A program made the position numbers and the translations under genes. Under the pieces are notes generated by a model. That model ran no database searches. It had not been told where the DNA came from and saw nothing but the letters and a program-made list of their open reading frames with translations. From positions 1 to 64,000 of the forward strand of contig CAUJHQ010000130.1 in NCBI GenBank assembly GCA_963204815.1: a stretch of DNA of 64,000 nucleotides, written 5' to 3'. This DNA comes from Pseudomonadota bacterium. GTDB taxonomy: Bacteria > Pseudomonadota > Gammaproteobacteria > Burkholderiales > Burkholderiaceae_C. Of this stretch, positions 1 to 64,000 are shown in pieces; position 1 is the first letter of the stretch; the number at the start of each line of letters is the position of its first letter.

Positions 1-534
1 CAGATCGAGGTCGGCTTCGACATCGACGCCAACGGCATCCTGCACGTGAGCGCCAAGGACAAGGCCACTGGCAAGGAGAACAAGATCACCATCAAGGCGA
101 ACTCGGGCCTCTCGGAAGCCGAGATCGAGAAGATGGTGAAGGACGCCGAGGCCAACGCCGCGGAAGACAAGAAGAAGCTCGAGGTCGTGCAGGCCCGCAA
201 CGCCGCCGACGCGATGCTGCACTCGGTCAAGAAGAGCCTGGCCGAGCACGGCGACAAGCTCGACGCCGGCGAGAAGGAGAAGATCGAAGCGGCGCTGAAG
301 GACGTCGAGGAATCGCTGAAGAGCGAGGACAAGGCCGACATCGAGGCCAAGACCGAAGCCCTGATGACCGCCAGCCAGAAGCTCGGCGAGAAGGTCTACG
401 CCGAGCAGCAGGCGGCCCAGGCCGCGGCCGGTGCCGCCGGCGCGGCGGGCGGTGGCGAGCAGGCGTCGGCGAAGGCCAAGCCGGACGACGACAACGTGGT
501 CGACGCCGAGTTCAAGGAAGTGAAGAAGGGTTGA
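1..534 (+). CDS. dnaK: Chaperone DnaK (Hsp70), 3' part
   Basis: This is the C-terminal part of DnaK; the reading frame is already open at base 1, so the gene begins before the window. It covers the end of the beta-sandwich substrate-binding domain ([14 protein letters not shown]), the helical lid, and a Gly/Ala-rich linker ending in the acidic [13 protein letters not shown] tail that contacts co-chaperones. DnaK is the cytosolic ATP-driven foldase working with DnaJ and GrpE, and dnaJ follows 98 bp downstream. The tail matches the usual end of the family, so the 3' end looks intact. Confidence 0.97.
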
Positions 535-558
535 GGCCGCAGGTCCACCGACCTGAAC

Positions 559-607
559 CGCCGCGAAACGACGCAGGGCAGGCGCCCTGCTCGCTTCGCG
601 GCGTTTG
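559..607 (+). terminator. Long hairpin between dnaK and dnaJ
   Basis: A nested inverted repeat fills about half of the intergenic space. The outer arms are CGCCGCGAA (559-567) and TTCGCGGCG (595-603); the inner arms are GCAGGGC (573-579) and GCCCTGC (584-590) around an AGGC loop. TTTG follows at 604-607. The structure could act as a partial terminator or mRNA-processing/stability hairpin that lowers dnaJ relative to dnaK. That role is inferred; the repeat itself is directly visible. Confidence 0.6.
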
Positions 608-632
608 TGCGTGAGGCAGTCCGAGAACATTC

Positions 633-1775
633 ATGGCAAAGCGCGACTACTACGAGATCCTGGGCGTGGCGAAGAACGCCACCGAGGACGACATCAAGAA
701 GGCCTACCGCAAGCTGGCCATGAAGCACCACCCCGACCGCAACCAGGGTGACGATGCGAAGAAGGCGGAAGAGAAGTTCAAGGAGGCCAAGGAAGCCTAC
801 GAGATGCTCTCCGATGCGCAGAAGCGCGCCGCCTACGACCAGTACGGCCACGCCGGCGTCGACCCCAACATGGGCGGCCGCGGCGGCCCGGGGGCGGAAG
901 GCTTCGGCGGCTTTGCCGAGGCCTTCGGCGACATCTTCGGCGACATCTTCGGCGGCGGCGGGCGCCAGCGCGGTGCCGGCGGCCAGCAGGTCTACCGGGG
1001 CAGCGACCTGAGCTACGCGATGGAGATCTCGCTCGAGGAGGCGGCCAACGGCAAGGAAACGCAGATCCGCATCCCGAGTTGGGACAGCTGCGAGGTCTGC
1101 CACGGCAGCGGTGCCAAGCCGGGCACCAGCGCCAAGACCTGCCCCACCTGCAACGGCAGCGGCACGGTGCACCTGCGCCAGGGCTTCTTCAGCATCCAGC
1201 AGACCTGCCCGCACTGCCACGGCAGCGGCAAGATCATTCCCGACCCCTGCACCGCGTGCAACGGCGCCGGCAAGATCAAGAAGCAGAAGACGCTCGAGGT
1301 GAAGATCCCGCCGGGCATCAACGAAGGCATGCGCATCCGCTCGGCCGGCAATGGGGAGCCGGGCACGAACGGCGGCCCGCCGGGCGACCTGTACATCGAG
1401 ATCCGCATCAAGCAGCACGAGATCTTCGAGCGCGACGGCGACGACCTGCACTGCACGGTGCCGGTCGGCCTGACGACCGCCGCGCTGGGCGGTTCGATCG
1501 AGGTGCCCACGCTGGCCGGCAAGGCCGAGATCGAGCTCCCGGAAGGCACCCAGCACGGCAAGACCTTCCGCCTGCGCGGCAAGGGCATCAAGGGCATCCG
1601 CTCCAGCTACCCGGGCGACCTGTACTGCCACGTGACCGTGGAAACCCCGGTCAAGCTGACCGAGCACCAGCGCAAGCTGCTGAAGGAACTCGACGATTCC
1701 TTCCGCAAGGGCGGCGACAAACACTCGCCGAACGCCAAGAGCTGGACCGATCGGGTCAAGGACATTTTCAAATAG
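633..1775 (+). CDS. dnaJ: Chaperone DnaJ (Hsp40)
   Basis: This is a full-length 380-residue DnaJ, the co-chaperone that delivers unfolded clients to DnaK and stimulates its ATPase. The N-terminal J domain contains HPD within KHHPDRN. A Gly/Phe-rich linker follows, then four zinc-finger repeats ([32 protein letters not shown]) and the C-terminal client-binding domains. The ATG has no strong Shine-Dalgarno sequence. It lies downstream of dnaK and is probably co-transcribed, with modulation by the hairpin at 559-607. A 7-bp hairpin (CGGCGCA 1786-1792 / TGCGCCG 1802-1808) follows the stop but lacks a T-tract. Confidence 0.98.
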
Positions 1776-1903
1776 CGCGATTCGACGGCGCATTCAAGTT
1801 GTGCGCCGGGGCGGTCGAAATGGAGTTCTGACGCCTTCGATTCGCCCATGACACGCCGCCAGCACCCGCCGCGCGACGCCCTGCCTGACCGGGGGGCGTG
1901 CTG

Positions 1904-3610
1904 ATGGCCACCATGCTCGACCGCGAGATCCACCTGTGCAAGGCGCTGGTGATCGACGGCAATGCCACCTCGCGCAGCATCCTGGTGGCGCAGATGCGCG
2001 ACTTCGGCATCGGCAATGTGGCCCAGTGCGGGCGCGTGGCCGACGCCCGCACGCTGCTCGAGCGCAACAGCTTCGACATCGTGCTGTGCGAGCAGAGCTT
2101 CAGCGGCACCGACTACTCCGGCCAGCAACTGCTCGACGACCTGCGCCGTGCCCAGTTGCTGCCGCTGTCGACCGTGTTCGTGATGATCACCGGCGAGGCG
2201 TCCTACGCGAAGGTCACCGAAGCGGCCGAATCGGCGCTCGACAGCTACCTCGTCAAGCCGCACACCGCCAGTTCGCTGGGCGACCGCATCGCCCACGCGC
2301 GGCGCCGCAAGCGCGTGCTGAAGGACATCTTCGAGGCGGTGGACGCCGGCCGCTTCGACGCCGCCGCGACGCTCTGCGTCGCCCGCTTCGAGGCGCGCGC
2401 CGAGTTCTGGCTGTTCGCCGCGCGCATCGGCTCCGAGCTGCTGCTGACGCAAGGCCGCCATGCCGAGGCGAAGGCGCTCTTCGAAGGCGTGCTGGCGGCA
2501 CAGCCGGCACCGTGGGCGAGGCTGGGCATCGCGCGCGCGCAGATGGCCGCGAACGAGAATGCCGCCGCTTCGCGCACGCTGGAGGCGCTGCTCGCCGAAC
2601 AACCCTCGTACGTCGACGCACACGACGTGCTCGGCCGGCTGCGCTTCGAGCAGGGTCAGCACGAGGCCGCGATCGAGGCCTGCCGCACGGCCACGGCGCT
2701 GACGCCGGGATCGGTCGGCCGGCTGCAGAAGCTGGGGCTGCTGGCGTTCCTCTTCGGCGACCCCCAGGAGGCTGCGCGCGTGCTCGACCGCAGCGTGTCG
2801 CTGGGCGTGGGCTCGAAGATGTTCGACCCGCTGACGCTGGTGCTGCTGGCCCTGCTGCGCTACCGGCAGCAGGACACGAAGGGCGTGCAGCGCTGCACGG
2901 AGAATCTCGCGCACGCGCTTGCCCGCAGCGAGGGGGCGCCGCGCCTGAAGCGGCTCTCGCGCTGCGCCGAGGTGCTGAACCTGCTGCTGCTGCAGCGCAC
3001 CGACGAGGTGCCGCCGCTGATGGCCGAACTGGGCGCCGAAGTGGCCGACGAAGGATTCGACCTCGAGGCCGCCTGCTGCCTGCTGCTGCTGCTGGCGCAA
3101 CTGGCCGCGGCGGCCGTCAGCGTCGAAGGGGCCGAAGGCTGGGTCGACGCGGTCGGGCTGCGCTACTGCAGCTCGAAGGCACACACCGAGCTGCTGGCCA
3201 CGACGGCCGCGCTGCACGCGCCGTATGCCGAGCGCGTGCGGCAGTGCCCGCACCGCATCACGCAGATCGCCGAGCAGGCAATGGCGCACACGCTGGCCGG
3301 CGACCCGGGTGCCGCGGTGCGCGGCCTGATCGAACAGGGGCAGCACACGCTCAACGGCAAGCTGCTCGACAACGCCCGCCACCTGCTGCAGCGCCACCAG
3401 GAGCGCATCGCCGACGCACATGCGCTGCTCGCCGAGGCCGACGCGCTGCGCGCGCGCTTCTGGACGCGCAACGTCCGCCTGCCGATGGCCGACGGCGCCC
3501 GTGCCGCCGGCGGCATCACGCTGCGCACCTCGGTCGACATCGTGCGCGAGCCGTCGCCCGCCGCGGTCGACCCGGTCGACCCGGTCGAGATCGACGGCGT
3601 CACCGGCTAG
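1904..3610 (+). CDS. Receiver-like domain protein with TPR repeats
   Basis: About 568 residues: an N-terminal response-regulator receiver fold (about 10-130) followed by a long alpha-helical region with TPR-like repeats (about 145-290) and further helices to the C terminus. No DNA-binding or enzymatic output domain is visible, so it probably works by protein-protein contacts. The receiver is degenerate: the normal phosphoacceptor Asp is Glu63 (IVLCEQSF), only one of the paired acidic residues remains (Asp18 in VIDGN), while Thr96 and Lys118 (LVKP) are kept. I chose ATG 1904 because the G-run at 1891-1896 is well spaced from it; GTG 1898 is an alternative. The partner kinase and pathway are unknown. 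The gene ends in a CTAG shared with the convergent radical SAM gene. Confidence 0.85.
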   Translation: MATMLDREIHLCKALVIDGNATSRSILVAQMRDFGIGNVAQCGRVADARTLLERNSFDIVLCEQSFSGTDYSGQQLLDDLRRAQLLPLSTVFVMITGEASYAKVTEAAESALDSYLVKPHTASSLGDRIAHARRRKRVLKDIFEAVDAGRFDAAATLCVARFEARAEFWLFAARIGSELLLTQGRHAEAKALFEGVLAAQPAPWARLGIARAQMAANENAAASRTLEALLAEQPSYVDAHDVLGRLRFEQGQHEAAIEACRTATALTPGSVGRLQKLGLLAFLFGDPQEAARVLDRSVSLGVGSKMFDPLTLVLLALLRYRQQDTKGVQRCTENLAHALARSEGAPRLKRLSRCAEVLNLLLLQRTDEVPPLMAELGAEVADEGFDLEAACCLLLLLAQLAAAAVSVEGAEGWVDAVGLRYCSSKAHTELLATTAALHAPYAERVRQCPHRITQIAEQAMAHTLAGDPGAAVRGLIEQGQHTLNGKLLDNARHLLQRHQERIADAHALLAEADALRARFWTRNVRLPMADGARAAGGITLRTSVDIVREPSPAAVDPVDPVEIDGVTG

Positions 3611-4737
3611 AAGAGCGTGCCCTGCAGCGCCGCGCCCGGCGCGGCCGGCGGGCGAAAGCGCGTGAGGTCGAGTTCGACGCGCTCGCGCCGGTAGCCCAGC
3701 CGCGCACAGGCCTTGTCGAAACGCTGGCGCAGCAGTTCGGCCCAGGGGCCTTCACCGCGCATGCGCTTGCCGAAGCGGGCGTCGTTGTCCTTGCCGCCGC
3801 GCATGTCGCGCACGCGGGCCATCACGCGCGCCGCGCGGTCGGGAAAGTGGTCCTGCAGCCACTGCTGGAAGATCGGGTTCACCTCCCAGGGCAGCCGCAG
3901 CACGATGCTGAAGGCGCGGCTCGCGCCGGCCTCGCGCGCCGCTTCGAGCACACGCTCGAGTTCGGGTTCGTTGATGAACGGGATCACCGGCGACACGCTC
4001 ACGCCCACCGGCACGCCGACCTTCGCGAGCGCCTCGATCGTGCGCAGTCGCCGATGCGGCGCCGTCGCGCGTGGTTCGAGCACGCGGGCGAGCGCCGGGT
4101 CCAGTGTCGTGATCGACACGTAGACCGCGGCCAGCTGGTCGGCCGCCATCGGGGCGATGAGATCGAGGTCGCGCTCCACCAGGCTGGACTTGGTGATGAG
4201 CGAGAACGGGTGCCGCGCCTCGGCCAGCACCTCGATCACCTGGCGCGTGATGCGCAGGCGGCGCTCCACCGGCTGGTAGGCATCGGTCACGGAACCGATG
4301 TTCAGCAGCAGCGGCTGGTAGCCACGCGCGCGCAGCGCCTCGCGCAGGCGTTCGGCGGCGTTGACCTTGGCGACGATGCGGGTCTCGAAGTCGAGGCCGG
4401 GCGAGAGGTTCAGGTAGCTGTGCGTGGGCCGCGCATAGCAGTAGACGCAGCCGTGTTCGCAGCCGCGGTACGGGTTGATCGACAGGTCGAAGCCGATGTC
4501 GGGTGAGTCGTTGCCGGTGAGGATGCTCTTCACCCGCTCTTCGAGCACTTGCGTCTCGGGCGCGGCTTGCTCTTCGAGCGCGGCCTGTTCCAGCGTGCCC
4601 CAGCCGTCGTCGAAACCGGCGCGCTCCTGTGCGGCGAAGCGGTGCTCGATCGCCCAGACCGTGCCACGCCCCTTGAGCGCGGTGGCCGGCGCGTACATCA
4701 GCGTGGCGGCGGGGTCGGGGTTGGGGGCGCTCGGCAT
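3607..4737 (-). CDS. PA0069-family radical SAM protein (SplB-like), probably SOS-controlled
   Basis: A 376-residue radical SAM enzyme. The cluster motif is Cys93-x3-Cys97-x2-Cys100 within RGCEHGCVYCYAR, which would bind the [4Fe-4S] cluster that cleaves S-adenosylmethionine. The spacing and downstream sequence place it in the COG1533 group, which also holds spore photoproduct lyase; the substrate of the PA0069 branch is not known to me. The start is ATG 4737, just after a CTGT-N8-ACAG LexA-type operator. No Shine-Dalgarno sequence can fit between the operator and the ATG, and the predicted transcription start is the A of the ATG, so the mRNA may be leaderless. ATG 4698 (Met14) is an alternative. 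The operator suggests a DNA-damage role; this is inference. Confidence 0.9.
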   Translation of the reverse strand: MPSAPNPDPAATLMYAPATALKGRGTVWAIEHRFAAQERAGFDDGWGTLEQAALEEQAAPETQVLEERVKSILTGNDSPDIGFDLSINPYRGCEHGCVYCYARPTHSYLNLSPGLDFETRIVAKVNAAERLREALRARGYQPLLLNIGSVTDAYQPVERRLRITRQVIEVLAEARHPFSLITKSSLVERDLDLIAPMAADQLAAVYVSITTLDPALARVLEPRATAPHRRLRTIEALAKVGVPVGVSVSPVIPFINEPELERVLEAAREAGASRAFSIVLRLPWEVNPIFQQWLQDHFPDRAARVMARVRDMRGGKDNDARFGKRMRGEGPWAELLRQRFDKACARLGYRRERVELDLTRFRPPAAPGAALQGTLF

Positions 4738-4772
4738 ACTGTAAATATATACAGTTCGCCCGGCGCCCGCAA
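4738..4772 (-). promoter_or_regulatory. LexA (SOS) box and overlapping promoter of the radical SAM gene
   Basis: Positions 4739-4754 read, on the minus strand, CTGTATATATTTACAG, an exact CTGT-N8-ACAG with an all-A/T core as in the gammaproteobacterial LexA consensus. A sigma70-like promoter overlaps it: -35 TTGCGG (4772-4767), a 17-bp spacer and -10 TATATT (4749-4744). The -10 lies inside the operator, so LexA would occlude RNA polymerase. The predicted +1 (six bases after the -10) is 4737, the A of the start codon. Confidence 0.8.
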
Positions 4773-4778
4773 GCCGGA

Positions 4779-6185
4779 TCAGTAGTCGGACGAAGCGCCC
4801 GGCGCCAGGTTGTCGAAGCGCGTGAACGGCTTCAGGAAGGTCAGCTTCACGGTGCCCACCGGGCCATTGCGCTGCTTGGCGATGATGATCTCCGTGACGC
4901 CCGGCTCCTTGCTGGCTTCCTTGTTGTAGTAGTCGTCGCGGTAGATGAACATGATGATGTCGGCGTCCTGCTCGATCGCGCCCGACTCGCGAAGGTCGCT
5001 CATCATCGGCCGCTTGTCGTTGCGGGTCTCGACGCTGCGGTTCAGCTGCGAGAGCGCGATGACCGGACACTGCAGTTCCTTGGCCAGCGCCTTCAGGCCG
5101 CGCGAGATCTCGCCCAGCTCGGTGGCGCGGTTCTCGTCGCCGCTGGACGAGCCGCTCATCAGCTGCAGGTAGTCGATGACGATCAGCCCCAGCTGCCCGT
5201 ACTGCCGCGCCATGCGGCGCGCCCGCGCGCGCAGTTCGGCGGCGGTGAGGCCGGGGGTCTCGTCGATGTACAGCCGCGCCAGCTTGAGGCGGTCGACGGC
5301 CTCGGCCAGGCGGCCCCACTCGTCGTCCGTCAGGCGGCCGGTGCGCAGGTGCGTCTGGTCGATGCGGCCGAGCGAGCCCACCAGGCGCAGCGCCAGCTGC
5401 GAGGCGCCCATTTCCATCGAGAACACCAGCACCGGCAGCTCTTCCTTCACCGCCACGTTCTCGGCGATGTTGAGCGCGAAGGCGGTCTTGCCCATCGAAG
5501 GGCGCGCCGCCAGCACGATGAGGTCGCCCTTCTGCAGGCCGGCGGTGTCGCGGTCGAGGTCGTAGAAGCCGGTGCGCACGCCGGTCACGTCCTCGGCGCC
5601 GTTGTCGTGCAGTTCGTTGACGCGGTCCAGCAGGTCGACGACGAGCCTGTCGATGCCCTGGAAGCCCTGCTTCTGGCGCGAGCCTTCCTCGCCGATCTGG
5701 AAGATCCGGCCCTCGGCCTCATCGAGGATCTGGCTCACCGCCCGGCCCTGCGGGTTGAAGGCGTGGGTGGCGATCTCGTCGCTGGCGGCGATCAGCTTGC
5801 GCAGGATGGCGCGCTCGCGCACGATCTCGGCATAACGGCGGATGTTGGCGGCACTCGGCACACTCTGTGCCAGCGCGTTCAGGTAGGTCAGGCCACCGCA
5901 GTCGTCGGCCTTGCCCAGGCTCTGCAGCTGTTCGAAGACGGTGATGACGTCGGCCGGCTTGCTGTTGTTCACCAGGCCGGCGACGGCGGCGAAGATGTGC
6001 CGGTGCTCGTGGCGGTAGAAGTCGCTCTCGGTGAGCAGGTCGCCGGCGCGGTCCCAGGCCAGGTTGTCCAGCAGCAGGCCGCCGAGCACGCTCTGCTCGG
6101 CTTCGACGGAATGCGGCGGCACGCGCAGGCGCGCCACGTCGTCGTCACGGGGCGCCTTGTCGCGCGAATCGAAGAGGGCTGACAT
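4779..6185 (-). CDS. dnaB: Replicative DNA helicase DnaB
   Basis: A 468-residue hexameric replication-fork helicase. The N-terminal domain (about 20-150, beginning near PPHSVEAEQSVLGG) binds primase. The C-terminal RecA-like motor carries Walker A (RPSMGKTAF) and Walker B (LIVIDYLQLM). The length is normal for the family. Start ATG 6185 has GGAG five bases upstream; an in-frame ATG at 6194 is a weaker choice. It lies downstream of the ribosomal protein genes rpsF-priB-rpsR-rplI on the same strand, with a terminator-like hairpin in between. This arrangement with priB and rplI is common in betaproteobacteria. The radical SAM gene follows 41 bp beyond its stop. Confidence 0.98.
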   Translation of the reverse strand: MSALFDSRDKAPRDDDVARLRVPPHSVEAEQSVLGGLLLDNLAWDRAGDLLTESDFYRHEHRHIFAAVAGLVNNSKPADVITVFEQLQSLGKADDCGGLTYLNALAQSVPSAANIRRYAEIVRERAILRKLIAASDEIATHAFNPQGRAVSQILDEAEGRIFQIGEEGSRQKQGFQGIDRLVVDLLDRVNELHDNGAEDVTGVRTGFYDLDRDTAGLQKGDLIVLAARPSMGKTAFALNIAENVAVKEELPVLVFSMEMGASQLALRLVGSLGRIDQTHLRTGRLTDDEWGRLAEAVDRLKLARLYIDETPGLTAAELRARARRMARQYGQLGLIVIDYLQLMSGSSSGDENRATELGEISRGLKALAKELQCPVIALSQLNRSVETRNDKRPMMSDLRESGAIEQDADIIMFIYRDDYYNKEASKEPGVTEIIIAKQRNGPVGTVKLTFLKPFTRFDNLAPGASSDY

Positions 6186-6282
6186 GGGCTCCATCATCCG
6201 CCGAAAGGCGGGCTGCGGCTGTGGGCAAGCCTGTGCACAAGCTCTGGGGCTTGTGGGGAGAAGCGTGACCACCGGAAACGAC

Positions 6283-6308
6283 GAAGGCCGGCGGGTGCCG
6301 GCCTTCGC
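6283..6308 (-). terminator. Terminator-like hairpin after rplI
   Basis: A perfect 11-bp stem (CGAAGGCCGGC 6283-6293 with GCCGGCCTTCG 6298-6308) and a four-base loop lie 28 bp past the rplI stop. On the minus strand the stem is followed by TCGTTTCC, a weak T-tract. It probably ends or attenuates the rpsF-priB-rpsR-rplI transcript before dnaB. Confidence 0.65.
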
Positions 6309-6336
6309 TGGGATGCCCGCCGAGGCGGGCGGCAGG

Positions 6337-6789
6337 TCAGTCGGCCTGGGCCACGACCTGCACGCTGACGTCGACCACAACGTCGCCGTGCGGCGACACG
6401 CTGACGCTGTGCTCGCCGACGGTCTTCAGCGGGCCGTTGGGCATGCGCACCTGCGCCTTGGCGATTGCCAGGCCCATCTTCGTGAGCGCTTCGGCCACGT
6501 CGTGGTTGGTGACGGAGCCGAACAGGCGGCCATCGACGCCGGCCTTCTGGGCGATGCGGACCGTCTTGCCCGCCAGCTGCTCGCCGAGTTGCTGCGCGGC
6601 GGCGAGCTTGGCGGCGGCGGCCTTCTCCAGGTCGGCGCGGCGCTCGGCGAATTCCTTGATCGCGGCCTCGGTGGCGCGGCGCGCCAGCTTGGTCGGGATC
6701 AGGTAGTTGCGCGCGAAGCCGTCCTTGACCTTGACGACGTCACCCAGGTTGCCGAGCTTGCCGACCTTTTCCAGCAGGATCACTTGCAT
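6337..6789 (-). CDS. rplI: 50S ribosomal protein L9
   Basis: A 150-residue L9 with the conserved N-terminal rRNA-binding domain ([19 protein letters not shown] and [13 protein letters not shown]), the long connecting alpha-helix and the C-terminal domain. GGGAG precedes the ATG at good spacing. It is the last gene of the rpsF-priB-rpsR-rplI ribosomal operon on the minus strand, 13 bp after rpsR. L9 sits at the base of the L1 stalk and limits frameshifting; it is often non-essential. Confidence 0.98.
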
Positions 6790-6802
6790 GGTGCGGCTCC
6801 CG

Positions 6803-7093
6803 TCAGACCCGGTGTTGATCGGAATACGGCAGCAGCGCGAGGTAACGCGCGCGCTTGATGGCCGTGGTGAGCTGGCGCTGGTAGAACGCTCGCGTGCCGG
6901 TCAGACGGGCCGGCGTGATCTTGCCGTTCTCGCCGACGAAGTCGCGCAGCGTGTCCAGTTCCTTGTAGTCGATCTCTTCGACGCCGGCGACGGTGAAGCG
7001 GCAAAACCGCTTGCGGCGGAACAGCAGCGACTGGCTGTTGCGCTTCGGACGCTTGTCCTTCGAAAAACGGCCTTTGCCGCGGGGTGGAGGCAT
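6803..7093 (-). CDS. rpsR: 30S ribosomal protein S18
   Basis: A 96-residue S18, recognised by the FCRFT segment, the [11 protein letters not shown] block and the C-terminal [12 protein letters not shown]18 forms a heterodimer with S6 on the platform of the small subunit, and the S6 gene is two genes upstream in the same operon. AGGAG lies six bases before the ATG. The protein is slightly longer at the N terminus than the 75-residue E. coli form, with a basic Pro/Gly/Lys-rich extension, as is usual in betaproteobacteria. Confidence 0.98.
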
Positions 7094-7140
7094 GTGAATC
7101 TCCTGAAAAACTTACGAATCGGTTCCGGGACGGATGGCGT

Positions 7141-7431
7141 TCAGGCTTCGGGCCCGAGCGCCGTGACATGAAAGCGAAGCCCGCGTCCGTTGCGCGTGGC
7201 GGCAAGGAAACCGGCGAAAGTGCCGGCGCTCCCCAGCGCCAGAGCGGACAGCGGCTGCGTGATCGCCCCGATCGCCAGCGCCCGGATCTCCAGCGAGACC
7301 TTGCGCGGGTGGCCGTCTTCCGAAACCTCGGACTCGTGCTGAAGGCTCAAGTCCAGGACCGGAACGCCGGCCGGGGTGTAGCGCAGCGCGCCCCGCTCCA
7401 CCAGTCGTGCCGACAGAACCAGCCGGTTCAT
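7141..7431 (-). CDS. priB: Primosomal replication protein N (PriB)
   Basis: A 96-residue single OB-fold protein beginning MNRLVLSARLVERGALRYTP, with the SSB-like middle (PVLDLSLQHES). PriB binds single-stranded DNA and PriA at stalled forks and helps reload DnaB, encoded nearby. It sits between rpsF and rpsR, the standard beta/gammaproteobacterial position. Some pipelines label it as a single-strand binding protein because PriB derives from SSB; the short length and context favour PriB. Confidence 0.93.
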   Translation of the reverse strand: MNRLVLSARLVERGALRYTPAGVPVLDLSLQHESEVSEDGHPRKVSLEIRALAIGAITQPLSALALGSAGTFAGFLAATRNGRGLRFHVTALGPEA

Positions 7432-7465
7432 CGGCCCGCCCCGGTGGCGGACGCGGCACGTCGCC

Positions 7466-7831
7466 TCAGGCGGCGGCCTCCTGCTGGGCGGCCTTGCGCG
7501 ATTCCTCGCGCTCGACGGCCTTCATCATCACCGACGGCGTGGTGTCGGCCTTGGCCTTCTTCACCGTCATGTGGCGCAGCACGGCGTCGTTGAAGCGGAA
7601 GCCGGTTTCCAGCTCCGTCAGCACGGCATTGCTGCACTCGATGTTCAGGCACAGGTAATGCGCCTTGGCGAGCTTCTGGATCATGTACGCCAGCTGGCGC
7701 CGGCCCCAGTCCTCGACCCGGTGGACCTTGCCACCGCCGTTGGTGACCAGGGTCTTGTAGCGTTCCAGCATGGCCGGAACCTGTTCGCTTTGATCCGGGT
7801 GGATCAGCAGAACGATCTCGTAGTGACGCAT
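7466..7831 (-). CDS. rpsF: 30S ribosomal protein S6
   Basis: A 121-residue S6 with the conserved start [19 protein letters not shown] and the [12 protein letters not shown] block, ending in a charged tail. S6 pairs with S18 on the 30S platform. AAGGAG lies five bases before ATG 7831, which decides the start over a longer in-frame extension. It is the first gene of the operon; the leader of about 100 nt may carry an S6:S18 autoregulatory site, as in other bacteria, but I cannot identify it with confidence. Confidence 0.98.
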
Positions 7832-7931
7832 TGAATCTCCTTGTGGATTCCGGCGCGAGGGGGTTCCCCGCGCCATCGGAAGCCGCCCCGGAGCGTCAAA
7901 TCAACCGGGTGCGGCAAGGGAAAAGCCTGCG

Positions 7932-7937
7932 AGTATA
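7932..7937 (-). promoter_or_regulatory. Possible -10 element of the rpsF operon
   Basis: The minus strand reads TATACT here, the best -10 match in the 183-bp gap (7832-8014) between the symporter gene and rpsF. It would give a leader of about 95 nt. No good -35 hexamer is visible at 16-18 bp. The rest of the gap holds no gene and no convincing terminator for the symporter operon. Confidence 0.4.
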
Positions 7938-8014
7938 CCCCGACAGGCCCGGCCGCGGCCTTCGCGCGCACCGCCCCGACCGAACGCAGGCCGACGCCCG
8001 CGCCGGGTACACGT

Positions 8015-10117
8015 TCAGCGGATCGCGCCGCGCGGGTCGCGCAGGTGATCGACGAACGACGCCGTCTCGGGCGCCGGCGGCGGCGTCAGCCAGCTGACCA
8101 GCACCATCGCGACGAACGCCGCCGGCACGCCGAACACGCCGGCGGCGATCGGCGCGATGCCGAACCAGGTGCTGTCGGCGACCGGCCGCACGACGCCGAA
8201 GAGGCCGCGCAGCCAGACCTGCGTCGTCGCCATGTAGTAGCCGGTGACGGCCAGCCCGGCGAGCATGCCGGCCAGGCAGCCCCAGCGGTTGGCACGCTTC
8301 CAGAAGATGCCCAGCACCAGCGGCGGAAAGAAGGTCGCTGCGGCGAGCGAGAACGCCGCGGAGACGAGGAACAGGATGTCGGCGATCTTCATCGACGCCA
8401 CGTAGGCCGCCGCCAGTGCCACCACCAGCAGCAGCACCTTCGACACCGCGACGCGGCGCGAGCTGGTGCGTCCGGGGGCGATCATGCGGTAGTAGAGGTC
8501 GTGCGAAAGGGCGTTGCTGATCGTCAGCAGCAGCCCGTCAGCGGTGGACAGCGCCGCCGCCAGGCCGCCGGCGGCCACCAGCGCCGAGACGACGAACGGC
8601 AGGCCGGCGATCTCCGGCGCGGCGAGCACGACGATGTCGGCGCCGATGTGCAGTTCGCCGAGTTGCAGGATGCCGTCGGCATTGACGTCGCTCACCTGCA
8701 GCAGCGAAGGCTCCACCTTCGCCCAGCCGCCGATCCACGCCGGCAGGCGGTCGAACGGCGTGCCCACCAGCGAGTTGAAGACCTCGTGCTTGACGAGTGC
8801 CGCCAGCGCCGGCGCGCTGAGGTAGATGGCGCAGATGAACAGCAGCGTCCACGCCACCGACCGGCGCGCGTCGCGCACCGTGGGCGTCGTGTAGTAGCGC
8901 GTCAGGATGTGCGGCAGCGCGGCCGTGCCCAGCATCAGGCAGAACACGAGGGCGAGGAAGTTGCGGCGCGAGTCGACGTCGTTCGAGCGGTCGGCGGGGT
9001 CGCCGCGCGGGCTTCCGGCGAAGGGCTGCGTGTGCGGGGCCATGCCGCCCAGCGGCTGCGCGCGCGCATCGGCGACCGCGGCGTCCTGCACGTAGCGGCG
9101 GCGCGCCTCCTCGTCGTTGCGCGGCAGCGAGGCGAGCGCGCGCCGCGCCGCCTGCACTTCGACCAGCGGTGCCGGATCGGCCATCAGCTCCTGGACCCGA
9201 CGCTCGGCGGCTTCGCGGTCGGCGACCATCGCGCCGGGCACGTCGGCGAGCTTGGCGATCGCCTCGTCGGCGCGGCGGCGGTAGATCTCGATGACCTGCT
9301 GCTCGCGCGGGTCGGCGACGATCTCGCGTTCGCGTGCCGTCAGTTCCTGCAGCACCTGGCCGAACGCCAGCTGCGGCACCGGGTTGCCGGTGACCTTCAG
9401 CGACAGCCAGACCACCGGCACGAGGTAGGCGATGACGATGATGATGCACTGCGCGACCTGGGTCCACGTGACCGCGCGCATGCCGCCCAGGAACGAGCAG
9501 ACGAGCACGCCGCCGAGGCCGACGAAGATGCCGATCTCGAAGCCGAAGCCCGTGAAGCGCGCGGTGATGAGCCCGACGCCGTAGATCTGCGCCACCACGT
9601 AGACGAAGGACACCAGCACGGTGGCCGCCAGCGCCACCAGGCGCGGCAGGCCACCGCCGTAGCGCGCACCGAGGAAGTCAGGGATCGTGTACTCGCCGAA
9701 CTTGCGCAGGTAGGGCGCGAGCAGCAGCGCCACCAGGCAATATCCGCCGGTCCAGCCGATGACGAAGGCCAGTCCGTTGTAGCCGCCCAGGTACAGCGTG
9801 CCGGCCAGGCCGATGAACGATGCCGCGCTCATCCAGTCGGCCGCGGTCGCCATGCCGTTGTACAGCGCCGGCACGCGCCGGCCGGCCACGTAGTACTCGG
9901 CCGCCTCGGAGGTGCGGCAGCGCAGCCCGATCGCCGCGTACAGCACCACCGTGGTCAGCAGCGTCGTCAGGCCGAGCAGGTTGCGGCCGACGCCGGAGCG
10001 TTCCATGACCATCAGCGTGGCCATGAAGACCACCAGTCCGGCCGCGAAGAGCAGGTAGACGCGGTCGAGGCGACGCCGGAAGGCGTCGTCAGTCAGCCCG
10101 GTCGTCGAGCTCGCCAT
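8015..10117 (-). CDS. VC_2705-type sodium:solute symporter, large subunit
   Basis: A 700-residue SSS-family membrane transporter with about 13 hydrophobic segments and conserved blocks such as ATAADWMSAASFIG and ALSTADGLLLTISNALSHD. It resembles the ActP-like VC_2705 group, whose substrates are probably short organic acids such as acetate; the substrate cannot be read from sequence. Two features stand out: a polar, highly charged insertion (about residues 253-380) between membrane segments, and a loop at 477-488 (DVNADGILQLGE) that matches the EF-hand calcium-binding pattern. It overlaps the upstream DUF4212 small-subunit gene by 29 bp, so the two are surely co-expressed. Confidence 0.9.
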   Translation of the reverse strand: MASSTTGLTDDAFRRRLDRVYLLFAAGLVVFMATLMVMERSGVGRNLLGLTTLLTTVVLYAAIGLRCRTSEAAEYYVAGRRVPALYNGMATAADWMSAASFIGLAGTLYLGGYNGLAFVIGWTGGYCLVALLLAPYLRKFGEYTIPDFLGARYGGGLPRLVALAATVLVSFVYVVAQIYGVGLITARFTGFGFEIGIFVGLGGVLVCSFLGGMRAVTWTQVAQCIIIVIAYLVPVVWLSLKVTGNPVPQLAFGQVLQELTAREREIVADPREQQVIEIYRRRADEAIAKLADVPGAMVADREAAERRVQELMADPAPLVEVQAARRALASLPRNDEEARRRYVQDAAVADARAQPLGGMAPHTQPFAGSPRGDPADRSNDVDSRRNFLALVFCLMLGTAALPHILTRYYTTPTVRDARRSVAWTLLFICAIYLSAPALAALVKHEVFNSLVGTPFDRLPAWIGGWAKVEPSLLQVSDVNADGILQLGELHIGADIVVLAAPEIAGLPFVVSALVAAGGLAAALSTADGLLLTISNALSHDLYYRMIAPGRTSSRRVAVSKVLLLVVALAAAYVASMKIADILFLVSAAFSLAAATFFPPLVLGIFWKRANRWGCLAGMLAGLAVTGYYMATTQVWLRGLFGVVRPVADSTWFGIAPIAAGVFGVPAAFVAMVLVSWLTPPPAPETASFVDHLRDPRGAIR

Positions 10118-10334
10118 CGAGACGTTCCATGCGCCAAATGTAGAAGACGACGATCAGCACGTAGACGACCAGCGCGCCCTGGGACGCGACCCAGAAGGCG
10201 AACGGCGAGCCGAAGAAGTCGAACGACAGCTCGCGTGCGAAGAACGCGATGCCGAAGCCAACCACGAACCACAGCGTGAGCAGCCAGGCGATCAGGCGCA
10301 GGTTGCGCTGCCAGTAGCCGGTCACGCTGCGCAT
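10089..10334 (-). CDS. DUF4212 protein, symporter small subunit
   Basis: An 81-residue protein with two membrane segments (about 13-32 and 49-68) and the family pattern YWQRNLRLIAWLL. DUF4212 proteins are encoded immediately before VC_2705-type symporters and are thought to be their small subunit. Here the 3' end overlaps the symporter start by 29 bp. It lies 22 bp downstream of ppsA on the same strand, so PEP synthase and this transporter may share a transcript, which would fit use of C2-C3 acids as carbon sources. Confidence 0.9.
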   Translation of the reverse strand: MRSVTGYWQRNLRLIAWLLTLWFVVGFGIAFFARELSFDFFGSPFAFWVASQGALVVYVLIVVFYIWRMERLDGELDDRAD

Positions 10335-10356
10335 CGGCCGCTCCGCTCGCGCCGCG

Positions 10357-12753
<2,397 letters not shown>

Positions 12754-12913
12754 GGGAAAGCTCCGTAGGTAAGGTAAACCGGTGCTTCCGCATGGCGCAA
12801 CGGTGCCCGCACTCCCACGCTTGTGGATTCGAGTTGTCGGTGGGAGGGGCTCACGAGGCGAAGACGGCGGAATTTGGAACCGATTCTAAGGATTTCCTTG
12901 CTTATCATGGGTC
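12754..12913 (+). promoter_or_regulatory. Divergent ppsA/ppsR control region
   Basis: This 160-bp gap separates the divergent genes and must hold both promoters. AT-rich sequence is concentrated at 12870-12905. It includes the inverted repeat AAGGA-TT-TCCTT (12888-12899), a possible -10 for ppsR (TATCAT, 12903-12908) and a possible -10 for ppsA on the minus strand (TAGAAT, 12889-12884). Neither has a convincing -35, so an activator may be needed. No gene is visible. Confidence 0.45.
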
Positions 12914-13738
12914 ATGCCTGAACGCAGCGTGTTCTTCGTCTCGGATGGCACCGGCATCACCGCCGAGACCTTCGGCAATTCGATCCTGGCGCAGTTCCCC
13001 GCCCGGCCGCGCCACGTGCGCCGGCCCTTCATCGACACCGAGGAGAAGGCACGCACCGTCGTCGGCGAGATCAACGCCGTCGCCGAGCGCGAAGGGCGGC
13101 GCCCGATTGTCTTCATCACGCTCGTGAACGACGCCGTGCGCGACATCCTCACCAGCCCGGACTGCAAGGGCTTCGTGCTCGACATGTTCTCGGCCTTCGT
13201 CGAACCGCTCGAAGTGGAGTTCGGCGTCAAGAGCAACCACCGGATCGGCCGCTTCAGCGACGCCAGCAAGAGCGCCGAGTACCACGACCGCATCGAGGCC
13301 ATCAACTTCAGCCTCGCGCACGACGACGGCCAGAGCGCGCGCAACCTGGACATCGCCGACGTCATCCTCGTGGGGGTCAGCCGCAGCGGCAAGACGCCGA
13401 CCTCGCTGTACCTCGCCATGCAGCACGGCATCAAGGCGGCCAACTACCCGCTGATCCCGGAAGACTTCGAGCGCGGCCGCATGCCGACGCCGCTGGCGCC
13501 GCACAAGCGCAAGTGCTTCGGCCTCACGATCGACCCCGATCGGCTCTCGCAGATCCGCCACGAGCGCCGGCCGGGCAGCCGCTACGCGTCGATCGAGAAC
13601 TGCCGCTACGAGGTCAACGAGGCCGAGGCGATGATGCGCCGCGAAGGCATCGGCTGGCTGTCGTCGACGACGAAGTCGATCGAGGAGATCGCGACGACGA
13701 TCCTGCGCGACATCCGCCCCGACCGGCTGATCTACTGA
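12914..13738 (+). CDS. ppsR: PEP synthase regulatory protein (PSRP kinase/phosphotransferase)
   Basis: A 274-residue DUF299 protein. In characterised members this enzyme inactivates PpsA by ADP-dependent threonine phosphorylation and reactivates it by Pi-dependent dephosphorylation. The start VFFVSDGTGITAET is the family signature, and the nucleotide-binding P-loop GVSRSGKT lies at 154-161. The length matches the family. It is transcribed away from ppsA, its target. The start codon is the only sensible one; no strong Shine-Dalgarno sequence precedes it. Its 3' end overlaps the convergent SpoU-family gene by 7 bp. Confidence 0.95.
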   Translation: MPERSVFFVSDGTGITAETFGNSILAQFPARPRHVRRPFIDTEEKARTVVGEINAVAEREGRRPIVFITLVNDAVRDILTSPDCKGFVLDMFSAFVEPLEVEFGVKSNHRIGRFSDASKSAEYHDRIEAINFSLAHDDGQSARNLDIADVILVGVSRSGKTPTSLYLAMQHGIKAANYPLIPEDFERGRMPTPLAPHKRKCFGLTIDPDRLSQIRHERRPGSRYASIENCRYEVNEAEAMMRREGIGWLSSTTKSIEEIATTILRDIRPDRLIY

Positions 13739-14505
13739 CGCACCGCGCTCTCGTAGAGGCAGATCGCCGCCGCCGCGGCGACGTTCAGCGATTCCTCGCC
13801 GCCCGGCTGCGGGATGCGCACGGTGAGCGTGCAGCGCGCCTGCAGCGCCGCCGACACGCCCTGCCCTTCGTGGCCGAAGACCCAGGCGCAGGGCCGCGGC
13901 AGCGCGGCGTCGCGCAACAGGCTGCCGCCGTGCGAGCTGGTGCCGACCAGCGGCACGCGCAGGCCGGCGAGCGCGGTCTCGTCCAGCCCTTCGATCAGGT
14001 GCAGCGCGAAGTGCGCGCCCATGCCGGCGCGCAGCACCTTGGGCGACCAGAGCGCGGCCGTGCCCTTCAGCGCGAGCACCTGCGCCACGCCGAGCGCGGC
14101 AGCGCTGCGCAGGATGCTGCCGACGTTGCCGGCGTCCTGCAGGCGGTCGAGCACCACGCTCGCGGCAACAGCGTCGATCGCAGGCGCCGCCGGCACGTCG
14201 ACGAGAAAGCCGATCGCGGCCGGCGACCCCAGCCCGCTGAGCGACTTGAACACCGGGTCGGCCAGCACCGAGACCTGCTGCGCCCAGCCGGCCAGTTCGC
14301 GCAGGCGGGCGTCGCCCGCCCACGCGCTCTCGGCAATCAGCGCCTGCGCCGCCGGCCGCCCGCGCGCGCGAAGCGCGCTGCACAGGTGGTCGCCTTCCAG
14401 CCAGGCCTCGCCGGCCTTGCGGTAGGCGTGGCCGTCGGCGGCGAGCTTGCGCACCCGCAGCACCAGCGGGTTGTCGCGCGAATGGATGTGCCGGGGCTCG
14501 CTCAC
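13732..14505 (-). CDS. SpoU/TrmH-family RNA 2'-O-methyltransferase
   Basis: A 257-residue SPOUT methyltransferase with the three C-terminal knot motifs: [25 protein letters not shown] and [18 protein letters not shown]. The N-terminal part is a substrate-binding domain of the RlmB-like type. It probably methylates a ribose in rRNA; the exact nucleotide cannot be told from sequence. The start is GTG 14505, whose bases overlap the rnhB stop as GTGA, typical of translational coupling. It is the last gene of the rpsB-to-rnhB cluster and converges on ppsR. Confidence 0.88.
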
Positions 14506-15185
14506 GCGCGCTCGATCGCGTCGCGCACCGGCGCGTAGCTGCGCCGGTGCGCCGGGCACGCGCCGAGCCGGCGCAGCGCCTCCAGGTGCACCGGCGTCGG
14601 GTAGCCCTTGTGGACGTCGAAGCCGTAGTCCGGCCACTGCGCGTGCAGTTCGGCGCACAGGCGGTCGCGCTGCACCTTGGCGACGATGGACGCGGCCGAG
14701 ATCGCCGGCACCTTGGCGTCGCCCTTCACGATGGCCTCAGCCGGCACCTTCAGCACCGGCAGGCGGTTGCCGTCGACGAGCACGTTCTGCGGCAGCAGGC
14801 GCAGGCCTTCGACGGCGCGCTTCATCGCCAGCATCGTCGCCTGCAGGATGTTCAGGCGGTCGATCTCCTCGACGCTGGCCTCGGCGATGGACACGCACAG
14901 CGCCTTGGCGCGGATCTCGTCGAACAGCTTCTCGCGCCTGCCGGGCGACAGCAGCTTCGAGTCGGCCAGGCCCCGGATCGGGTGCAGGTCGTCCAGGATC
15001 ACCGCCGCCGCCACCACCGGCCCGGCCAGCGGGCCGCGGCCAGCCTCGTCCACGCCGGCCAGCAGCCCCGGCGCAAGCCAGCTGAAGGCCTGCTGCTCGC
15101 CGGCGAACCGGCGCACCTTGCGCTCCGGTCGACGCCCCTGGGACGGCCCGGCCGGCTCAGGCCTCGGCGACTTGCGCGATGGCAT
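14502..15185 (-). CDS. rnhB: Ribonuclease HII
   Basis: About 227 residues; it removes ribonucleotides and RNA primers from DNA by cleaving RNA in RNA-DNA hybrids. The catalytic acidic block is [14 protein letters not shown], followed by [10 protein letters not shown] and a third acidic site near NVLVDGN. The N terminus is a basic extension of about 45 residues before the RNase H fold. ATG 15185 and an upstream GTG (15194) are both possible; both overlap the end of lpxB. The lpxA-lpxB-rnhB order is the conserved proteobacterial one. Confidence 0.95.
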
Positions 15186-16287
15186 CGGCGGCACGCCGCG
15201 CGGTGTCGCGGCGCAGCAGGTGGTGCAGTTCGTCGAAGCGGCGCACCAGGGCGTCGGCCTTCGGCGCGTCGTCCAGCCAGGCGGCGACGGCGGCGGCGAG
15301 CGCCTCGGGCGTGCAGCGCTCCTGGATCAGTTCGGGCACGACGAACTCGCGGCACAGGATGTTCGGCAAGCCCACCCACGGCTGGTAGGCCAGGCGCTTC
15401 ATCAGCTGCCAGGAGAGCGCGGCCATGCGGTAGCCGATGACCATCGGCCGCTTGAACAGCGCGGCCTCGAGCGTGGCGGTGCCGCTGGCGATGAGCGTCA
15501 CGTCGCAGGCGGCCAGCGCCTCGTGCGAGCGGCCGTCCACCACCAACAGCGGCACGCCGCGCGCGTGCTCGGCCACCAGCGGGTCGACCAGCGGCCGCAG
15601 CCCCGGCGCCACCGGCAGCACGAAGCGCAGGGCCGGCCGCTCGCGGTGCAGGCGCGCGACGGCCTGCAGGAACGCGGGTGCGATGTACTGGATCTCGCTG
15701 CGCCGGCTGCCCGGCAGCACGGCGACGACCTGTTCGCCGTCGGCGAAGCCGAACGCCGCGCGCGCGGCGGCGCGCGGCGCCTGCATCGGGATCGCGTCCG
15801 CCAGCGGGTGGCCGACGTAGGTGGCGGCCACGCCATGGCGGTGCAGCAGCTCGGGCTCGAAGGGGAACAGGCAGAGCACCTGGTCGCAGCTGGCCGCCAT
15901 CTTCTTCGCGCGGCCGCCGCGCCAGGCCCAGATCGACGGGCAGACGAAGTGCACGGTCTTGATGCCGGCCGCCTTCAGCCGCTGCTCGAGCCCGAGGTTG
16001 AAGTCCGGCGCGTCGACGCCGACGAAGGCGCGCGGCGGCGCCGCTATCAAGCGGTCGCCGAGGGCGTCGCGGATGCCCTTGATCTCGCGGTAGTGGCGCA
16101 GCACCTCGACGTAGCCGCGCACCGCGAGCTTGTCGCTCGGCCACCAGGCGTCGAAGCCGGTGGCGGCCATGCGCGGGCCGCCGATGCCGGCCACCTGCAG
16201 CGCCGGCCAGCGTTCCTTGAGCCCTTCGATCAGCGCCGCGGCGAGCAGGTCGCCCGACGCCTCGCCCGCGACCATCGCCAGCTGCAC
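15157..16287 (-). CDS. lpxB: Lipid-A-disaccharide synthase
   Basis: A 376-residue GT19 glycosyltransferase that condenses UDP-diacylglucosamine and lipid X into the lipid A disaccharide at the inner membrane. Family blocks seen are the N-terminal [18 protein letters not shown], the [12 protein letters not shown] segment and [10 protein letters not shown]. The length is normal. It lies 10 bp after lpxA and overlaps rnhB at its 3' end, within the continuous lpxD-fabZ-lpxA-lpxB-rnhB run. Confidence 0.97.
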
Positions 16288-16297
16288 GGGGTGTCTC

Positions 16298-17086
16298 TCA
16301 GCGCGCGATGCCGCGCGTGCTGGCGGCCAGGAAGTCGAGCAGCAGCGCGATGTCCGCGTCGCCGCCCTCCACGGTGCCCGCCAGCGCCGCGATCTGCGCC
16401 TTCGCGGCGTCGAGCGTCATGCCGTCGCGGTAGAGCAGCTTGTGCATCTGCTTGACGAGGCCGATGCGCTCGCGGCTGAAGCCGCGCCGGCGCAGGCCTT
16501 CGACGTTGAAGCCGTGCACGCCCAGCGGGTTGCCGCTGACCATCATGTAGGGCGGCACGTCCTGCGAGACGTGGCTCTGGAAGCCGGTCATCGCGTGCGC
16601 GCCGATCTTGCAGAACTGGTGCACGCCGGTGAGGCCGCCGACGATGACCCAGTCGCCCACGTGCACGTGCCCGGCCAGCGTGGCGTTGTTCGCGAGGATG
16701 ATGCGCGAGCCCAGCTGCACGTCGTGCGCGATGTGCACGTAGGCCATGATCCAGTTGTCGTCGCCGATGCGCGTGACACCGCCGTCCTGCGCGGTGCCGC
16801 GGCTGAAGGTGCAGAACTGGAAGATCGTGTTGCGGTCGCCGACGTGCAGCTCGGTCGGCTCGCCCTTGTACTTCATGTCCTGCGGCGCGCAGCCGAGCGC
16901 GGCATGCGGGTGCACGACGTTGTCGCGGCCCAGCGTCATCGGCCCTTCGAGCGTGCAGTGGGCGCCGATGCGCGTGCCCTCGCCGACCTTCACGCCGGCG
17001 CCGACGACCGCGTACGGCCCGACGCTGACGCCGGCCGCCAGCTCGGCGCCGGGGTCGACGATCGCGGTCGGGTGGACGCTCGCCAT
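16298..17086 (-). CDS. lpxA: UDP-N-acetylglucosamine O-acyltransferase
   Basis: 262 residues, the same length as E. coli LpxA. It catalyses the first step of lipid A synthesis, transferring a hydroxyacyl chain from ACP to UDP-GlcNAc. Left-handed beta-helix hexapeptide repeats run from about residue 2 to 185 ([20 protein letters not shown]), including the conserved NVHPH-like region with catalytic His and the GVHQFCKIG block. The start ATG 17086 leaves 5 bp after fabZ and was preferred to a longer frame because it matches the family N terminus. Confidence 0.97.
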
Positions 17087-17091
17087 CGCGT

Positions 17092-17556
17092 TCACTTCAC
17101 CTTGCGCATCGTGCACATCAGGTCGGCCTCGACGGCGAGCTCGCCGTCGACCGTGGCACGGGTCTTGTACTTGTAGATGCCGGCCTTGGCGCGGTCGATC
17201 TGCGCCTCCAGGACCAGCTGGTCGCCCGGCTCCACGGGCCGCTTGAAGCGCGCGCCGTCGATGCCGACGAAGTACACCACCGTGTCGTCGCCCGGCTCCT
17301 GGCCGATCGACTCGAAGCTGAGCAGCGCCGCCGTCTGCGCCAGCGCCTCCAGCATCAGCACGCCGGGCATCACCGGCCGCGCCGGGAAGTGGCCCTGGAA
17401 GAACGGCTCGTTCATCGACACGTTCTTCAGCGCCTTGATGCGCTTGTGGACCTCGAGCTCGAGCACGCGGTCGACCAGCAGGAACGGGTACCGGTGCGGC
17501 AGCTTCTTGAGGATCTGATGGATGTCCATGGTGGTGATCGCGGGCGTCGTCGTCAT
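17092..17556 (-). CDS. fabZ: 3-hydroxyacyl-ACP dehydratase FabZ
   Basis: A 154-residue hot-dog-fold dehydratase of type II fatty acid synthesis. The active-site His is in [13 protein letters not shown] and the catalytic Glu in [14 protein letters not shown] 17556 has GGAG eight bases upstream and overlaps the lpxD stop (ATGA). A second ATG at 17529 would give a 145-residue protein nearer the core. Its place between lpxD and lpxA, which compete for the same hydroxyacyl-ACP, is conserved. Confidence 0.97.
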
Positions 17557-18575
17557 GGTTTCTTCTCCAGCGCCCGCAGTCGCTCGCGCAGGGTGTGCAG
17601 TTGCCTCAGCGTGGCAGCGTTCTTCTCCCACGCGGCATTGTCGTCGAAGGGGAACAGGCCGCTGTACTGGCCTGGCTTGTGGATCGAGCGCGTGATCACC
17701 GTGGCCGCGGTGATGTGCACGTGGTCGACGAGTTCGAGGTGGCCGAGGATGATGGCGCCGCCGCCGGCCGTGCAGTGGCGGCCGATCTTCGCGCTGCCGG
17801 CGACGCCGACGCAGCCGGCGAAGGCCGAGTGCGCGCCGACGCGCACGTTGTGGCCGATCTGCACCAGGTTGTCGAGCTTGACGCCGTCCTCGATGACGGT
17901 GTCGTCGAGCGCGCCGCGGTCGATGCAGGTGTTGGCGCCGATCTCGACGTCGTCGCCGATGGCGACCGCGCCGAGCTGTTCGATCTTCTCCCAGCGGCCG
18001 GCGCTGGGCGCGAAGCCGAAGCCGTCGGCGCCGATGACGGCCCCGCTGTGCACGATGCCGCGCGCGCCGATGCGGCAGCCTTCGGACAGCACGGCACGCG
18101 CCTTCAGCACCGTGTGCTCGCCGACGGTGGCGCCCTCGCCCACGTGCACGTGCGTGCCGAGCACGACGCCGGCGCCGACCCGGGCGCCGCTGCCGACATA
18201 GGCAAACGCCCCGATCACCGCCGACGCGTGCACCACCGCGCCGGGCTCGACGACCGCGCTGGCGTGCACCCCACCGGGCACGATGCCGCGCCGCTGCGCC
18301 GCCCACCACTGCGTGAGGCGCGCGAACGCGAGATAGGGGTCGGCGCAGACGATGGCCGCGCCGCGTGCCGCGGCGGCTTCGCGCATCGCCGGCGCGACGA
18401 TCACGCAGCCGGCGCGCGAGGCCGCGAGCTGCGCCTGGTAGCGCGGGTTCGAGAGGAAGCTGATGGTGTCGGGCGCCGCGCCGTCGAGCGGGCCGATGCG
18501 GCTGACGGCGTGCTCGGCGTCGCCGAGCAGTTCACCGCCCAGCAGGGCCGCGAGGTCGCCGATGCGAACCTGCAC
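17553..18575 (-). CDS. lpxD: UDP-3-O-(3-hydroxyacyl)glucosamine N-acyltransferase
   Basis: A 340-residue LpxD, which adds the N-linked hydroxyacyl chain in lipid A synthesis. An N-terminal uridine-binding domain (about 1-100, with [12 protein letters not shown]) precedes a hexapeptide-repeat beta-helix (about 100-300) and a C-terminal helix. The catalytic His region is [13 protein letters not shown]. The start is GTG 18575, 15 bp after skp. It overlaps fabZ by ATGA. Confidence 0.97.
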
Positions 18576-18590
18576 CGCGCGCCCGTGGCG

Positions 18591-19121
18591 TCACTTGGCC
18601 GGGCCGGCGGCCGGCGCGGTCGAGTTGAGCGCCTTGATCACCTTGTCGGTGATGTCCACCCGCGGGCCGGCGAAGATGGCCTCCTGCAGGATGACGTCGT
18701 ACTTCTCGGTGTCGAAGATCTGCTTGATCGCGCGGTTCGCGCGCTCGACGATGGCGGCGAGTTCCTCGTTGCGGCGCTGGTTCAGGTCTTCCTGGAACTC
18801 GCGGCGCTTGCGCTGCAGGTCGCGGTCCTGTTCGACGAGTTCGCGCTGGCGGCGCGAACGCTCGGTCTCCGACAGCGTGGGGCCGTCCTTGTCGAGCTTG
18901 TCGGCGGCGGCCTTCAGCTTGCCGGCCTGGTCGCCGAGTTCGCGGTCACGCTTGGCGAACTCGGCTTCGAGCTTGGCCTGCGCGGCCTTGGCCGGCGCGG
19001 CTTCGCGCATCACGCGTTCGCTGTTGACGTAGCCGAGCTTCAGTTCCTGCGCCTGCACGGCCGAGAACGCAAGCCCGGTCGCCGCCGCGGCGAGCAGCAT
19101 CTTGAGTGGCGGCATCTTCAT
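18591..19121 (-). CDS. skp: Periplasmic chaperone Skp/OmpH
   Basis: A 176-residue secreted protein with a signal peptide ending near FSAVQAQ (about residue 24). The mature body is a long charged coiled coil (about 45-145) typical of Skp, which cages unfolded outer-membrane proteins in the periplasm. The C terminus has a short Ala/Pro tail. It follows bamA directly; the two share one base in a TGATG junction, so they are translationally coupled, which matches their shared role in outer-membrane protein assembly. Confidence 0.95.
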   Translation of the reverse strand: MKMPPLKMLLAAAATGLAFSAVQAQELKLGYVNSERVMREAAPAKAAQAKLEAEFAKRDRELGDQAGKLKAAADKLDKDGPTLSETERSRRQRELVEQDRDLQRKRREFQEDLNQRRNEELAAIVERANRAIKQIFDTEKYDVILQEAIFAGPRVDITDKVIKALNSTAPAAGPAK

Positions 19122-21421
19122 CAGAACGCGGTCCCGATCTGGAATTGGAATTTCTGGATTCTATCGTTGCGCTGCACGCGCAACGGCGAGCCGTACGAGA
19201 GCTTCAGCGGACCCACCGGCGAGATCCACGACAGGCCCACGCCGGCCGACGCGCGCAGCGAGTCCCAGGTCATCGTCTCGCCATCGCGCCAGACGTTGCC
19301 GGTGTCGGCGAACGCGAAGACGCGCAGCGACTTGTCGTTGCCGGTGCCCGGCACCGGGAAGTAGAGCTCGCTGTTGAGGTTGAAGCGCTTGGCGCCGCCG
19401 ATGTAGGCGCCCGTGGGGTCGACGACGCCGAGCGAGCCCTGCTCGAACACGCGCACCGTGCCCAGGCCGCCGCCGTAGAAGTTCTTGAACACGGGGAACG
19501 CGCGGCCGCCCAGGCCCTTGCCGTAGCCGAATTCGGTGTTGACGCCGATCGACATCTTCGCCGGCAGTTGCCAGTACTCCTGGTACTGCAGGTTGCTGCG
19601 CAGGTAGCGCACGTCGCCGGCGATGCTCCACTCGAAGTTGACACGCTGGTAGCGGCCGTCGGTGGGCACGAGCACGCTGTTGCGGCCGTCGCGCTGCCAG
19701 CCCAGCGTGAGCGGGATCGAGTAGCTGTTGGCGCCGTACTGCGCGCGGTAGTTCAGGTAGGACAGCGGGATGCCCTGCGAGGTGCCGATGCGCGTCTGCT
19801 CGGCACCGATGCCGACGAACACCATGTCGAGCTCGGAGAACGGCACGCCGAAGCGCACCGACAGGCCCGGCGTCGCGAGGTCGTAGCTGTCGCCCAGGCT
19901 GTTCAGCGGGCGGCTGGTGCGGTAGTAGATGTCGAACGCGCGCGAGATGCCGTCGACGGTGAAGTACGGGTCCACCGAACTCAGCACCAGCGTGCGGTAG
20001 CTCTTCGCGGTGTTGATCTCCAGGCCCAGGTAGTTGCCGGAGCCGAACACGTTGTCCTGGCGGATCTGGCCGGTCAGCGAGAACTTCTCGGCGTTGGAGT
20101 AGCCGGCGCCGATCATCAGGCTGCCGGTGGGCTTCTCCTCGACCTTGACGACGAGGTCGACCTGGTCGGGCGCGCCCGGCACCTCGCTGGTGTCGACGCT
20201 GACGTCCTTGAAGTAGCCCAGGCGCTCGACGCGGTCGCGCGAGATCTTGATGCGGCCGCCGTCGTACCAGCTCGACTCGAGCTGGCGGAATTCGCGCCGC
20301 ACGACCTCGTCGCGCGTGCGCGTGTTGCCGCCGACGTCGATGCGGCGCACGTAGACGCGCCGCTGCGGCTCGGCCGCCAGCGTCAGCGCGACCTGGCCGC
20401 TGGCGCGGTCGACCTGCGGGCGCTGCTCGACGCGCGAGAACGCGTAGCCGTACAGGCCGAAGCGCTCGTTGAAGCGCTTCACGGTCTCGGCCACGGCGTC
20501 GCCGTTGTACGGCTCGCCCGGGCGCACGAGCACGAGCGACTTGAACTCGTCTTCCTTGCCGAGGTAGTCGCCCTCGAGCTTCACCGAGGTCACGGTGTAG
20601 GGCTGACCTTCGCGCACCGAGATCGTGATCGTGATCTGCTGCTTGTCCGGCGAGATCGTGACCTGCGTCGACTCGACCGCGAACTCGAGGTAGCCGCGGT
20701 TCAGGTAGTACGCGCGCAGCGTCTCGAGGTCGGCGTTGAGCTTGGTGCGCGAGTAGCGGTCGGACTTGCTGTACCAGGTGAACCAGCCGCCGGTGGTGAG
20801 GTCGAACAGGCTCAGCAGCGCCTGCTCGTCGAAGGCCTTCGCGCCGACGATGCGAATGTCCTTGATCTTGGCGGCATCGCCCTCGGTCATCGTGAAGGTC
20901 ACGTTGACGCGGTTGCGCTCGATCGGCGTCACCGTCGTCACGACCTCGGCGCCGTACAGGCTGCGGCTCAGGTACTGGCGCTTGATCTCCTGCTCGGCGC
21001 GGTCGATCAGCGCACGGTCGAAGGGCAGCCCTTCGCCGATGCCGGCATCCTTCAGCGACTTGACGAGCGGATCCTTGTCGAACTCCTTCAGGCCGGCGAA
21101 GGTGATCGACGCGATGATCGCGCGCTCTTCGACGATGACGGTGGCCACCTGGCCCTCGACCTCGATGCGCACGTCCTTGAAGAGGCCGGTGGCGAACAGC
21201 GCGCGCAGCGCGGCGGCGCCCTTCTCGTCGTTGTAGGTGTCGCCGATGCGGAACGGCAGCGCGGCGAACACGGTGCCGGGGTCGGTGCGCTGGATGCCCT
21301 CGATGCGGATGTCCTTGAGGATGAAGGGCGTCACCGCGTGCGCGGCAGGCAGCATGAAGGCCGCCGCCGCGACGAGTGCTGCGACCGGGCGCAGCGGTGC
21401 GGACGGGAATGCAGGGAGCAT
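19121..21421 (-). CDS. bamA: Outer membrane protein assembly factor BamA
   Basis: A 766-residue Omp85 protein that folds beta-barrel proteins into the outer membrane. A signal peptide ends near LPAAHA (about 29), then five POTRA domains (starting FILKDIRIEGIQRT) run to about residue 430, followed by a 16-strand barrel ending in a C-terminal Phe (FQFQIGTAF). The VRF-like signature is present as LKLSYGSPL near the end. Start ATG 21421 gives a proper signal peptide. It sits between rseP and skp. The partners bamB and bamD are also in this window at separate loci. Confidence 0.97.
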   Translation of the reverse strand: MLPAFPSAPLRPVAALVAAAAFMLPAAHAVTPFILKDIRIEGIQRTDPGTVFAALPFRIGDTYNDEKGAAALRALFATGLFKDVRIEVEGQVATVIVEERAIIASITFAGLKEFDKDPLVKSLKDAGIGEGLPFDRALIDRAEQEIKRQYLSRSLYGAEVVTTVTPIERNRVNVTFTMTEGDAAKIKDIRIVGAKAFDEQALLSLFDLTTGGWFTWYSKSDRYSRTKLNADLETLRAYYLNRGYLEFAVESTQVTISPDKQQITITISVREGQPYTVTSVKLEGDYLGKEDEFKSLVLVRPGEPYNGDAVAETVKRFNERFGLYGYAFSRVEQRPQVDRASGQVALTLAAEPQRRVYVRRIDVGGNTRTRDEVVRREFRQLESSWYDGGRIKISRDRVERLGYFKDVSVDTSEVPGAPDQVDLVVKVEEKPTGSLMIGAGYSNAEKFSLTGQIRQDNVFGSGNYLGLEINTAKSYRTLVLSSVDPYFTVDGISRAFDIYYRTSRPLNSLGDSYDLATPGLSVRFGVPFSELDMVFVGIGAEQTRIGTSQGIPLSYLNYRAQYGANSYSIPLTLGWQRDGRNSVLVPTDGRYQRVNFEWSIAGDVRYLRSNLQYQEYWQLPAKMSIGVNTEFGYGKGLGGRAFPVFKNFYGGGLGTVRVFEQGSLGVVDPTGAYIGGAKRFNLNSELYFPVPGTGNDKSLRVFAFADTGNVWRDGETMTWDSLRASAGVGLSWISPVGPLKLSYGSPLRVQRNDRIQKFQFQIGTAF

Positions 21422-21429
21422 CGAGGGGA

Positions 21430-22803
21430 TCAGTGCAGGCCCAGCAGGCGGGCCACGTCGTTGAAGAGGGCCACCGACATCATCATCAGCAGCAGCGCGA
21501 TGCCACCGCGCTGCAGCCTCGCGAGCCAGAGCTCGGAGACCGGCCTGCCGGTGACGGCCTCGAAAATGTAATACATCAGGTGACCGCCATCGAGCATGGG
21601 CAGCGGCAGCAGGTTCAGCACACCGAGGCTCACGCTGACGAGAGCGAGGAAGCCTAGGTAGTAGGCCAGCCCCTGCTGCACCGACTGGCCGGCGTAGTCG
21701 GCGATGGTGAGCGGGCCGGACAGGTTCTTCAGCGACGCCTCGCCGATCAGCATGCGGCCGAGCATCTTCACCGTCAGCGCCGACACCTCCCAGGTGCGCA
21801 CGGCGCCCTTCACGAGACCGTCGACCGGACCCTGGCGCACCGTCACCATCTCGGGCGCCTGGCCGACGACGGCGTCGATGCGGCCGATGCGGCGCTCGCC
21901 GTCGGCGGCGACGCGCGGCGTGAGGTCGACCTCGAGGCGGCGGCCGGCGCGTTCGAGCACCCAGCGCTGCGCCGCCGGGGTGGCGCCGTCCTTGGCGCTG
22001 CCGCGGATGCGCTCGACGATCTGCTGCGCGTCGGCGACGGGTGCGCCGTCGATCGCCAGCACGCGGTCGCCGCGCTGCAGGCCGGCGGCGGCGGCCGGGC
22101 CGCCGGCGCGCACCTCGCCCAGGCGCGGCTCGCTGAAGGCCGGCGGCAGGCCGATGCGCTTCATCAGCGCGGCGTCGACATCGCCGCTCTGCAGGCGCGA
22201 CAGGTCCAGCCGCACGGTGCGCGCGCCGCGGCCGTCGCGGTCGGTCACCTGCAGGTGCAGCACCTCGGCGTGCAAAGCGGCCTGCGTGACCTGCCAGCGC
22301 AGGTCGGGCATCGAAGAGACCTCGCTCCACTGTTCGCCGTCGGTCGAGCGCGCGCGCACCCAGTCGCCGGCGCGCAGGCCGGCGCCGTCGGCCACGCTGC
22401 CGGCCACCGGCGTGCCGAGCACGGCGCGCGGCTCGTCGATGCCGATCCAGTGCGCGACGGCGTAGAGCAGCACCGCCAGCAGCAGGTTCGCCAGCGGGCC
22501 GGCCGACACGATGGCGGCGCGCTGCGCCAGCGGCTTGCGGTTGAAGGCCTGGTCGGCCTCGCGGCGGTCGACGTCCATCTCGCGTTCGTCGAGCATGCGC
22601 ACGTAGCCGCCGAGCGGCAGCGCGCAGACGACGAACTCGGTGCTGTCGGGCGTGGCCTGGCGGCGCCACAGCACGCGGCCGAAACCGACCGAGAAGCGCA
22701 GCACCTTCACGCCGCAGGCGCGCGCCACGCGGTAGTGGCCGTACTCGTGCACGACGATGAGCACGCCCAGCGTGAGGATGAAGGCCAGCACGGTGGTGAT
22801 CAC
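21430..22803 (-). CDS. rseP: Site-2 protease RseP
   Basis: A 457-residue inner-membrane zinc metalloprotease. In characterised bacteria it cleaves the anti-sigma factor RseA after DegS and clears signal peptides. The zinc site HEYGH is at residues 19-23 in the first membrane segment; the second motif [11 protein letters not shown] lies near the C terminus. Two PDZ domains occupy the middle (about 115-310). The start is GTG 22803, overlapping the dxr stop as GTGA. The dxr-rseP-bamA order is conserved. Confidence 0.96.
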
Positions 22804-23984
22804 GCGGCCACCTCCAGGATGAAGTCGCGCGCGGTGCGGCGGGCGCGCTCGTCGAGCGCGACGAGGTCGTCGATCGTCGCCACCGGCCCGAGGCGCGGCG
22901 CCAGCGCCTCGATCGTGCGTGCGTTGACGGCGTGGATGCCGGTGAACGAGAGGCGGCGGTCCAGGAAGGCGGCGACCGCCTCCTCGTTGGCGGCGTTCAG
23001 CACGGTGGTCGAGCCTTCCGGCGCGCGCAGCGCCTCCCAGGCGAGCTGCAGGCCGGGCCAGCGCCGCGTGTCCGGCGGCTCGAAGGTCAGCGCCGACAGC
23101 GCCAGGAAGTCCAGCCGCGAGGCACCCGACTCGATGCGCTCCGGGAACGAGAGGCCGTAGGCGATCGGCACCCGCATGTCCGGCGTGCCCAGCTGCGCCA
23201 GCACCGACCCGTCGCGGCACACGACCATCGAGTGGATGATGCTCTGCGGGTGGATGACGACGCGGATGCGCTCGGGCTCCAGGCCGAACAGCCAGTGCGC
23301 CTCGATCACCTCGAGCGCCTTGTTCATCATCGTCGCCGAGTCGACCGAGATCTTGCGGCCCATGACCCAGTTCGGGTGCGCCACCGCCTGCTCGGGCGTC
23401 ACGCCGTGCAGCGACTCGGGCTCGCGCTGGCGGAACGGGCCGCCGCTGGCGGTGAGCACGAGGTGGTCGATGCGCGCGTTCCAGGCGCGGCGGTCCTCGG
23501 GCAGGCACTGGAAGATCGCCGAGTGCTCGCTGTCGATCGGCAGCAGCGTGGCGCCGCCCTCCTCGACCGCGCGCATGAAGAGCGCGCCGCCGACGACGAG
23601 CGCTTCCTTGTTGGCCAGCAGCAGCCGCTTGCCGGCGCGCGCCGCCGCCATGCACGGCGGCAGGCCGGCGGCGCCGACGATGGCGGCCATCACGCTGTCG
23701 ACCTCCGGAGCGGCTGCCATCTCGCAGAGCGCGGCGGCGCCCACCCGCACCTCGGTGGGCACGCCGGCCAGCAGCGCGCGCAGTTCGGTGGCACGCGCCT
23801 CGGTGGGCACGACGGCGACGCGCGGGCGGAACCGGCGGCACTGCTCGGCCAGCACGTCCACGCGCTGCCAGGCCGAGAGGCCGACCACCTCGAAGCGCTC
23901 CGGGTGGCGCGCCACCACGTCGAGCGTGCTGGTGCCGATGGAGCCGGTCGAACCGAGGATCACGAGTCTCTGCACGGGCTTCAT
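22800..23984 (-). CDS. dxr: 1-deoxy-D-xylulose 5-phosphate reductoisomerase
   Basis: A 394-residue MEP-pathway enzyme that makes 2-C-methyl-D-erythritol 4-phosphate with NADPH. The N-terminal Rossmann motif is [14 protein letters not shown]. Metal and substrate residues lie in [13 protein letters not shown] and [13 protein letters not shown]. The length is normal. ispG, a later enzyme of the same pathway, is in this window at 47025-48302, and uppS uses the products. It starts 5 bp after cdsA. Confidence 0.97.
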
Positions 23985-23989
23985 CCTTG

Positions 23990-24826
23990 CTACAACCAGG
24001 CGAGCGCGAGCGCGATCGGGAACACCGGCAGCAGCGCGTCGATGCGGTCGAGCACGCCGCCGTGGCCGGGGAGAAGGCCGCTGCTGTCCTTCATGCCGGC
24101 GGCGCGCTTGACGAGCGATTCGACGAGGTCGCCGACGACGCTCATCGCCGACAGCGCCAGCAGCGTCAGCACCGTGCCGACGAGGCCGACGGTGCGTGCC
24201 AGGTGGGTGTACAGGCTGGGGCCGTCGACCGCGAAGGTGCGGTCGATCCAGTTCCACAGCAGCGCCAGCAGCAGCACGCCGGCCATGCCGCTCCAGACGC
24301 CTTCCCAACTCTTGCCGGGGCTGATCGACGGCGCCAGCTTGCGCCGGCCCCAGGCCTTGCCGCCGAAGTAGGCCGCGACGTCGGCCATCCAGACGAGGCA
24401 GAACACCGACAGCATGAAGTTGATGCCGACGGCCCGCGCGCGCCCCATCGCGAGCCAGGCCGCCCACAGCGCGACGAGGCCGATGGCCCAGCGTGCCATG
24501 CGCGGCAGGTGCGGCCACTGCGTCGGCCCGCTCCTGAGCGCGATGAAGCCGCCCACCAGCCAGACCGCGCAGGCCACCCACCAGGCGGCGGCCGGCGTGC
24601 GCGTGGTCCAGTCGGCGGCGAAGGCCGCGGCACAGGCCAGCGCCAGCAACACCGCCATGCCCACCGACACCGGGCCCGGCGCCTGGTTCAGGCGGCCCCA
24701 TTCCCACCCGGCGGCGGCGATGAAGACGAGCGTCAGCAGCGCGAACGGCAGCAGGCTCGCCACCGTCAGCGACAGCAGGAAGGGGACGACCAGCACCAAG
24801 GCCGTGATGACCCGCAGCCGCAGCAT
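23990..24826 (-). CDS. cdsA: Phosphatidate cytidylyltransferase
   Basis: A 278-residue integral membrane enzyme that converts phosphatidate and CTP to CDP-diacylglycerol, the precursor of all phospholipids. It has about eight membrane segments and the C-terminal signature [10 protein letters not shown] followed by [13 protein letters not shown]. It sits 12 bp after uppS and 5 bp before dxr, the conserved order uppS-cdsA-dxr. Confidence 0.96.
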
Positions 24827-24838
24827 CGGAGGCTTCGC

Positions 24839-25549
24839 CTAGGTGCCCTCGGGCACCACCTCGTTGGGTCGGATGCCGCCGAAGCGCCGGTCGCGCTGCG
24901 CGAAGGCCGCCAGCGCGGCGTCGATGTCGGCTTCGCCGAAGTCGGGCCAGAGGCGGTCGGTGAAGAAGAACTCGGAGTACGCGGCCTGCCACAGCAGGAA
25001 GTTGCTCACCCGCATCTCGCCGCCGGTGCGGATGAAGAGATCGGGGTCGGGCGCGTAGGCCAGCGCCATGCGGCTGGACAGGTAGGCCTCGTCGACCTGC
25101 TCGGCCGGCACGCCTTCGGCGATGGCCCGGCGGCAGGCCTGCACCATGTCCCAGCGGCCGCCGTAGTTGAACGCCACCGACAGCGTGATGCGGCGGTTGT
25201 TGGCGGTCAGCGTCTCGGCCTGCTCCCAGGCCGCGCGCAGCTTGTCGGACACCGCATCGCGGTCGCCGACGATGCGGATGCGCACGCCGTCGTTGGCCAG
25301 CTTCTGCAGGTACTTGGTCACCGCGACGAGCACCAGGCTCATCAGGCCGGAGACCTCCTCGGTCGGGCGCTTCCAGTTCTCGGACGAGAACGCGTACACG
25401 GTGAGGAACTCGACGCCGCGCTCGGCGAAGGCGTTGACGGTGCGCACCAGCGTGTCGACGCCTTGCTTGTGGCCGAAAAAGCGCGGCATGTAGCGCTGGC
25501 GTGCCCAGCGGCCGTTGCCGTCCATGACGACGGCCACGTGGCGCGGCAC
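24839..25549 (-). CDS. uppS: (2E,6E)-undecaprenyl diphosphate synthase
   Basis: A cis-prenyltransferase that makes the C55 carrier lipid for peptidoglycan and O-antigen. It has the catalytic Asp in [18 protein letters not shown], and the C-terminal [19 protein letters not shown]. As given, the start is GTG 25549, only nine codons before the catalytic Asp and without a Shine-Dalgarno sequence. An in-frame CTG at 25579 has GGAG (25589-25586) six bases upstream and would add ten residues, giving an N terminus more like the family. The true start may be that CTG. Confidence 0.95.
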
Positions 25550-25625
25550 CAGGCCTTGCGGGGCGGTCGGGGCGGTCAGTCGCGTCTCCGGGAGCGGGCG
25601 GCTTGGGGCGGTGCGGCAGGCGGCG

Positions 25626-26198
25626 TCAGACCGCCATCACTTCCGCTTCCTTGCCCTGCACGAGCTTGTCGATCTGCGCGATCGTGCCATCGGTGAGGCG
25701 CTGCACCTCGTCCTGGGCGCGGCGCTCGTCGTCCTCGGTGGCCAATTTGTCCTTCAGCAGCTTCTTCAGGTGGTCGTTGGCGTCGCGGCGGATCGCGCGG
25801 GCGGCGATCTTCGCTTCTTCACCGGCGTGGCGCACCACCTTGGTCAGCTCGCGGCGGCGTTCCTCGGTCAGCGCCGGCATCGGCACGCGCAACAGGTCGC
25901 CCTGCGACGACGGGTTGAGGCCGAGGTCGGACTCGCGGATCGCCTTCTCGATCTTCGGGCCCATGCCCTTTTCCCAGGGCTGCACGCTGATCGTGCGGGC
26001 GTCGAGCAGGGTCACGTTGGCGACCTGGCTGATCGGCACCATCGAGCCGTAGTAGTCCACGTGCACCTGGTCCAGCAGGCCGGGGTGGGCACGGCCGGTG
26101 CGGATTTTGTGCAGTTCGTTCTTGAACGCCTCGATGGTCTTGCCCATCTTCTCGGAGGCGGTCTTCTTGATGTCGGCAATGGTCATGGCGGTGGTCAT
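25626..26198 (-). CDS. frr: Ribosome recycling factor
   Basis: A 190-residue RRF that splits post-termination ribosomes with EF-G. The family blocks are [15 protein letters not shown] and a long three-helix bundle with [17 protein letters not shown]. The first ATG (26198) and the ATG four codons later (26186, [10 protein letters not shown]) are both possible; the second aligns better with the usual 186-residue form. It follows pyrH by 16 bp in the conserved tsf-pyrH-frr order. Confidence 0.97.
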
Positions 26199-26214
26199 GG
26201 CGTGTCGTGCCTCG

Positions 26215-26925
26215 TCAAACGTGTACCAGCGTGCCTTCGTCCTCGCCGAGCACCACGCGCTTGAGCGCGCCGGGCTTGAAGATGCTGAACACGCGGATCG
26301 GCAGCTTCTGGTCGCGGCACAGCGCGAAGGCCGCCGCGTCCATCACCTGCAGGTTCTTCGCGATCGCCTCGTCGAAGGTGATGCGGGCGTAGCGCGTCGC
26401 GGCCGGGTCCTTGTTGGGGTCGGCGGTGTAGACGCCGTCGACCTTGGTCGCCTTCAGCACCACCTCGGCGCCGATCTCGGCGCCGCGCAGCGCGGCCGCG
26501 GTGTCGGTGGTGAAGAAGGGGTTGCCGGTGCCGGCCGCGAAGACGACGACCTTGCCCTCTTCCAGGTACTGCAGCGCCTTCGGTCGCACGTAGGGCTCGA
26601 CGACCTGCTCGATGCTGATGGCGGACATCACGCGCGCCGTCATGCCTTCCTGGCGCATCGTGTCGGCGAGCGCGAGCGAGTTCATCACGGTGGCCAGCAT
26701 GCCCATGTAGTCGGCGGTGGCGCGGTCCATGCCGACCGAGCCGCCGGCGACGCCGCGGAAGATGTTGCCGCCGCCGATGACGACCGCCACCTCGCAGCCG
26801 AGGCGGGTCACGTCCTGCACCTCGCGCACCATGCGCACGATGGTGGCACGGTTGATGCCGTAGGCGTCGTCGCCCATCAGCGCTTCGCCCGACAGCTTGA
26901 GCAGGATGCGCTTGTATGCCGGCAT
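26215..26925 (-). CDS. pyrH: Uridylate kinase
   Basis: A 236-residue bacterial UMP kinase of the amino-acid-kinase fold, making UDP for RNA and UDP-sugars. It has the N-terminal [14 protein letters not shown], the [11 protein letters not shown] substrate loop, and [17 protein letters not shown] precedes the ATG at good spacing. A strong hairpin lies between it and tsf, so part of its transcription may start from its own promoter within 26926-27015. Confidence 0.97.
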
Positions 26926-26973
26926 GCGGTGGATCTCCTAACGGGTGCGGTGCGAGAGTCGGATCAAGAGTGT

Positions 26974-26995
26974 AAGGGGGCCCCGCGGCCCCCTT
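26974..26995 (-). terminator. Terminator-like hairpin between tsf and pyrH
   Basis: A perfect 9-bp stem (AAGGGGGCC 26974-26982 with GGCCCCCTT 26987-26995) and a four-base CCGC loop lie 20 bp beyond the tsf stop. On the minus strand it is followed by ACACTCTTG, with the stem's own TT as the only U-run. It probably reduces read-through from rpsB-tsf into pyrH-frr. Confidence 0.7.
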
Positions 26996-27015
26996 GTTTC
27001 AGAGATCGACCAGGG

Positions 27016-27906
27016 TCACTGGCCCTTCGCGGCGGCGACCTGCGCCGCCACCTCGGCGGCGAAGTCGTCGGCCTTCTTCTCGATGCCCTCGCCCACCACG
27101 TACAGCGTGAAGCCCTTCACCGCGGTGCCGGCGGCCTTGAGCATCTGCTCGACCGTCTGCTTGTCGTTCTTGACGAAGGGCTGGTTCAGCAGCGAGACCT
27201 CCTTCAGGAACTTCTGCACCGAGCCGTCGACCATCTTGGCGACGATCTCGGCCGGCTTGCCGCTCTCGGCGGCCTTCTCGGCCGCGATGCGGCGCTCGGT
27301 CTCGACCAGGTCGGCCGGCACTTCGGCGGTCGACAGCGCCTTCGGCTTCATCGCGGCGACGTGCATCGCGACGTCCTTGGCGGCGACCTCGTCACCGTCG
27401 AACTCGACGACGACGCCGATGCGCGTGCCGTGCAGGTAGCTGGCGAGCTTGCCGCCGCCGGCCCAGCGCTTGAAGCGGCGGATCGACATGTTCTCGCCGA
27501 TCGTGCCGCCCAGGCCCTTGCGCACGTCTTCCAGCGTGGGGCCGAAGCCGTCCTGCGCGTAGGGCAGCGCGGACAGCGCGGCGACGTCGGCCGGGTTGTG
27601 GTCGGCGACCAGCTGGGCGCAGGCCTTCACGAGCGCCAGGAAGCTGTCGTTCTTGGTGACGAAGTCGGTCTCGCAGTTGACCTCGACGAGGGCACCGGTG
27701 CTGCCGGCGACGACGCACGACACCGCGCCTTCGGCGGCCACGCGCGAAGCCGCCTTGCTCGCCTTGTTGCCGAGCTTGACGCGCAGGATCTCCTCGGCGC
27801 GGCCCATGTCGCCATCGGCCTCGGTGAGCGCCTTCTTGCACTCCATCATCGGCGCGTCGGTCTTGGCGCGCAGTTCGGCCACCATGCTTGCAGTGATCGC
27901 GGGCAT
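27016..27906 (-). CDS. tsf: Elongation factor Ts
   Basis: A 296-residue EF-Ts, the nucleotide exchange factor for EF-Tu. It has the N-terminal UBA-like domain ([20 protein letters not shown]), the [12 protein letters not shown] block with the key Asp-Phe contact, and the C-terminal dimerisation region ending [18 protein letters not shown] lies nine bases before ATG 27906, which decides the start. It is downstream of rpsB, as in nearly all bacteria, separated by 106 bp. Confidence 0.98.
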
Positions 27907-28012
27907 TACATCAATCTCCAAATTGCAGTGCGCACCGCCGGGCGAGCGAAAGCCGTCCGGCGGGCATGACATCGATTGGCGGCACGGGGCGCCACGGCCC
28001 CGCGGCGCGCGA

Positions 28013-28756
28013 TCAGGCCTCTTCGCGGACCTCGACGAACTCGTCGCCGCCGGCAGCGGCAGCGACGACGTCGGTGGTGGCGGCGGCCTTGCCCTCGAGC
28101 ACGGCGTCGGCGACGGCGCGCGCGTACAGCGCGACGGCCTTGGCCGAGTCATCGTTGCCCGGAATCACGTAGTCGATGCCGACCGGCGAGTGGTTCGTGT
28201 CGACGATGCCGATGACCGGGATGCCCAGCTTCTTCGCTTCGGCGACGGCGATCTTGTGGTAACCGACGTCGATGACGAACATCGCGTCCGGCAGCGCGCC
28301 CATGTCCTGGATGCCGCCGATGTCCTTCTCGAGCTTGGACAGCTCGCGGTCGAACAGCAGGGCTTCCTTCTTGATCATCGCGTCCATGCCGGCGTCCTTC
28401 GTCGCCTGCATGTCCTTCAGCTTCTTCAGCGAGCCCTTGACCGTCTTGAAGTTGGTCAGCATGCCGCCGAGCCAGCGCTGGTCGACGAAGGGCATGCCGC
28501 AGCGCTGCGCTTCCATCGAGATCACCTCGCGCGCCTGGCGCTTGGTGCCGATCATCAGGATGTTGCCGCGGCGCGCGGACAGCTGGCGCACGAACTTCAT
28601 CGCGTCCTCGAAGAGCGGCAGCGTCTTCTCGAGGTTGATGATGTGGATCTTGTTGCGATGGCCGTAGATGTACGGGGCCATCTTGGGGTTCCAGAAGCGC
28701 GTCTGGTGCCCGAAATGGACACCGGCTTCCAGCATTTCACGCATGGAGACAGACAT
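28013..28756 (-). CDS. rpsB: 30S ribosomal protein S2
   Basis: A 247-residue S2 with the signatures [22 protein letters not shown] (residues 5-26), [16 protein letters not shown] and [13 protein letters not shown]2 bridges the head and body of the 30S subunit and recruits S1. GGAG precedes the ATG by five bases. It is the first gene of the rpsB-tsf unit and divergent from the amidase gene. The 135-bp upstream gap contains a small hairpin, CGTGGC-N6-GCCACG (28796-28813), that would lie in the mRNA leader and could be part of S2 autoregulation. Confidence 0.98.
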
Positions 28757-28891
28757 GAGAACTCCGAAGGTTGGGTCTAGAATCCCGGCGCTTCATCGTG
28801 GCTGGGAGGCCACGACACCTCAGAGGGCCGGGTTCGCGATTTGTTCGCCGCAATCCGGGTCCCTGACGGCACCCGCTTCGAGGCAAACCCA
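28757..28891 (-). promoter_or_regulatory. Divergent rpsB/amidase intergenic region with leader hairpin
   Basis: This 135-bp gap must carry the rpsB promoter and leader and perhaps the amidase promoter. I see a 6-bp hairpin at 28796-28813 (arms CGTGGC and GCCACG), and TAGAAT on the plus strand at 28778-28783 that could be a -10 for the amidase. I find no convincing -35/-10 pair for rpsB. Confidence 0.35.
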
Positions 28892-30265
28892 ATGAGTTTA
28901 ACACGCCCGGCCGCGGCCGATCTGATCTCGGCGCGCGCCGCGCTCGCGTCCGGTGAGTGCAGCGCACTCGACCTGCTGGCGGCGGCCGGGGCCGCTGCGG
29001 CCAAGACCCCGCACGTCTACCTTCGCCGCTTCGACGCCCAGGCCGCCGCCGCGGCGGCCGATGCCGATGCCCGCGTGGCCGCCGGTGCACCGCTGCCGCC
29101 GCTGGGCGGGCTGGCGGTGTCGATCAAGGACCTGTTCGACGTCGCGGGCATGCCGACCACCGCGGCCTCCGCGGCGATGGCCGACGCCGCGCCCGCCGCC
29201 GGCGACTGCCCGGCGGTCGCGCGGCTGCGCGCGGCCGGCGCGGCGCTCGTCGGCCACACCAACCTCTCGGAGTTCGCGTTCTCCGGCGTCGGCATCAATC
29301 CGCACCACGGCACGCCGGCGAACCCGGTGACCGCCGCGCTCGACGCCACGCCGCGCGCGCCCGGCGGCTCCACCTCGGGCGGCGCCGTCTCGGTGGCCAC
29401 CGGTTCGGCCTGGGCGGCGCTCGGCTCCGACACCGGCGGCTCGATCCGCATCCCGGCCGCGCTGCAGGGCCTGGTCGGCTTCAAGAACACGCAGTCGCTG
29501 ACACCGCTGGACGGCGCCGTGCCGCTGTCGACCACGCTGGACACCGCCTGCGCGATCACGCGCTCGGTGCGCGACGCCGTGCTGCTGCACGAGGTGCTGG
29601 CGGCGCGGACCGTGCGCGTGCCGGCGCGGCCGCTGGGCGCGCTGCGCCTGGCACTGCCGACGACGCTGATGCTCGACGACCTGGAACCCGCCGTCGCCCG
29701 CGCCTTCGAGCGCACCGTGGCGCGCCTGCGCGCCGCCGGCGCGACGGTCGAGGAGATCACACTGCCGCCGCTCGCCGAGCTGGCGGCCATCAACGCGCAG
29801 GGCGGCTTCGCCGCCGCCGAGTCCTGGGCCTGGCACCGGGCCCGACTCGAAACACGCGCCGACCGCTACGACCCGCGCGTGGCGCTGCGCATCCGCCGCG
29901 GCGCGGCGATGAGCGCGGCCGACTACATCGACCTGCTGCACACGCGGCGCGACTGGATCGCGCGCATGGGCGGCGCGCTCGCCGGCTTCGACGCCGCGCT
30001 GTCGCCGACGGTGCCGCTGGTGGCGCCGCCGCTGGCACCGCTGCTGGCCAGCGACGAGAGCTTCTTCGCCACCAATGGCCGCCTGCTGCGCAACCCGTCG
30101 GCGGTGAACTTCCTCGACGGCTGCGCGCTGTCGCTGCCCTGCCACGACGACGGCGAACTGCCGGTCGGCCTGATGGTCTGGGGCCCGGCCTTCGCCGACG
30201 ACACGGTGCTCGGCGTCTCGCTGGCGATCGAGCGCACGATCGGCCACGCGGCGGCCGGGAGCTGA
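28892..30265 (+). CDS. Amidase-signature family hydrolase
   Basis: A 457-residue amidase-signature enzyme with the complete Ser-cisSer-Lys triad: Lys79 (VSIKDLF), Ser160 (PGGSTSGG) and Ser184 (GSDTGGSIRIPA). It hydrolyses a carboxamide bond, but the substrate is unknown. It lacks the extra C-terminal features of GatA, so it is probably a catabolic amidase rather than the tRNA amidotransferase. The start ATG 28892 matches the family N terminus; no Shine-Dalgarno sequence is obvious. D-amino-acid dehydrogenase begins 4 bp after its stop, so the two are one transcriptional unit. Confidence 0.9.
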   Translation: MSLTRPAAADLISARAALASGECSALDLLAAAGAAAAKTPHVYLRRFDAQAAAAAADADARVAAGAPLPPLGGLAVSIKDLFDVAGMPTTAASAAMADAAPAAGDCPAVARLRAAGAALVGHTNLSEFAFSGVGINPHHGTPANPVTAALDATPRAPGGSTSGGAVSVATGSAWAALGSDTGGSIRIPAALQGLVGFKNTQSLTPLDGAVPLSTTLDTACAITRSVRDAVLLHEVLAARTVRVPARPLGALRLALPTTLMLDDLEPAVARAFERTVARLRAAGATVEEITLPPLAELAAINAQGGFAAAESWAWHRARLETRADRYDPRVALRIRRGAAMSAADYIDLLHTRRDWIARMGGALAGFDAALSPTVPLVAPPLAPLLASDESFFATNGRLLRNPSAVNFLDGCALSLPCHDDGELPVGLMVWGPAFADDTVLGVSLAIERTIGHAAAGS

Positions 30266-30269
30266 CCCG

Positions 30270-31523
30270 GTGCGCATCGCCATCATCGGCGCCGGCATCG
30301 TCGGCGTGACCACCGCGTACGAGCTCGCGGCCGACGGCCACGAGGTCACCGTCTTCGAACGCCGCGGCAGCGTCGCCAGCGAGACCAGTTTCGCGAATGC
30401 CGGTGTCGTCGCGCCGGGCTACGTCACGCCGTGGGCGGCACCGGGCATGCCGCGCAAGGTGCTGGGGCAGCTGTTCGCCCGCCACGCCGCGGTGCGCGTG
30501 AACGGCGGCGCGCTCGCCACGCACGCCGGCTGGCTGTGGCGCTGGTGGCGCGCCTGCCGGCCGGCCGTCTACACGCCGAACCGCAGCGCCATGCAGCGGC
30601 TGGCGCGCTTCAGCCAGCACCGCCTGGCCGAGCTGACGCACGCGATGCAGCTCGACTACGAGCAGCGCCCCGGCTACCTGGTGCTGCTGCGCGGCGTCAA
30701 GGAACTCGTGCAGGCGCGCCCCGGACTCGCGCTGCTGGCCGAGATGGGCGTCAAGTTCGAGCTCGTCGACGCCGACCAAGCGCGCCGCCTCGAGCCCGGC
30801 CTGAACCCGGACACCGAGCTGCGCGCCGCCATCCACCTGCCGTCCGACGGCGTGGGCAACTGCCGCCAATTCGCGCACCTGATGAAGAACGAGGCGCAGC
30901 GCCTGGGCGCCGACTTCCGCTTCGACACCGACGTGCTTCAACTCGCGCCCGGAGCGCGGCCGGCCGTGCGCACCGCGCAGGGCGAGATGGCCTTCGACGC
31001 CGTCGTCGTCGCCGCGGGCGTCGAGGCCTCGGCGCTGCTGCGCGGTGTCGGCGTCCGGCTGCCGCTGCTGCCGGTCTACGGCTACTCGGTGACGGCACCG
31101 CTGCGCGCGCAGGACGGCCTGAACGCCGAGGCGCCGCAGGCCGGCCTGATGGACGAACGCTACAAGGTCGCGATCACGCGCCTGGGCCAGCGCGTGCGCG
31201 TGGCCGGCAGCGCCGAGATCGGCGGCCGGCTCGACCGCTTCAACGAAGCCGCCGTCGCCACGCTGTACCGCGTGCTCGACGACTGGTTCCCGGGCGCCGC
31301 CGCGGTGGCGCAGGCGCAGCGCTGGAAAGGCGCGCGGCCGATGCTGCCCGACGGCCCGCCGGTGCTGGGCGCCAGCGGCGCGACGGGCGTCTGGCTGAAC
31401 CTCGGCCACGGCTCCAGCGGCTGGGCGTTGTCCTGCGGGTCGGCGCGCGTGCTGGCCGAGCAGATCGGCGGCCGCGCGCCGCCCATCGACCTCAGCGGCC
31501 TGGGCATCGAGCGCCTGCGCTGA
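30270..31523 (+). CDS. dadA: D-amino-acid dehydrogenase
   Basis: A 417-residue FAD-dependent oxidoreductase of the DadA family, which oxidatively deaminates D-amino acids to 2-oxo acids and feeds electrons to the respiratory chain. The FAD-binding motif IIGAGIVGVTTAYEL is at the N terminus. The SFANAGVVAPGYVTPWAAPGMP block and the C-terminal LNLGHGSSGWALSCGSA are characteristic. The start is GTG 30270. No alanine racemase gene is nearby. Its tight link to an amidase suggests use of an N-substituted or amidated D-amino acid; that is inference. Confidence 0.93.
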   Translation: MRIAIIGAGIVGVTTAYELAADGHEVTVFERRGSVASETSFANAGVVAPGYVTPWAAPGMPRKVLGQLFARHAAVRVNGGALATHAGWLWRWWRACRPAVYTPNRSAMQRLARFSQHRLAELTHAMQLDYEQRPGYLVLLRGVKELVQARPGLALLAEMGVKFELVDADQARRLEPGLNPDTELRAAIHLPSDGVGNCRQFAHLMKNEAQRLGADFRFDTDVLQLAPGARPAVRTAQGEMAFDAVVVAAGVEASALLRGVGVRLPLLPVYGYSVTAPLRAQDGLNAEAPQAGLMDERYKVAITRLGQRVRVAGSAEIGGRLDRFNEAAVATLYRVLDDWFPGAAAVAQAQRWKGARPMLPDGPPVLGASGATGVWLNLGHGSSGWALSCGSARVLAEQIGGRAPPIDLSGLGIERLR

Positions 31524-31570
31524 CGCCGCGCGCGCTTGCGGCGCGCCGGCCCGGCTTCACAATGCACGGC

Positions 31571-33049
31571 ATGAGCCTTGCCCTCGTCGCGCCCGATGCC
31601 GGCCCGTGGCCCTTGCACAGCGCCGCGGCGTCGCGCGCGGCGGAGGCGGCGGCACTGGCGGCGACACCACCGCATGCCTTGATGCAGCGCGCCGGGCTCG
31701 CCGTGGCACGGCTGGCGCTCGCCATCGCGCCGCACGCGCAACGCGTGTGCGTGCTGGCCGGGCCGGGCAACAACGGCGGCGACGGGCTCGTGGCGGCGCT
31801 GCACCTGCACCGCGCCGGGCGCCAGGTGCAGGTTCTGCGCATCGGTGGCGCTGCGCGCATGCCGGCCGACGCCGCCGATGCACTGCAATGCGCGCGAGCC
31901 GCCGGCGTGCCCATCGCCGATGGCACCGCCGCCGCGGCGCGGGCCGACCTCGTCATCGACGCGCTGCTCGGCCTGGGCACGCAGCGCGCGCCCGAAGGCG
32001 AGTTCGCGCAGGCCATCGCCCTCGCCCAGGCTGGCGGCGCGCCGGTGCTGGCGGTCGACCTGCCCTCGGGGCTGCACCCGGACACCGGCCAGCCGCTCGG
32101 TGACGCCGTCGTCCACGCGCAGGCCACGCTGTCGCTGCTGACGCTGAAGCCCGGCCTCTTCACCGGCCGCGGGCGCGATCTTGCAGGCGCGGTGTGGTTC
32201 GACGCCCTCGGCGTCGACGCGCCGGGCGCGACGGCCGAACTCGCCGGCGCGCCGGCCCTGGCCGCACGCCACCACGCGCAGCACAAGGGCAGCTTCGGCG
32301 ACGTGGCTGTGGTCGGCGGCGCTCCGGGCATGGCCGGTGCGTTGCGGCTGGCGGCACGCGCCGCGCTCGCCGCCGGGGCCGGCCGCGTGTTCGCCAGCGC
32401 GCTCGACGACAGCGCACCGCTGCTCGACCCGGCGTGGCCCGAATTGATGCTGCGCCGACAGTGGTGGACCGCGGCGCCGGCCGTGCTGTCGGCCACCACC
32501 GTGGCGTGCGGCTGCGGCGGCGGCGACGCCGTGCGCGCGGTACTGCCACCGCTGCTGACGCACGCGGCGCGGCTGGTGCTGGACGCGGACGCGCTGAACG
32601 CGCTGGCCGCCGACAGCGCGCTGCAGACGCTGCTGGTCGCACGCGCGGCGCGCGGCCGCCCGACGGTGCTGACGCCCCACCCACTGGAAGCGGCACGCCT
32701 GCTCGGCAGCACCACCGCCACGGTGCAGGGCGACCGCCTCGCCAGCGCGCAAGCGCTGGCCGCGCGCTTCGGGGCGGTCGTCGTCTTGAAGGGATCGGGC
32801 AGCGTCGTCGCCGTGCCCGGCGCCCTGCCCTCGGTCAACCCGACCGGCAACGCACTGCTCGCCACGGCCGGCACCGGCGACGTGCTGGCCGGCTGGATCG
32901 CCGGCCTGTGGGCCCAGGGAACGAGCGCCCGCACCGCCGCGGTCGAGGGCACCTGGTGGCACGGCCACGAGGCCGACAGGGCGCTTGCGGCCGGCCGGCG
33001 GCACGCGCTGCGCGCCGCCGAGCTGGTCGACGCGATGCGCGCCGGCTGA
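31571..33049 (+). CDS. nnr: Bifunctional NAD(P)HX epimerase/dehydratase
   Basis: About 492 residues joining two repair activities for hydrated NAD(P)H. The N-terminal YjeF_N epimerase domain has AGPGNNGGDG at 63-72 and the VDLPSGLHPDTG loop. The C-terminal ADP/ATP-dependent dehydratase domain has VVGGAPGMAGA, TPHPLEAARLLG and NATGTGDVLAG-like NALLATAGTGDVLAG. The fusion is the normal bacterial form. ATG 31571 and ATG 31562 are equally plausible; neither has a clear ribosome binding site. It follows dadA by 47 bp and converges on rnr. Confidence 0.94.
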   Translation: MSLALVAPDAGPWPLHSAAASRAAEAAALAATPPHALMQRAGLAVARLALAIAPHAQRVCVLAGPGNNGGDGLVAALHLHRAGRQVQVLRIGGAARMPADAADALQCARAAGVPIADGTAAAARADLVIDALLGLGTQRAPEGEFAQAIALAQAGGAPVLAVDLPSGLHPDTGQPLGDAVVHAQATLSLLTLKPGLFTGRGRDLAGAVWFDALGVDAPGATAELAGAPALAARHHAQHKGSFGDVAVVGGAPGMAGALRLAARAALAAGAGRVFASALDDSAPLLDPAWPELMLRRQWWTAAPAVLSATTVACGCGGGDAVRAVLPPLLTHAARLVLDADALNALAADSALQTLLVARAARGRPTVLTPHPLEAARLLGSTTATVQGDRLASAQALAARFGAVVVLKGSGSVVAVPGALPSVNPTGNALLATAGTGDVLAGWIAGLWAQGTSARTAAVEGTWWHGHEADRALAAGRRHALRAAELVDAMRAG

Positions 33050-33055
33050 CGCGGC

Positions 33056-35251
33056 TCAGCGTCGCTTCTTCGCGGCGGTCTTGCCGGCGCCACCCGGCTT
33101 GCGCTTCGCGGCTGCGGCCTTGCGCTCGCGCGAGACAGCCTTCACCGTGCGGTCGGTGGCGCGCAGCGTGTTCAGCTCCTCGCTGGCCGTGGCCGGGCGC
33201 TCGGGGCGGCCGCGCGAGATGAGGCGTTCGGTCTCGCCCTCGCGCACCATGCGGAAGTCGATCTTGCGGCCGTCCAGGTCGACGCGGCTCACCTGCACGC
33301 GCACGCGGGTGCCGATGGCGTAGCGCACGCCGGTGCGTTCGCCGCGCAGTTCCTGGCGCGTCTCGTCGAAGCGGTAGTACTCGCCGCCGAGCTCGGTGAT
33401 GTGCACCAGGCCTTCCACGTACAAGCTGTCCAGCGTGACGAAGAGGCCGAAGCTCGCGACCGCACTGACGGTGCCGTTGAACTCCTCGCCGAGGTGCTCG
33501 CGCATGAAGCGGCACTTGAGCCAGGCCTCGACGTCGCGCGAAGCCTCGTCGGCCCGGCGCTCGTTGGCGCTGCAGTGCGCGCCGGTGGCTTCCCACCCGG
33601 CCAGCTCCTGCGACAACGGCTTGGCCGTGCGCTGCGGCACCTTGCCGCCCTTGCGCACCTCGGGCGTGCGCGTCTTCGGGCTCAGCACGTGGTGGTAACG
33701 CTTGGCGCCGAGCAGGCCCTTGATGACGCGGTGGACGAGCAGGTCGGGGTAGCGCCGGATCGGGCTCGTGAAGTGCGTGTAGGCGTCGTACGCGAGGCCG
33801 AAGTGGCCGGCGTTGGTCGCCGTGTAGACGGCCTGCTGCATCGAGCGCAGCAGCATCGTGTGGATCTGCTGCGCGTCGACGCGGCCCTGCGTGGCCTGGG
33901 CGATGGCCTGCATCTCCGACGGCGTCGGCTCGTCCGACAGATGCAGGCCCAGGCCCAGCGCCTTCAGGTAGGCCTGCAACGCCATGCGTTTCTCGGGCGT
34001 CGGCCCTTCGTGCACGCGGTACAGCGACGGGTGCTCGGCCGCGGCGATGAAGTGCGCCGCGCAGACGTTGGCGGCGAGCATGGCCTCCTCGATCAGGCGG
34101 TGTGCATCGGTGCGCGTGCGCGGCACGATCTTCTCGATGCGGCCGTCGTCGTCGCAGACGATCTGCGTCTCGACGGTATCGAAGTCGATCGCGCCACGCG
34201 TGCCGCGCTTCTTCAAGAGCGCACGGAACGCCTCGTGCAGGTGCAGCAGGTGCGCCACCAGCTCGGGGCGGCGCTGCGCCTCGGGGCCGCGCGTGTTGGC
34301 GAGGATGGCCGCCGCTTCGGTGTAGGTCAGGCGCGCGTGCGACCGGATGACCGCCGGGAAGAACTGGTACGCGTCGAGCGTGCCGTCCTGCGCGACGATC
34401 ATGTCGCACACCATCGCCAGGCGGTCCTCGTCCGGGTTCAGCGAGCACAGGCCGTTCGACAGCTTCTCCGGAAGCATCGGGATCACGCGGCGCGGGAAGT
34501 ACACCGAGGTGGCACGCTCGTAGGCGTCCTCGTCGATCGGCTCGCCCGGCTTCACGTAGTGGCTGACGTCGGCGATGGCGACGACGAGACGCCAGCCCTC
34601 GAACAGCGACTTGCCACGGCCGCGCTTGAAGGGCTCGCAGTAGACGGCGTCGTCGAAGTCGCGCGCGTCCTCGCCGTCGATGGTGACGAGCGGCACGTCG
34701 GTGAGGTCGATGCGGTGGCGCTTGTCGGCCGGACGCACGCGATCGGGCAGCGCGGCGGCCTGCGCCAGCGTCTCCGGGGTGAAGCGGTGCGGCACCTCGT
34801 ACTTGCGCACCGCGATCTCGATCTCCATGCCGGCGTCGTCGATCTCGCCCAGCACCTCGGCCACGCGGCCCACCGGTTGCGAGTGCAGCGACGGCGGCTC
34901 GGTCAGCTCGACCGACACGACCTGCCCCACCGCCGCGCTGGCGGTGGCGTTCTTCGGGATCAGGATGTCCTGGCCGAAGCGCCGGTCTTCCGGGGCGACG
35001 AGCCACTGCCCGCCTTCGTGCAGCAGGCGGCCGATGATCGGCGTCTTGCGGCGCTCGAGGATCTCGAGCACGCGGCCCTCGGGGCGGCCCTTGCGGTCCA
35101 GGCGGGTGATGCGCACGCGCACGCGGTCGCGGTGCAGCACCGAGCGCATTTCCTGCGGCGCGAGGTAGATCGACGGCTGGCCGTCGTCGGGGAAGACAAA
35201 GCCGTGGCCGTCGCGATGCCCTTCGACGCGGCCTTCGACCTCGCCCAGCAA
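33056..35251 (-). CDS. rnr: Ribonuclease R (N-terminal domain absent)
   Basis: A processive 3'-to-5' exoribonuclease of the RNB family. Two cold-shock domains begin near GHRDGHGFVF. The catalytic domain has the four-Asp site in LVTIDGEDARDFDDAV and HFTSPIRRYPDLLVHR, followed by an S1 domain (FNGTVSAVASFGLFVTLD) and a Lys-rich tail. E. coli RNase R has about 80 more residues at the N terminus, a helix-turn-helix domain that I do not find here. No ATG precedes the conserved part. I chose TTG 35251 because GC-rich coding composition begins just upstream and GGTGG is seven bases before it; GTG 35323 is the alternative. tRNA-Leu is divergent. Confidence 0.9.
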   Translation of the reverse strand: MLGEVEGRVEGHRDGHGFVFPDDGQPSIYLAPQEMRSVLHRDRVRVRITRLDRKGRPEGRVLEILERRKTPIIGRLLHEGGQWLVAPEDRRFGQDILIPKNATASAAVGQVVSVELTEPPSLHSQPVGRVAEVLGEIDDAGMEIEIAVRKYEVPHRFTPETLAQAAALPDRVRPADKRHRIDLTDVPLVTIDGEDARDFDDAVYCEPFKRGRGKSLFEGWRLVVAIADVSHYVKPGEPIDEDAYERATSVYFPRRVIPMLPEKLSNGLCSLNPDEDRLAMVCDMIVAQDGTLDAYQFFPAVIRSHARLTYTEAAAILANTRGPEAQRRPELVAHLLHLHEAFRALLKKRGTRGAIDFDTVETQIVCDDDGRIEKIVPRTRTDAHRLIEEAMLAANVCAAHFIAAAEHPSLYRVHEGPTPEKRMALQAYLKALGLGLHLSDEPTPSEMQAIAQATQGRVDAQQIHTMLLRSMQQAVYTATNAGHFGLAYDAYTHFTSPIRRYPDLLVHRVIKGLLGAKRYHHVLSPKTRTPEVRKGGKVPQRTAKPLSQELAGWEATGAHCSANERRADEASRDVEAWLKCRFMREHLGEEFNGTVSAVASFGLFVTLDSLYVEGLVHITELGGEYYRFDETRQELRGERTGVRYAIGTRVRVQVSRVDLDGRKIDFRMVREGETERLISRGRPERPATASEELNTLRATDRTVKAVSRERKAAAAKRKPGGAGKTAAKKRR

Positions 35252-35271
35252 CGCGACGCCACCGGCGGCGC

Positions 35272-35301
35272 TTGAGTTCTCTTTTTCTTTGATGATAGAA
35301 T
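35272..35301 (+). promoter_or_regulatory. Promoter of tRNA-Leu, overlapping a possible rnr promoter
   Basis: TTGAGT (35272-35277), an 18-bp spacer and TAGAAT (35296-35301) form a good sigma70 promoter that starts transcription about 18 bp before the mature tRNA. The opposite strand reads TATCAT at 35297-35292, a possible -10 for rnr. The whole segment is AT-rich against the GC-rich surroundings. Confidence 0.7.
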
Positions 35302-35325
35302 CCTTAGTTCCTGAAAAGAACACCT

Positions 35326-35410
<85 letters not shown>

Positions 35411-35417
35411 AACGAAG

Positions 35418-35441
35418 AAGCCGGCATGCGCCGGCTTTTTT
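35418..35441 (+). terminator. Rho-independent terminator of tRNA-Leu
   Basis: An 8-bp stem (AAGCCGGC 35418-35425, GCCGGCTT 35430-35437) with an ATGC loop runs into a T-tract (TTTTTT, 35436-35441). It lies 7 bp after the tRNA CCA end. The stem is symmetrical, so it may also help stop transcription from the phosphoribosyltransferase gene, whose stop codon is at 35450, on the other strand; there the tract of A on the left side is shorter. Confidence 0.9.
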
Positions 35442-35449
35442 CATGTCCG

Positions 35450-35971
35450 TCAGATGGCGAACTTCTTCGCCAGTCCGTCGGGGCGGAGGTTGTCGTACTC
35501 CTCGAACGGCTGATGGATCCACGGGCTCGTGGGCAGCGTCTCGACGAAGTAGTCCGGCACGTAGCTCGACACGCCCTTGACCCAGATGACGGCGGCGCGC
35601 AGTTCCGAAATGGCCGGCATGCCGCGAAGGCGCTCCACCACGGCGCGCAGCGTGATGCCGGTGTCGGCCAGGTCGTCGACCAGCAGCACGCGCCCGGCGA
35701 GTTCGCCCTTGGGCATGGTGATGTACTTGGCGAGGTCGAGCCGGCCCTGGATCGTGCCTGCGTCGGCGCGGTACGAGCTGGTCGACATGATCGCCAGCGG
35801 CTTGTCGAACACGCGCGACAGCACGTCGCCCGGGCGCATGCCGCCGCGCGCCAGGCAGAGGATCTGGTCGAAGTCCCAGCCCGAGGCGGCCACCTTGAGC
35901 GCCAGGCGCTCGATGTGCATGTGGTACTCGTCCCAGGATACGTACAGGTGCTTGCCGTCGTCGGTGAGCAT
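35450..35971 (-). CDS. Phosphoribosyltransferase (purine-salvage type)
   Basis: A 173-residue type I PRTase. The PRPP-binding loop is VLLVDDLADTGITL, with CLARGGMRPGD earlier as the pyrophosphate-loop region. Sequence style and size suit a hypoxanthine/xanthine or guanine phosphoribosyltransferase, and its place 22 bp downstream of purA on the same strand supports a purine role. The exact base cannot be assigned. ATG 35971 has GGAG five bases upstream. It is the last gene of a long minus-strand series. Confidence 0.88.
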   Translation of the reverse strand: MLTDDGKHLYVSWDEYHMHIERLALKVAASGWDFDQILCLARGGMRPGDVLSRVFDKPLAIMSTSSYRADAGTIQGRLDLAKYITMPKGELAGRVLLVDDLADTGITLRAVVERLRGMPAISELRAAVIWVKGVSSYVPDYFVETLPTSPWIHQPFEEYDNLRPDGLAKKFAI

Positions 35972-35993
35972 GGGGTCTCCTACGTGTTGAGGC

Positions 35994-38533
<2,540 letters not shown>

Positions 38534-38604
38534 TCAGGAGCACCGGCGGTTAAAACGGCGATTGTACGGGCCGCCACCATCGCGGCGGCCGTCGGCGGGC
38601 CGCG

Positions 38605-38790
38605 TCAGAACCAGACCGCCAGCAGCACCAGGCCGATCAGCATCGAGCTCATGCCGAGGAAGCGGATCTGGCCGTCGCTCATCTTCGTGGCCTTCTCGAA
38701 CACCTGCCGCCACGTCACCGGGCTGAGAAATGGCAGCAGGCCCTCGAACACCAACACCAGCGCGATGGCGCCGAGCAACAGGTCGGACAT
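38605..38790 (-). CDS. DUF2065 small membrane protein
   Basis: A 61-residue protein with two predicted membrane helices (about 4-22 and 42-60) and a short loop with RQVFEKATKMSDGQIRFLG. This is the YjeT/DUF2065 family of unknown function. It is regularly found next to hflC, here 16 bp downstream of it, so it may be an accessory of the HflKC complex. That idea rests only on gene order. Confidence 0.9.
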   Translation of the reverse strand: MSDLLLGAIALVLVFEGLLPFLSPVTWRQVFEKATKMSDGQIRFLGMSSMLIGLVLLAVWF

Positions 38791-38806
38791 CGACCGCGCG
38801 GCGCGG

Positions 38807-39697
38807 CTACCGGCGCGGCGCCACCGCCCCGCCGGTGTTGCCCCGCATCGCGCGGAAGAACTCCGAGTCGGGGTCGAGCACCATCACGTCCTGCTTGGAA
38901 CGGAAGGTGGAGCGGTAGGCCTCGAGGCTGCGGTAGAACTGGGCGAACTGCGGGTCGCGGCCGAACGCCTCGGCGTACAGGGCGCTCGACTTGGCATCGC
39001 CCTCGCCCTTGATCTTCTGCGCGTCGCGGTAGGCCTCGGCGATGATGACCTCGCGCTGGCGGTCGGCGTCGGCGCGGATCTTCTCGCCTTCGGCGGCGCC
39101 CTGCGAGCGCAGCTCGTTGGCGACCTGCTTGCGCTCGGACTCCATGCGGCGGTAGACGGAGTCGGTGATGTCGGCGACGAAGTCCACGCGCTTGATGCGC
39201 ACGTCGACGATCTCGATGCCGAAGCTCTTCGCTTCGTCGCCGAGGCGCGCCCGCACGTCGTTCATGACCTTTTCGCGCTCGGTGGCGAGCACGCCGCGCA
39301 CGTCGCGCCGCGTGATCTCCTCGTTGAACGCGGCCTGCACCACGGGCGACAGCCGGCTCTCGAGGTTGCGGATGTCGGTGCCGTTGTTGCGGATGAACTG
39401 GCGCGGCTCGGTGATGCGCCACTTCACGAGCCAGTCGATCACGAGGCTCTTCTTCTCGGCGGTGAAGATCGGGCGCGTCTCCGGGCTGTCGAGCGTCTGG
39501 ATGCGCTTGTCCAGGAAGACGACGTTCTGGAACGGCGGCGGCAGCTTGAACTTCAAGCCGGGCTCGGTGATGACTTCCTTGATCTCGCCGAGGGCGTAGA
39601 CGACGGCGACGACACGCTGGTCGACGACGAACAGCGTCGACGCGGCGACCATCAGCGCGGCAAGCGCGCCGGCAACAATGAGTCCGATACGGTTCAT
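38807..39697 (-). CDS. hflC: HflC, SPFH-domain modulator of FtsH
   Basis: A 296-residue membrane-anchored SPFH protein. An N-terminal membrane segment (about 5-26) is followed by the band-7 domain (VVDQRVVAVVYALGE) and a long charged helix (RADADRQREVIIAEAYRDAQKIKG in two parts). HflC with HflK forms a large periplasmic cage around FtsH and regulates membrane protein degradation. It lies 18 bp after hflK. Confidence 0.96.
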   Translation of the reverse strand: MNRIGLIVAGALAALMVAASTLFVVDQRVVAVVYALGEIKEVITEPGLKFKLPPPFQNVVFLDKRIQTLDSPETRPIFTAEKKSLVIDWLVKWRITEPRQFIRNNGTDIRNLESRLSPVVQAAFNEEITRRDVRGVLATEREKVMNDVRARLGDEAKSFGIEIVDVRIKRVDFVADITDSVYRRMESERKQVANELRSQGAAEGEKIRADADRQREVIIAEAYRDAQKIKGEGDAKSSALYAEAFGRDPQFAQFYRSLEAYRSTFRSKQDVMVLDPDSEFFRAMRGNTGGAVAPRR

Positions 39698-39715
39698 GTT
39701 CTTCTGGCTCCCGAT

Positions 39716-40962
39716 TCAGCGGCCTTCGCGGTCGCGCGTGCGCGCGCCGTCGCGGGAACGGATGTCGGTGCCGGAGCTCGACGCCGGGGCGTCGGTGCCG
39801 GGCGATGGTTGCGGGACGAGCATCGGCGAGGTCGCCGCGGGCGCGCCAGCCTGTTGGAGCAGGCGGTCGAGCGGCAGGTACAGCAGGTTCGAGCCGTTGC
39901 GCGTCTCGACCATGACCTTGGAGACGTTGCTGTACACCTGCTGCATCGTCTCGATGTAGAGGCGGTCGCGCGTGACGGCGGGCGCCTTCTGGTATTCGGC
40001 CAGCACCGAGCGGAAGCGCTGCGCATCGCCCTCGGCCTGCGCGACGACGCGCGAGCGGTAGCCCTCGGCCTCCTCGGCCAGCCGCGAGGCGGTGCCGCGC
40101 GCCTTCGGGATCACGTCGCTGGCGTAGGCCTGGCCTTCGTTCTTGAAGCGGTCGCGGTCGGCACCGGCCTTCACGGCGTCGTTGAAGGCGGCCTGCACGG
40201 AGTCGGGCACCTGCACGTTCTGCACGTTGACGTTGGCGATGGTGATGCCCGCCTTCAGGCGGTCCATCTGGGCCTGGATTGATTTCACGAGGTCGACCGC
40301 GATCGCGTCGCGCTGCTCGTAGAGCACGGAGTCGACCTTGCTCTTGCCGACGATCTCGCGCACCGCCGATTCGGCGGCCTGCAGCACGGCTTCGTCGGCG
40401 TTGCGGTTCTCGAACAGGTAGGCGCGCGCGTCGGTGCGGCGGTACTGCACCGTGAAGCGGATGTCGACGATGTTCTCGTCCTGCGTGAGCATGGAGGAGT
40501 CGCGCAGCCCGGTCGCCTGCACGATGGTGCTGCGGCCGACTTCCACCGACTGCAGCTGCGTCACCGACACCGTCTCGTGCGCCTGGATCGGGTACGGGAA
40601 GCGCCACTGGAAGCCGGCGTCGGTGGTGTGGCTGTACTTGCCGAAGGTGGTGACGACCGCCTGCTGGCCTTCCTGGACGATGAAGAAGCCGCTGCCGAGC
40701 CAGACCAGCGCGACGACGCCGGCGATGAGCCCGGCGCCGATGCCGGCGCTCTTCATGTCGGGCTGGAACTGCGGGCCGCCGCGGTCGTCGCCGCCACGCC
40801 CTCCACCGCCGCCGCCCTTGCCCCCGAAGAGGCCCGACAGCTTGCGGTTGAAGTCGCGCCACAGCTCGTCCAGGTCGGGCGGGCCGTCGTTGCGGTTGTT
40901 GAAGATCAGCCCCGCGAGCGCGGAGCGCAGCCGCTGCAGGCGGTGCGGAGGTTGAACTTGAC

Positions 40963-40966
<4 letters not shown>
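39716..40966 (-). CDS. hflK: HflK, SPFH-domain modulator of FtsH
   Basis: A 416-residue HflK. A Gly-rich cytoplasmic N terminus (about 45-65) is followed by a membrane segment (about 75-98), the SPFH domain (VQEGQQAVVTTFGKY), a long helix, and a Ser/Arg/Asp-rich disordered tail. It is the partner of HflC. ATG 40966 overlaps the hflX stop as ATGA, so hflX and hflK are translationally coupled. Confidence 0.96.
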
Positions 40967-42180
<1,214 letters not shown>

Positions 42181-42222
42181 GGCAGGTGGGGTGTCAGGGC
42201 TCCGACGCGGAGTGGCCGGCCG

Positions 42223-42465
42223 TCAGGCCTGTTCGGGCGCTTCGTTGGGGTGGAAGTTCACCGCACGGCTGGGGACGACGGTGGAGATGGCGTGCTTGTA
42301 GACCATCTGCGTCACGGTGTTGCGGAGGAGGACGACGTACTGGTCGAACGACTCGATGTGGCCTTGGAGCTTGATGCCGTTGACGAGGTAGATCGACACG
42401 GGCACATGCTCTTTGCGCAGCAGGTTCAGAAAGGGGTCCTGCAAAAGTTGGCCTTTGTTACTCAC
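42223..42465 (-). CDS. hfq: RNA chaperone Hfq
   Basis: An 80-residue Sm-like hexamer that pairs small RNAs with mRNAs. The Sm1 motif is [20 protein letters not shown] and Sm2 is YKHAIST. The C-terminal tail is short, as is usual in betaproteobacteria. The start is GTG 42465 with GGAG six bases upstream. It lies 83 bp after der; that gap holds TTGCCC-N17-TGATAA on the minus strand, a weak promoter candidate for hfq. Confidence 0.98.
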
Positions 42466-42548
42466 GATATTCTCCGTGTTGTGGTGCGGGAGGCAACCAC
42501 GTTATCACACGGTCCCTACCCTGAGGGCAACCCCGGTCCTTTTCAAGG

Positions 42549-43883
42549 TCACCGGTCGTCGAAGGGGTTCGTGCCCGAGCGCATCTCGATGCGCAGCGGG
42601 GTGCCGACGAGCTTGAAATGCTCGCGGATGCGGCCTTCCAGGAAGCGCTTGTACGAGTCCGTCACGTGGTCCAGCGAGTTGCCGTGGATGACGACGATCG
42701 GCGGGTTCATGCCGCCCTGGTGGGCGTAGCGCATCTTCGGCCGGAAGCGGCCTTCGCGGCGCGGCGCCTGGTGCTGCGCGGCGTCCTGCACCAGGCGCGT
42801 CAGCACCGGCGTGGACATCTTCACCGTCGCCGACGCATGCGCCTGCAGCAAGGCCTTCCACACCGCCGACAGGCCGGCGCGCTTCTTCGCCGAGATGTGC
42901 AGGATCGGCGCGTACTTCAGGAACGACAGGCGCGTCTCGACCGAGCGTTCGAGCTGCTGGCGCTGGTACTCGTCGGTGGCATCCCACTTGTTGATGGCGA
43001 TGACCACCGAGCGGCCCGATTCGAGGATGTAGCCGGCGATGTGCGCGTCCTGCTCGCTGACACCCTGCGTGGCGTCGATCATCAGCAGCACCACGTTGGC
43101 ATCGGCGATTGCCTGCAGCGTCTTGACGACCGAGAACTTCTCGATCGCCTCGAAGACCTTGCCCTTGCGGCGCAGGCCGGCGGTGTCGATCAGTTCGAAC
43201 TTGCGGCCGTCGCGCTCGAAGGGCACGTGGATGGCGTCGCGCGTGGTGCCGGGCTGGTCGAAGGCGACCAGGCGCTCCTCGCCGAGCCAGGCGTTGATCA
43301 GCGTCGACTTGCCGACGTTCGGCCGCCCCGCCACGGCCAGCCGGATCGGCGCGTCGGCGGCCGCCTCGGCGTCATCCGCGTCCTCGTCTTCCGGAAAGTC
43401 GGCGAGCGCGGCCTCGAGCAGGCTGCGCACGCCCTGCCCGTGCGCCGAACTCACCGGGTGCGGGTCGCCGATGCCGAGTTCGTGGAACTCGGCGAGCAGC
43501 GGCGACTCGGCCATGCCCTCGGCCTTGTTCGCCGCCAGTACCACCTTCTTGCGCTGGCTGCGCAGGTAGCGCGCGATGTCGTGGTCCTGCGCGGAAAGGC
43601 CGGCCCGCACGTCGACGACGAAGATCACCGCATCGGCCTCGGCCACCGCCTGCTTCGTCTGCTTGGCCATCTCGGCGACCACGCCGGTGGGCTTGTCGGG
43701 CTCGAAGCCGCCGGTGTCGACGACGATGAACTCGCGCCCGCCCAGGCGCGCGTCGCCGTAGTGGCGGTCGCGCGTGAGGCCGGCGAAGTCGGCGACGATG
43801 GCGTCGCGGCTCTTCGTGATGCGGTTGAAGAGCGTCGACTTGCCGACGTTGGGCCGGCCAACGAGCGCGATCACCGGCTTCAT
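42549..43883 (-). CDS. der: Ribosome-assembly GTPase Der (EngA)
   Basis: A 444-residue protein with two tandem G domains, the mark of Der, needed for 50S maturation. The P-loops are [15 protein letters not shown] (about 6-20) and [15 protein letters not shown] (about 180). An acidic linker [13 protein letters not shown] separates the domains. The C-terminal KH-like domain ends with the GNSLDHV and NPFDDR region. It begins 10 bp after bamB; the bamB-der link is conserved. Confidence 0.97.
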
Positions 43884-43893
43884 GCGGGCGGCC

Positions 43894-45015
43894 TCAGACA
43901 GGGCGGAAGGCGAACAGGCCGCCGTCGCGCGTGACCACCAGCATCGTCTGGCCCGACAGCACCGGCGTGCCGATCGCCGCCGAGCCGTCGGTCGGCAGGC
44001 GCAGCAGGAAGCTGCCGTCCGTCTGCGACAGGAAATGCACCTGGCCCTGGAAGTCGGCGAACACCACCGCCACCTGCCCCACCGCCACCGCGCCGCCGAG
44101 GCCGCGGTAGAGCAGCTTCTCGTTCTGCCACAGCACCTCGCCATTGCTCGCGCGCCAGGCGGTGATGCGGTCGCTGGCATCGGCACCGAAGACGGTGTCG
44201 GCGGTCGCGCCGACGGCATCGGTGCCGCCGGTGTTGCGCGACCACAGCAGCGCACCCTTCGTCGCGTCGACGCAGCCCACGGCGGACTGGAAGGCGCGCG
44301 CGCACAGCCGGTCGTCGACGCGCATCAGCGGCCCGATCAGGTCGGCCAGGCGTTCGACCTCGTTGCTGCCGCGCGGCGTGGCCAGCGGCACTTCCCACTG
44401 GAGCGTGCCGCGCAGCGGGTCGACGGCCGCGAGGCGCACGCCCTGGCCGACGATCAGCGAGTTCTTGTACGGCGCCAGCACCCCGGCCTGCGCCAGCGTG
44501 AGCGCATCGCCCGCACGCTGCAGCGTCCACAGGCGCCGGCCGTCGAGCGCATCGAACGCGTGCACGGCGCGGTCGACGCTCATCACGAAGACGCGCTCGC
44601 CCGCCACCAGCGGCGGCGTGACGACGCGCGACGGCACGCGCTTGCGCCAGAGCTCGCGGCCGCCGTCGAAGGTGACGACCTCGTTGTCGCGCGTGACGAC
44701 GCTGGCGAAGCGGCCGTCGCTGCCCACGCCCGCCGACAGCGCCGCGCCGGCGCGCGCGCGCCAGACCTCGCGGCCGCTCTCGGCTTCCAGCGCCAGCACG
44801 GTGCCGCCGCCGTCGGCGACGTGGAAGCGGCCGTTGCGCACCGCCACGCCGAGCGGGAAGTCGACCTTGCCGTCGAGCTTGGCGCTCCACACCTGGCGGC
44901 CGGCGATCTTGGGCTCGAAGGTCTCCAGCTTGGTGGGGTCGGGCCGATCGGCAGCGCAGCCGACGAACAGCACCGACAGCGCGGCCAGCGTGCCCAGGAG
45001 GGCGCGCCGCAGCAT
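43894..45015 (-). CDS. bamB: Outer membrane assembly lipoprotein BamB
   Basis: A 373-residue lipoprotein of the BAM complex. The signal peptide ends with the lipobox LFVGC (Cys20), followed by an eight-bladed PQQ-like beta-propeller with repeats such as [30 protein letters not shown] and [15 protein letters not shown]. BamB binds the POTRA domains of BamA. The start overlaps the yfgM stop in a TGATG junction. Confidence 0.95.
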
Positions 45016-45683
45016 CACTTGGCAGGCCCCGACGCGGCGGCCGCGGGCGCGGCGCCGAGCGCGGTGAGCTTGGCGTCGACCAGCGTGCGGTAGCCGAGCT
45101 TGGGGTCCATCGCCGCCCACGCGGCCTGGTAGGCGGCCTTCGCCTCGTCCTTGCGGCCGGCGGCGGCGAGCACGTCGCCGCGGCGGTCGGCCACCAGGCC
45201 TTCGAAGCCGGCGGTCTTGGCCGCGTCGAGCTGCTTGAGCGCTTCGTCGTACTGCTTGGCCTCGACGAGCATGCCGGCCAGGCGCAGGCGCGCGATGGTG
45301 CGCAGTTCGTCTTCGGTGCCGCTGTCGGCGGCCCAGGTGAGCGAGGCTTTCGCGGCGTCGAGCTGGCCCTTGTCGAACTGCACGCGGGCGGCGGTCAGCG
45401 CGCCCTGCTGCGCGAACGCGGTACGCGGGAAGCGCTCCTTCAGGTCGCCGAAGACGCGCGCGGTCTTGTCGACGTCGCCGGCTTGCGCGGCCTGCTCGAG
45501 CGCGTCGTACATGGCGCTGGCCTTGACGCCCTGGTCGCGCTGCCACCAGTTCCAGCCGTTCCAGGCCGCGAAGGCGCCCAGCAGCAGCACCAGCAACCAC
45601 GTGATCAGGTTGCCGTACTGGTTCCAGAACGCCTTGATCGCGTCGAGTTGTTCCTGCTCCTGCAGGTCGAGTTGTGTGGCCAT
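45015..45683 (-). CDS. yfgM: YfgM-family TPR protein (SecYEG-associated)
   Basis: A 222-residue protein with one N-terminal membrane segment (about 24-45, LITWLLVLLLGAFAAWNGWNWW) and periplasmic TPR-like helices (about 60-200). E. coli YfgM works with PpiD at the SecYEG translocon. The hisS-yfgM-bamB-der order is the standard one, so this assignment rests on both topology and neighbours. It is 30 bp downstream of hisS. Confidence 0.92.
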   Translation of the reverse strand: MATQLDLQEQEQLDAIKAFWNQYGNLITWLLVLLLGAFAAWNGWNWWQRDQGVKASAMYDALEQAAQAGDVDKTARVFGDLKERFPRTAFAQQGALTAARVQFDKGQLDAAKASLTWAADSGTEDELRTIARLRLAGMLVEAKQYDEALKQLDAAKTAGFEGLVADRRGDVLAAAGRKDEAKAAYQAAWAAMDPKLGYRTLVDAKLTALGAAPAAAASGPAK

Positions 45684-45713
45684 GTGGGGTGTGACGCTTC
45701 GGTGAACCGGCGA

Positions 45714-46988
45714 TTATGGGGTGCGCAGCGCGGCCGCCCAGGCGGCCGGGGTGTCCAGCGGCTGGGTCGACTGCGTCGCCGCGCCGTCGCGCAACGGCTT
45801 GACGGCGACGACGCCGGCCGCCAGTTCGTCGGCCCCGAAGATCAGCGCGAACCGTGCCTGGCTCGCGTCGGCCTTCTTGAACTGCGACTTCATGCTGCCC
45901 CCGCCGGCGTGCAGCTGCACGCAGACCCCGGCGGCGCGCAGGGCCTCCACCGTGCGCGTGGCGACCGGCAGCGCGGCGGCATCGGGCACCACGGCGTAGG
46001 CGTCGGGCACGGGCCGCGGCGGCTGCACGCCCACCTGCTGCAGCAGGTCGAGCACACGCTCGATGCCCATGCCCCAGCCGATGCCGGGCGCCGGCTTGCC
46101 GCCGATGAGCTCGACCAGGCCGTCGTAGCGGCCGCCGCCGCAGATCGTGCCCTGGGCGCCGAGCTTGTCGGTCACCCACTCGAACACGGTGAGGTTGTAG
46201 TAGTCCATGCCGCGCACCAGGCGCGGATTGATGCGGTACGGCTGGCCGGCGGCGTCGAGCATGGCCTTCAGGCCGTCGAAGTGCTTGAGCGACGCCTCGC
46301 CCAGGTAGTCCATCAGCCGCGGCGCGGCTTCCACCACCGGCTGCATCGCCGGGTTCTTGGTGTCCAGGATGCGCAGCGGGTTGCTGTGCAGACGCCGCTT
46401 CGCCTCGGCGTCCAGCAGGTCCTGGTGCGCCTCGAAGTGGGCGATCAGCGCCGCGCGGTGTGCCTTGCGCTCGTCGGGTTGCCCCAGGCTGTTCAGCTCC
46501 AGGCGCACCTCGCCGAGACCCAGGTCCTTCCAGAGCGCGCGGCACATCAGGATGACCTCGGCGTCGACGTCGGGCCCGCCGAAGCCGAGCGCCTCGACGC
46601 CGACCTGGTAGAACTCGCGGTAGCGGCCGCGCTGCGGCTTCTCGTGGCGGTACATCGGGCCGATGTAGAAGAGCCGCTTGCCGCCGTCGTACAGCGCGCT
46701 GTGCTCGACGACGGCGCGCACCACGCCGGCGGTGCCTTCGGGGCGCAACGTCAGCGCGTCGCCGTTCATGCTGTCGGTGAAGGAGTACATCTCCTTCTCG
46801 ACGATGTCGGTCACCTCGCCGAGGCCGCGCACGAACAGCGGCGTGGGCTCGACGATGGGCGTGCGCACGTAGCGGTACGAATAGCGGCGCATCAGCGCAC
46901 GCACGGTGTCTTCGAACCACTCCCAGCGCGCCGATTCCGGCGGCAGGATGTCGTTCATGCCTTTGACGGCCTGGATCGGTTCAGCCAT
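45714..46988 (-). CDS. hisS: Histidyl-tRNA synthetase
   Basis: A 424-residue class II synthetase. Motif 1 lies near the start, motif 2 is [16 protein letters not shown], and the histidine loops are [12 protein letters not shown] and [18 protein letters not shown] (split), with the C-terminal anticodon-binding domain present. This distinguishes it from hisZ. It lies 36 bp after ispG in a conserved order. Confidence 0.97.
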
Positions 46989-47024
46989 GTGGGATTGGGG
47001 CGGGCCGGGTGCCCGCCGGGGAGG

Positions 47025-48302
47025 TCAGTGCGTCGCGGCCGCCGCGCCGAAGCGGCGCTCGATGTAGTCCTCGACGATCTTGTGGAACTCCTGCGCAATG
47101 CCTTCGCCGCGCAGCGTCATCGCCTTCTGGCCGTCGATGAAGACGGGCGCGGCCGGCGCCTCGCCGGTGCCGGGCAGGCTGATGCCGATGTCGGCGTGCT
47201 TGCTCTCGCCGGGGCCGTTGACGATGCAGCCCATCACGGCGACTTTCATGTTCTCGACGCCCGGGTACTTCGCCTTCCACACCGGCATCTGCGCGCGCAG
47301 GAAATCGTCGATCTGCTTGGCGAGTTCCTGGAACGTGGTGCTGGTGGTGCGGCCGCAGCCGGGGCAGGCGGTGACGCTGGGGTTGAAGGCGCGCAGGCCG
47401 AGCGACTGCAGGATCTCGGACGCGACGACGACCTCCTGCGTGCGCGCCTCGCCGGGCTGCGGCGTCAGGCTCACGCGGATGGTGTCGCCGATGCCTTCCT
47501 GCAGCAGCACCGCCAGCGCCGCGGCCGAGGCCACCGTGCCCTTGGTGCCCATGCCGGCCTCGGTGAGGCCCAGGTGCAGCGCGTAGTCGCAGCGCGCGCT
47601 GAGCGCGCGGTAGACGGCGATCAGGTCCTGCACGCCGCTGACCTTGCAGCTGATGATGATCTGGTTCGGGTCGAGGCCGATCTCGCGCGCGACCTCGGCC
47701 GAGCTCAGCGCCGACTGGATCAGCGCCCGGTACATCACCTGCTTGCCGTCCCAGGGCTGCGCGCGTTGCGCGTTCTCGTCCATCATGGCCGCGAGCAGTT
47801 CCTGGTCCAGGCTGCCCCAGTTGACGCCGATGCGCACGCACTTGCCGTACTTCGCGGCGGCCTCGACCATCATCGCGAACTGGCGGTCGCGCTTGTCGCC
47901 CTTGCCGACGTTGCCGGGGTTGATGCGGTACTTGGACAGCGCCTGCGCCATCGCCGGGAAGTCGGTCAGCAGGCGGTGGCCGTTGTAGTGGAAGTCGCCG
48001 ACCAGCGGCACGTCGATGCCCATGCGGTCGAGCTGCTCGCGGATGTGCGGCACGGCCTCGGCGGCCTCGGGCGTGTTGACGGTGATGCGCACGAGCTCGG
48101 AGCCGGCCACGGCCAGCTCCTTCACCTGGATCGCGGTGCCGATGACGTCGACCGTGTCGGTGTTCGTCATCGACTGCACGCGCACCGGCGCATCGCCGCC
48201 GATCGTGACGACGCGGCTGCCCCAGACGGCGCGCGCCTGGCGCGTGCGGCGGGCCGGCACGCCGGCGTGGGCGATCAGGTCGGCGCTGTCCGGTGCATTC
48301 AT
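47025..48302 (-). CDS. ispG: 4-hydroxy-3-methylbut-2-enyl diphosphate synthase
   Basis: A 425-residue [4Fe-4S] enzyme of the MEP isoprenoid pathway. It starts with the TIM-barrel domain ([13 protein letters not shown]), and the cluster Cys residues are in ACPGCGRTT and the later [12 protein letters not shown]. The length is that of the proteobacterial two-domain form. It sits between rodZ (10 bp upstream) and hisS. dxr of the same pathway is at 22800-23984. Confidence 0.97.
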
Positions 48303-48312
48303 CGCGGAACCC

Positions 48313-49185
48313 TCACTGCAGTTCGATGCGCGCCACGTTCTCGCGCGTGGACGGCGCCAGGTCGACCGGCCGGCCGCGGAAGCTCAGCTGGGTGGCCGGC
48401 GCGTTGCCGATTGTCAGGCGGATCGGCAAGGCCCCGTCGAAGCCCACGCTTTCGCCCGGCTGGACGACGCGCGAGAACAGCACCTGGCCGCGCACGTCGC
48501 GCGCCTCGACCCACGAGGCGTCGTTGCTGCGCAGCGCCACCAGGCGCGGCACCGCGGACGCCGCCGGGTCGGGCGGTGGCGCGCTGTGCACGGTCTCGAT
48601 GACGGCCGCCGGCGGCGCGACGGCGGCGGCGGCCGATGCGGCTTCGGCGGCCAGCGGCGCGGCCTGCACGGCCGAAGCGGCCTCGGGCGCCGGCGCCGGC
48701 AGCGGTGCCTGCACGACCGCCGGCACCGGTGCCGACGGCGCCACCAGGCGCTGCCAGGTGCCGGCCGGCACGAAGTAGACGGCCGCCGCCGCGACCAGCA
48801 GCAGCAGCCCGGCCCAGGTCAGCGGGCGGATCGCCGCGCCGGCGAGGCCGGCGCCGTCGTCGCGCATCGGGCGGTCGCGGAACGGCGCGTTCAACGAGCC
48901 CGCCACCGTGTCGAGCGCCGCCGGCTCGGGCAGCGGCAGCAGCGCCAGCACCGGCTGGGCGTCGATCTTCAGCGTGCGGCAGACCGTCTGCGCGAGCGCG
49001 CGCGTGAAGGTGGCGTCGGGCAGTTCGTCGTAGCGGTCGTGCTCGAGCGCGTCGAGCTTGCGCGGCGCGACCTTGATCGCGGCGGCCAGCGCGGCGATGT
49101 GCAGGCCCTGCTTCTCGCGCGCGGCGCGCAGCAAGGCGCCGGCAGTGGCCGCGGCGGCGCCCGCGGTGTCGGCGGCTTCAGTCAT
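48313..49185 (-). CDS. rodZ: RodZ-like helix-turn-helix / DUF4115 protein
   Basis: A 290-residue membrane protein. The N-terminal HTH_25 domain (about 15-85, [16 protein letters not shown]) faces the cytoplasm, a single membrane segment follows (about 121-140), then an Ala/Pro-rich periplasmic linker and the C-terminal DUF4115 domain ([16 protein letters not shown]). RodZ links MreB to the cell wall machinery and sets rod shape. The pilW-rodZ-ispG order is the usual one. It overlaps the end of pilW by 8 bp. Confidence 0.88.
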
Positions 49186-49998
49186 CGAAGCGCCCCAGTT
49201 CCAGCTGCTGCGCCTGGCGCGACTGCGGGAAACGCTCGCGCAGCTGGCGCGCGAAGTCCTGCACGCCCCCCATGTTGCCGAGCCGGCGCTCGATGCGCGC
49301 GGCCAGCCACAGCGATTCGGCGTTCGTGTACTCGGGCACCGCGTTGAGGCGCTTGACGTAGAAACGCGCGCGCTCGAACTCGCCGCGGCGGTACAGCACC
49401 TCGCTCAGGTTGTAGGCGATGGTCGGGTTCGCGGGGTCGAGCTCGAAGGCGCGCGACAGCGAACGCTCGGCATCGGCCCAGCGCCCGGCGCGCGCCTGGC
49501 AGATGCCGATCAGCAGCGTCGTGCGGGCGCCGTCGCGGTACAGCGGCTGCGCGAGCGCGGCCGTGAACTGCGCGTCGGCTTCCGTGTAGCGCTGCTGCTG
49601 GCACAGGAACCAGCCGTAGTTGTGCATCGTGTCGGCGTCGCCCGGTGCGAGCTGCAGCGCGCGCTGGAAGTTGCCTTCGGCCTGGCGCAGGTCGCCGAGC
49701 TGGGCGTAGATCAGGCCCAGCAGGCGATAGGCGTCGGGCAGGTCGGCCTTCGCGGCGAGCGCCGCGCGCACCTCGACGAGCGCCGTCTGCGCCTGGCCGC
49801 GCCCCAGGTAGGCAGCCGCCAGGTCGAGCCGCGTGCGCGCCAGGCGCTCGGGGTCGGCGTTGTCGGCGGCGGTGCGGCCACCGCGCGCCTCGGTCGATTC
49901 GCCGCCGCTCGAACTGGTGGTGGTCGTCGTGCATGCCGACAGCAGCGCCAGCGACGCCACCAGCGACGCCACCCTCACGGCGCCGAACCACCGCGCGC

Positions 49999-50002
<4 letters not shown>
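49178..50002 (-). CDS. pilW: Type IV pilus assembly lipoprotein PilW/PilF
   Basis: A 274-residue lipoprotein with lipobox LLSAC (Cys24), then a Thr/Ser-rich spacer and TPR repeats (about 50-240, e.g. [21 protein letters not shown] split by helices). It is the pilotin that helps the PilQ secretin assemble in the outer membrane. No other pilus genes are nearby; this solitary position between rlmN and rodZ is typical. ATG 50002 overlaps the rlmN stop as ATGA. Confidence 0.9.
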
Positions 50003-51150
<1,148 letters not shown>

Positions 51151-51156
51151 GACGCG

Positions 51157-51582
51157 TCAGCGCTTGTAGACGTTCATGCCGGGGAAGAAGAAGGCGATCT
51201 CGACGGCCGCCGTTTCCGGGGCGTCGGAGCCGTGCACCGCGTTGGCGTCGATGCTGTCGGCGAAGTCGGCGCGGATGGTGCCCTTCTCGGCCTTCTTCGG
51301 GTCGGTGGCGCCCATCAGTTCGCGGTTCTTCGCGATCGCGTTCTCGCCTTCGAGGGCCTGGATCATCACCGGGCCCGAAATCATGAAGTTGACGAGATCG
51401 TTGAAGAACGGGCGCGCCTTGTGCACGGCATAGAAGGCCTCGGCCTCGCCGCGCGACAGGTGCGCCATCTTCGCGGCGACGATCTTCAGACCGGCGCCTT
51501 CGAAGCGCGCGTAGATCTGGCCGATCACGTTCTTGGCCACGGCATCGGGCTTGATGATCGAGAGGGTGCGTTCGACGGCCAT
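51157..51582 (-). CDS. ndk: Nucleoside diphosphate kinase
   Basis: A 141-residue NDK that equilibrates nucleoside triphosphates. It starts [15 protein letters not shown] and has the active-site His in [12 protein letters not shown]. The length is exactly that of the family. An AGGAG sequence lies about 11 bases before the ATG. It is separated from rluB by 72 bp that contain a hairpin. Confidence 0.98.
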
Positions 51583-51618
51583 GATGAAAATTTCTCCTGG
51601 ATCAATGACTTGGCAAAG

Positions 51619-51638
51619 CCCGCCATTCTAGCGGCGGG
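51619..51638 (-). terminator. Weak hairpin between rluB and ndk
   Basis: A 6-bp GC stem (CCCGCC 51619-51624, GGCGGG 51633-51638) with an 8-base loop is followed on the minus strand by CTTTGCC. It lies 16 bp past the rluB stop. It may attenuate rluB transcription. The loop also contains TAGAAT, which could be a -10 for ndk. Confidence 0.45.
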
Positions 51639-51654
51639 TGATGTGGGTTCTGCG

Positions 51655-53709
51655 TCAACGGCCACCGCGGCCGCCGCCGCCGCCGCCGCGCCGGCCACCG
51701 CCGCCGCCGCGCCCGCCGCCGCCACCCTTGCGCAGGAAGGCGTCGCCGCCGATGTAGCCGACCGCCGTCTTCAGCGGGTCGGGCTGGCGTTCGCCGCCGC
51801 CGCCGCCACCACCGCCCTTGCGGCCGCCGCGCTGGCCGCCGCCACCCCCGCCACCGCTGCTGCCGCCCGGGCCGAAGCCGCGCGGCTTCTGCGTGAAGCG
51901 CTTGTCGTAGGTCTGCTGCAGCGGGTTCGGGATCGGGCCGTCGTCGGGAATGTCGCGCCGGGTCTGGCGCTCCTGCTGCAGCGCGCGCTTGTCGTAGGTC
52001 TGCTGCAGCGGGTTCGGGATCGGGCCGTCCTCGGGGATGTCACGCACCTGGCGGCGTTCCTGCTGGATGGCGCGCTTGTCGAAGGTCTGCTGCAGCGGGT
52101 TCGGGATGTTGAGCACCTCGCCGCCACCACCGGGCAACACGCCGTCCGGACGCGGGCCGCGGCCGCGCTTGCCGCGCCGCTTGTTGCGCCCGCCTTCGCC
52201 ACGCGCGTCGTCGCGCTCCGGGCGCTCGCCGCGATCGGGGCGCTCGCCGCCGGGCCGCGCGCCCTGCTGCGGCTGCCCGGCGCCGGCGATGCGGCGCAGC
52301 GACCGCACGTCTTGCTCGTCGAGGTCGACCCAGACACCGCGCTTCAGACCGCGCGGCAGCACGACGCTGCCGTAGCGGATGCGGATGAGCCGGCTCACCG
52401 CGTGCCCCACCGCCTCGAAGAGCTTGCGCACCTCGCGGTTGCGGCCTTCGGTGATGACGCAGCGGTACCAGTGGTTGGCGCCTTCGCCGCCGCCGTCGGT
52501 GATGCTCTTGAACGCACAGCGCTGGCCGTCGATGTCGACGCCTTCGAGCAGGCGGGCCTTGGCCTCCTCGTCGAGCACGCCGAGCGAACGCACGGCGTAT
52601 TCGCGCTCGACGCCGAATCGCGGGTGCATCAGCTGGTTCGCGAGCTCGCCGGAGTTCGTGAACAGCAGCAGGCCTTCGGTGTTGATGTCCAGGCGGCCGA
52701 CCGACTGCCACTTGCCCTGCTGCAGGCGCGGCAGCTTGCGGAAGACGGTGGGGCGCTGCTGCGGATCGTCGTGCGTGACGACCTCGCCGGCCGGCTTGTG
52801 GTACGCCAGCACGCGCGGCGGCGGCGGTGCGATGCGCACGCGCACCGGCTTGCCGCCGACCGCGATGCGGTCGCCGAAGCTGATGCGCTGGCCGATGTGC
52901 GCCGGCTCGCCGTTCACGGTGATGCTGCCCTCGAGGATCATCTGCTCCATGTCGCGGCGCGAACCGATGCCGGCCTGCGCCAGCACCTTGTGCAACTTGG
53001 GCGCGTCGGGTTCGGGCGCGAGCACGCGCTTGGTGGCCGCAGCCTCCTCCTCGACCGGCGGCTCGGCGTCGTAGGCGCCGGACAGCACCTCGGCGAAGAC
53101 CTCGCCGACGTCCGGCGGCGGCACGCGCTCGCGCTCGGGCGCCGGTGGCGTGGTCTCGTCGCCGGCGTCGTCGTCGCGCTCGGCAGCGCCCTCCGCGCCG
53201 GCCAGCGGCGCGTCGCCTTCGGCACGCGGACCACGCTCGCCGCCGCGGCGGCCGCGCCGGCGGTTGCGGCTGCGGCGCGGCGCTTCGCCGCCTTCGGCAT
53301 TCGGGGCCTCGCCGCCCGCGCCGGGCGGCGAGGCCTGGCCTTCGTTGGCGCCGCTGCCTTCGGCCACGGCGACGGGCGCCTCGGCCGCCACCGTGGCGGG
53401 CAACGCGGTCTCGACCTGCACGTCGGCGGCCGCCGGCGCGTCGGCTGCGGGCTTGGGGCGGCGTGGCGCGCGCGGCGGCCGGGCCGGCGCGGCGGCCTCG
53501 GCTGGCGCGGCCGGCGCCGCTTCGGCTGCGCCGAAGAGCTGGGCCGCGCTCGGCGCTTCGAAGCTCGCGGCGTCGTTCGCCGGCGCCGCTTCGGCTTCGG
53601 CCTTCTTGCGCGGTGCGCGGCGCCGCTTCGGCGCTGCCGATTCGTCGGCGGCGGGCGCGTCGATGGCCGGGGTGCCGGCGATCGGGGAATCGGCGTCGTT
53701 CGTGCTCAT
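51655..53709 (-). CDS. rluB: Ribosomal large-subunit pseudouridine synthase B, with long low-complexity flanks
   Basis: 684 residues, more than twice the length of E. coli RluB. The core (about 235-490) has an S4 RNA-binding domain ([20 protein letters not shown]) and the catalytic domain with [17 protein letters not shown], where the Asp is catalytic. It converts U2605 of 23S rRNA to pseudouridine in characterised members. The N-terminal 230 residues are Ala/Pro/Glu/Arg-rich. The C terminus holds a 29-residue repeat (535-563, 564-592, partial 593-604) with [10 protein letters not shown], then a Gly/Arg-rich RGG-like tail from 615. The start overlaps scpB as ATGA. Confidence 0.93.
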
Positions 53710-54533
53710 GCGCTCACGTCCGTTGGAGGAAGGGGTTCGTCAGGGGGCGGCACGGCGGGGTCGTCGTGCGCTTCGGGGGCGGCTTCGGGAGCCGCTTCGG
53801 GGGCTTGTGCAATCGCCTCGTCGTTCGTCTCGTCGATCGCCACGGCGGGCGGCGCATCGGCCGCTGCCGCCTCGGCGGCCGGCTCGACAGCGGGCTCGGC
53901 TGCGTCGTTGGCCGCCGCATCCGCGGGGGCATCGCCGTCCAGCGGCAGCGCGCCTTGCGCCTCGCCCAGCAGCGACGGCTGCTGTTCCTGCGCCAGGCCG
54001 GCGAGCTGCGCGGCATCGGGCACATGGCCCTCGATCGGCGGCAACTGGTCCAGGCTGGCGAGGCCGAGGTCGTCGAGGAACTGGCGCGTCGTCGCGTACA
54101 GCGCCGGGCGGCCGGGGGCTTCGCGGTAGCCGATCGCCTCGATCCAGCCGCGGTCTTCGAGCTGCTTGACGATCTGGCTGCTCACGGTGACGCCGCGGAT
54201 GTCCTCGATGTCGCCCCGCGTCACGGGTTGCCGGTAGGCCACGATCGCCAGCGTCTCGAGCGCCGCGCGCGAATACTTCGGCGGCTTCTCGGGGTGCAGG
54301 CGGTCGAGGAACTCGCGCATCTCGGGCCGGCTCTGGAAGCGCCAGCCGGAGGCCAGCGCCACGAGCTCGACGCCACGCGGCTCCCAGTCGCGCACGAGCT
54401 CGTCGAGCAGCGCGCGGATCGTGTCCGCGCCGAGCTGGTCGTCGAACAGCACGCGCATCTCGCGCAGCGGCAAGGGCTTGTCGGCGCAGATCAGCGCCGT
54501 CTCGAGGACGCGTTTCGCATCCGATGTGTTCAT
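53706..54533 (-). CDS. scpB: Segregation and condensation protein B
   Basis: A 275-residue ScpB. Two winged-helix domains fill about residues 5-185 ([40 protein letters not shown], split), followed by an acidic Ala/Pro/Glu-rich tail of about 85 residues. ScpB with ScpA is the kleisin complex of SMC in chromosome organisation; neither scpA nor smc is in this window. The start ATG 54533 matches the family N terminus. It is the first gene of the minus-strand run to 35450. Confidence 0.95.
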
Positions 54534-54752
54534 GGCCTGTGCTGGTGGCTGCGACCACCGCACGCGGCGGGGGTCACGGGCTTCATTCGGGATCCTGGGG
54601 GGCCGCGCGGCTCGGCCGCGCTGGCGGGGCACGTCCGGTTCAACCGGTTCGGCTCTTGTCGGGGAGGCGCGGCACGAAGTGCCTGCGGCGCAGCGACAAA
54701 CGTTGGACCGACATTGTAGCGCCAGCCCCCGCGCCGTCCAGCGCGGGTGACG
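54534..54752 (-). promoter_or_regulatory. Upstream region of scpB with a candidate -10
   Basis: This 219-bp gap lies between the rluD stop and the scpB start. The minus strand carries TACAAT at 54718-54713, the best -10 match; no good -35 is present, and the leader would be about 170 nt. No gene is visible in the gap. Short GC inverted repeats occur but none has a T-tract. Confidence 0.4.
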
Positions 54753-55697
54753 TCAGCCCGCCACGGCGGCCCACGCGGCCGTGAAATCGGGCGGCGGCGC
54801 GGCCTCGAAGGCAAGCGCGCCGCCGCTGATCGGGTGAGCCAGTTCGAGCCGCCACGCGTGCAGCGCCTGGCGCGCCATGCCGAGCGCCGGCGCGCCGCCG
54901 TACAGAGCGTCGGCCACCAGCGGGTGCCCGCGCAACGCGAGGTGGACGCGGATCTGGTGCGTGCGCCCGGTGTGCAGCCGGCATTCCACCGCGCTGATGC
55001 CGCCGCGCTCGGCGACGCGGTGCACGTCCGTGCGCGCCGGCTTGCCGCTGGCGACGACGGCCATGCGCAGGCGCGAACCCGGGTCGCGGCCGATCGGCGC
55101 GTCGACCGTCTGCTCGGCCGGCTCGACGCGCCCGTGCGCCAGCGCGCGGTAGCGCCGCTGCACGTCGCGCGCGGCGATCATGCGCACCAGCGCGGTCACC
55201 GCCGGCAGGCTCTTGCCGACCAGCATGACGCCCGAGGTGTCCTTGTCGAGCCGGTGCACGATGCCGGCGCGCGGCAGGGTCGCCGCGGCCTCGTGGTGGG
55301 CGAGCAGGCCGTTGAGCAGCGTGCCCTGCCAGTGCCCCGGCGCGGGGTGGACGACGAGGCCGGCGGGCTTGTCGATCACCATCAGGTGCTCGTCCTCGAA
55401 CAGGATGGCCAGCGCCATCGCCTGCGGGCGGAAGGCGCGGCTCTCGTCGGTCGGCACCAGTTCCAGTTCGAGCCGCTGGCCGGCGCGCAGCCGGCGCGCG
55501 GGCGGCGCCGCGGGCGCGCCGTCCAGGCGCACGTGGCCGAGTTCGATCAGGTGCTGCAGGTGGCTGCGCGAGAACTCTGGCGCCAGCGCGACCAGCGCCT
55601 TATCGAGCCGCTGGCCGTGCAGCGCGGCGTCGACGACGGCGCTGCGGGTCTCGAACGGCGGCGCGCCGGGGTCGGCGCCGGTCTCGTCCTCGGCCAC
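54753..55697 (-). CDS. rluD: Ribosomal large-subunit pseudouridine synthase D
   Basis: About 314 residues: an S4 domain (GQRLDKALVALAPEFSRSHLQHLIE in two parts) and an RluA-type catalytic domain with GIVHRLDKDTSGVMLVG, where Asp is catalytic. It makes the pseudouridines of helix 69 (1911, 1915, 1917) in characterised members. No ATG fits; I chose GTG 55697, which gives the normal length and leaves room for a promoter. It is divergent from bamD, as in many proteobacteria. Confidence 0.92.
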   Translation of the reverse strand: MAEDETGADPGAPPFETRSAVVDAALHGQRLDKALVALAPEFSRSHLQHLIELGHVRLDGAPAAPPARRLRAGQRLELELVPTDESRAFRPQAMALAILFEDEHLMVIDKPAGLVVHPAPGHWQGTLLNGLLAHHEAAATLPRAGIVHRLDKDTSGVMLVGKSLPAVTALVRMIAARDVQRRYRALAHGRVEPAEQTVDAPIGRDPGSRLRMAVVASGKPARTDVHRVAERGGISAVECRLHTGRTHQIRVHLALRGHPLVADALYGGAPALGMARQALHAWRLELAHPISGGALAFEAAPPPDFTAAWAAVAG

Positions 55698-55723
55698 GCC
55701 GGGGTCCGCCGGGGGGGCCTCCC

Positions 55724-55729
55724 TATAAT
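55724..55729 (+). promoter_or_regulatory. -10 element of bamD, shared AT island with rluD
   Basis: A perfect TATAAT lies 30 bp before the bamD ATG and would start transcription near 55736. The -35 region is G-rich and not recognisable. The opposite strand reads ATTATA at the same place, 27 bp from the rluD start, so this short AT island may serve both genes. Confidence 0.6.
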
Positions 55730-55758
55730 CGGCGGCTTTCCCGACGCCTCGTCTTCCG

Positions 55759-56562
55759 ATGACCTTCTCCCTCTGGCAGCGTGGTGCCCTGCTCGGCACG
55801 ATCGCCGTCGCCCTGCAACTCGCGGGCTGCGCGACGGGTGGCGACGAATTCGCCGGCCGCAACGCCGAAAAATTGTATGCCGAGGCCAAGGACGACATCG
55901 ACGCCGGCGGCTACGAGCGCGCGATCAAGGCGCTCGAGCGCGTCGAGGGCCTGGCCGCCGGCACGCTGCTGTCGCAGCAGGCGCAGCTCGACCTCGCGTG
56001 GCTCTACTGGAAGACCGGCGAGAAGGCGCAGGCGCTGTCCAGCATCGACCGCTTCATCAAGCTGAACCCGTCGAGCGCCGGCCTCGACTACGCCATCTAC
56101 CTGCGTGGCCTGATCAACTTCAACGACGACCTCGGCCTGCTCGGCAGCTTCGCCGGCCAGGACCTGTCCGAGCGCGACCAGCGCGCCGCACGCGACGCCT
56201 GGCAGTCGTTCAAGCAGCTCGTCGACCAGTTCCCGACCTCGCGCTACGCGCCGGACGCGCGTGCGCGCATGGACTACATCGTCAACTCGCTCGCCGCCTA
56301 CGAAGTGCACGTGGCGCGCTACTACCTGCGGCGCGGCGCCTACCTCGCGGCGGCCAACCGCGCGCAGCAGACGGTGACCGACTTCCAGCAGACGCCGGCC
56401 ATCGAGGAGGCGCTGTACATCCTGGTGCAGGCCTACGACCGGCTCGAACTCACCCAGCTGCGCGACGCCGCCGACCGCGTGCTGCGCCTGAACTACCCGC
56501 AGAGCCGCTACCTCACCGAGGGCCTGGCCTCGAAGGAGCGGCCGTGGTGGAAGCTGTTCTGA
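55759..56562 (+). CDS. bamD: Outer membrane assembly lipoprotein BamD
   Basis: A 267-residue essential BAM-complex lipoprotein. The signal peptide ends with lipobox LQLAGC (Cys24). Five TPR-like repeats follow (starting KLYAEAKDDIDAGGYERAI). BamD contacts BamA POTRA5 and recognises the C-terminal signal of outer-membrane proteins. No Shine-Dalgarno sequence is evident, and the leader is about 23 nt. The bamD/rluD divergent pair is conserved. With bamA and bamB, three of the BAM subunits lie in this window. Confidence 0.96.
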   Translation: MTFSLWQRGALLGTIAVALQLAGCATGGDEFAGRNAEKLYAEAKDDIDAGGYERAIKALERVEGLAAGTLLSQQAQLDLAWLYWKTGEKAQALSSIDRFIKLNPSSAGLDYAIYLRGLINFNDDLGLLGSFAGQDLSERDQRAARDAWQSFKQLVDQFPTSRYAPDARARMDYIVNSLAAYEVHVARYYLRRGAYLAAANRAQQTVTDFQQTPAIEEALYILVQAYDRLELTQLRDAADRVLRLNYPQSRYLTEGLASKERPWWKLF

Positions 56563-56582
56563 GCGCCTGAGGCCGCGGCGCC

Positions 56583-58550
56583 TCAGTGCGCCAGCGCCAG
56601 TTCGCCCAGCCAGGCCATCGCATCGTCCTCGCCGTCCAGCGGCGTCATCGGCGGCAGCGCCGCGCGCAGCCGGGCGCCGTAGCCCATCTGCCGCATGCGC
56701 GGGTCGCAGACGACGAGCAGGCCGCGGTCGGTCTCGCTGCGGATCAGGCGCCCGGCGCCCTGCTTCAGCGAGATCGCCGCCTCGGCGAGGTGGAACTCGT
56801 TGAACGGGTCGCGACCCTGCGCCTTCAACTGGCGCACGCGCGCCTCGACCAGCGGGTCGTTCGGCGGCGGGAACGGCAGCTTGTCGATGACGACGCACTG
56901 CAGCGCGTCGCCCCGCATGTCGATGCCTTCCCAGAAGCTCTGCGAACCCACCAGCACGCAGCCGCGGCCGTCGCGGTAGCGCGCCAGCAGCGCGCGCCGC
57001 GGCTCGCTGCCCTGCACCAGCACCTGCAGTTCGTGGCCGTGGCGTTCGGCCTCCTCGCGCAGCGCTTCGGCGATCAGCGGCAGCACGCGCAGCGTGGTCG
57101 TCAACACGAAGGTGCGGCCGCCCAGCGCACCCGCCAGCCGTGCCGCCAGCCGCCCCACCTGCGCCGGGTGCGCGCTCTCGTTGGGCTTGGGGAAACGCGC
57201 CGGGATCCACAGCCGCGCGTGCGCCGCGTAGTCGAACGGGCTGCCGACGCGCAGCGTCGTCGCGTCTTCCAGCCCGGTGGCCGACGTGAACCACGTGAGC
57301 GCCTCGTCTGCACCCATCGTCGCCGACGTGAAGACCCAGGCCTTGGGCTGCAGCTGGCGCTGCGCCGACAGCATCTCGCGGATGTCCAGCGGGCTCTCCA
57401 CCAGGCGCGCCTGCTGCGGCGACAGATCGATCCAGCGCACGTGGCCTTCGGCGGTGTCGGCCTCGAAGGCGGCGGCGCGCGCGGCCAGCTCGCGTGCGCG
57501 CTGCTCCAGCTTGGCGAGGTCGGGGCCGACGGCGGCCACCGTGGCCAGAGCGTCGGCGGCATGGCGCAGTGCCGCGCCCAGCGCCTGCAGCGGTTCGACG
57601 AGCGCGCCGCCGGCGCCCCGTTCGTCCCAGCGCAGCTTGAGGAAGCCGCGCACCTCGCGCAGCGGCCCGGCACACGCCAGGCGCAGGTCGCGCGCGGCAC
57701 GGTCGACCTCGGCCTGGATCTCGCCCCAGCGCTGCAGGCCGCGCGCCTGCGCCAGCGTGGCGGCCAGCAGGTCGCGGCCGAAGTCGATGACCTGGCCGGT
57801 GCCGAAGATCTGCCCGAGGAACTGCACGCCGGTCTCGACGAGCTGGTGCGCTTCGTCGAAGACCGCCGCGTCCACCGTGGGCAGCAGCTCGGCGACGCCG
57901 CTGTCGCGCAGCGCCATGTCGGCGAAGAACAGGTGGTGGTTGACGACCACGAGGTCGGCCGCCATCGCCTCGCGGCGGGCCTGCATGACGTGGCAGTTGC
58001 GGTGCTCGGGGCACTCGGTGCCGAGGCAGTTCTCGCGCGTCGACGTGACGATGGGGATGACCGGCGAGCGCTCGTCCAGGCCCTCCACCTCGGCCAGGTC
58101 GCCGGTGCGCGTGGCCGGTGCCCAGGCCTCGATGCGGGCCAGCGCGCGCACCGCGAAGCGGTCGGGCAGCTGCGCAGTGGCACGCGCCTGCTGCAGGCGA
58201 TGGCGGCACAGGTAGCTGGCGCGGCCCTTCAGCAGCGCCATCTGCACCGGCACGCCGAGCGACTGCACCAGGCGCGGCAGGTCGCGCAGGAAGAGCTGGT
58301 CCTGCAGGCTCTTGGTGGCCGTGCTGATCAGCGCGCGCCGGCCCGACAGCAGCAGCGGCACCAGGTACGCAAAGGTCTTGCCGACCCCGGTGCCGGCCTC
58401 GGCGACGAGCGCGCTCCGGCCTTCGACCGCGTCGGCCACCGCGGCGGCCAGGCGATCCTGCGCCTCGCGCGGCAGGAAGCCGGGGTCGCTGCGCGCCAGC
58501 GGGCCGTCGGCCGCAAACGCCTTCGCGACCTCGCGCGCCAGCGCGCTCAT
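56583..58550 (-). CDS. XPD-like Fe-S DNA helicase (YoaA/DinG family)
   Basis: A 655-residue superfamily 2 helicase. Walker A is AEAGTGVGKT (50-59) and the DEAH box is at 232-235. Four Cys (115, 175, 180, 186) are placed to hold the [4Fe-4S] cluster of the XPD group. The conserved VVVNHHLFFAD follows the cluster, and the C-terminal motor has VLVGSQSFWEGIDMRG and GRLIRSETD. Both YoaA and DinG unwind damage-related structures (5'-to-3'); length and sequence favour YoaA-like. No LexA box is seen upstream. It converges with bamD. Confidence 0.92.
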   Translation of the reverse strand: MSALAREVAKAFAADGPLARSDPGFLPREAQDRLAAAVADAVEGRSALVAEAGTGVGKTFAYLVPLLLSGRRALISTATKSLQDQLFLRDLPRLVQSLGVPVQMALLKGRASYLCRHRLQQARATAQLPDRFAVRALARIEAWAPATRTGDLAEVEGLDERSPVIPIVTSTRENCLGTECPEHRNCHVMQARREAMAADLVVVNHHLFFADMALRDSGVAELLPTVDAAVFDEAHQLVETGVQFLGQIFGTGQVIDFGRDLLAATLAQARGLQRWGEIQAEVDRAARDLRLACAGPLREVRGFLKLRWDERGAGGALVEPLQALGAALRHAADALATVAAVGPDLAKLEQRARELAARAAAFEADTAEGHVRWIDLSPQQARLVESPLDIREMLSAQRQLQPKAWVFTSATMGADEALTWFTSATGLEDATTLRVGSPFDYAAHARLWIPARFPKPNESAHPAQVGRLAARLAGALGGRTFVLTTTLRVLPLIAEALREEAERHGHELQVLVQGSEPRRALLARYRDGRGCVLVGSQSFWEGIDMRGDALQCVVIDKLPFPPPNDPLVEARVRQLKAQGRDPFNEFHLAEAAISLKQGAGRLIRSETDRGLLVVCDPRMRQMGYGARLRAALPPMTPLDGEDDAMAWLGELALAH

Positions 58551-58580
58551 CGGACAGCCTTCCGCGCTGCGCGCTCCGGG

Positions 58581-58614
58581 ATGAGCGCTTGGGAGCGGCC
58601 CGGCGCGCTCATCG
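58581..58614. repeat. Inverted repeat between DUF465 gene and helicase
   Basis: Perfect 9-bp arms, GATGAGCGC (58581-58589) and GCGCTCATC (58606-58614), are separated by 16 bases. The element lies in the 75-bp gap between the DUF465 stop and the helicase start on the minus strand. It could fold as a hairpin in the shared transcript; there is no T-tract. Confidence 0.5.
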
Positions 58615-58625
58615 GGCGCCGCCCT

Positions 58626-58829
58626 TCACGCGGGTTCCGGAGGTTCGAGTTCGGATTCGAGACGCGCGATCTGGTCGCGCAGCGCGAGGCGGCGCTTCTT
58701 CAGCCGCCGCAGCGTGAGGTCGTCGGCCGGCCGGTCGAGCACGTTGCGGTCGATGAGGTCGTCGAGGTCGGCATGCTCCATGCGCAGCTCGATCAGGCGG
58801 CGCTGTGGGGAATGCAGGTTCTCGTCCAT
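58626..58829 (-). CDS. DUF465 (YdcH-like) small coiled-coil protein
   Basis: A 67-residue protein with a charged helical hairpin: RLIELRMEHADLDDLID then LTLRRLKKRRLALRDQIARLE. This matches the DUF465/YdcH family, whose function is unknown. It lies 75 bp upstream of the helicase on the same strand and is divergent from the PP2C gene, sharing a short palindromic promoter region. The start ATG 58829 is the only sensible one. Confidence 0.9.
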   Translation of the reverse strand: MDENLHSPQRRLIELRMEHADLDDLIDRNVLDRPADDLTLRRLKKRRLALRDQIARLESELEPPEPA

Positions 58830-58850
58830 TGCTGCACAGGTGCTCGGGCA

Positions 58851-58870
58851 GGCTGAGTTTATATTCAGCC
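58851..58870. promoter_or_regulatory. Palindromic bidirectional promoter for DUF465 and PP2C genes
   Basis: Arms GGCTGA (58851-58856) and TCAGCC (58865-58870) flank an AT-rich centre. The plus strand reads TATATT at 58860-58865 and the minus strand TATAAA at 58863-58858, so -10 elements for both genes overlap inside the palindrome. For the PP2C gene the predicted +1 falls on the A of ATG 58872. No clear -35 is visible on either strand. Confidence 0.55.
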
Positions 58871-58871
58871 G

Positions 58872-59642
58872 ATGCCCCCGAGCACCCTGCCGAGCTTCCG
58901 CATCGCCGCCGCGACGGGCCTGCACCGCGGCGACCGCGCGTACCAGCAGGACCAGGTCGAGATCATCGTCCACGATCGGGTCGGCGGCTGTGCGCTGGCC
59001 ATCGTCGCCGACGGCATGGGCGGCAAGAGCGGCGGCCGCAAGGCGGCCGACCAGGTGCTGCTCACCGGCCGCCAGCTCTTCGAGCGCTACGCGCCAAACC
59101 ACGACGACGCGGCCGACCTGCTCAAGCAACTGGTCAACGAGTCGCACCTGATGATCAAGCTGACGGCGATCACGTCCGAGGAGGAGCCGCACAGCACGGT
59201 CGCCGCCTTCGTGCTGCTGCCCAGCCTGGCCTGCCAGGTGATCCACGCCGGCGACTCGCGCGTCTACCACTTCCGCGGCGCCGACCTCGTCAAGCGCACC
59301 ACCGACCACTCGTTCGTGCAGCGCCTGATCGACGAAGGCAAGATCAGCGAGGAGGCGGCGAACACGCACCCGCAGTCCAACCTGCTGACCGGCTGCCTGG
59401 GCACCCACGCCGACCCGCCGATCACGCCCTGGCGCATCGACGCGCTGCAGGTCGGCGACAGCGTCATGGCCTGCTCCGACGGGCTGTGGCACTACTTCAC
59501 GCCGAAGGAAATCGGCGCCATCGTGCACGCGCTGCCGCCGCGCGAAGCGAGCGAGATGCTCGTCAGCAAGGCGCGCCAGCGCGCCCGTGGCGGCGGCGAC
59601 AACCTGTCGCTGGCGCTGATGCGCATCGAGCCGCTGAAGTAG
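58872..59642 (+). CDS. PP2C-family serine/threonine phosphatase
   Basis: A 256-residue metal-dependent phosphatase with all main PP2C motifs: YQQDQVE (metal Asp), VADGMGG, HAGDSRVYHFRG, TTDHSFVQ, ACSDGLW and GGGDNLSL. It removes phosphate from Ser/Thr in proteins, but the partner kinase is not encoded here. The ATG follows a palindromic promoter directly, with no room for a Shine-Dalgarno sequence, so the mRNA may be leaderless. It ends 6 bp from the convergent hypothetical gene. Confidence 0.92.
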   Translation: MPPSTLPSFRIAAATGLHRGDRAYQQDQVEIIVHDRVGGCALAIVADGMGGKSGGRKAADQVLLTGRQLFERYAPNHDDAADLLKQLVNESHLMIKLTAITSEEEPHSTVAAFVLLPSLACQVIHAGDSRVYHFRGADLVKRTTDHSFVQRLIDEGKISEEAANTHPQSNLLTGCLGTHADPPITPWRIDALQVGDSVMACSDGLWHYFTPKEIGAIVHALPPREASEMLVSKARQRARGGGDNLSLALMRIEPLK

Positions 59643-59648
59643 CGGCCT

Positions 59649-60239
59649 TCAGCGCGCCGGCAGCGCCGGCGTCGGCAACGGTTCGGCGGACTTCTGGCGC
59701 GCCTTGCGCTCGGCTTCGCGGCGGCGGATCTTCTCTCGTTCGGCCTCGGCGGCCTCGCGGCGTTCGCGCGCCGCCTCGGCGCGGCGGGCCGCTGCCACGG
59801 CGCTGGCGGTGTTCTGGCGCGGCGGCCGCAAGGCCGCGCTGGCGGCTGGCGCGGCGGCCGGCGCGGCGACCACGGCGGCCGGCGGCGGCGCTTCCGGCGT
59901 CGGCGCGGGCGGCGGCGGCCGCACCAGCGTTTCCTGACGCCGCTGTTCCACCTCGCGCTCGCGCTCGGCCGCGCGGCGGCGCCGCTCGGCGTCGTCGAGG
60001 TCGAGTTCGCGCCGCCGCAGCGGTTCCAGCGCGGCGCGACGCTGGGCGCGCGCCTCCTCCAGGCAGGCGTTGACAGCGAAGCGCGACTGGCAGGCCTGCA
60101 CGTCGGCGCCGTGGCGCGCCTCGATGCGCCGCCGCTCGGCGTCGAGGCGGGCGCGCTCGCCGGCGTCGTCGGCTGCCAGGGACGGCGCCGCGGCCGACGC
60201 GGCCAGCACCGCCATCACGAAGGCGCGGCCGCGGCCCAT
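59649..60239 (-). CDS. Exported Arg/Ala-rich protein of unknown function
   Basis: A 196-residue protein I cannot assign. It has a signal peptide (about 1-22, ending SLAAD) and a paired-Cys segment ADVQACQSRFAVNACLEEA (about 45-63). A strongly charged Arg/Glu helix follows (about 64-105), then a Pro/Ala-rich linker (about 106-140) and a second Arg/Ala/Glu-rich helix to the end. The two Cys are nine apart and could form a disulfide in the periplasm. It starts 1 bp after the zapE stop on the same strand, so it is co-transcribed with odhB-lpdA-zapE. Confidence 0.75.
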   Translation of the reverse strand: MGRGRAFVMAVLAASAAAPSLAADDAGERARLDAERRRIEARHGADVQACQSRFAVNACLEEARAQRRAALEPLRRRELDLDDAERRRRAAEREREVEQRRQETLVRPPPPAPTPEAPPPAAVVAAPAAAPAASAALRPPRQNTASAVAAARRAEAARERREAAEAEREKIRRREAERKARQKSAEPLPTPALPAR

Positions 60240-60240
60240 C

Positions 60241-61338
60241 TCAGGTCAGCCCGGTGTCGACCTCGCGCCGCTCGAGCGCGAGGAACTCGGCCGACTGCAT
60301 CTCGGCCAGGCGCGAGACGGTGCGCGGGAACTCGTGCGCGAGCGGCCCTTCGGTGTAGAGCTGCTCGGGCGGCACCGCCGCCGACACGATGAGCTTCACG
60401 CGCCGGTCGTACAGCACGTCGACGAGCCACGTGAAGCGGCGCGCCTCGCTGGCCATGCGCGGCGCCATCTGCGGCACGTTGGACAGCAGCAGCGTGTGAA
60501 AGCGCGACGCCAGCTCGAGGTAGTCGTTCTGCGAACGCGGGCCGCCGCACAGCGTCTTGAAGTCGAACCACACCACGCCGCCGGCGCGCCGCCAGGCCCG
60601 CAGCTGGCGACTCTCGATGTTCAGCACCGGGTCCTCGTCGCGCGCCTCGGCGAGCTGGGCGAAGGCACGCTCCATCGCCGCGTCGGCGGCCTCGCCGAGC
60701 GGGCAGTGGTACATCTCGACCTGCTGTAGCGTGCGCTGGCGATAGTCGACGCCGGCGTCGACGTTGACGACCTCAAGCCGGCTCTTCAGCAACTCGATGG
60801 CGGGCAGGATGCGGTCGCGGTGCAGGCCGTTCGGGTACAGCCCGTCGGGATGGAAGTTCGAGGTCGTGACGATGCTGACGCGGTTGGCGAACAGCGCGTC
60901 CAGCAGGCGGTGCAGGATCATCGCGTCGGTCACGTCGGCGACGTGGAACTCGTCGAAGCAGATCAGCCGGAAGCGGCGCGCGATGCGCCTGCCCAGCTCG
61001 TCCAGCGGGTTGACCGTGCCCTTCAGGTCCTGCAGCTCGCGGTGCACCTCGCGCATGAACTCGTGGAAGTGCAGGCGCGTCTTGCGCGTCAGCGGCACGC
61101 TCTGGAAGAAGCAGTCCATCAGGAAGCTCTTGCCGCGCCCGACGCCGCCGTACATGTAGACGCCGCGCGGGATCGGCGGGCGCACCAGCAGCTTCGTCAC
61201 CGCGTTGCTGCGGCGCGCCTTGTAGTCGGCCCACTCCTTCTCGCAGCGCTCGAGCGCCGCCACCGCATGCAGCTGCGCCTCGTCGGCGCGGTAGCCGCGC
61301 TCGGCGAGGGTGGATTCGTAGAGTTGGCGGACGCTCAA
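60241..61338 (-). CDS. zapE: Cell division protein ZapE (AFG1-like ATPase)
   Basis: A 365-residue P-loop ATPase with Walker A GGVGRGKS (64-71) and Walker B LICFDEFHVAD. ZapE acts at the Z-ring at late constriction or under stress in E. coli; the eukaryotic relative AFG1 is mitochondrial. The position downstream of lpdA is conserved in Burkholderiales. It is separated from lpdA by 98 bp that contain a repeat element. Confidence 0.93.
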   Translation of the reverse strand: MSVRQLYESTLAERGYRADEAQLHAVAALERCEKEWADYKARRSNAVTKLLVRPPIPRGVYMYGGVGRGKSFLMDCFFQSVPLTRKTRLHFHEFMREVHRELQDLKGTVNPLDELGRRIARRFRLICFDEFHVADVTDAMILHRLLDALFANRVSIVTTSNFHPDGLYPNGLHRDRILPAIELLKSRLEVVNVDAGVDYRQRTLQQVEMYHCPLGEAADAAMERAFAQLAEARDEDPVLNIESRQLRAWRRAGGVVWFDFKTLCGGPRSQNDYLELASRFHTLLLSNVPQMAPRMASEARRFTWLVDVLYDRRVKLIVSAAVPPEQLYTEGPLAHEFPRTVSRLAEMQSAEFLALERREVDTGLT

Positions 61339-61395
61339 CGGTGGAACTTCGATTCAGGCCCCGGCGCGGATCCGGCTCTGCCGGTCCGCAGCCGG

Positions 61396-61437
61396 AGCCC
61401 CCTCGGGGGGCAGCGACCGGGAGGGCGCTTGGGGGCT
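61396..61437. repeat. REP-like GC-rich intergenic element
   Basis: In the 98-bp zapE/lpdA gap, AGCCCCC (61396-61402) can pair either with the adjacent GGGGGG (61405-61410) or perfectly with GGGGGCT (61431-61437). This C-run/G-run layout resembles short dispersed elements that I recall from intergenic regions of Burkholderiales. On the minus strand it is at the 3' end of lpdA and may act as a transcript-end or stability hairpin. Confidence 0.5.
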
Positions 61438-62855
61438 CAAAAGTTCAGCGTGCGCTTGTCGACGGCGAGCGCGGCTTCCTTCGTCGCTTCGCTGAGCGAC
61501 GGGTGCGCGTGGCAGATGCGCGCGATGTCCTCCGCGCTGGCGCGGAATTCCATCGCCACCACCGCCTCGGCGATCAGTTCGCTGGCCATCGGGCCGACGA
61601 TGTGCACGCCCAGGATCTCGTCGGTGGCCGCGTCGGCGAGGAACTTGACCATGCCGGTGGTGTCGCCGAGCGCGCGCGCGCGGCCGTTGGCCATGAAGGG
61701 GAAGCTGCCGGCCTTGTAGGCGCGGCCCTCGGCCTTCAGCTGCTGCTCGGTCTTGCCGACCCAGGCGATCTCGGGGCTCGTGTAGATGACCCACGGGATG
61801 GTGTTGAAGTTGACGTGCCCGTGCTGGCCGGCAATGCGCTCGGCCACCGCGACGCCCTCTTCCTCCGCCTTGTGCGCCAGCATCGGTCCGCGCACCACGT
61901 CGCCCACGGCCCAGACGCCGGGCAGGTTGGTGCGGCACTCGTCGTCGACGACGATGGCGCCGCGCTCGTCGAGCTTCAGGCCCACGGCGTCGGCGTTCAG
62001 GCCGTTCGTGTTCGGCACGCGGCCGATCGACACGATGAGCTTGTCGACCTCGAGCTTCTGCGCGCCGCCCTTGGCGTCGGTGTAGGCCACGCTCACGCCG
62101 CCCTTGGCGGCCTTGATCTCGCCGACCTTCACGCCGAGCTCGATCTTCAGGCCCTGCTTCGTGAAGGCCTTGTGCGCTTCCTTGGCGATCTGCTCGTCGA
62201 CCGCGCCCAGGAAGGTGGGCAGCGCCTCGAGCACGGTGACCTGCGCACCGAGGCGGCGCCAGACCGAACCCATCTCGAGGCCGATGACGCCGCTGCCGAT
62301 GAGGCCCAGCTTCTTCGGCACCGCGCCGACGCGAAGCGCGCCGTCGTTGCTGAGCACGGTCTCCTCGTCGAACGGCACCCCCGGCAGCGCACGCGCGTTC
62401 GAGCCGGTGGCGACGATCACCTGCTTGGCGACCAGCGTCTCGCCGCCCACCGCGATTTCCCAGCCGCCGTCGACCGCCTTCACGAACGAGCCGCGGCCGT
62501 GGAAGAACGTCACCTTGTTCTTCTTGAACAGGTAGAGGATGCCGTCGTTGTTCTGCTTCACGACGGTGTCCTTGCGGGCCAGCATCTTCTTCACGTCGAT
62601 GCTGAGGTCCTTCAGGCCGATGCCGTGGTCGGCGAACGAGTGCGCCGCGTGCTCGTAGTGCTCGCTGCTCTGCAGCAGTGCCTTGCTCGGGATGCAGCCC
62701 ACGTTCGTGCAGGTGCCGCCCGGCGCCGGGCCGCCCTTCTCGTTCTTCCACTCGTCGATGCACGCCGTGTTGAAGCCGAGCTGGGCGGCGCGGATCGCGC
62801 CGATGTAGCCACCGGGGCCGCCGCCGATGACGACGACGTCGAAGTTCTTGCTCAT
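61437..62855 (-). CDS. lpdA: Dihydrolipoyl dehydrogenase (E3)
   Basis: A 472-residue flavoprotein, the E3 component that reoxidises dihydrolipoamide with NAD+. The FAD-binding motif is [12 protein letters not shown] and the redox-active pair is Cys49 and Cys54 ([13 protein letters not shown]). The C-terminal His-Glu dyad is in [10 protein letters not shown]. It directly follows odhB (10 bp), so it probably serves the 2-oxoglutarate dehydrogenase complex. Confidence 0.97.
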
Positions 62856-62865
62856 CGTCGTGGCC

Positions 62866-64000
62866 TCAGATGTCGAACAGCAGGCGCGCCGGGTCTTCCA
62901 GCGCTTCCTTCATGGCCACCAGGCTCAGCACGGCTTCGCGGCCGTCGATGATGCGGTGGTCGTAGCTCATCGCCAGGTAGTTCATCGGCCGCACCACGAC
63001 CTGGCCGTTCTCGACGACGGCACGGTCCTTCGTGGCGTGCACGCCGAGGATGGCACTCTGCGGCGGGTTGATGATCGGCGTCGACAGCATCGAGCCGAAG
63101 GTGCCGCCGTTGCTGATGCTGAAGGTGCCGCCCGTCAGCTCGTCGATGCCCAGCTTGCCGTCGGCCGCCTTCTTGCCGAACTCGGCGATCTTCTTCTCGA
63201 TGTCGGCGAAGCTCATCTGGTCGGCATTGCGGATCACCGGCACGACCAGGCCGCGCGGCGAGCCGACGGCGATGCCGATGTCGAAGTAGCCGTGGTAGAC
63301 GATGTCGTTGCCGTCGACCGAGGCGTTGACGATCGGGTACTTCTTCAGCGCCGCGACCGCCGCCTTCACGAAGAAGCTCATGAAGCCCAGCTTGGTGCCG
63401 TGTTCCTTCTCGAAGCGCTCCTGGAACTTCTTGCGCATCTCCATCACCGGGGCCATGTTGACCTCGTTGAAGGTCGTCAGGATGGCGTTGGTGGACTGCG
63501 ACTGCACCAGGCGTTCGGCGATGCGCGCGCGCAGGCGCGACATCGGCACGCGCTGCTCGGGGCGGTCGCCGAGGTTCGGGCCGCTGGGCGCCTGCACCGC
63601 GGGCAGCGGCTTGGCAGCGGCGGGCGCCGGCGCGGCAGCCTTCGGTGCCGCGGGCGCGGGCGCGGCCAGCGCGCCCAGCACGTCGCCCTTCAGCACCCGG
63701 CCGTCCTTGCCGGTGCCGGCCACGGAGCCGGCCGCCAGGTTGTGGTCGGCCATCAGCTTGGCCGCGGCGGGCATCGCCACGCTGCCCGCGACGGCGGCCG
63801 ACGACGGCGTTGCCGCCGGTGCCGCGGCTGGCGCGGCGGCGGGCGCCGGGGCGGCGGCGCCGGCCTTGCCTTCGGTGTCGATCCTCGCGATGACCTGGTC
63901 GCTGACGACGCTGCCGCCGTCGGCCACCACGTGCTCGGCCAGCACGCCGGCGGCCGGCGCGGGGACCTCGAGCACGACCTTGTCGGTCTCGATCTCGATG
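62866..64000 (-). CDS. odhB: 2-oxoglutarate dehydrogenase E2, N-terminally cut by window
   Basis: The dihydrolipoyl succinyltransferase core of the TCA-cycle 2-oxoglutarate dehydrogenase. The first codons lie beyond base 64000. The lipoyl site ETDKV is at the very edge (Lys at 63981-63979), followed by an Ala/Pro linker, the subunit-binding domain ([19 protein letters not shown]), a second linker and the catalytic domain with [12 protein letters not shown]. Succinyl-transferase rather than acetyl-transferase type is inferred from the single lipoyl domain, the [16 protein letters not shown] block and the lpdA-zapE context. Confidence 0.95.

Follow-up and report, generated by a model that had tools for sequence, protein, structure and literature searches.

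The radical SAM gene that follows dnaB in the window (the whole stretch of 64,000 nucleotides analysed here) is likely to be controlled by LexA through a promoter giving a leaderless, or nearly leaderless, message. Both genes are on the minus strand, and a gap of 41 nt separates the dnaB stop codon from the radical SAM ATG at 4737. The order of elements on the minus strand of this gap is TTGCGG, 17 nt, TATATT inside the LexA box CTGTATATATTTACAG, six nt and the ATG. The box (4754-4739) is followed by a single T (4738) and then by the start codon (4737-4735), leaving one base between operator and start. An earlier note on this DNA had reported an exact CTGT-N8-ACAG at 4739-4754 of the minus strand, one base from the start, and a TTGCGG-N17-TATATT promoter with its -10 inside the operator and the A of the ATG as predicted +1; re-reading of the sequence gave the same positions for both. 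The features are the following.

3610..4737, minus strand: gene for a PA0069-family radical SAM protein of 376 aa (NF033668, PF04055, CxxxCxxC), with its stop codon just below 3610
4739..4754, minus strand: LexA operator CTGTATATATTTACAG, exact CTGT-N8-ACAG, conserved in orthologues
4744..4749, minus strand: predicted -10 element TATATT within the operator, at -12 to -7 relative to the start codon, with the T-12/A-11/T-7 signature
4767..4772, minus strand: predicted -35 element TTGCGG, at -35 to -30, with TTG at -35 to -33 in aligned fused orthologues
4735..4737, minus strand: ATG start codon, its A the predicted +1; 1-nt spacing in 55/147 orthologues, 18/55 having no alternative start
3610..3624, minus strand: codons of the C-terminal pentapeptide QGTLF (Q372-F376), a beta-clamp-type motif with Q372 and L375 invariant in 46/46
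4779..6200, minus strand: dnaB replicative helicase gene (PF03796 and PF00772), stop codon 4781-4779; the 5' limit is that of the stretch scanned, not a determined start

A consensus promoter scan called no promoter at the radical SAM start, because TTGCGG matches only three of the six -35 consensus bases. Judged from sequence comparison, the mRNA would begin without a leader and the gene would be SOS-induced in the source organism.

Conservation of the operator and of its distance to the start codon

The exact box alone was rejected as proof of an operator. The window contains one CTGTN8ACAG where 0.47 is expected, at least one occurs in 35 of 100 shuffled windows, and the genome (4.58 Mb) holds seven exact boxes versus four matches to the reversed pattern. 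A single exact box being within chance, its significance rests on conservation among orthologues. The earlier note would have given up the operator if the genome lacked a LexA gene or used a different consensus. We found lexA, with two 7/8 sites of the CTGT-N8-ACAG type, CTGGATAAAAATACAG and CTGGACAAAACCACAG, just upstream, and recA is likewise preceded by a 7/8 site, CTGTACAAATATCCAG, and by an AGGAGG leader. Exact boxes were also seen elsewhere in this genome. One, CTGTACATACATACAG, lies 26 nt upstream of an integron integrase gene (L063, contig C103, 750-2003; NF011946, 493.5 bits, above the cut-off of 435). Another, CTGTATGGACGTACAG, at 37341-37356 of contig C7 (L061), lies upstream of an imuA-like open reading frame, which we take to resemble imuA of the imuA-imuB-dnaE2 cassette.

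Matches to the radical SAM protein were obtained in 70 of 150 genomes of the order and in 143 of 200 genomes of the family. Left out were eight of the 70 order genomes, where the gene was split, contained a stop or was present as a fragment, and 52 of the 143 family genomes, with matches of lower score and, in one case, a stop in frame; because of the latter, the 92 own-family loci lean toward closer relatives. Upstream DNA was examined at 151 loci of the order, 147 of them anchored on the KGRG motif and four without anchor, and at a set of 80 named loci (74 anchored, six without anchor). Four named loci, none of them fused, duplicate loci of the 151-locus set. A box was counted from 7/8 matches, or at 6/8 when fused to the ATG.

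Of the 147 anchored orthologues of the order, 55 have a box of at least 6/8 matches that is separated from an in-frame ATG by a single nucleotide. At the 92 own-family loci the spacing is 1 nt in 49 and 2 nt in three, five have no box, and the box lies elsewhere in 35, so that LexA control does not depend on a fused start. Among 55 loci from the remaining families there are six at 1 nt, three at 2 nt, 12 with a box elsewhere and 34 with none, i.e. a box in 21. Among the 74 anchored named loci, nine are fused, 40 have the box elsewhere and 25 have none (box in 49/74), and the fused ones include Azohydromonas australica, Rhizobacter, Roseateles and Rubrivivax. The Pseudomonas loci fetched carry an exact box in 7/7 cases. 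Conservation of the box upstream of orthologues, which the earlier note had proposed as a check, is thus observed: the only congener in which the gene was detected (G342, L032) has both the box and the 1-nt spacing, and a box is present at 87 of the 92 own-family loci. The second congener searched, G243, gave no match. CTGG-N8-CCAG versions of the box are found upstream of L013, L017 and L028, the last two keeping 1 nt to the ATG, which hints that the LexA motif has drifted in part of the relatives.

The fused arrangement is concentrated on one part of a quick protein tree of 130 rows. In the main clade (SH-aLRT 93, unstarred) 33 of 38 rows are fused at 1 nt and one at 2 nt; L053 was scored there as having no box owing to a contig end, and the matching gene start on another contig of its genome is fused. 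No fused row occurs in the neighbouring clade of Variovorax, Hydrogenophaga, Polaromonas and Curvibacter (0/14) or in the Burkholderia-Massilia-Herbaspirillum group (0/19). Fused rows recur elsewhere on the tree, with 11 changes overall, six of them forced by starred branches. A dnaB C-terminal motif was detected just upstream of 37 of 70 orthologues fused at 1 or 2 nt versus 0 of 151 other orthologues. Since the remaining 33 of the 70 have no detected dnaB, the fusion is not accounted for by this neighbour.

The pattern CTGTN8ACAGNATG occurs 97 times in 100 family genomes, versus eight times for the reversed pattern. Twenty-six of these sites are in frame at the radical SAM gene, one (G158) precedes the gene with its ATG out of frame, and five are opposite-strand readings of boxes near the gene; the others have an AT-rich spacer (15) or a GC-richer spacer (50). 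A box fused to the ATG was also noted at an error-prone DNA polymerase gene (dnaE2-like; L205 in G186), reading CTGTATAAAAACACAG-T-ATG. Small open reading frames start right after LexA-like boxes in two further genomes: two paralogs in G177 (L194 and L195, MKVAVLRLRKDGMKLA...) and one in G246 (L202, MRVVVHLRRHDGAYRPSYG...). Pieces of L194 and L202 gave no match in NCBIfam.

Promoter signature and start of the message

In an ATG-anchored alignment of the fused orthologues, conservation between -60 and -23 is confined to a TTG at -35 to -33 (T31 T25 G38, n=55). In the main clade TTG is found at -35 in 14 of 56 sequences and at most four times at any other position, with a maximum of six in 1000 shuffles; these shuffles and the Fisher values for the promoter signature ignore the relatedness of the loci. 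T-12, A-11 and T-7 are the core of the sigma-70 -10 element. All three are present in the operator spacer of 40 of 64 fused boxes versus 2 of 87 non-fused boxes, whereas reading the opposite strand yields them in no fused and in one non-fused box. The difference persists after removal of duplicate loci (40/64 versus 2/84) and when each distinct box is counted once (16/31 versus 2/65). Eight fused loci outside the main clade, set apart by hand, have T-7 in five cases, the full T-12/A-11/T-7 in three and TTG at -35 in two. In non-fused orthologues no -35 block was found at an equal distance from the box, and their promoters must therefore differ. The 1-nt spacing, kept although the stretch from ATG to KGRG ranges from 7 to 44 codons among fused genes, the TTG at -35 and the asymmetric -10 signature fit a sigma-70 promoter that starts transcription on the first base of the start codon, and comparison thus lends good support to the leaderless promoter that had been predicted from this one sequence. 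At six loci (L006, L024, L102, L111, L123 and L128) the box ends 7-8 nt ahead of an in-frame ATG; there, the TACAGT-like right arm could possibly serve as -10, in a second near-leaderless register.

The absence of a Shine-Dalgarno motif was dropped as proof of a leaderless mRNA. The baseline is low, with a Shine-Dalgarno at the most-upstream start of 12 of 46 roughly called window genes, the strict motif is mostly absent from non-fused orthologues too, and the box fills the site by construction.

We regard it as quite unlikely that CTGTATATATTTACAG is an operator only, with the transcript coming from upstream (a distal promoter or read-through from dnaB), LexA acting as a roadblock and the ATG being used on a leadered mRNA without Shine-Dalgarno. 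Such a transcript would suit the position of dnaB 41 nt upstream on the same strand, the lack of terminator-like sites on that strand in a scan of 4600-5000, and the fact that an exact box alone is within chance. It does not account for a fused spacing that is also kept without detected dnaB upstream (33/70 fused at 1 or 2 nt), for TTG at -35 to -33 as the sole conserved block between -60 and -23, or for a -10 signature that is characteristic of fused boxes and of the sense strand. A translation start downstream at Met14, which would place the box in an ordinary 5' leader, is hardly credible: Met14 does exist, 40 nt past the box, and start lengths vary among orthologues, but the abutting ATG is the sole possible start codon in 18 of the 55 fused orthologues, the residues ahead of Met14 (AATL) are kept at the protein level in L032, L033 and L035 while their codons differ synonymously, and a crude codon-position test has the codon-type GC pattern starting right at the abutting ATG.

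The enzyme family and its C-terminal tail

The window protein reaches 467.7 bits with NF033668 (rSAM_PA0069), above the cut-off of 360, and matches Radical_SAM PF04055. The CxxxCxxC cysteines C93, C97 and C100 are invariant in 46 of 46 family members, which share no other invariant cysteine. The next-best curated family is the Rv2578c family NF038135, matched by 46/46 family members; with it the window protein scores 212.6 bits, under the cut-off of 430. According to a fold search, the predicted fold is closest to that of spore photoproduct lyase (PDB 4FHC, 4FHF, 4K9R), with matches that also cover peptide- and RNA-modifying enzymes. Searches of PDB sequences with the protein or with profiles found no spore photoproduct lyase, the fold search alone did. 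The NF033668 score and the predicted fold agree with the description given in the earlier note, a SplB-like radical SAM enzyme to which no substrate was assigned. An anti-phage role was also considered for the gene and set aside, PADLOC giving no match.

A motif Q-x-x-[LM]-[FLIW] is present within the last 16 residues of 163 of 169 closed orthologous open reading frames (56/59, 30/30 and 77/80 in the three sets). The six misses, L007, L009, L017, L266, L289 and L314, include lost or changed tails. None of the 244 other window open frames of at least 120 codons has such a tail, a crude null as most of these are not genes. The motif ends at the very last residue in 144 of 164 cases. Neither this tail nor the dnaB neighbour is mentioned in the earlier note. 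The linker ahead of it varies in length and sequence, the Q and the L are invariant (46/46), and the last block of the predicted structure has a pLDDT of 56. The bacterial beta-clamp peptide consensus is QL[SD]LF, with position 2 usually L or M. Beyond the own clade, Q[LM]xL[FL] tails are found at 28/30 phylum loci and 41/80 named loci; QLSLF or QLSLL is the version at 12 of the 30 phylum loci. Versions include QLDLF in Paraburkholderia and QMALF or QMSLL in several Pseudomonas; the tail here is QGTLF, with G at position 2 and without the usual L or M. Upstream, a GTTC-N7-GTTC box of the alphaproteobacterial type is present at 27/30 phylum loci and at 9 of the 74 anchored named loci.

The Q-x-x-L-F tail looks like a beta-sliding-clamp peptide on a flexible terminus, which makes the protein a putative DnaN binder. 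Pol II, UmuC and DinB are beta-clamp-binding SOS polymerases; the likeness to them is the short Q-x-x-L-F peptide on an SOS-type enzyme, while the enzyme class is another and the binding here is predicted. In our literature search no report was found that joins a clamp-binding motif with radical SAM. There is a smaller, still appreciable chance that the tail is structural or binds another partner, and that the substrate of the enzyme is something other than DNA. The G at position 2 of the own tail fits this, as do the many substrates of radical SAM enzymes and the fold matches to peptide- and RNA-modifying enzymes. Against it, tails such as QLSLF, QLDLF, QMSLF and QLSLL are frequent beyond the own clade, and a variable linker is followed by an invariant Q and L. 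SOS control through different LexA motifs, seen among the named and phylum loci and in PMC3323433, points to DNA repair.

The product could finally be a true spore photoproduct lyase. To our knowledge, PA0069-family genes occur in genera not known as spore-formers. C140 in the titles of the spore photoproduct lyase PDB entries is presumably the hydrogen-donor cysteine, separate from the cluster cysteines, and since only the CxxxCxxC cysteines are invariant in the 46 sequences it has no invariant counterpart here, which speaks against such an enzyme. The window protein gives no match to TIGR04070 even at E 0.01, and 19 of 46 family members match weakly (best E 4.8e-06; L312 has 18.9 bits versus a cut-off of 400). 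The accessible part of PMC4929162 describes the spore photoproduct as exclusive to UV-irradiated spores. A true lyase providing photoreactivation under SOS control, after the accessible part of PMC3323433, is therefore very improbable, and the window protein differs from spore photoproduct lyase (TIGR04070) by falling under the family cut-off, by having no invariant fourth cysteine and by its conserved Q-x-x-L-F tail.

Known systems and proposed mechanism

LexA control of an splB gene has been predicted in alpha- and beta-proteobacteria, where the product was named photolyase (PMC3323433), and for Bacteroidetes (PMC8565304), according to the accessible parts of both papers. The present case is alike in its COG1533-type gene and in LexA control, the box here being CTGT-N8-ACAG. 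Conservation of the box and a lexA gene in the genome uphold the SOS operator proposed in the earlier note for this gene; LexA control of the gene family was already in print. SOS membership of the family is known, and the promoter architecture together with the clamp-type tail is a new variant. In the accessible text, PMC3323433 does not contain the word 'leaderless', and neither it nor PMC8565304 describes the box-ATG fusion or the clamp motif. The accessible portions of PMC5435343, PMC12796719 and PMC8407119 hold nothing on the regulation of the radical SAM gene. The earlier note placed PA0069 of P. aeruginosa, subject to verification, in LexA regulons; in a literature search covering few subscription journals no paper was found that joins PA0069, or Rv2578c, with LexA, and no earlier report of the operator-promoter-start fusion or of the clamp-type tail. 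The accessible part of PMC3765255 reports operon links of an splB-type gene to ImuB-C. In archaea, a SplB-like gene lies beside nreB, NreB having a possible, less clear-cut clamp (PIP) motif, and crosslink repair was speculated (accessible part of PMC4929162). The clamp motif is there on a separate neighbour, and here on the SplB-like protein itself.

We propose that the LexA operator doubles as promoter core, with the -10 in the operator spacer and the -35 located 17 bp upstream, and that the first transcribed base would be the A of the start codon. With LexA on the operator, the -10 would be covered and the promoter closed. Upon DNA damage, RecA-stimulated cleavage of LexA would open it, and the mRNA could then be translated as a leaderless message. 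The predicted product is a PA0069-family radical SAM enzyme with a SPL-like fold and a C-terminal Q-x-x-L-F tail. This tail may dock the enzyme on the beta sliding clamp, and, at or behind replication forks, the enzyme may use radical chemistry to repair a lesion in the DNA. Most likely, the product is an SOS-induced, clamp-tethered, SPL-like DNA repair enzyme, the clamp and repair part being rated below the promoter reading. A DNA substrate is suggested by two things, the SPL-like fold and SOS control.

Tentatively, and at slightly less than even odds, we extend this to a widespread proteobacterial family of SOS-induced, clamp-tethered radical SAM repair enzymes, distinct from spore photoproduct lyase and acting at the fork on a lesion that could perhaps be a crosslink. 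In one betaproteobacterial clade, operator, -10 and start codon would have merged within about 20 bp, frequently next to dnaB, into an element yielding a leaderless message switched by LexA; comparable fusions recur on other branches. This enzyme family would thereby gain two concrete starting points for study, the time of its production (SOS, leaderless) and its predicted place of action (sliding clamp). With the fusion of operator, promoter and start codon, proteobacteria would offer a clear natural example of LexA control over a leaderless mRNA. Should the tail bind beta, the clamp would bring a radical SAM enzyme to replication forks, and finding the lesion it acts on would become a matter of direct experiment.
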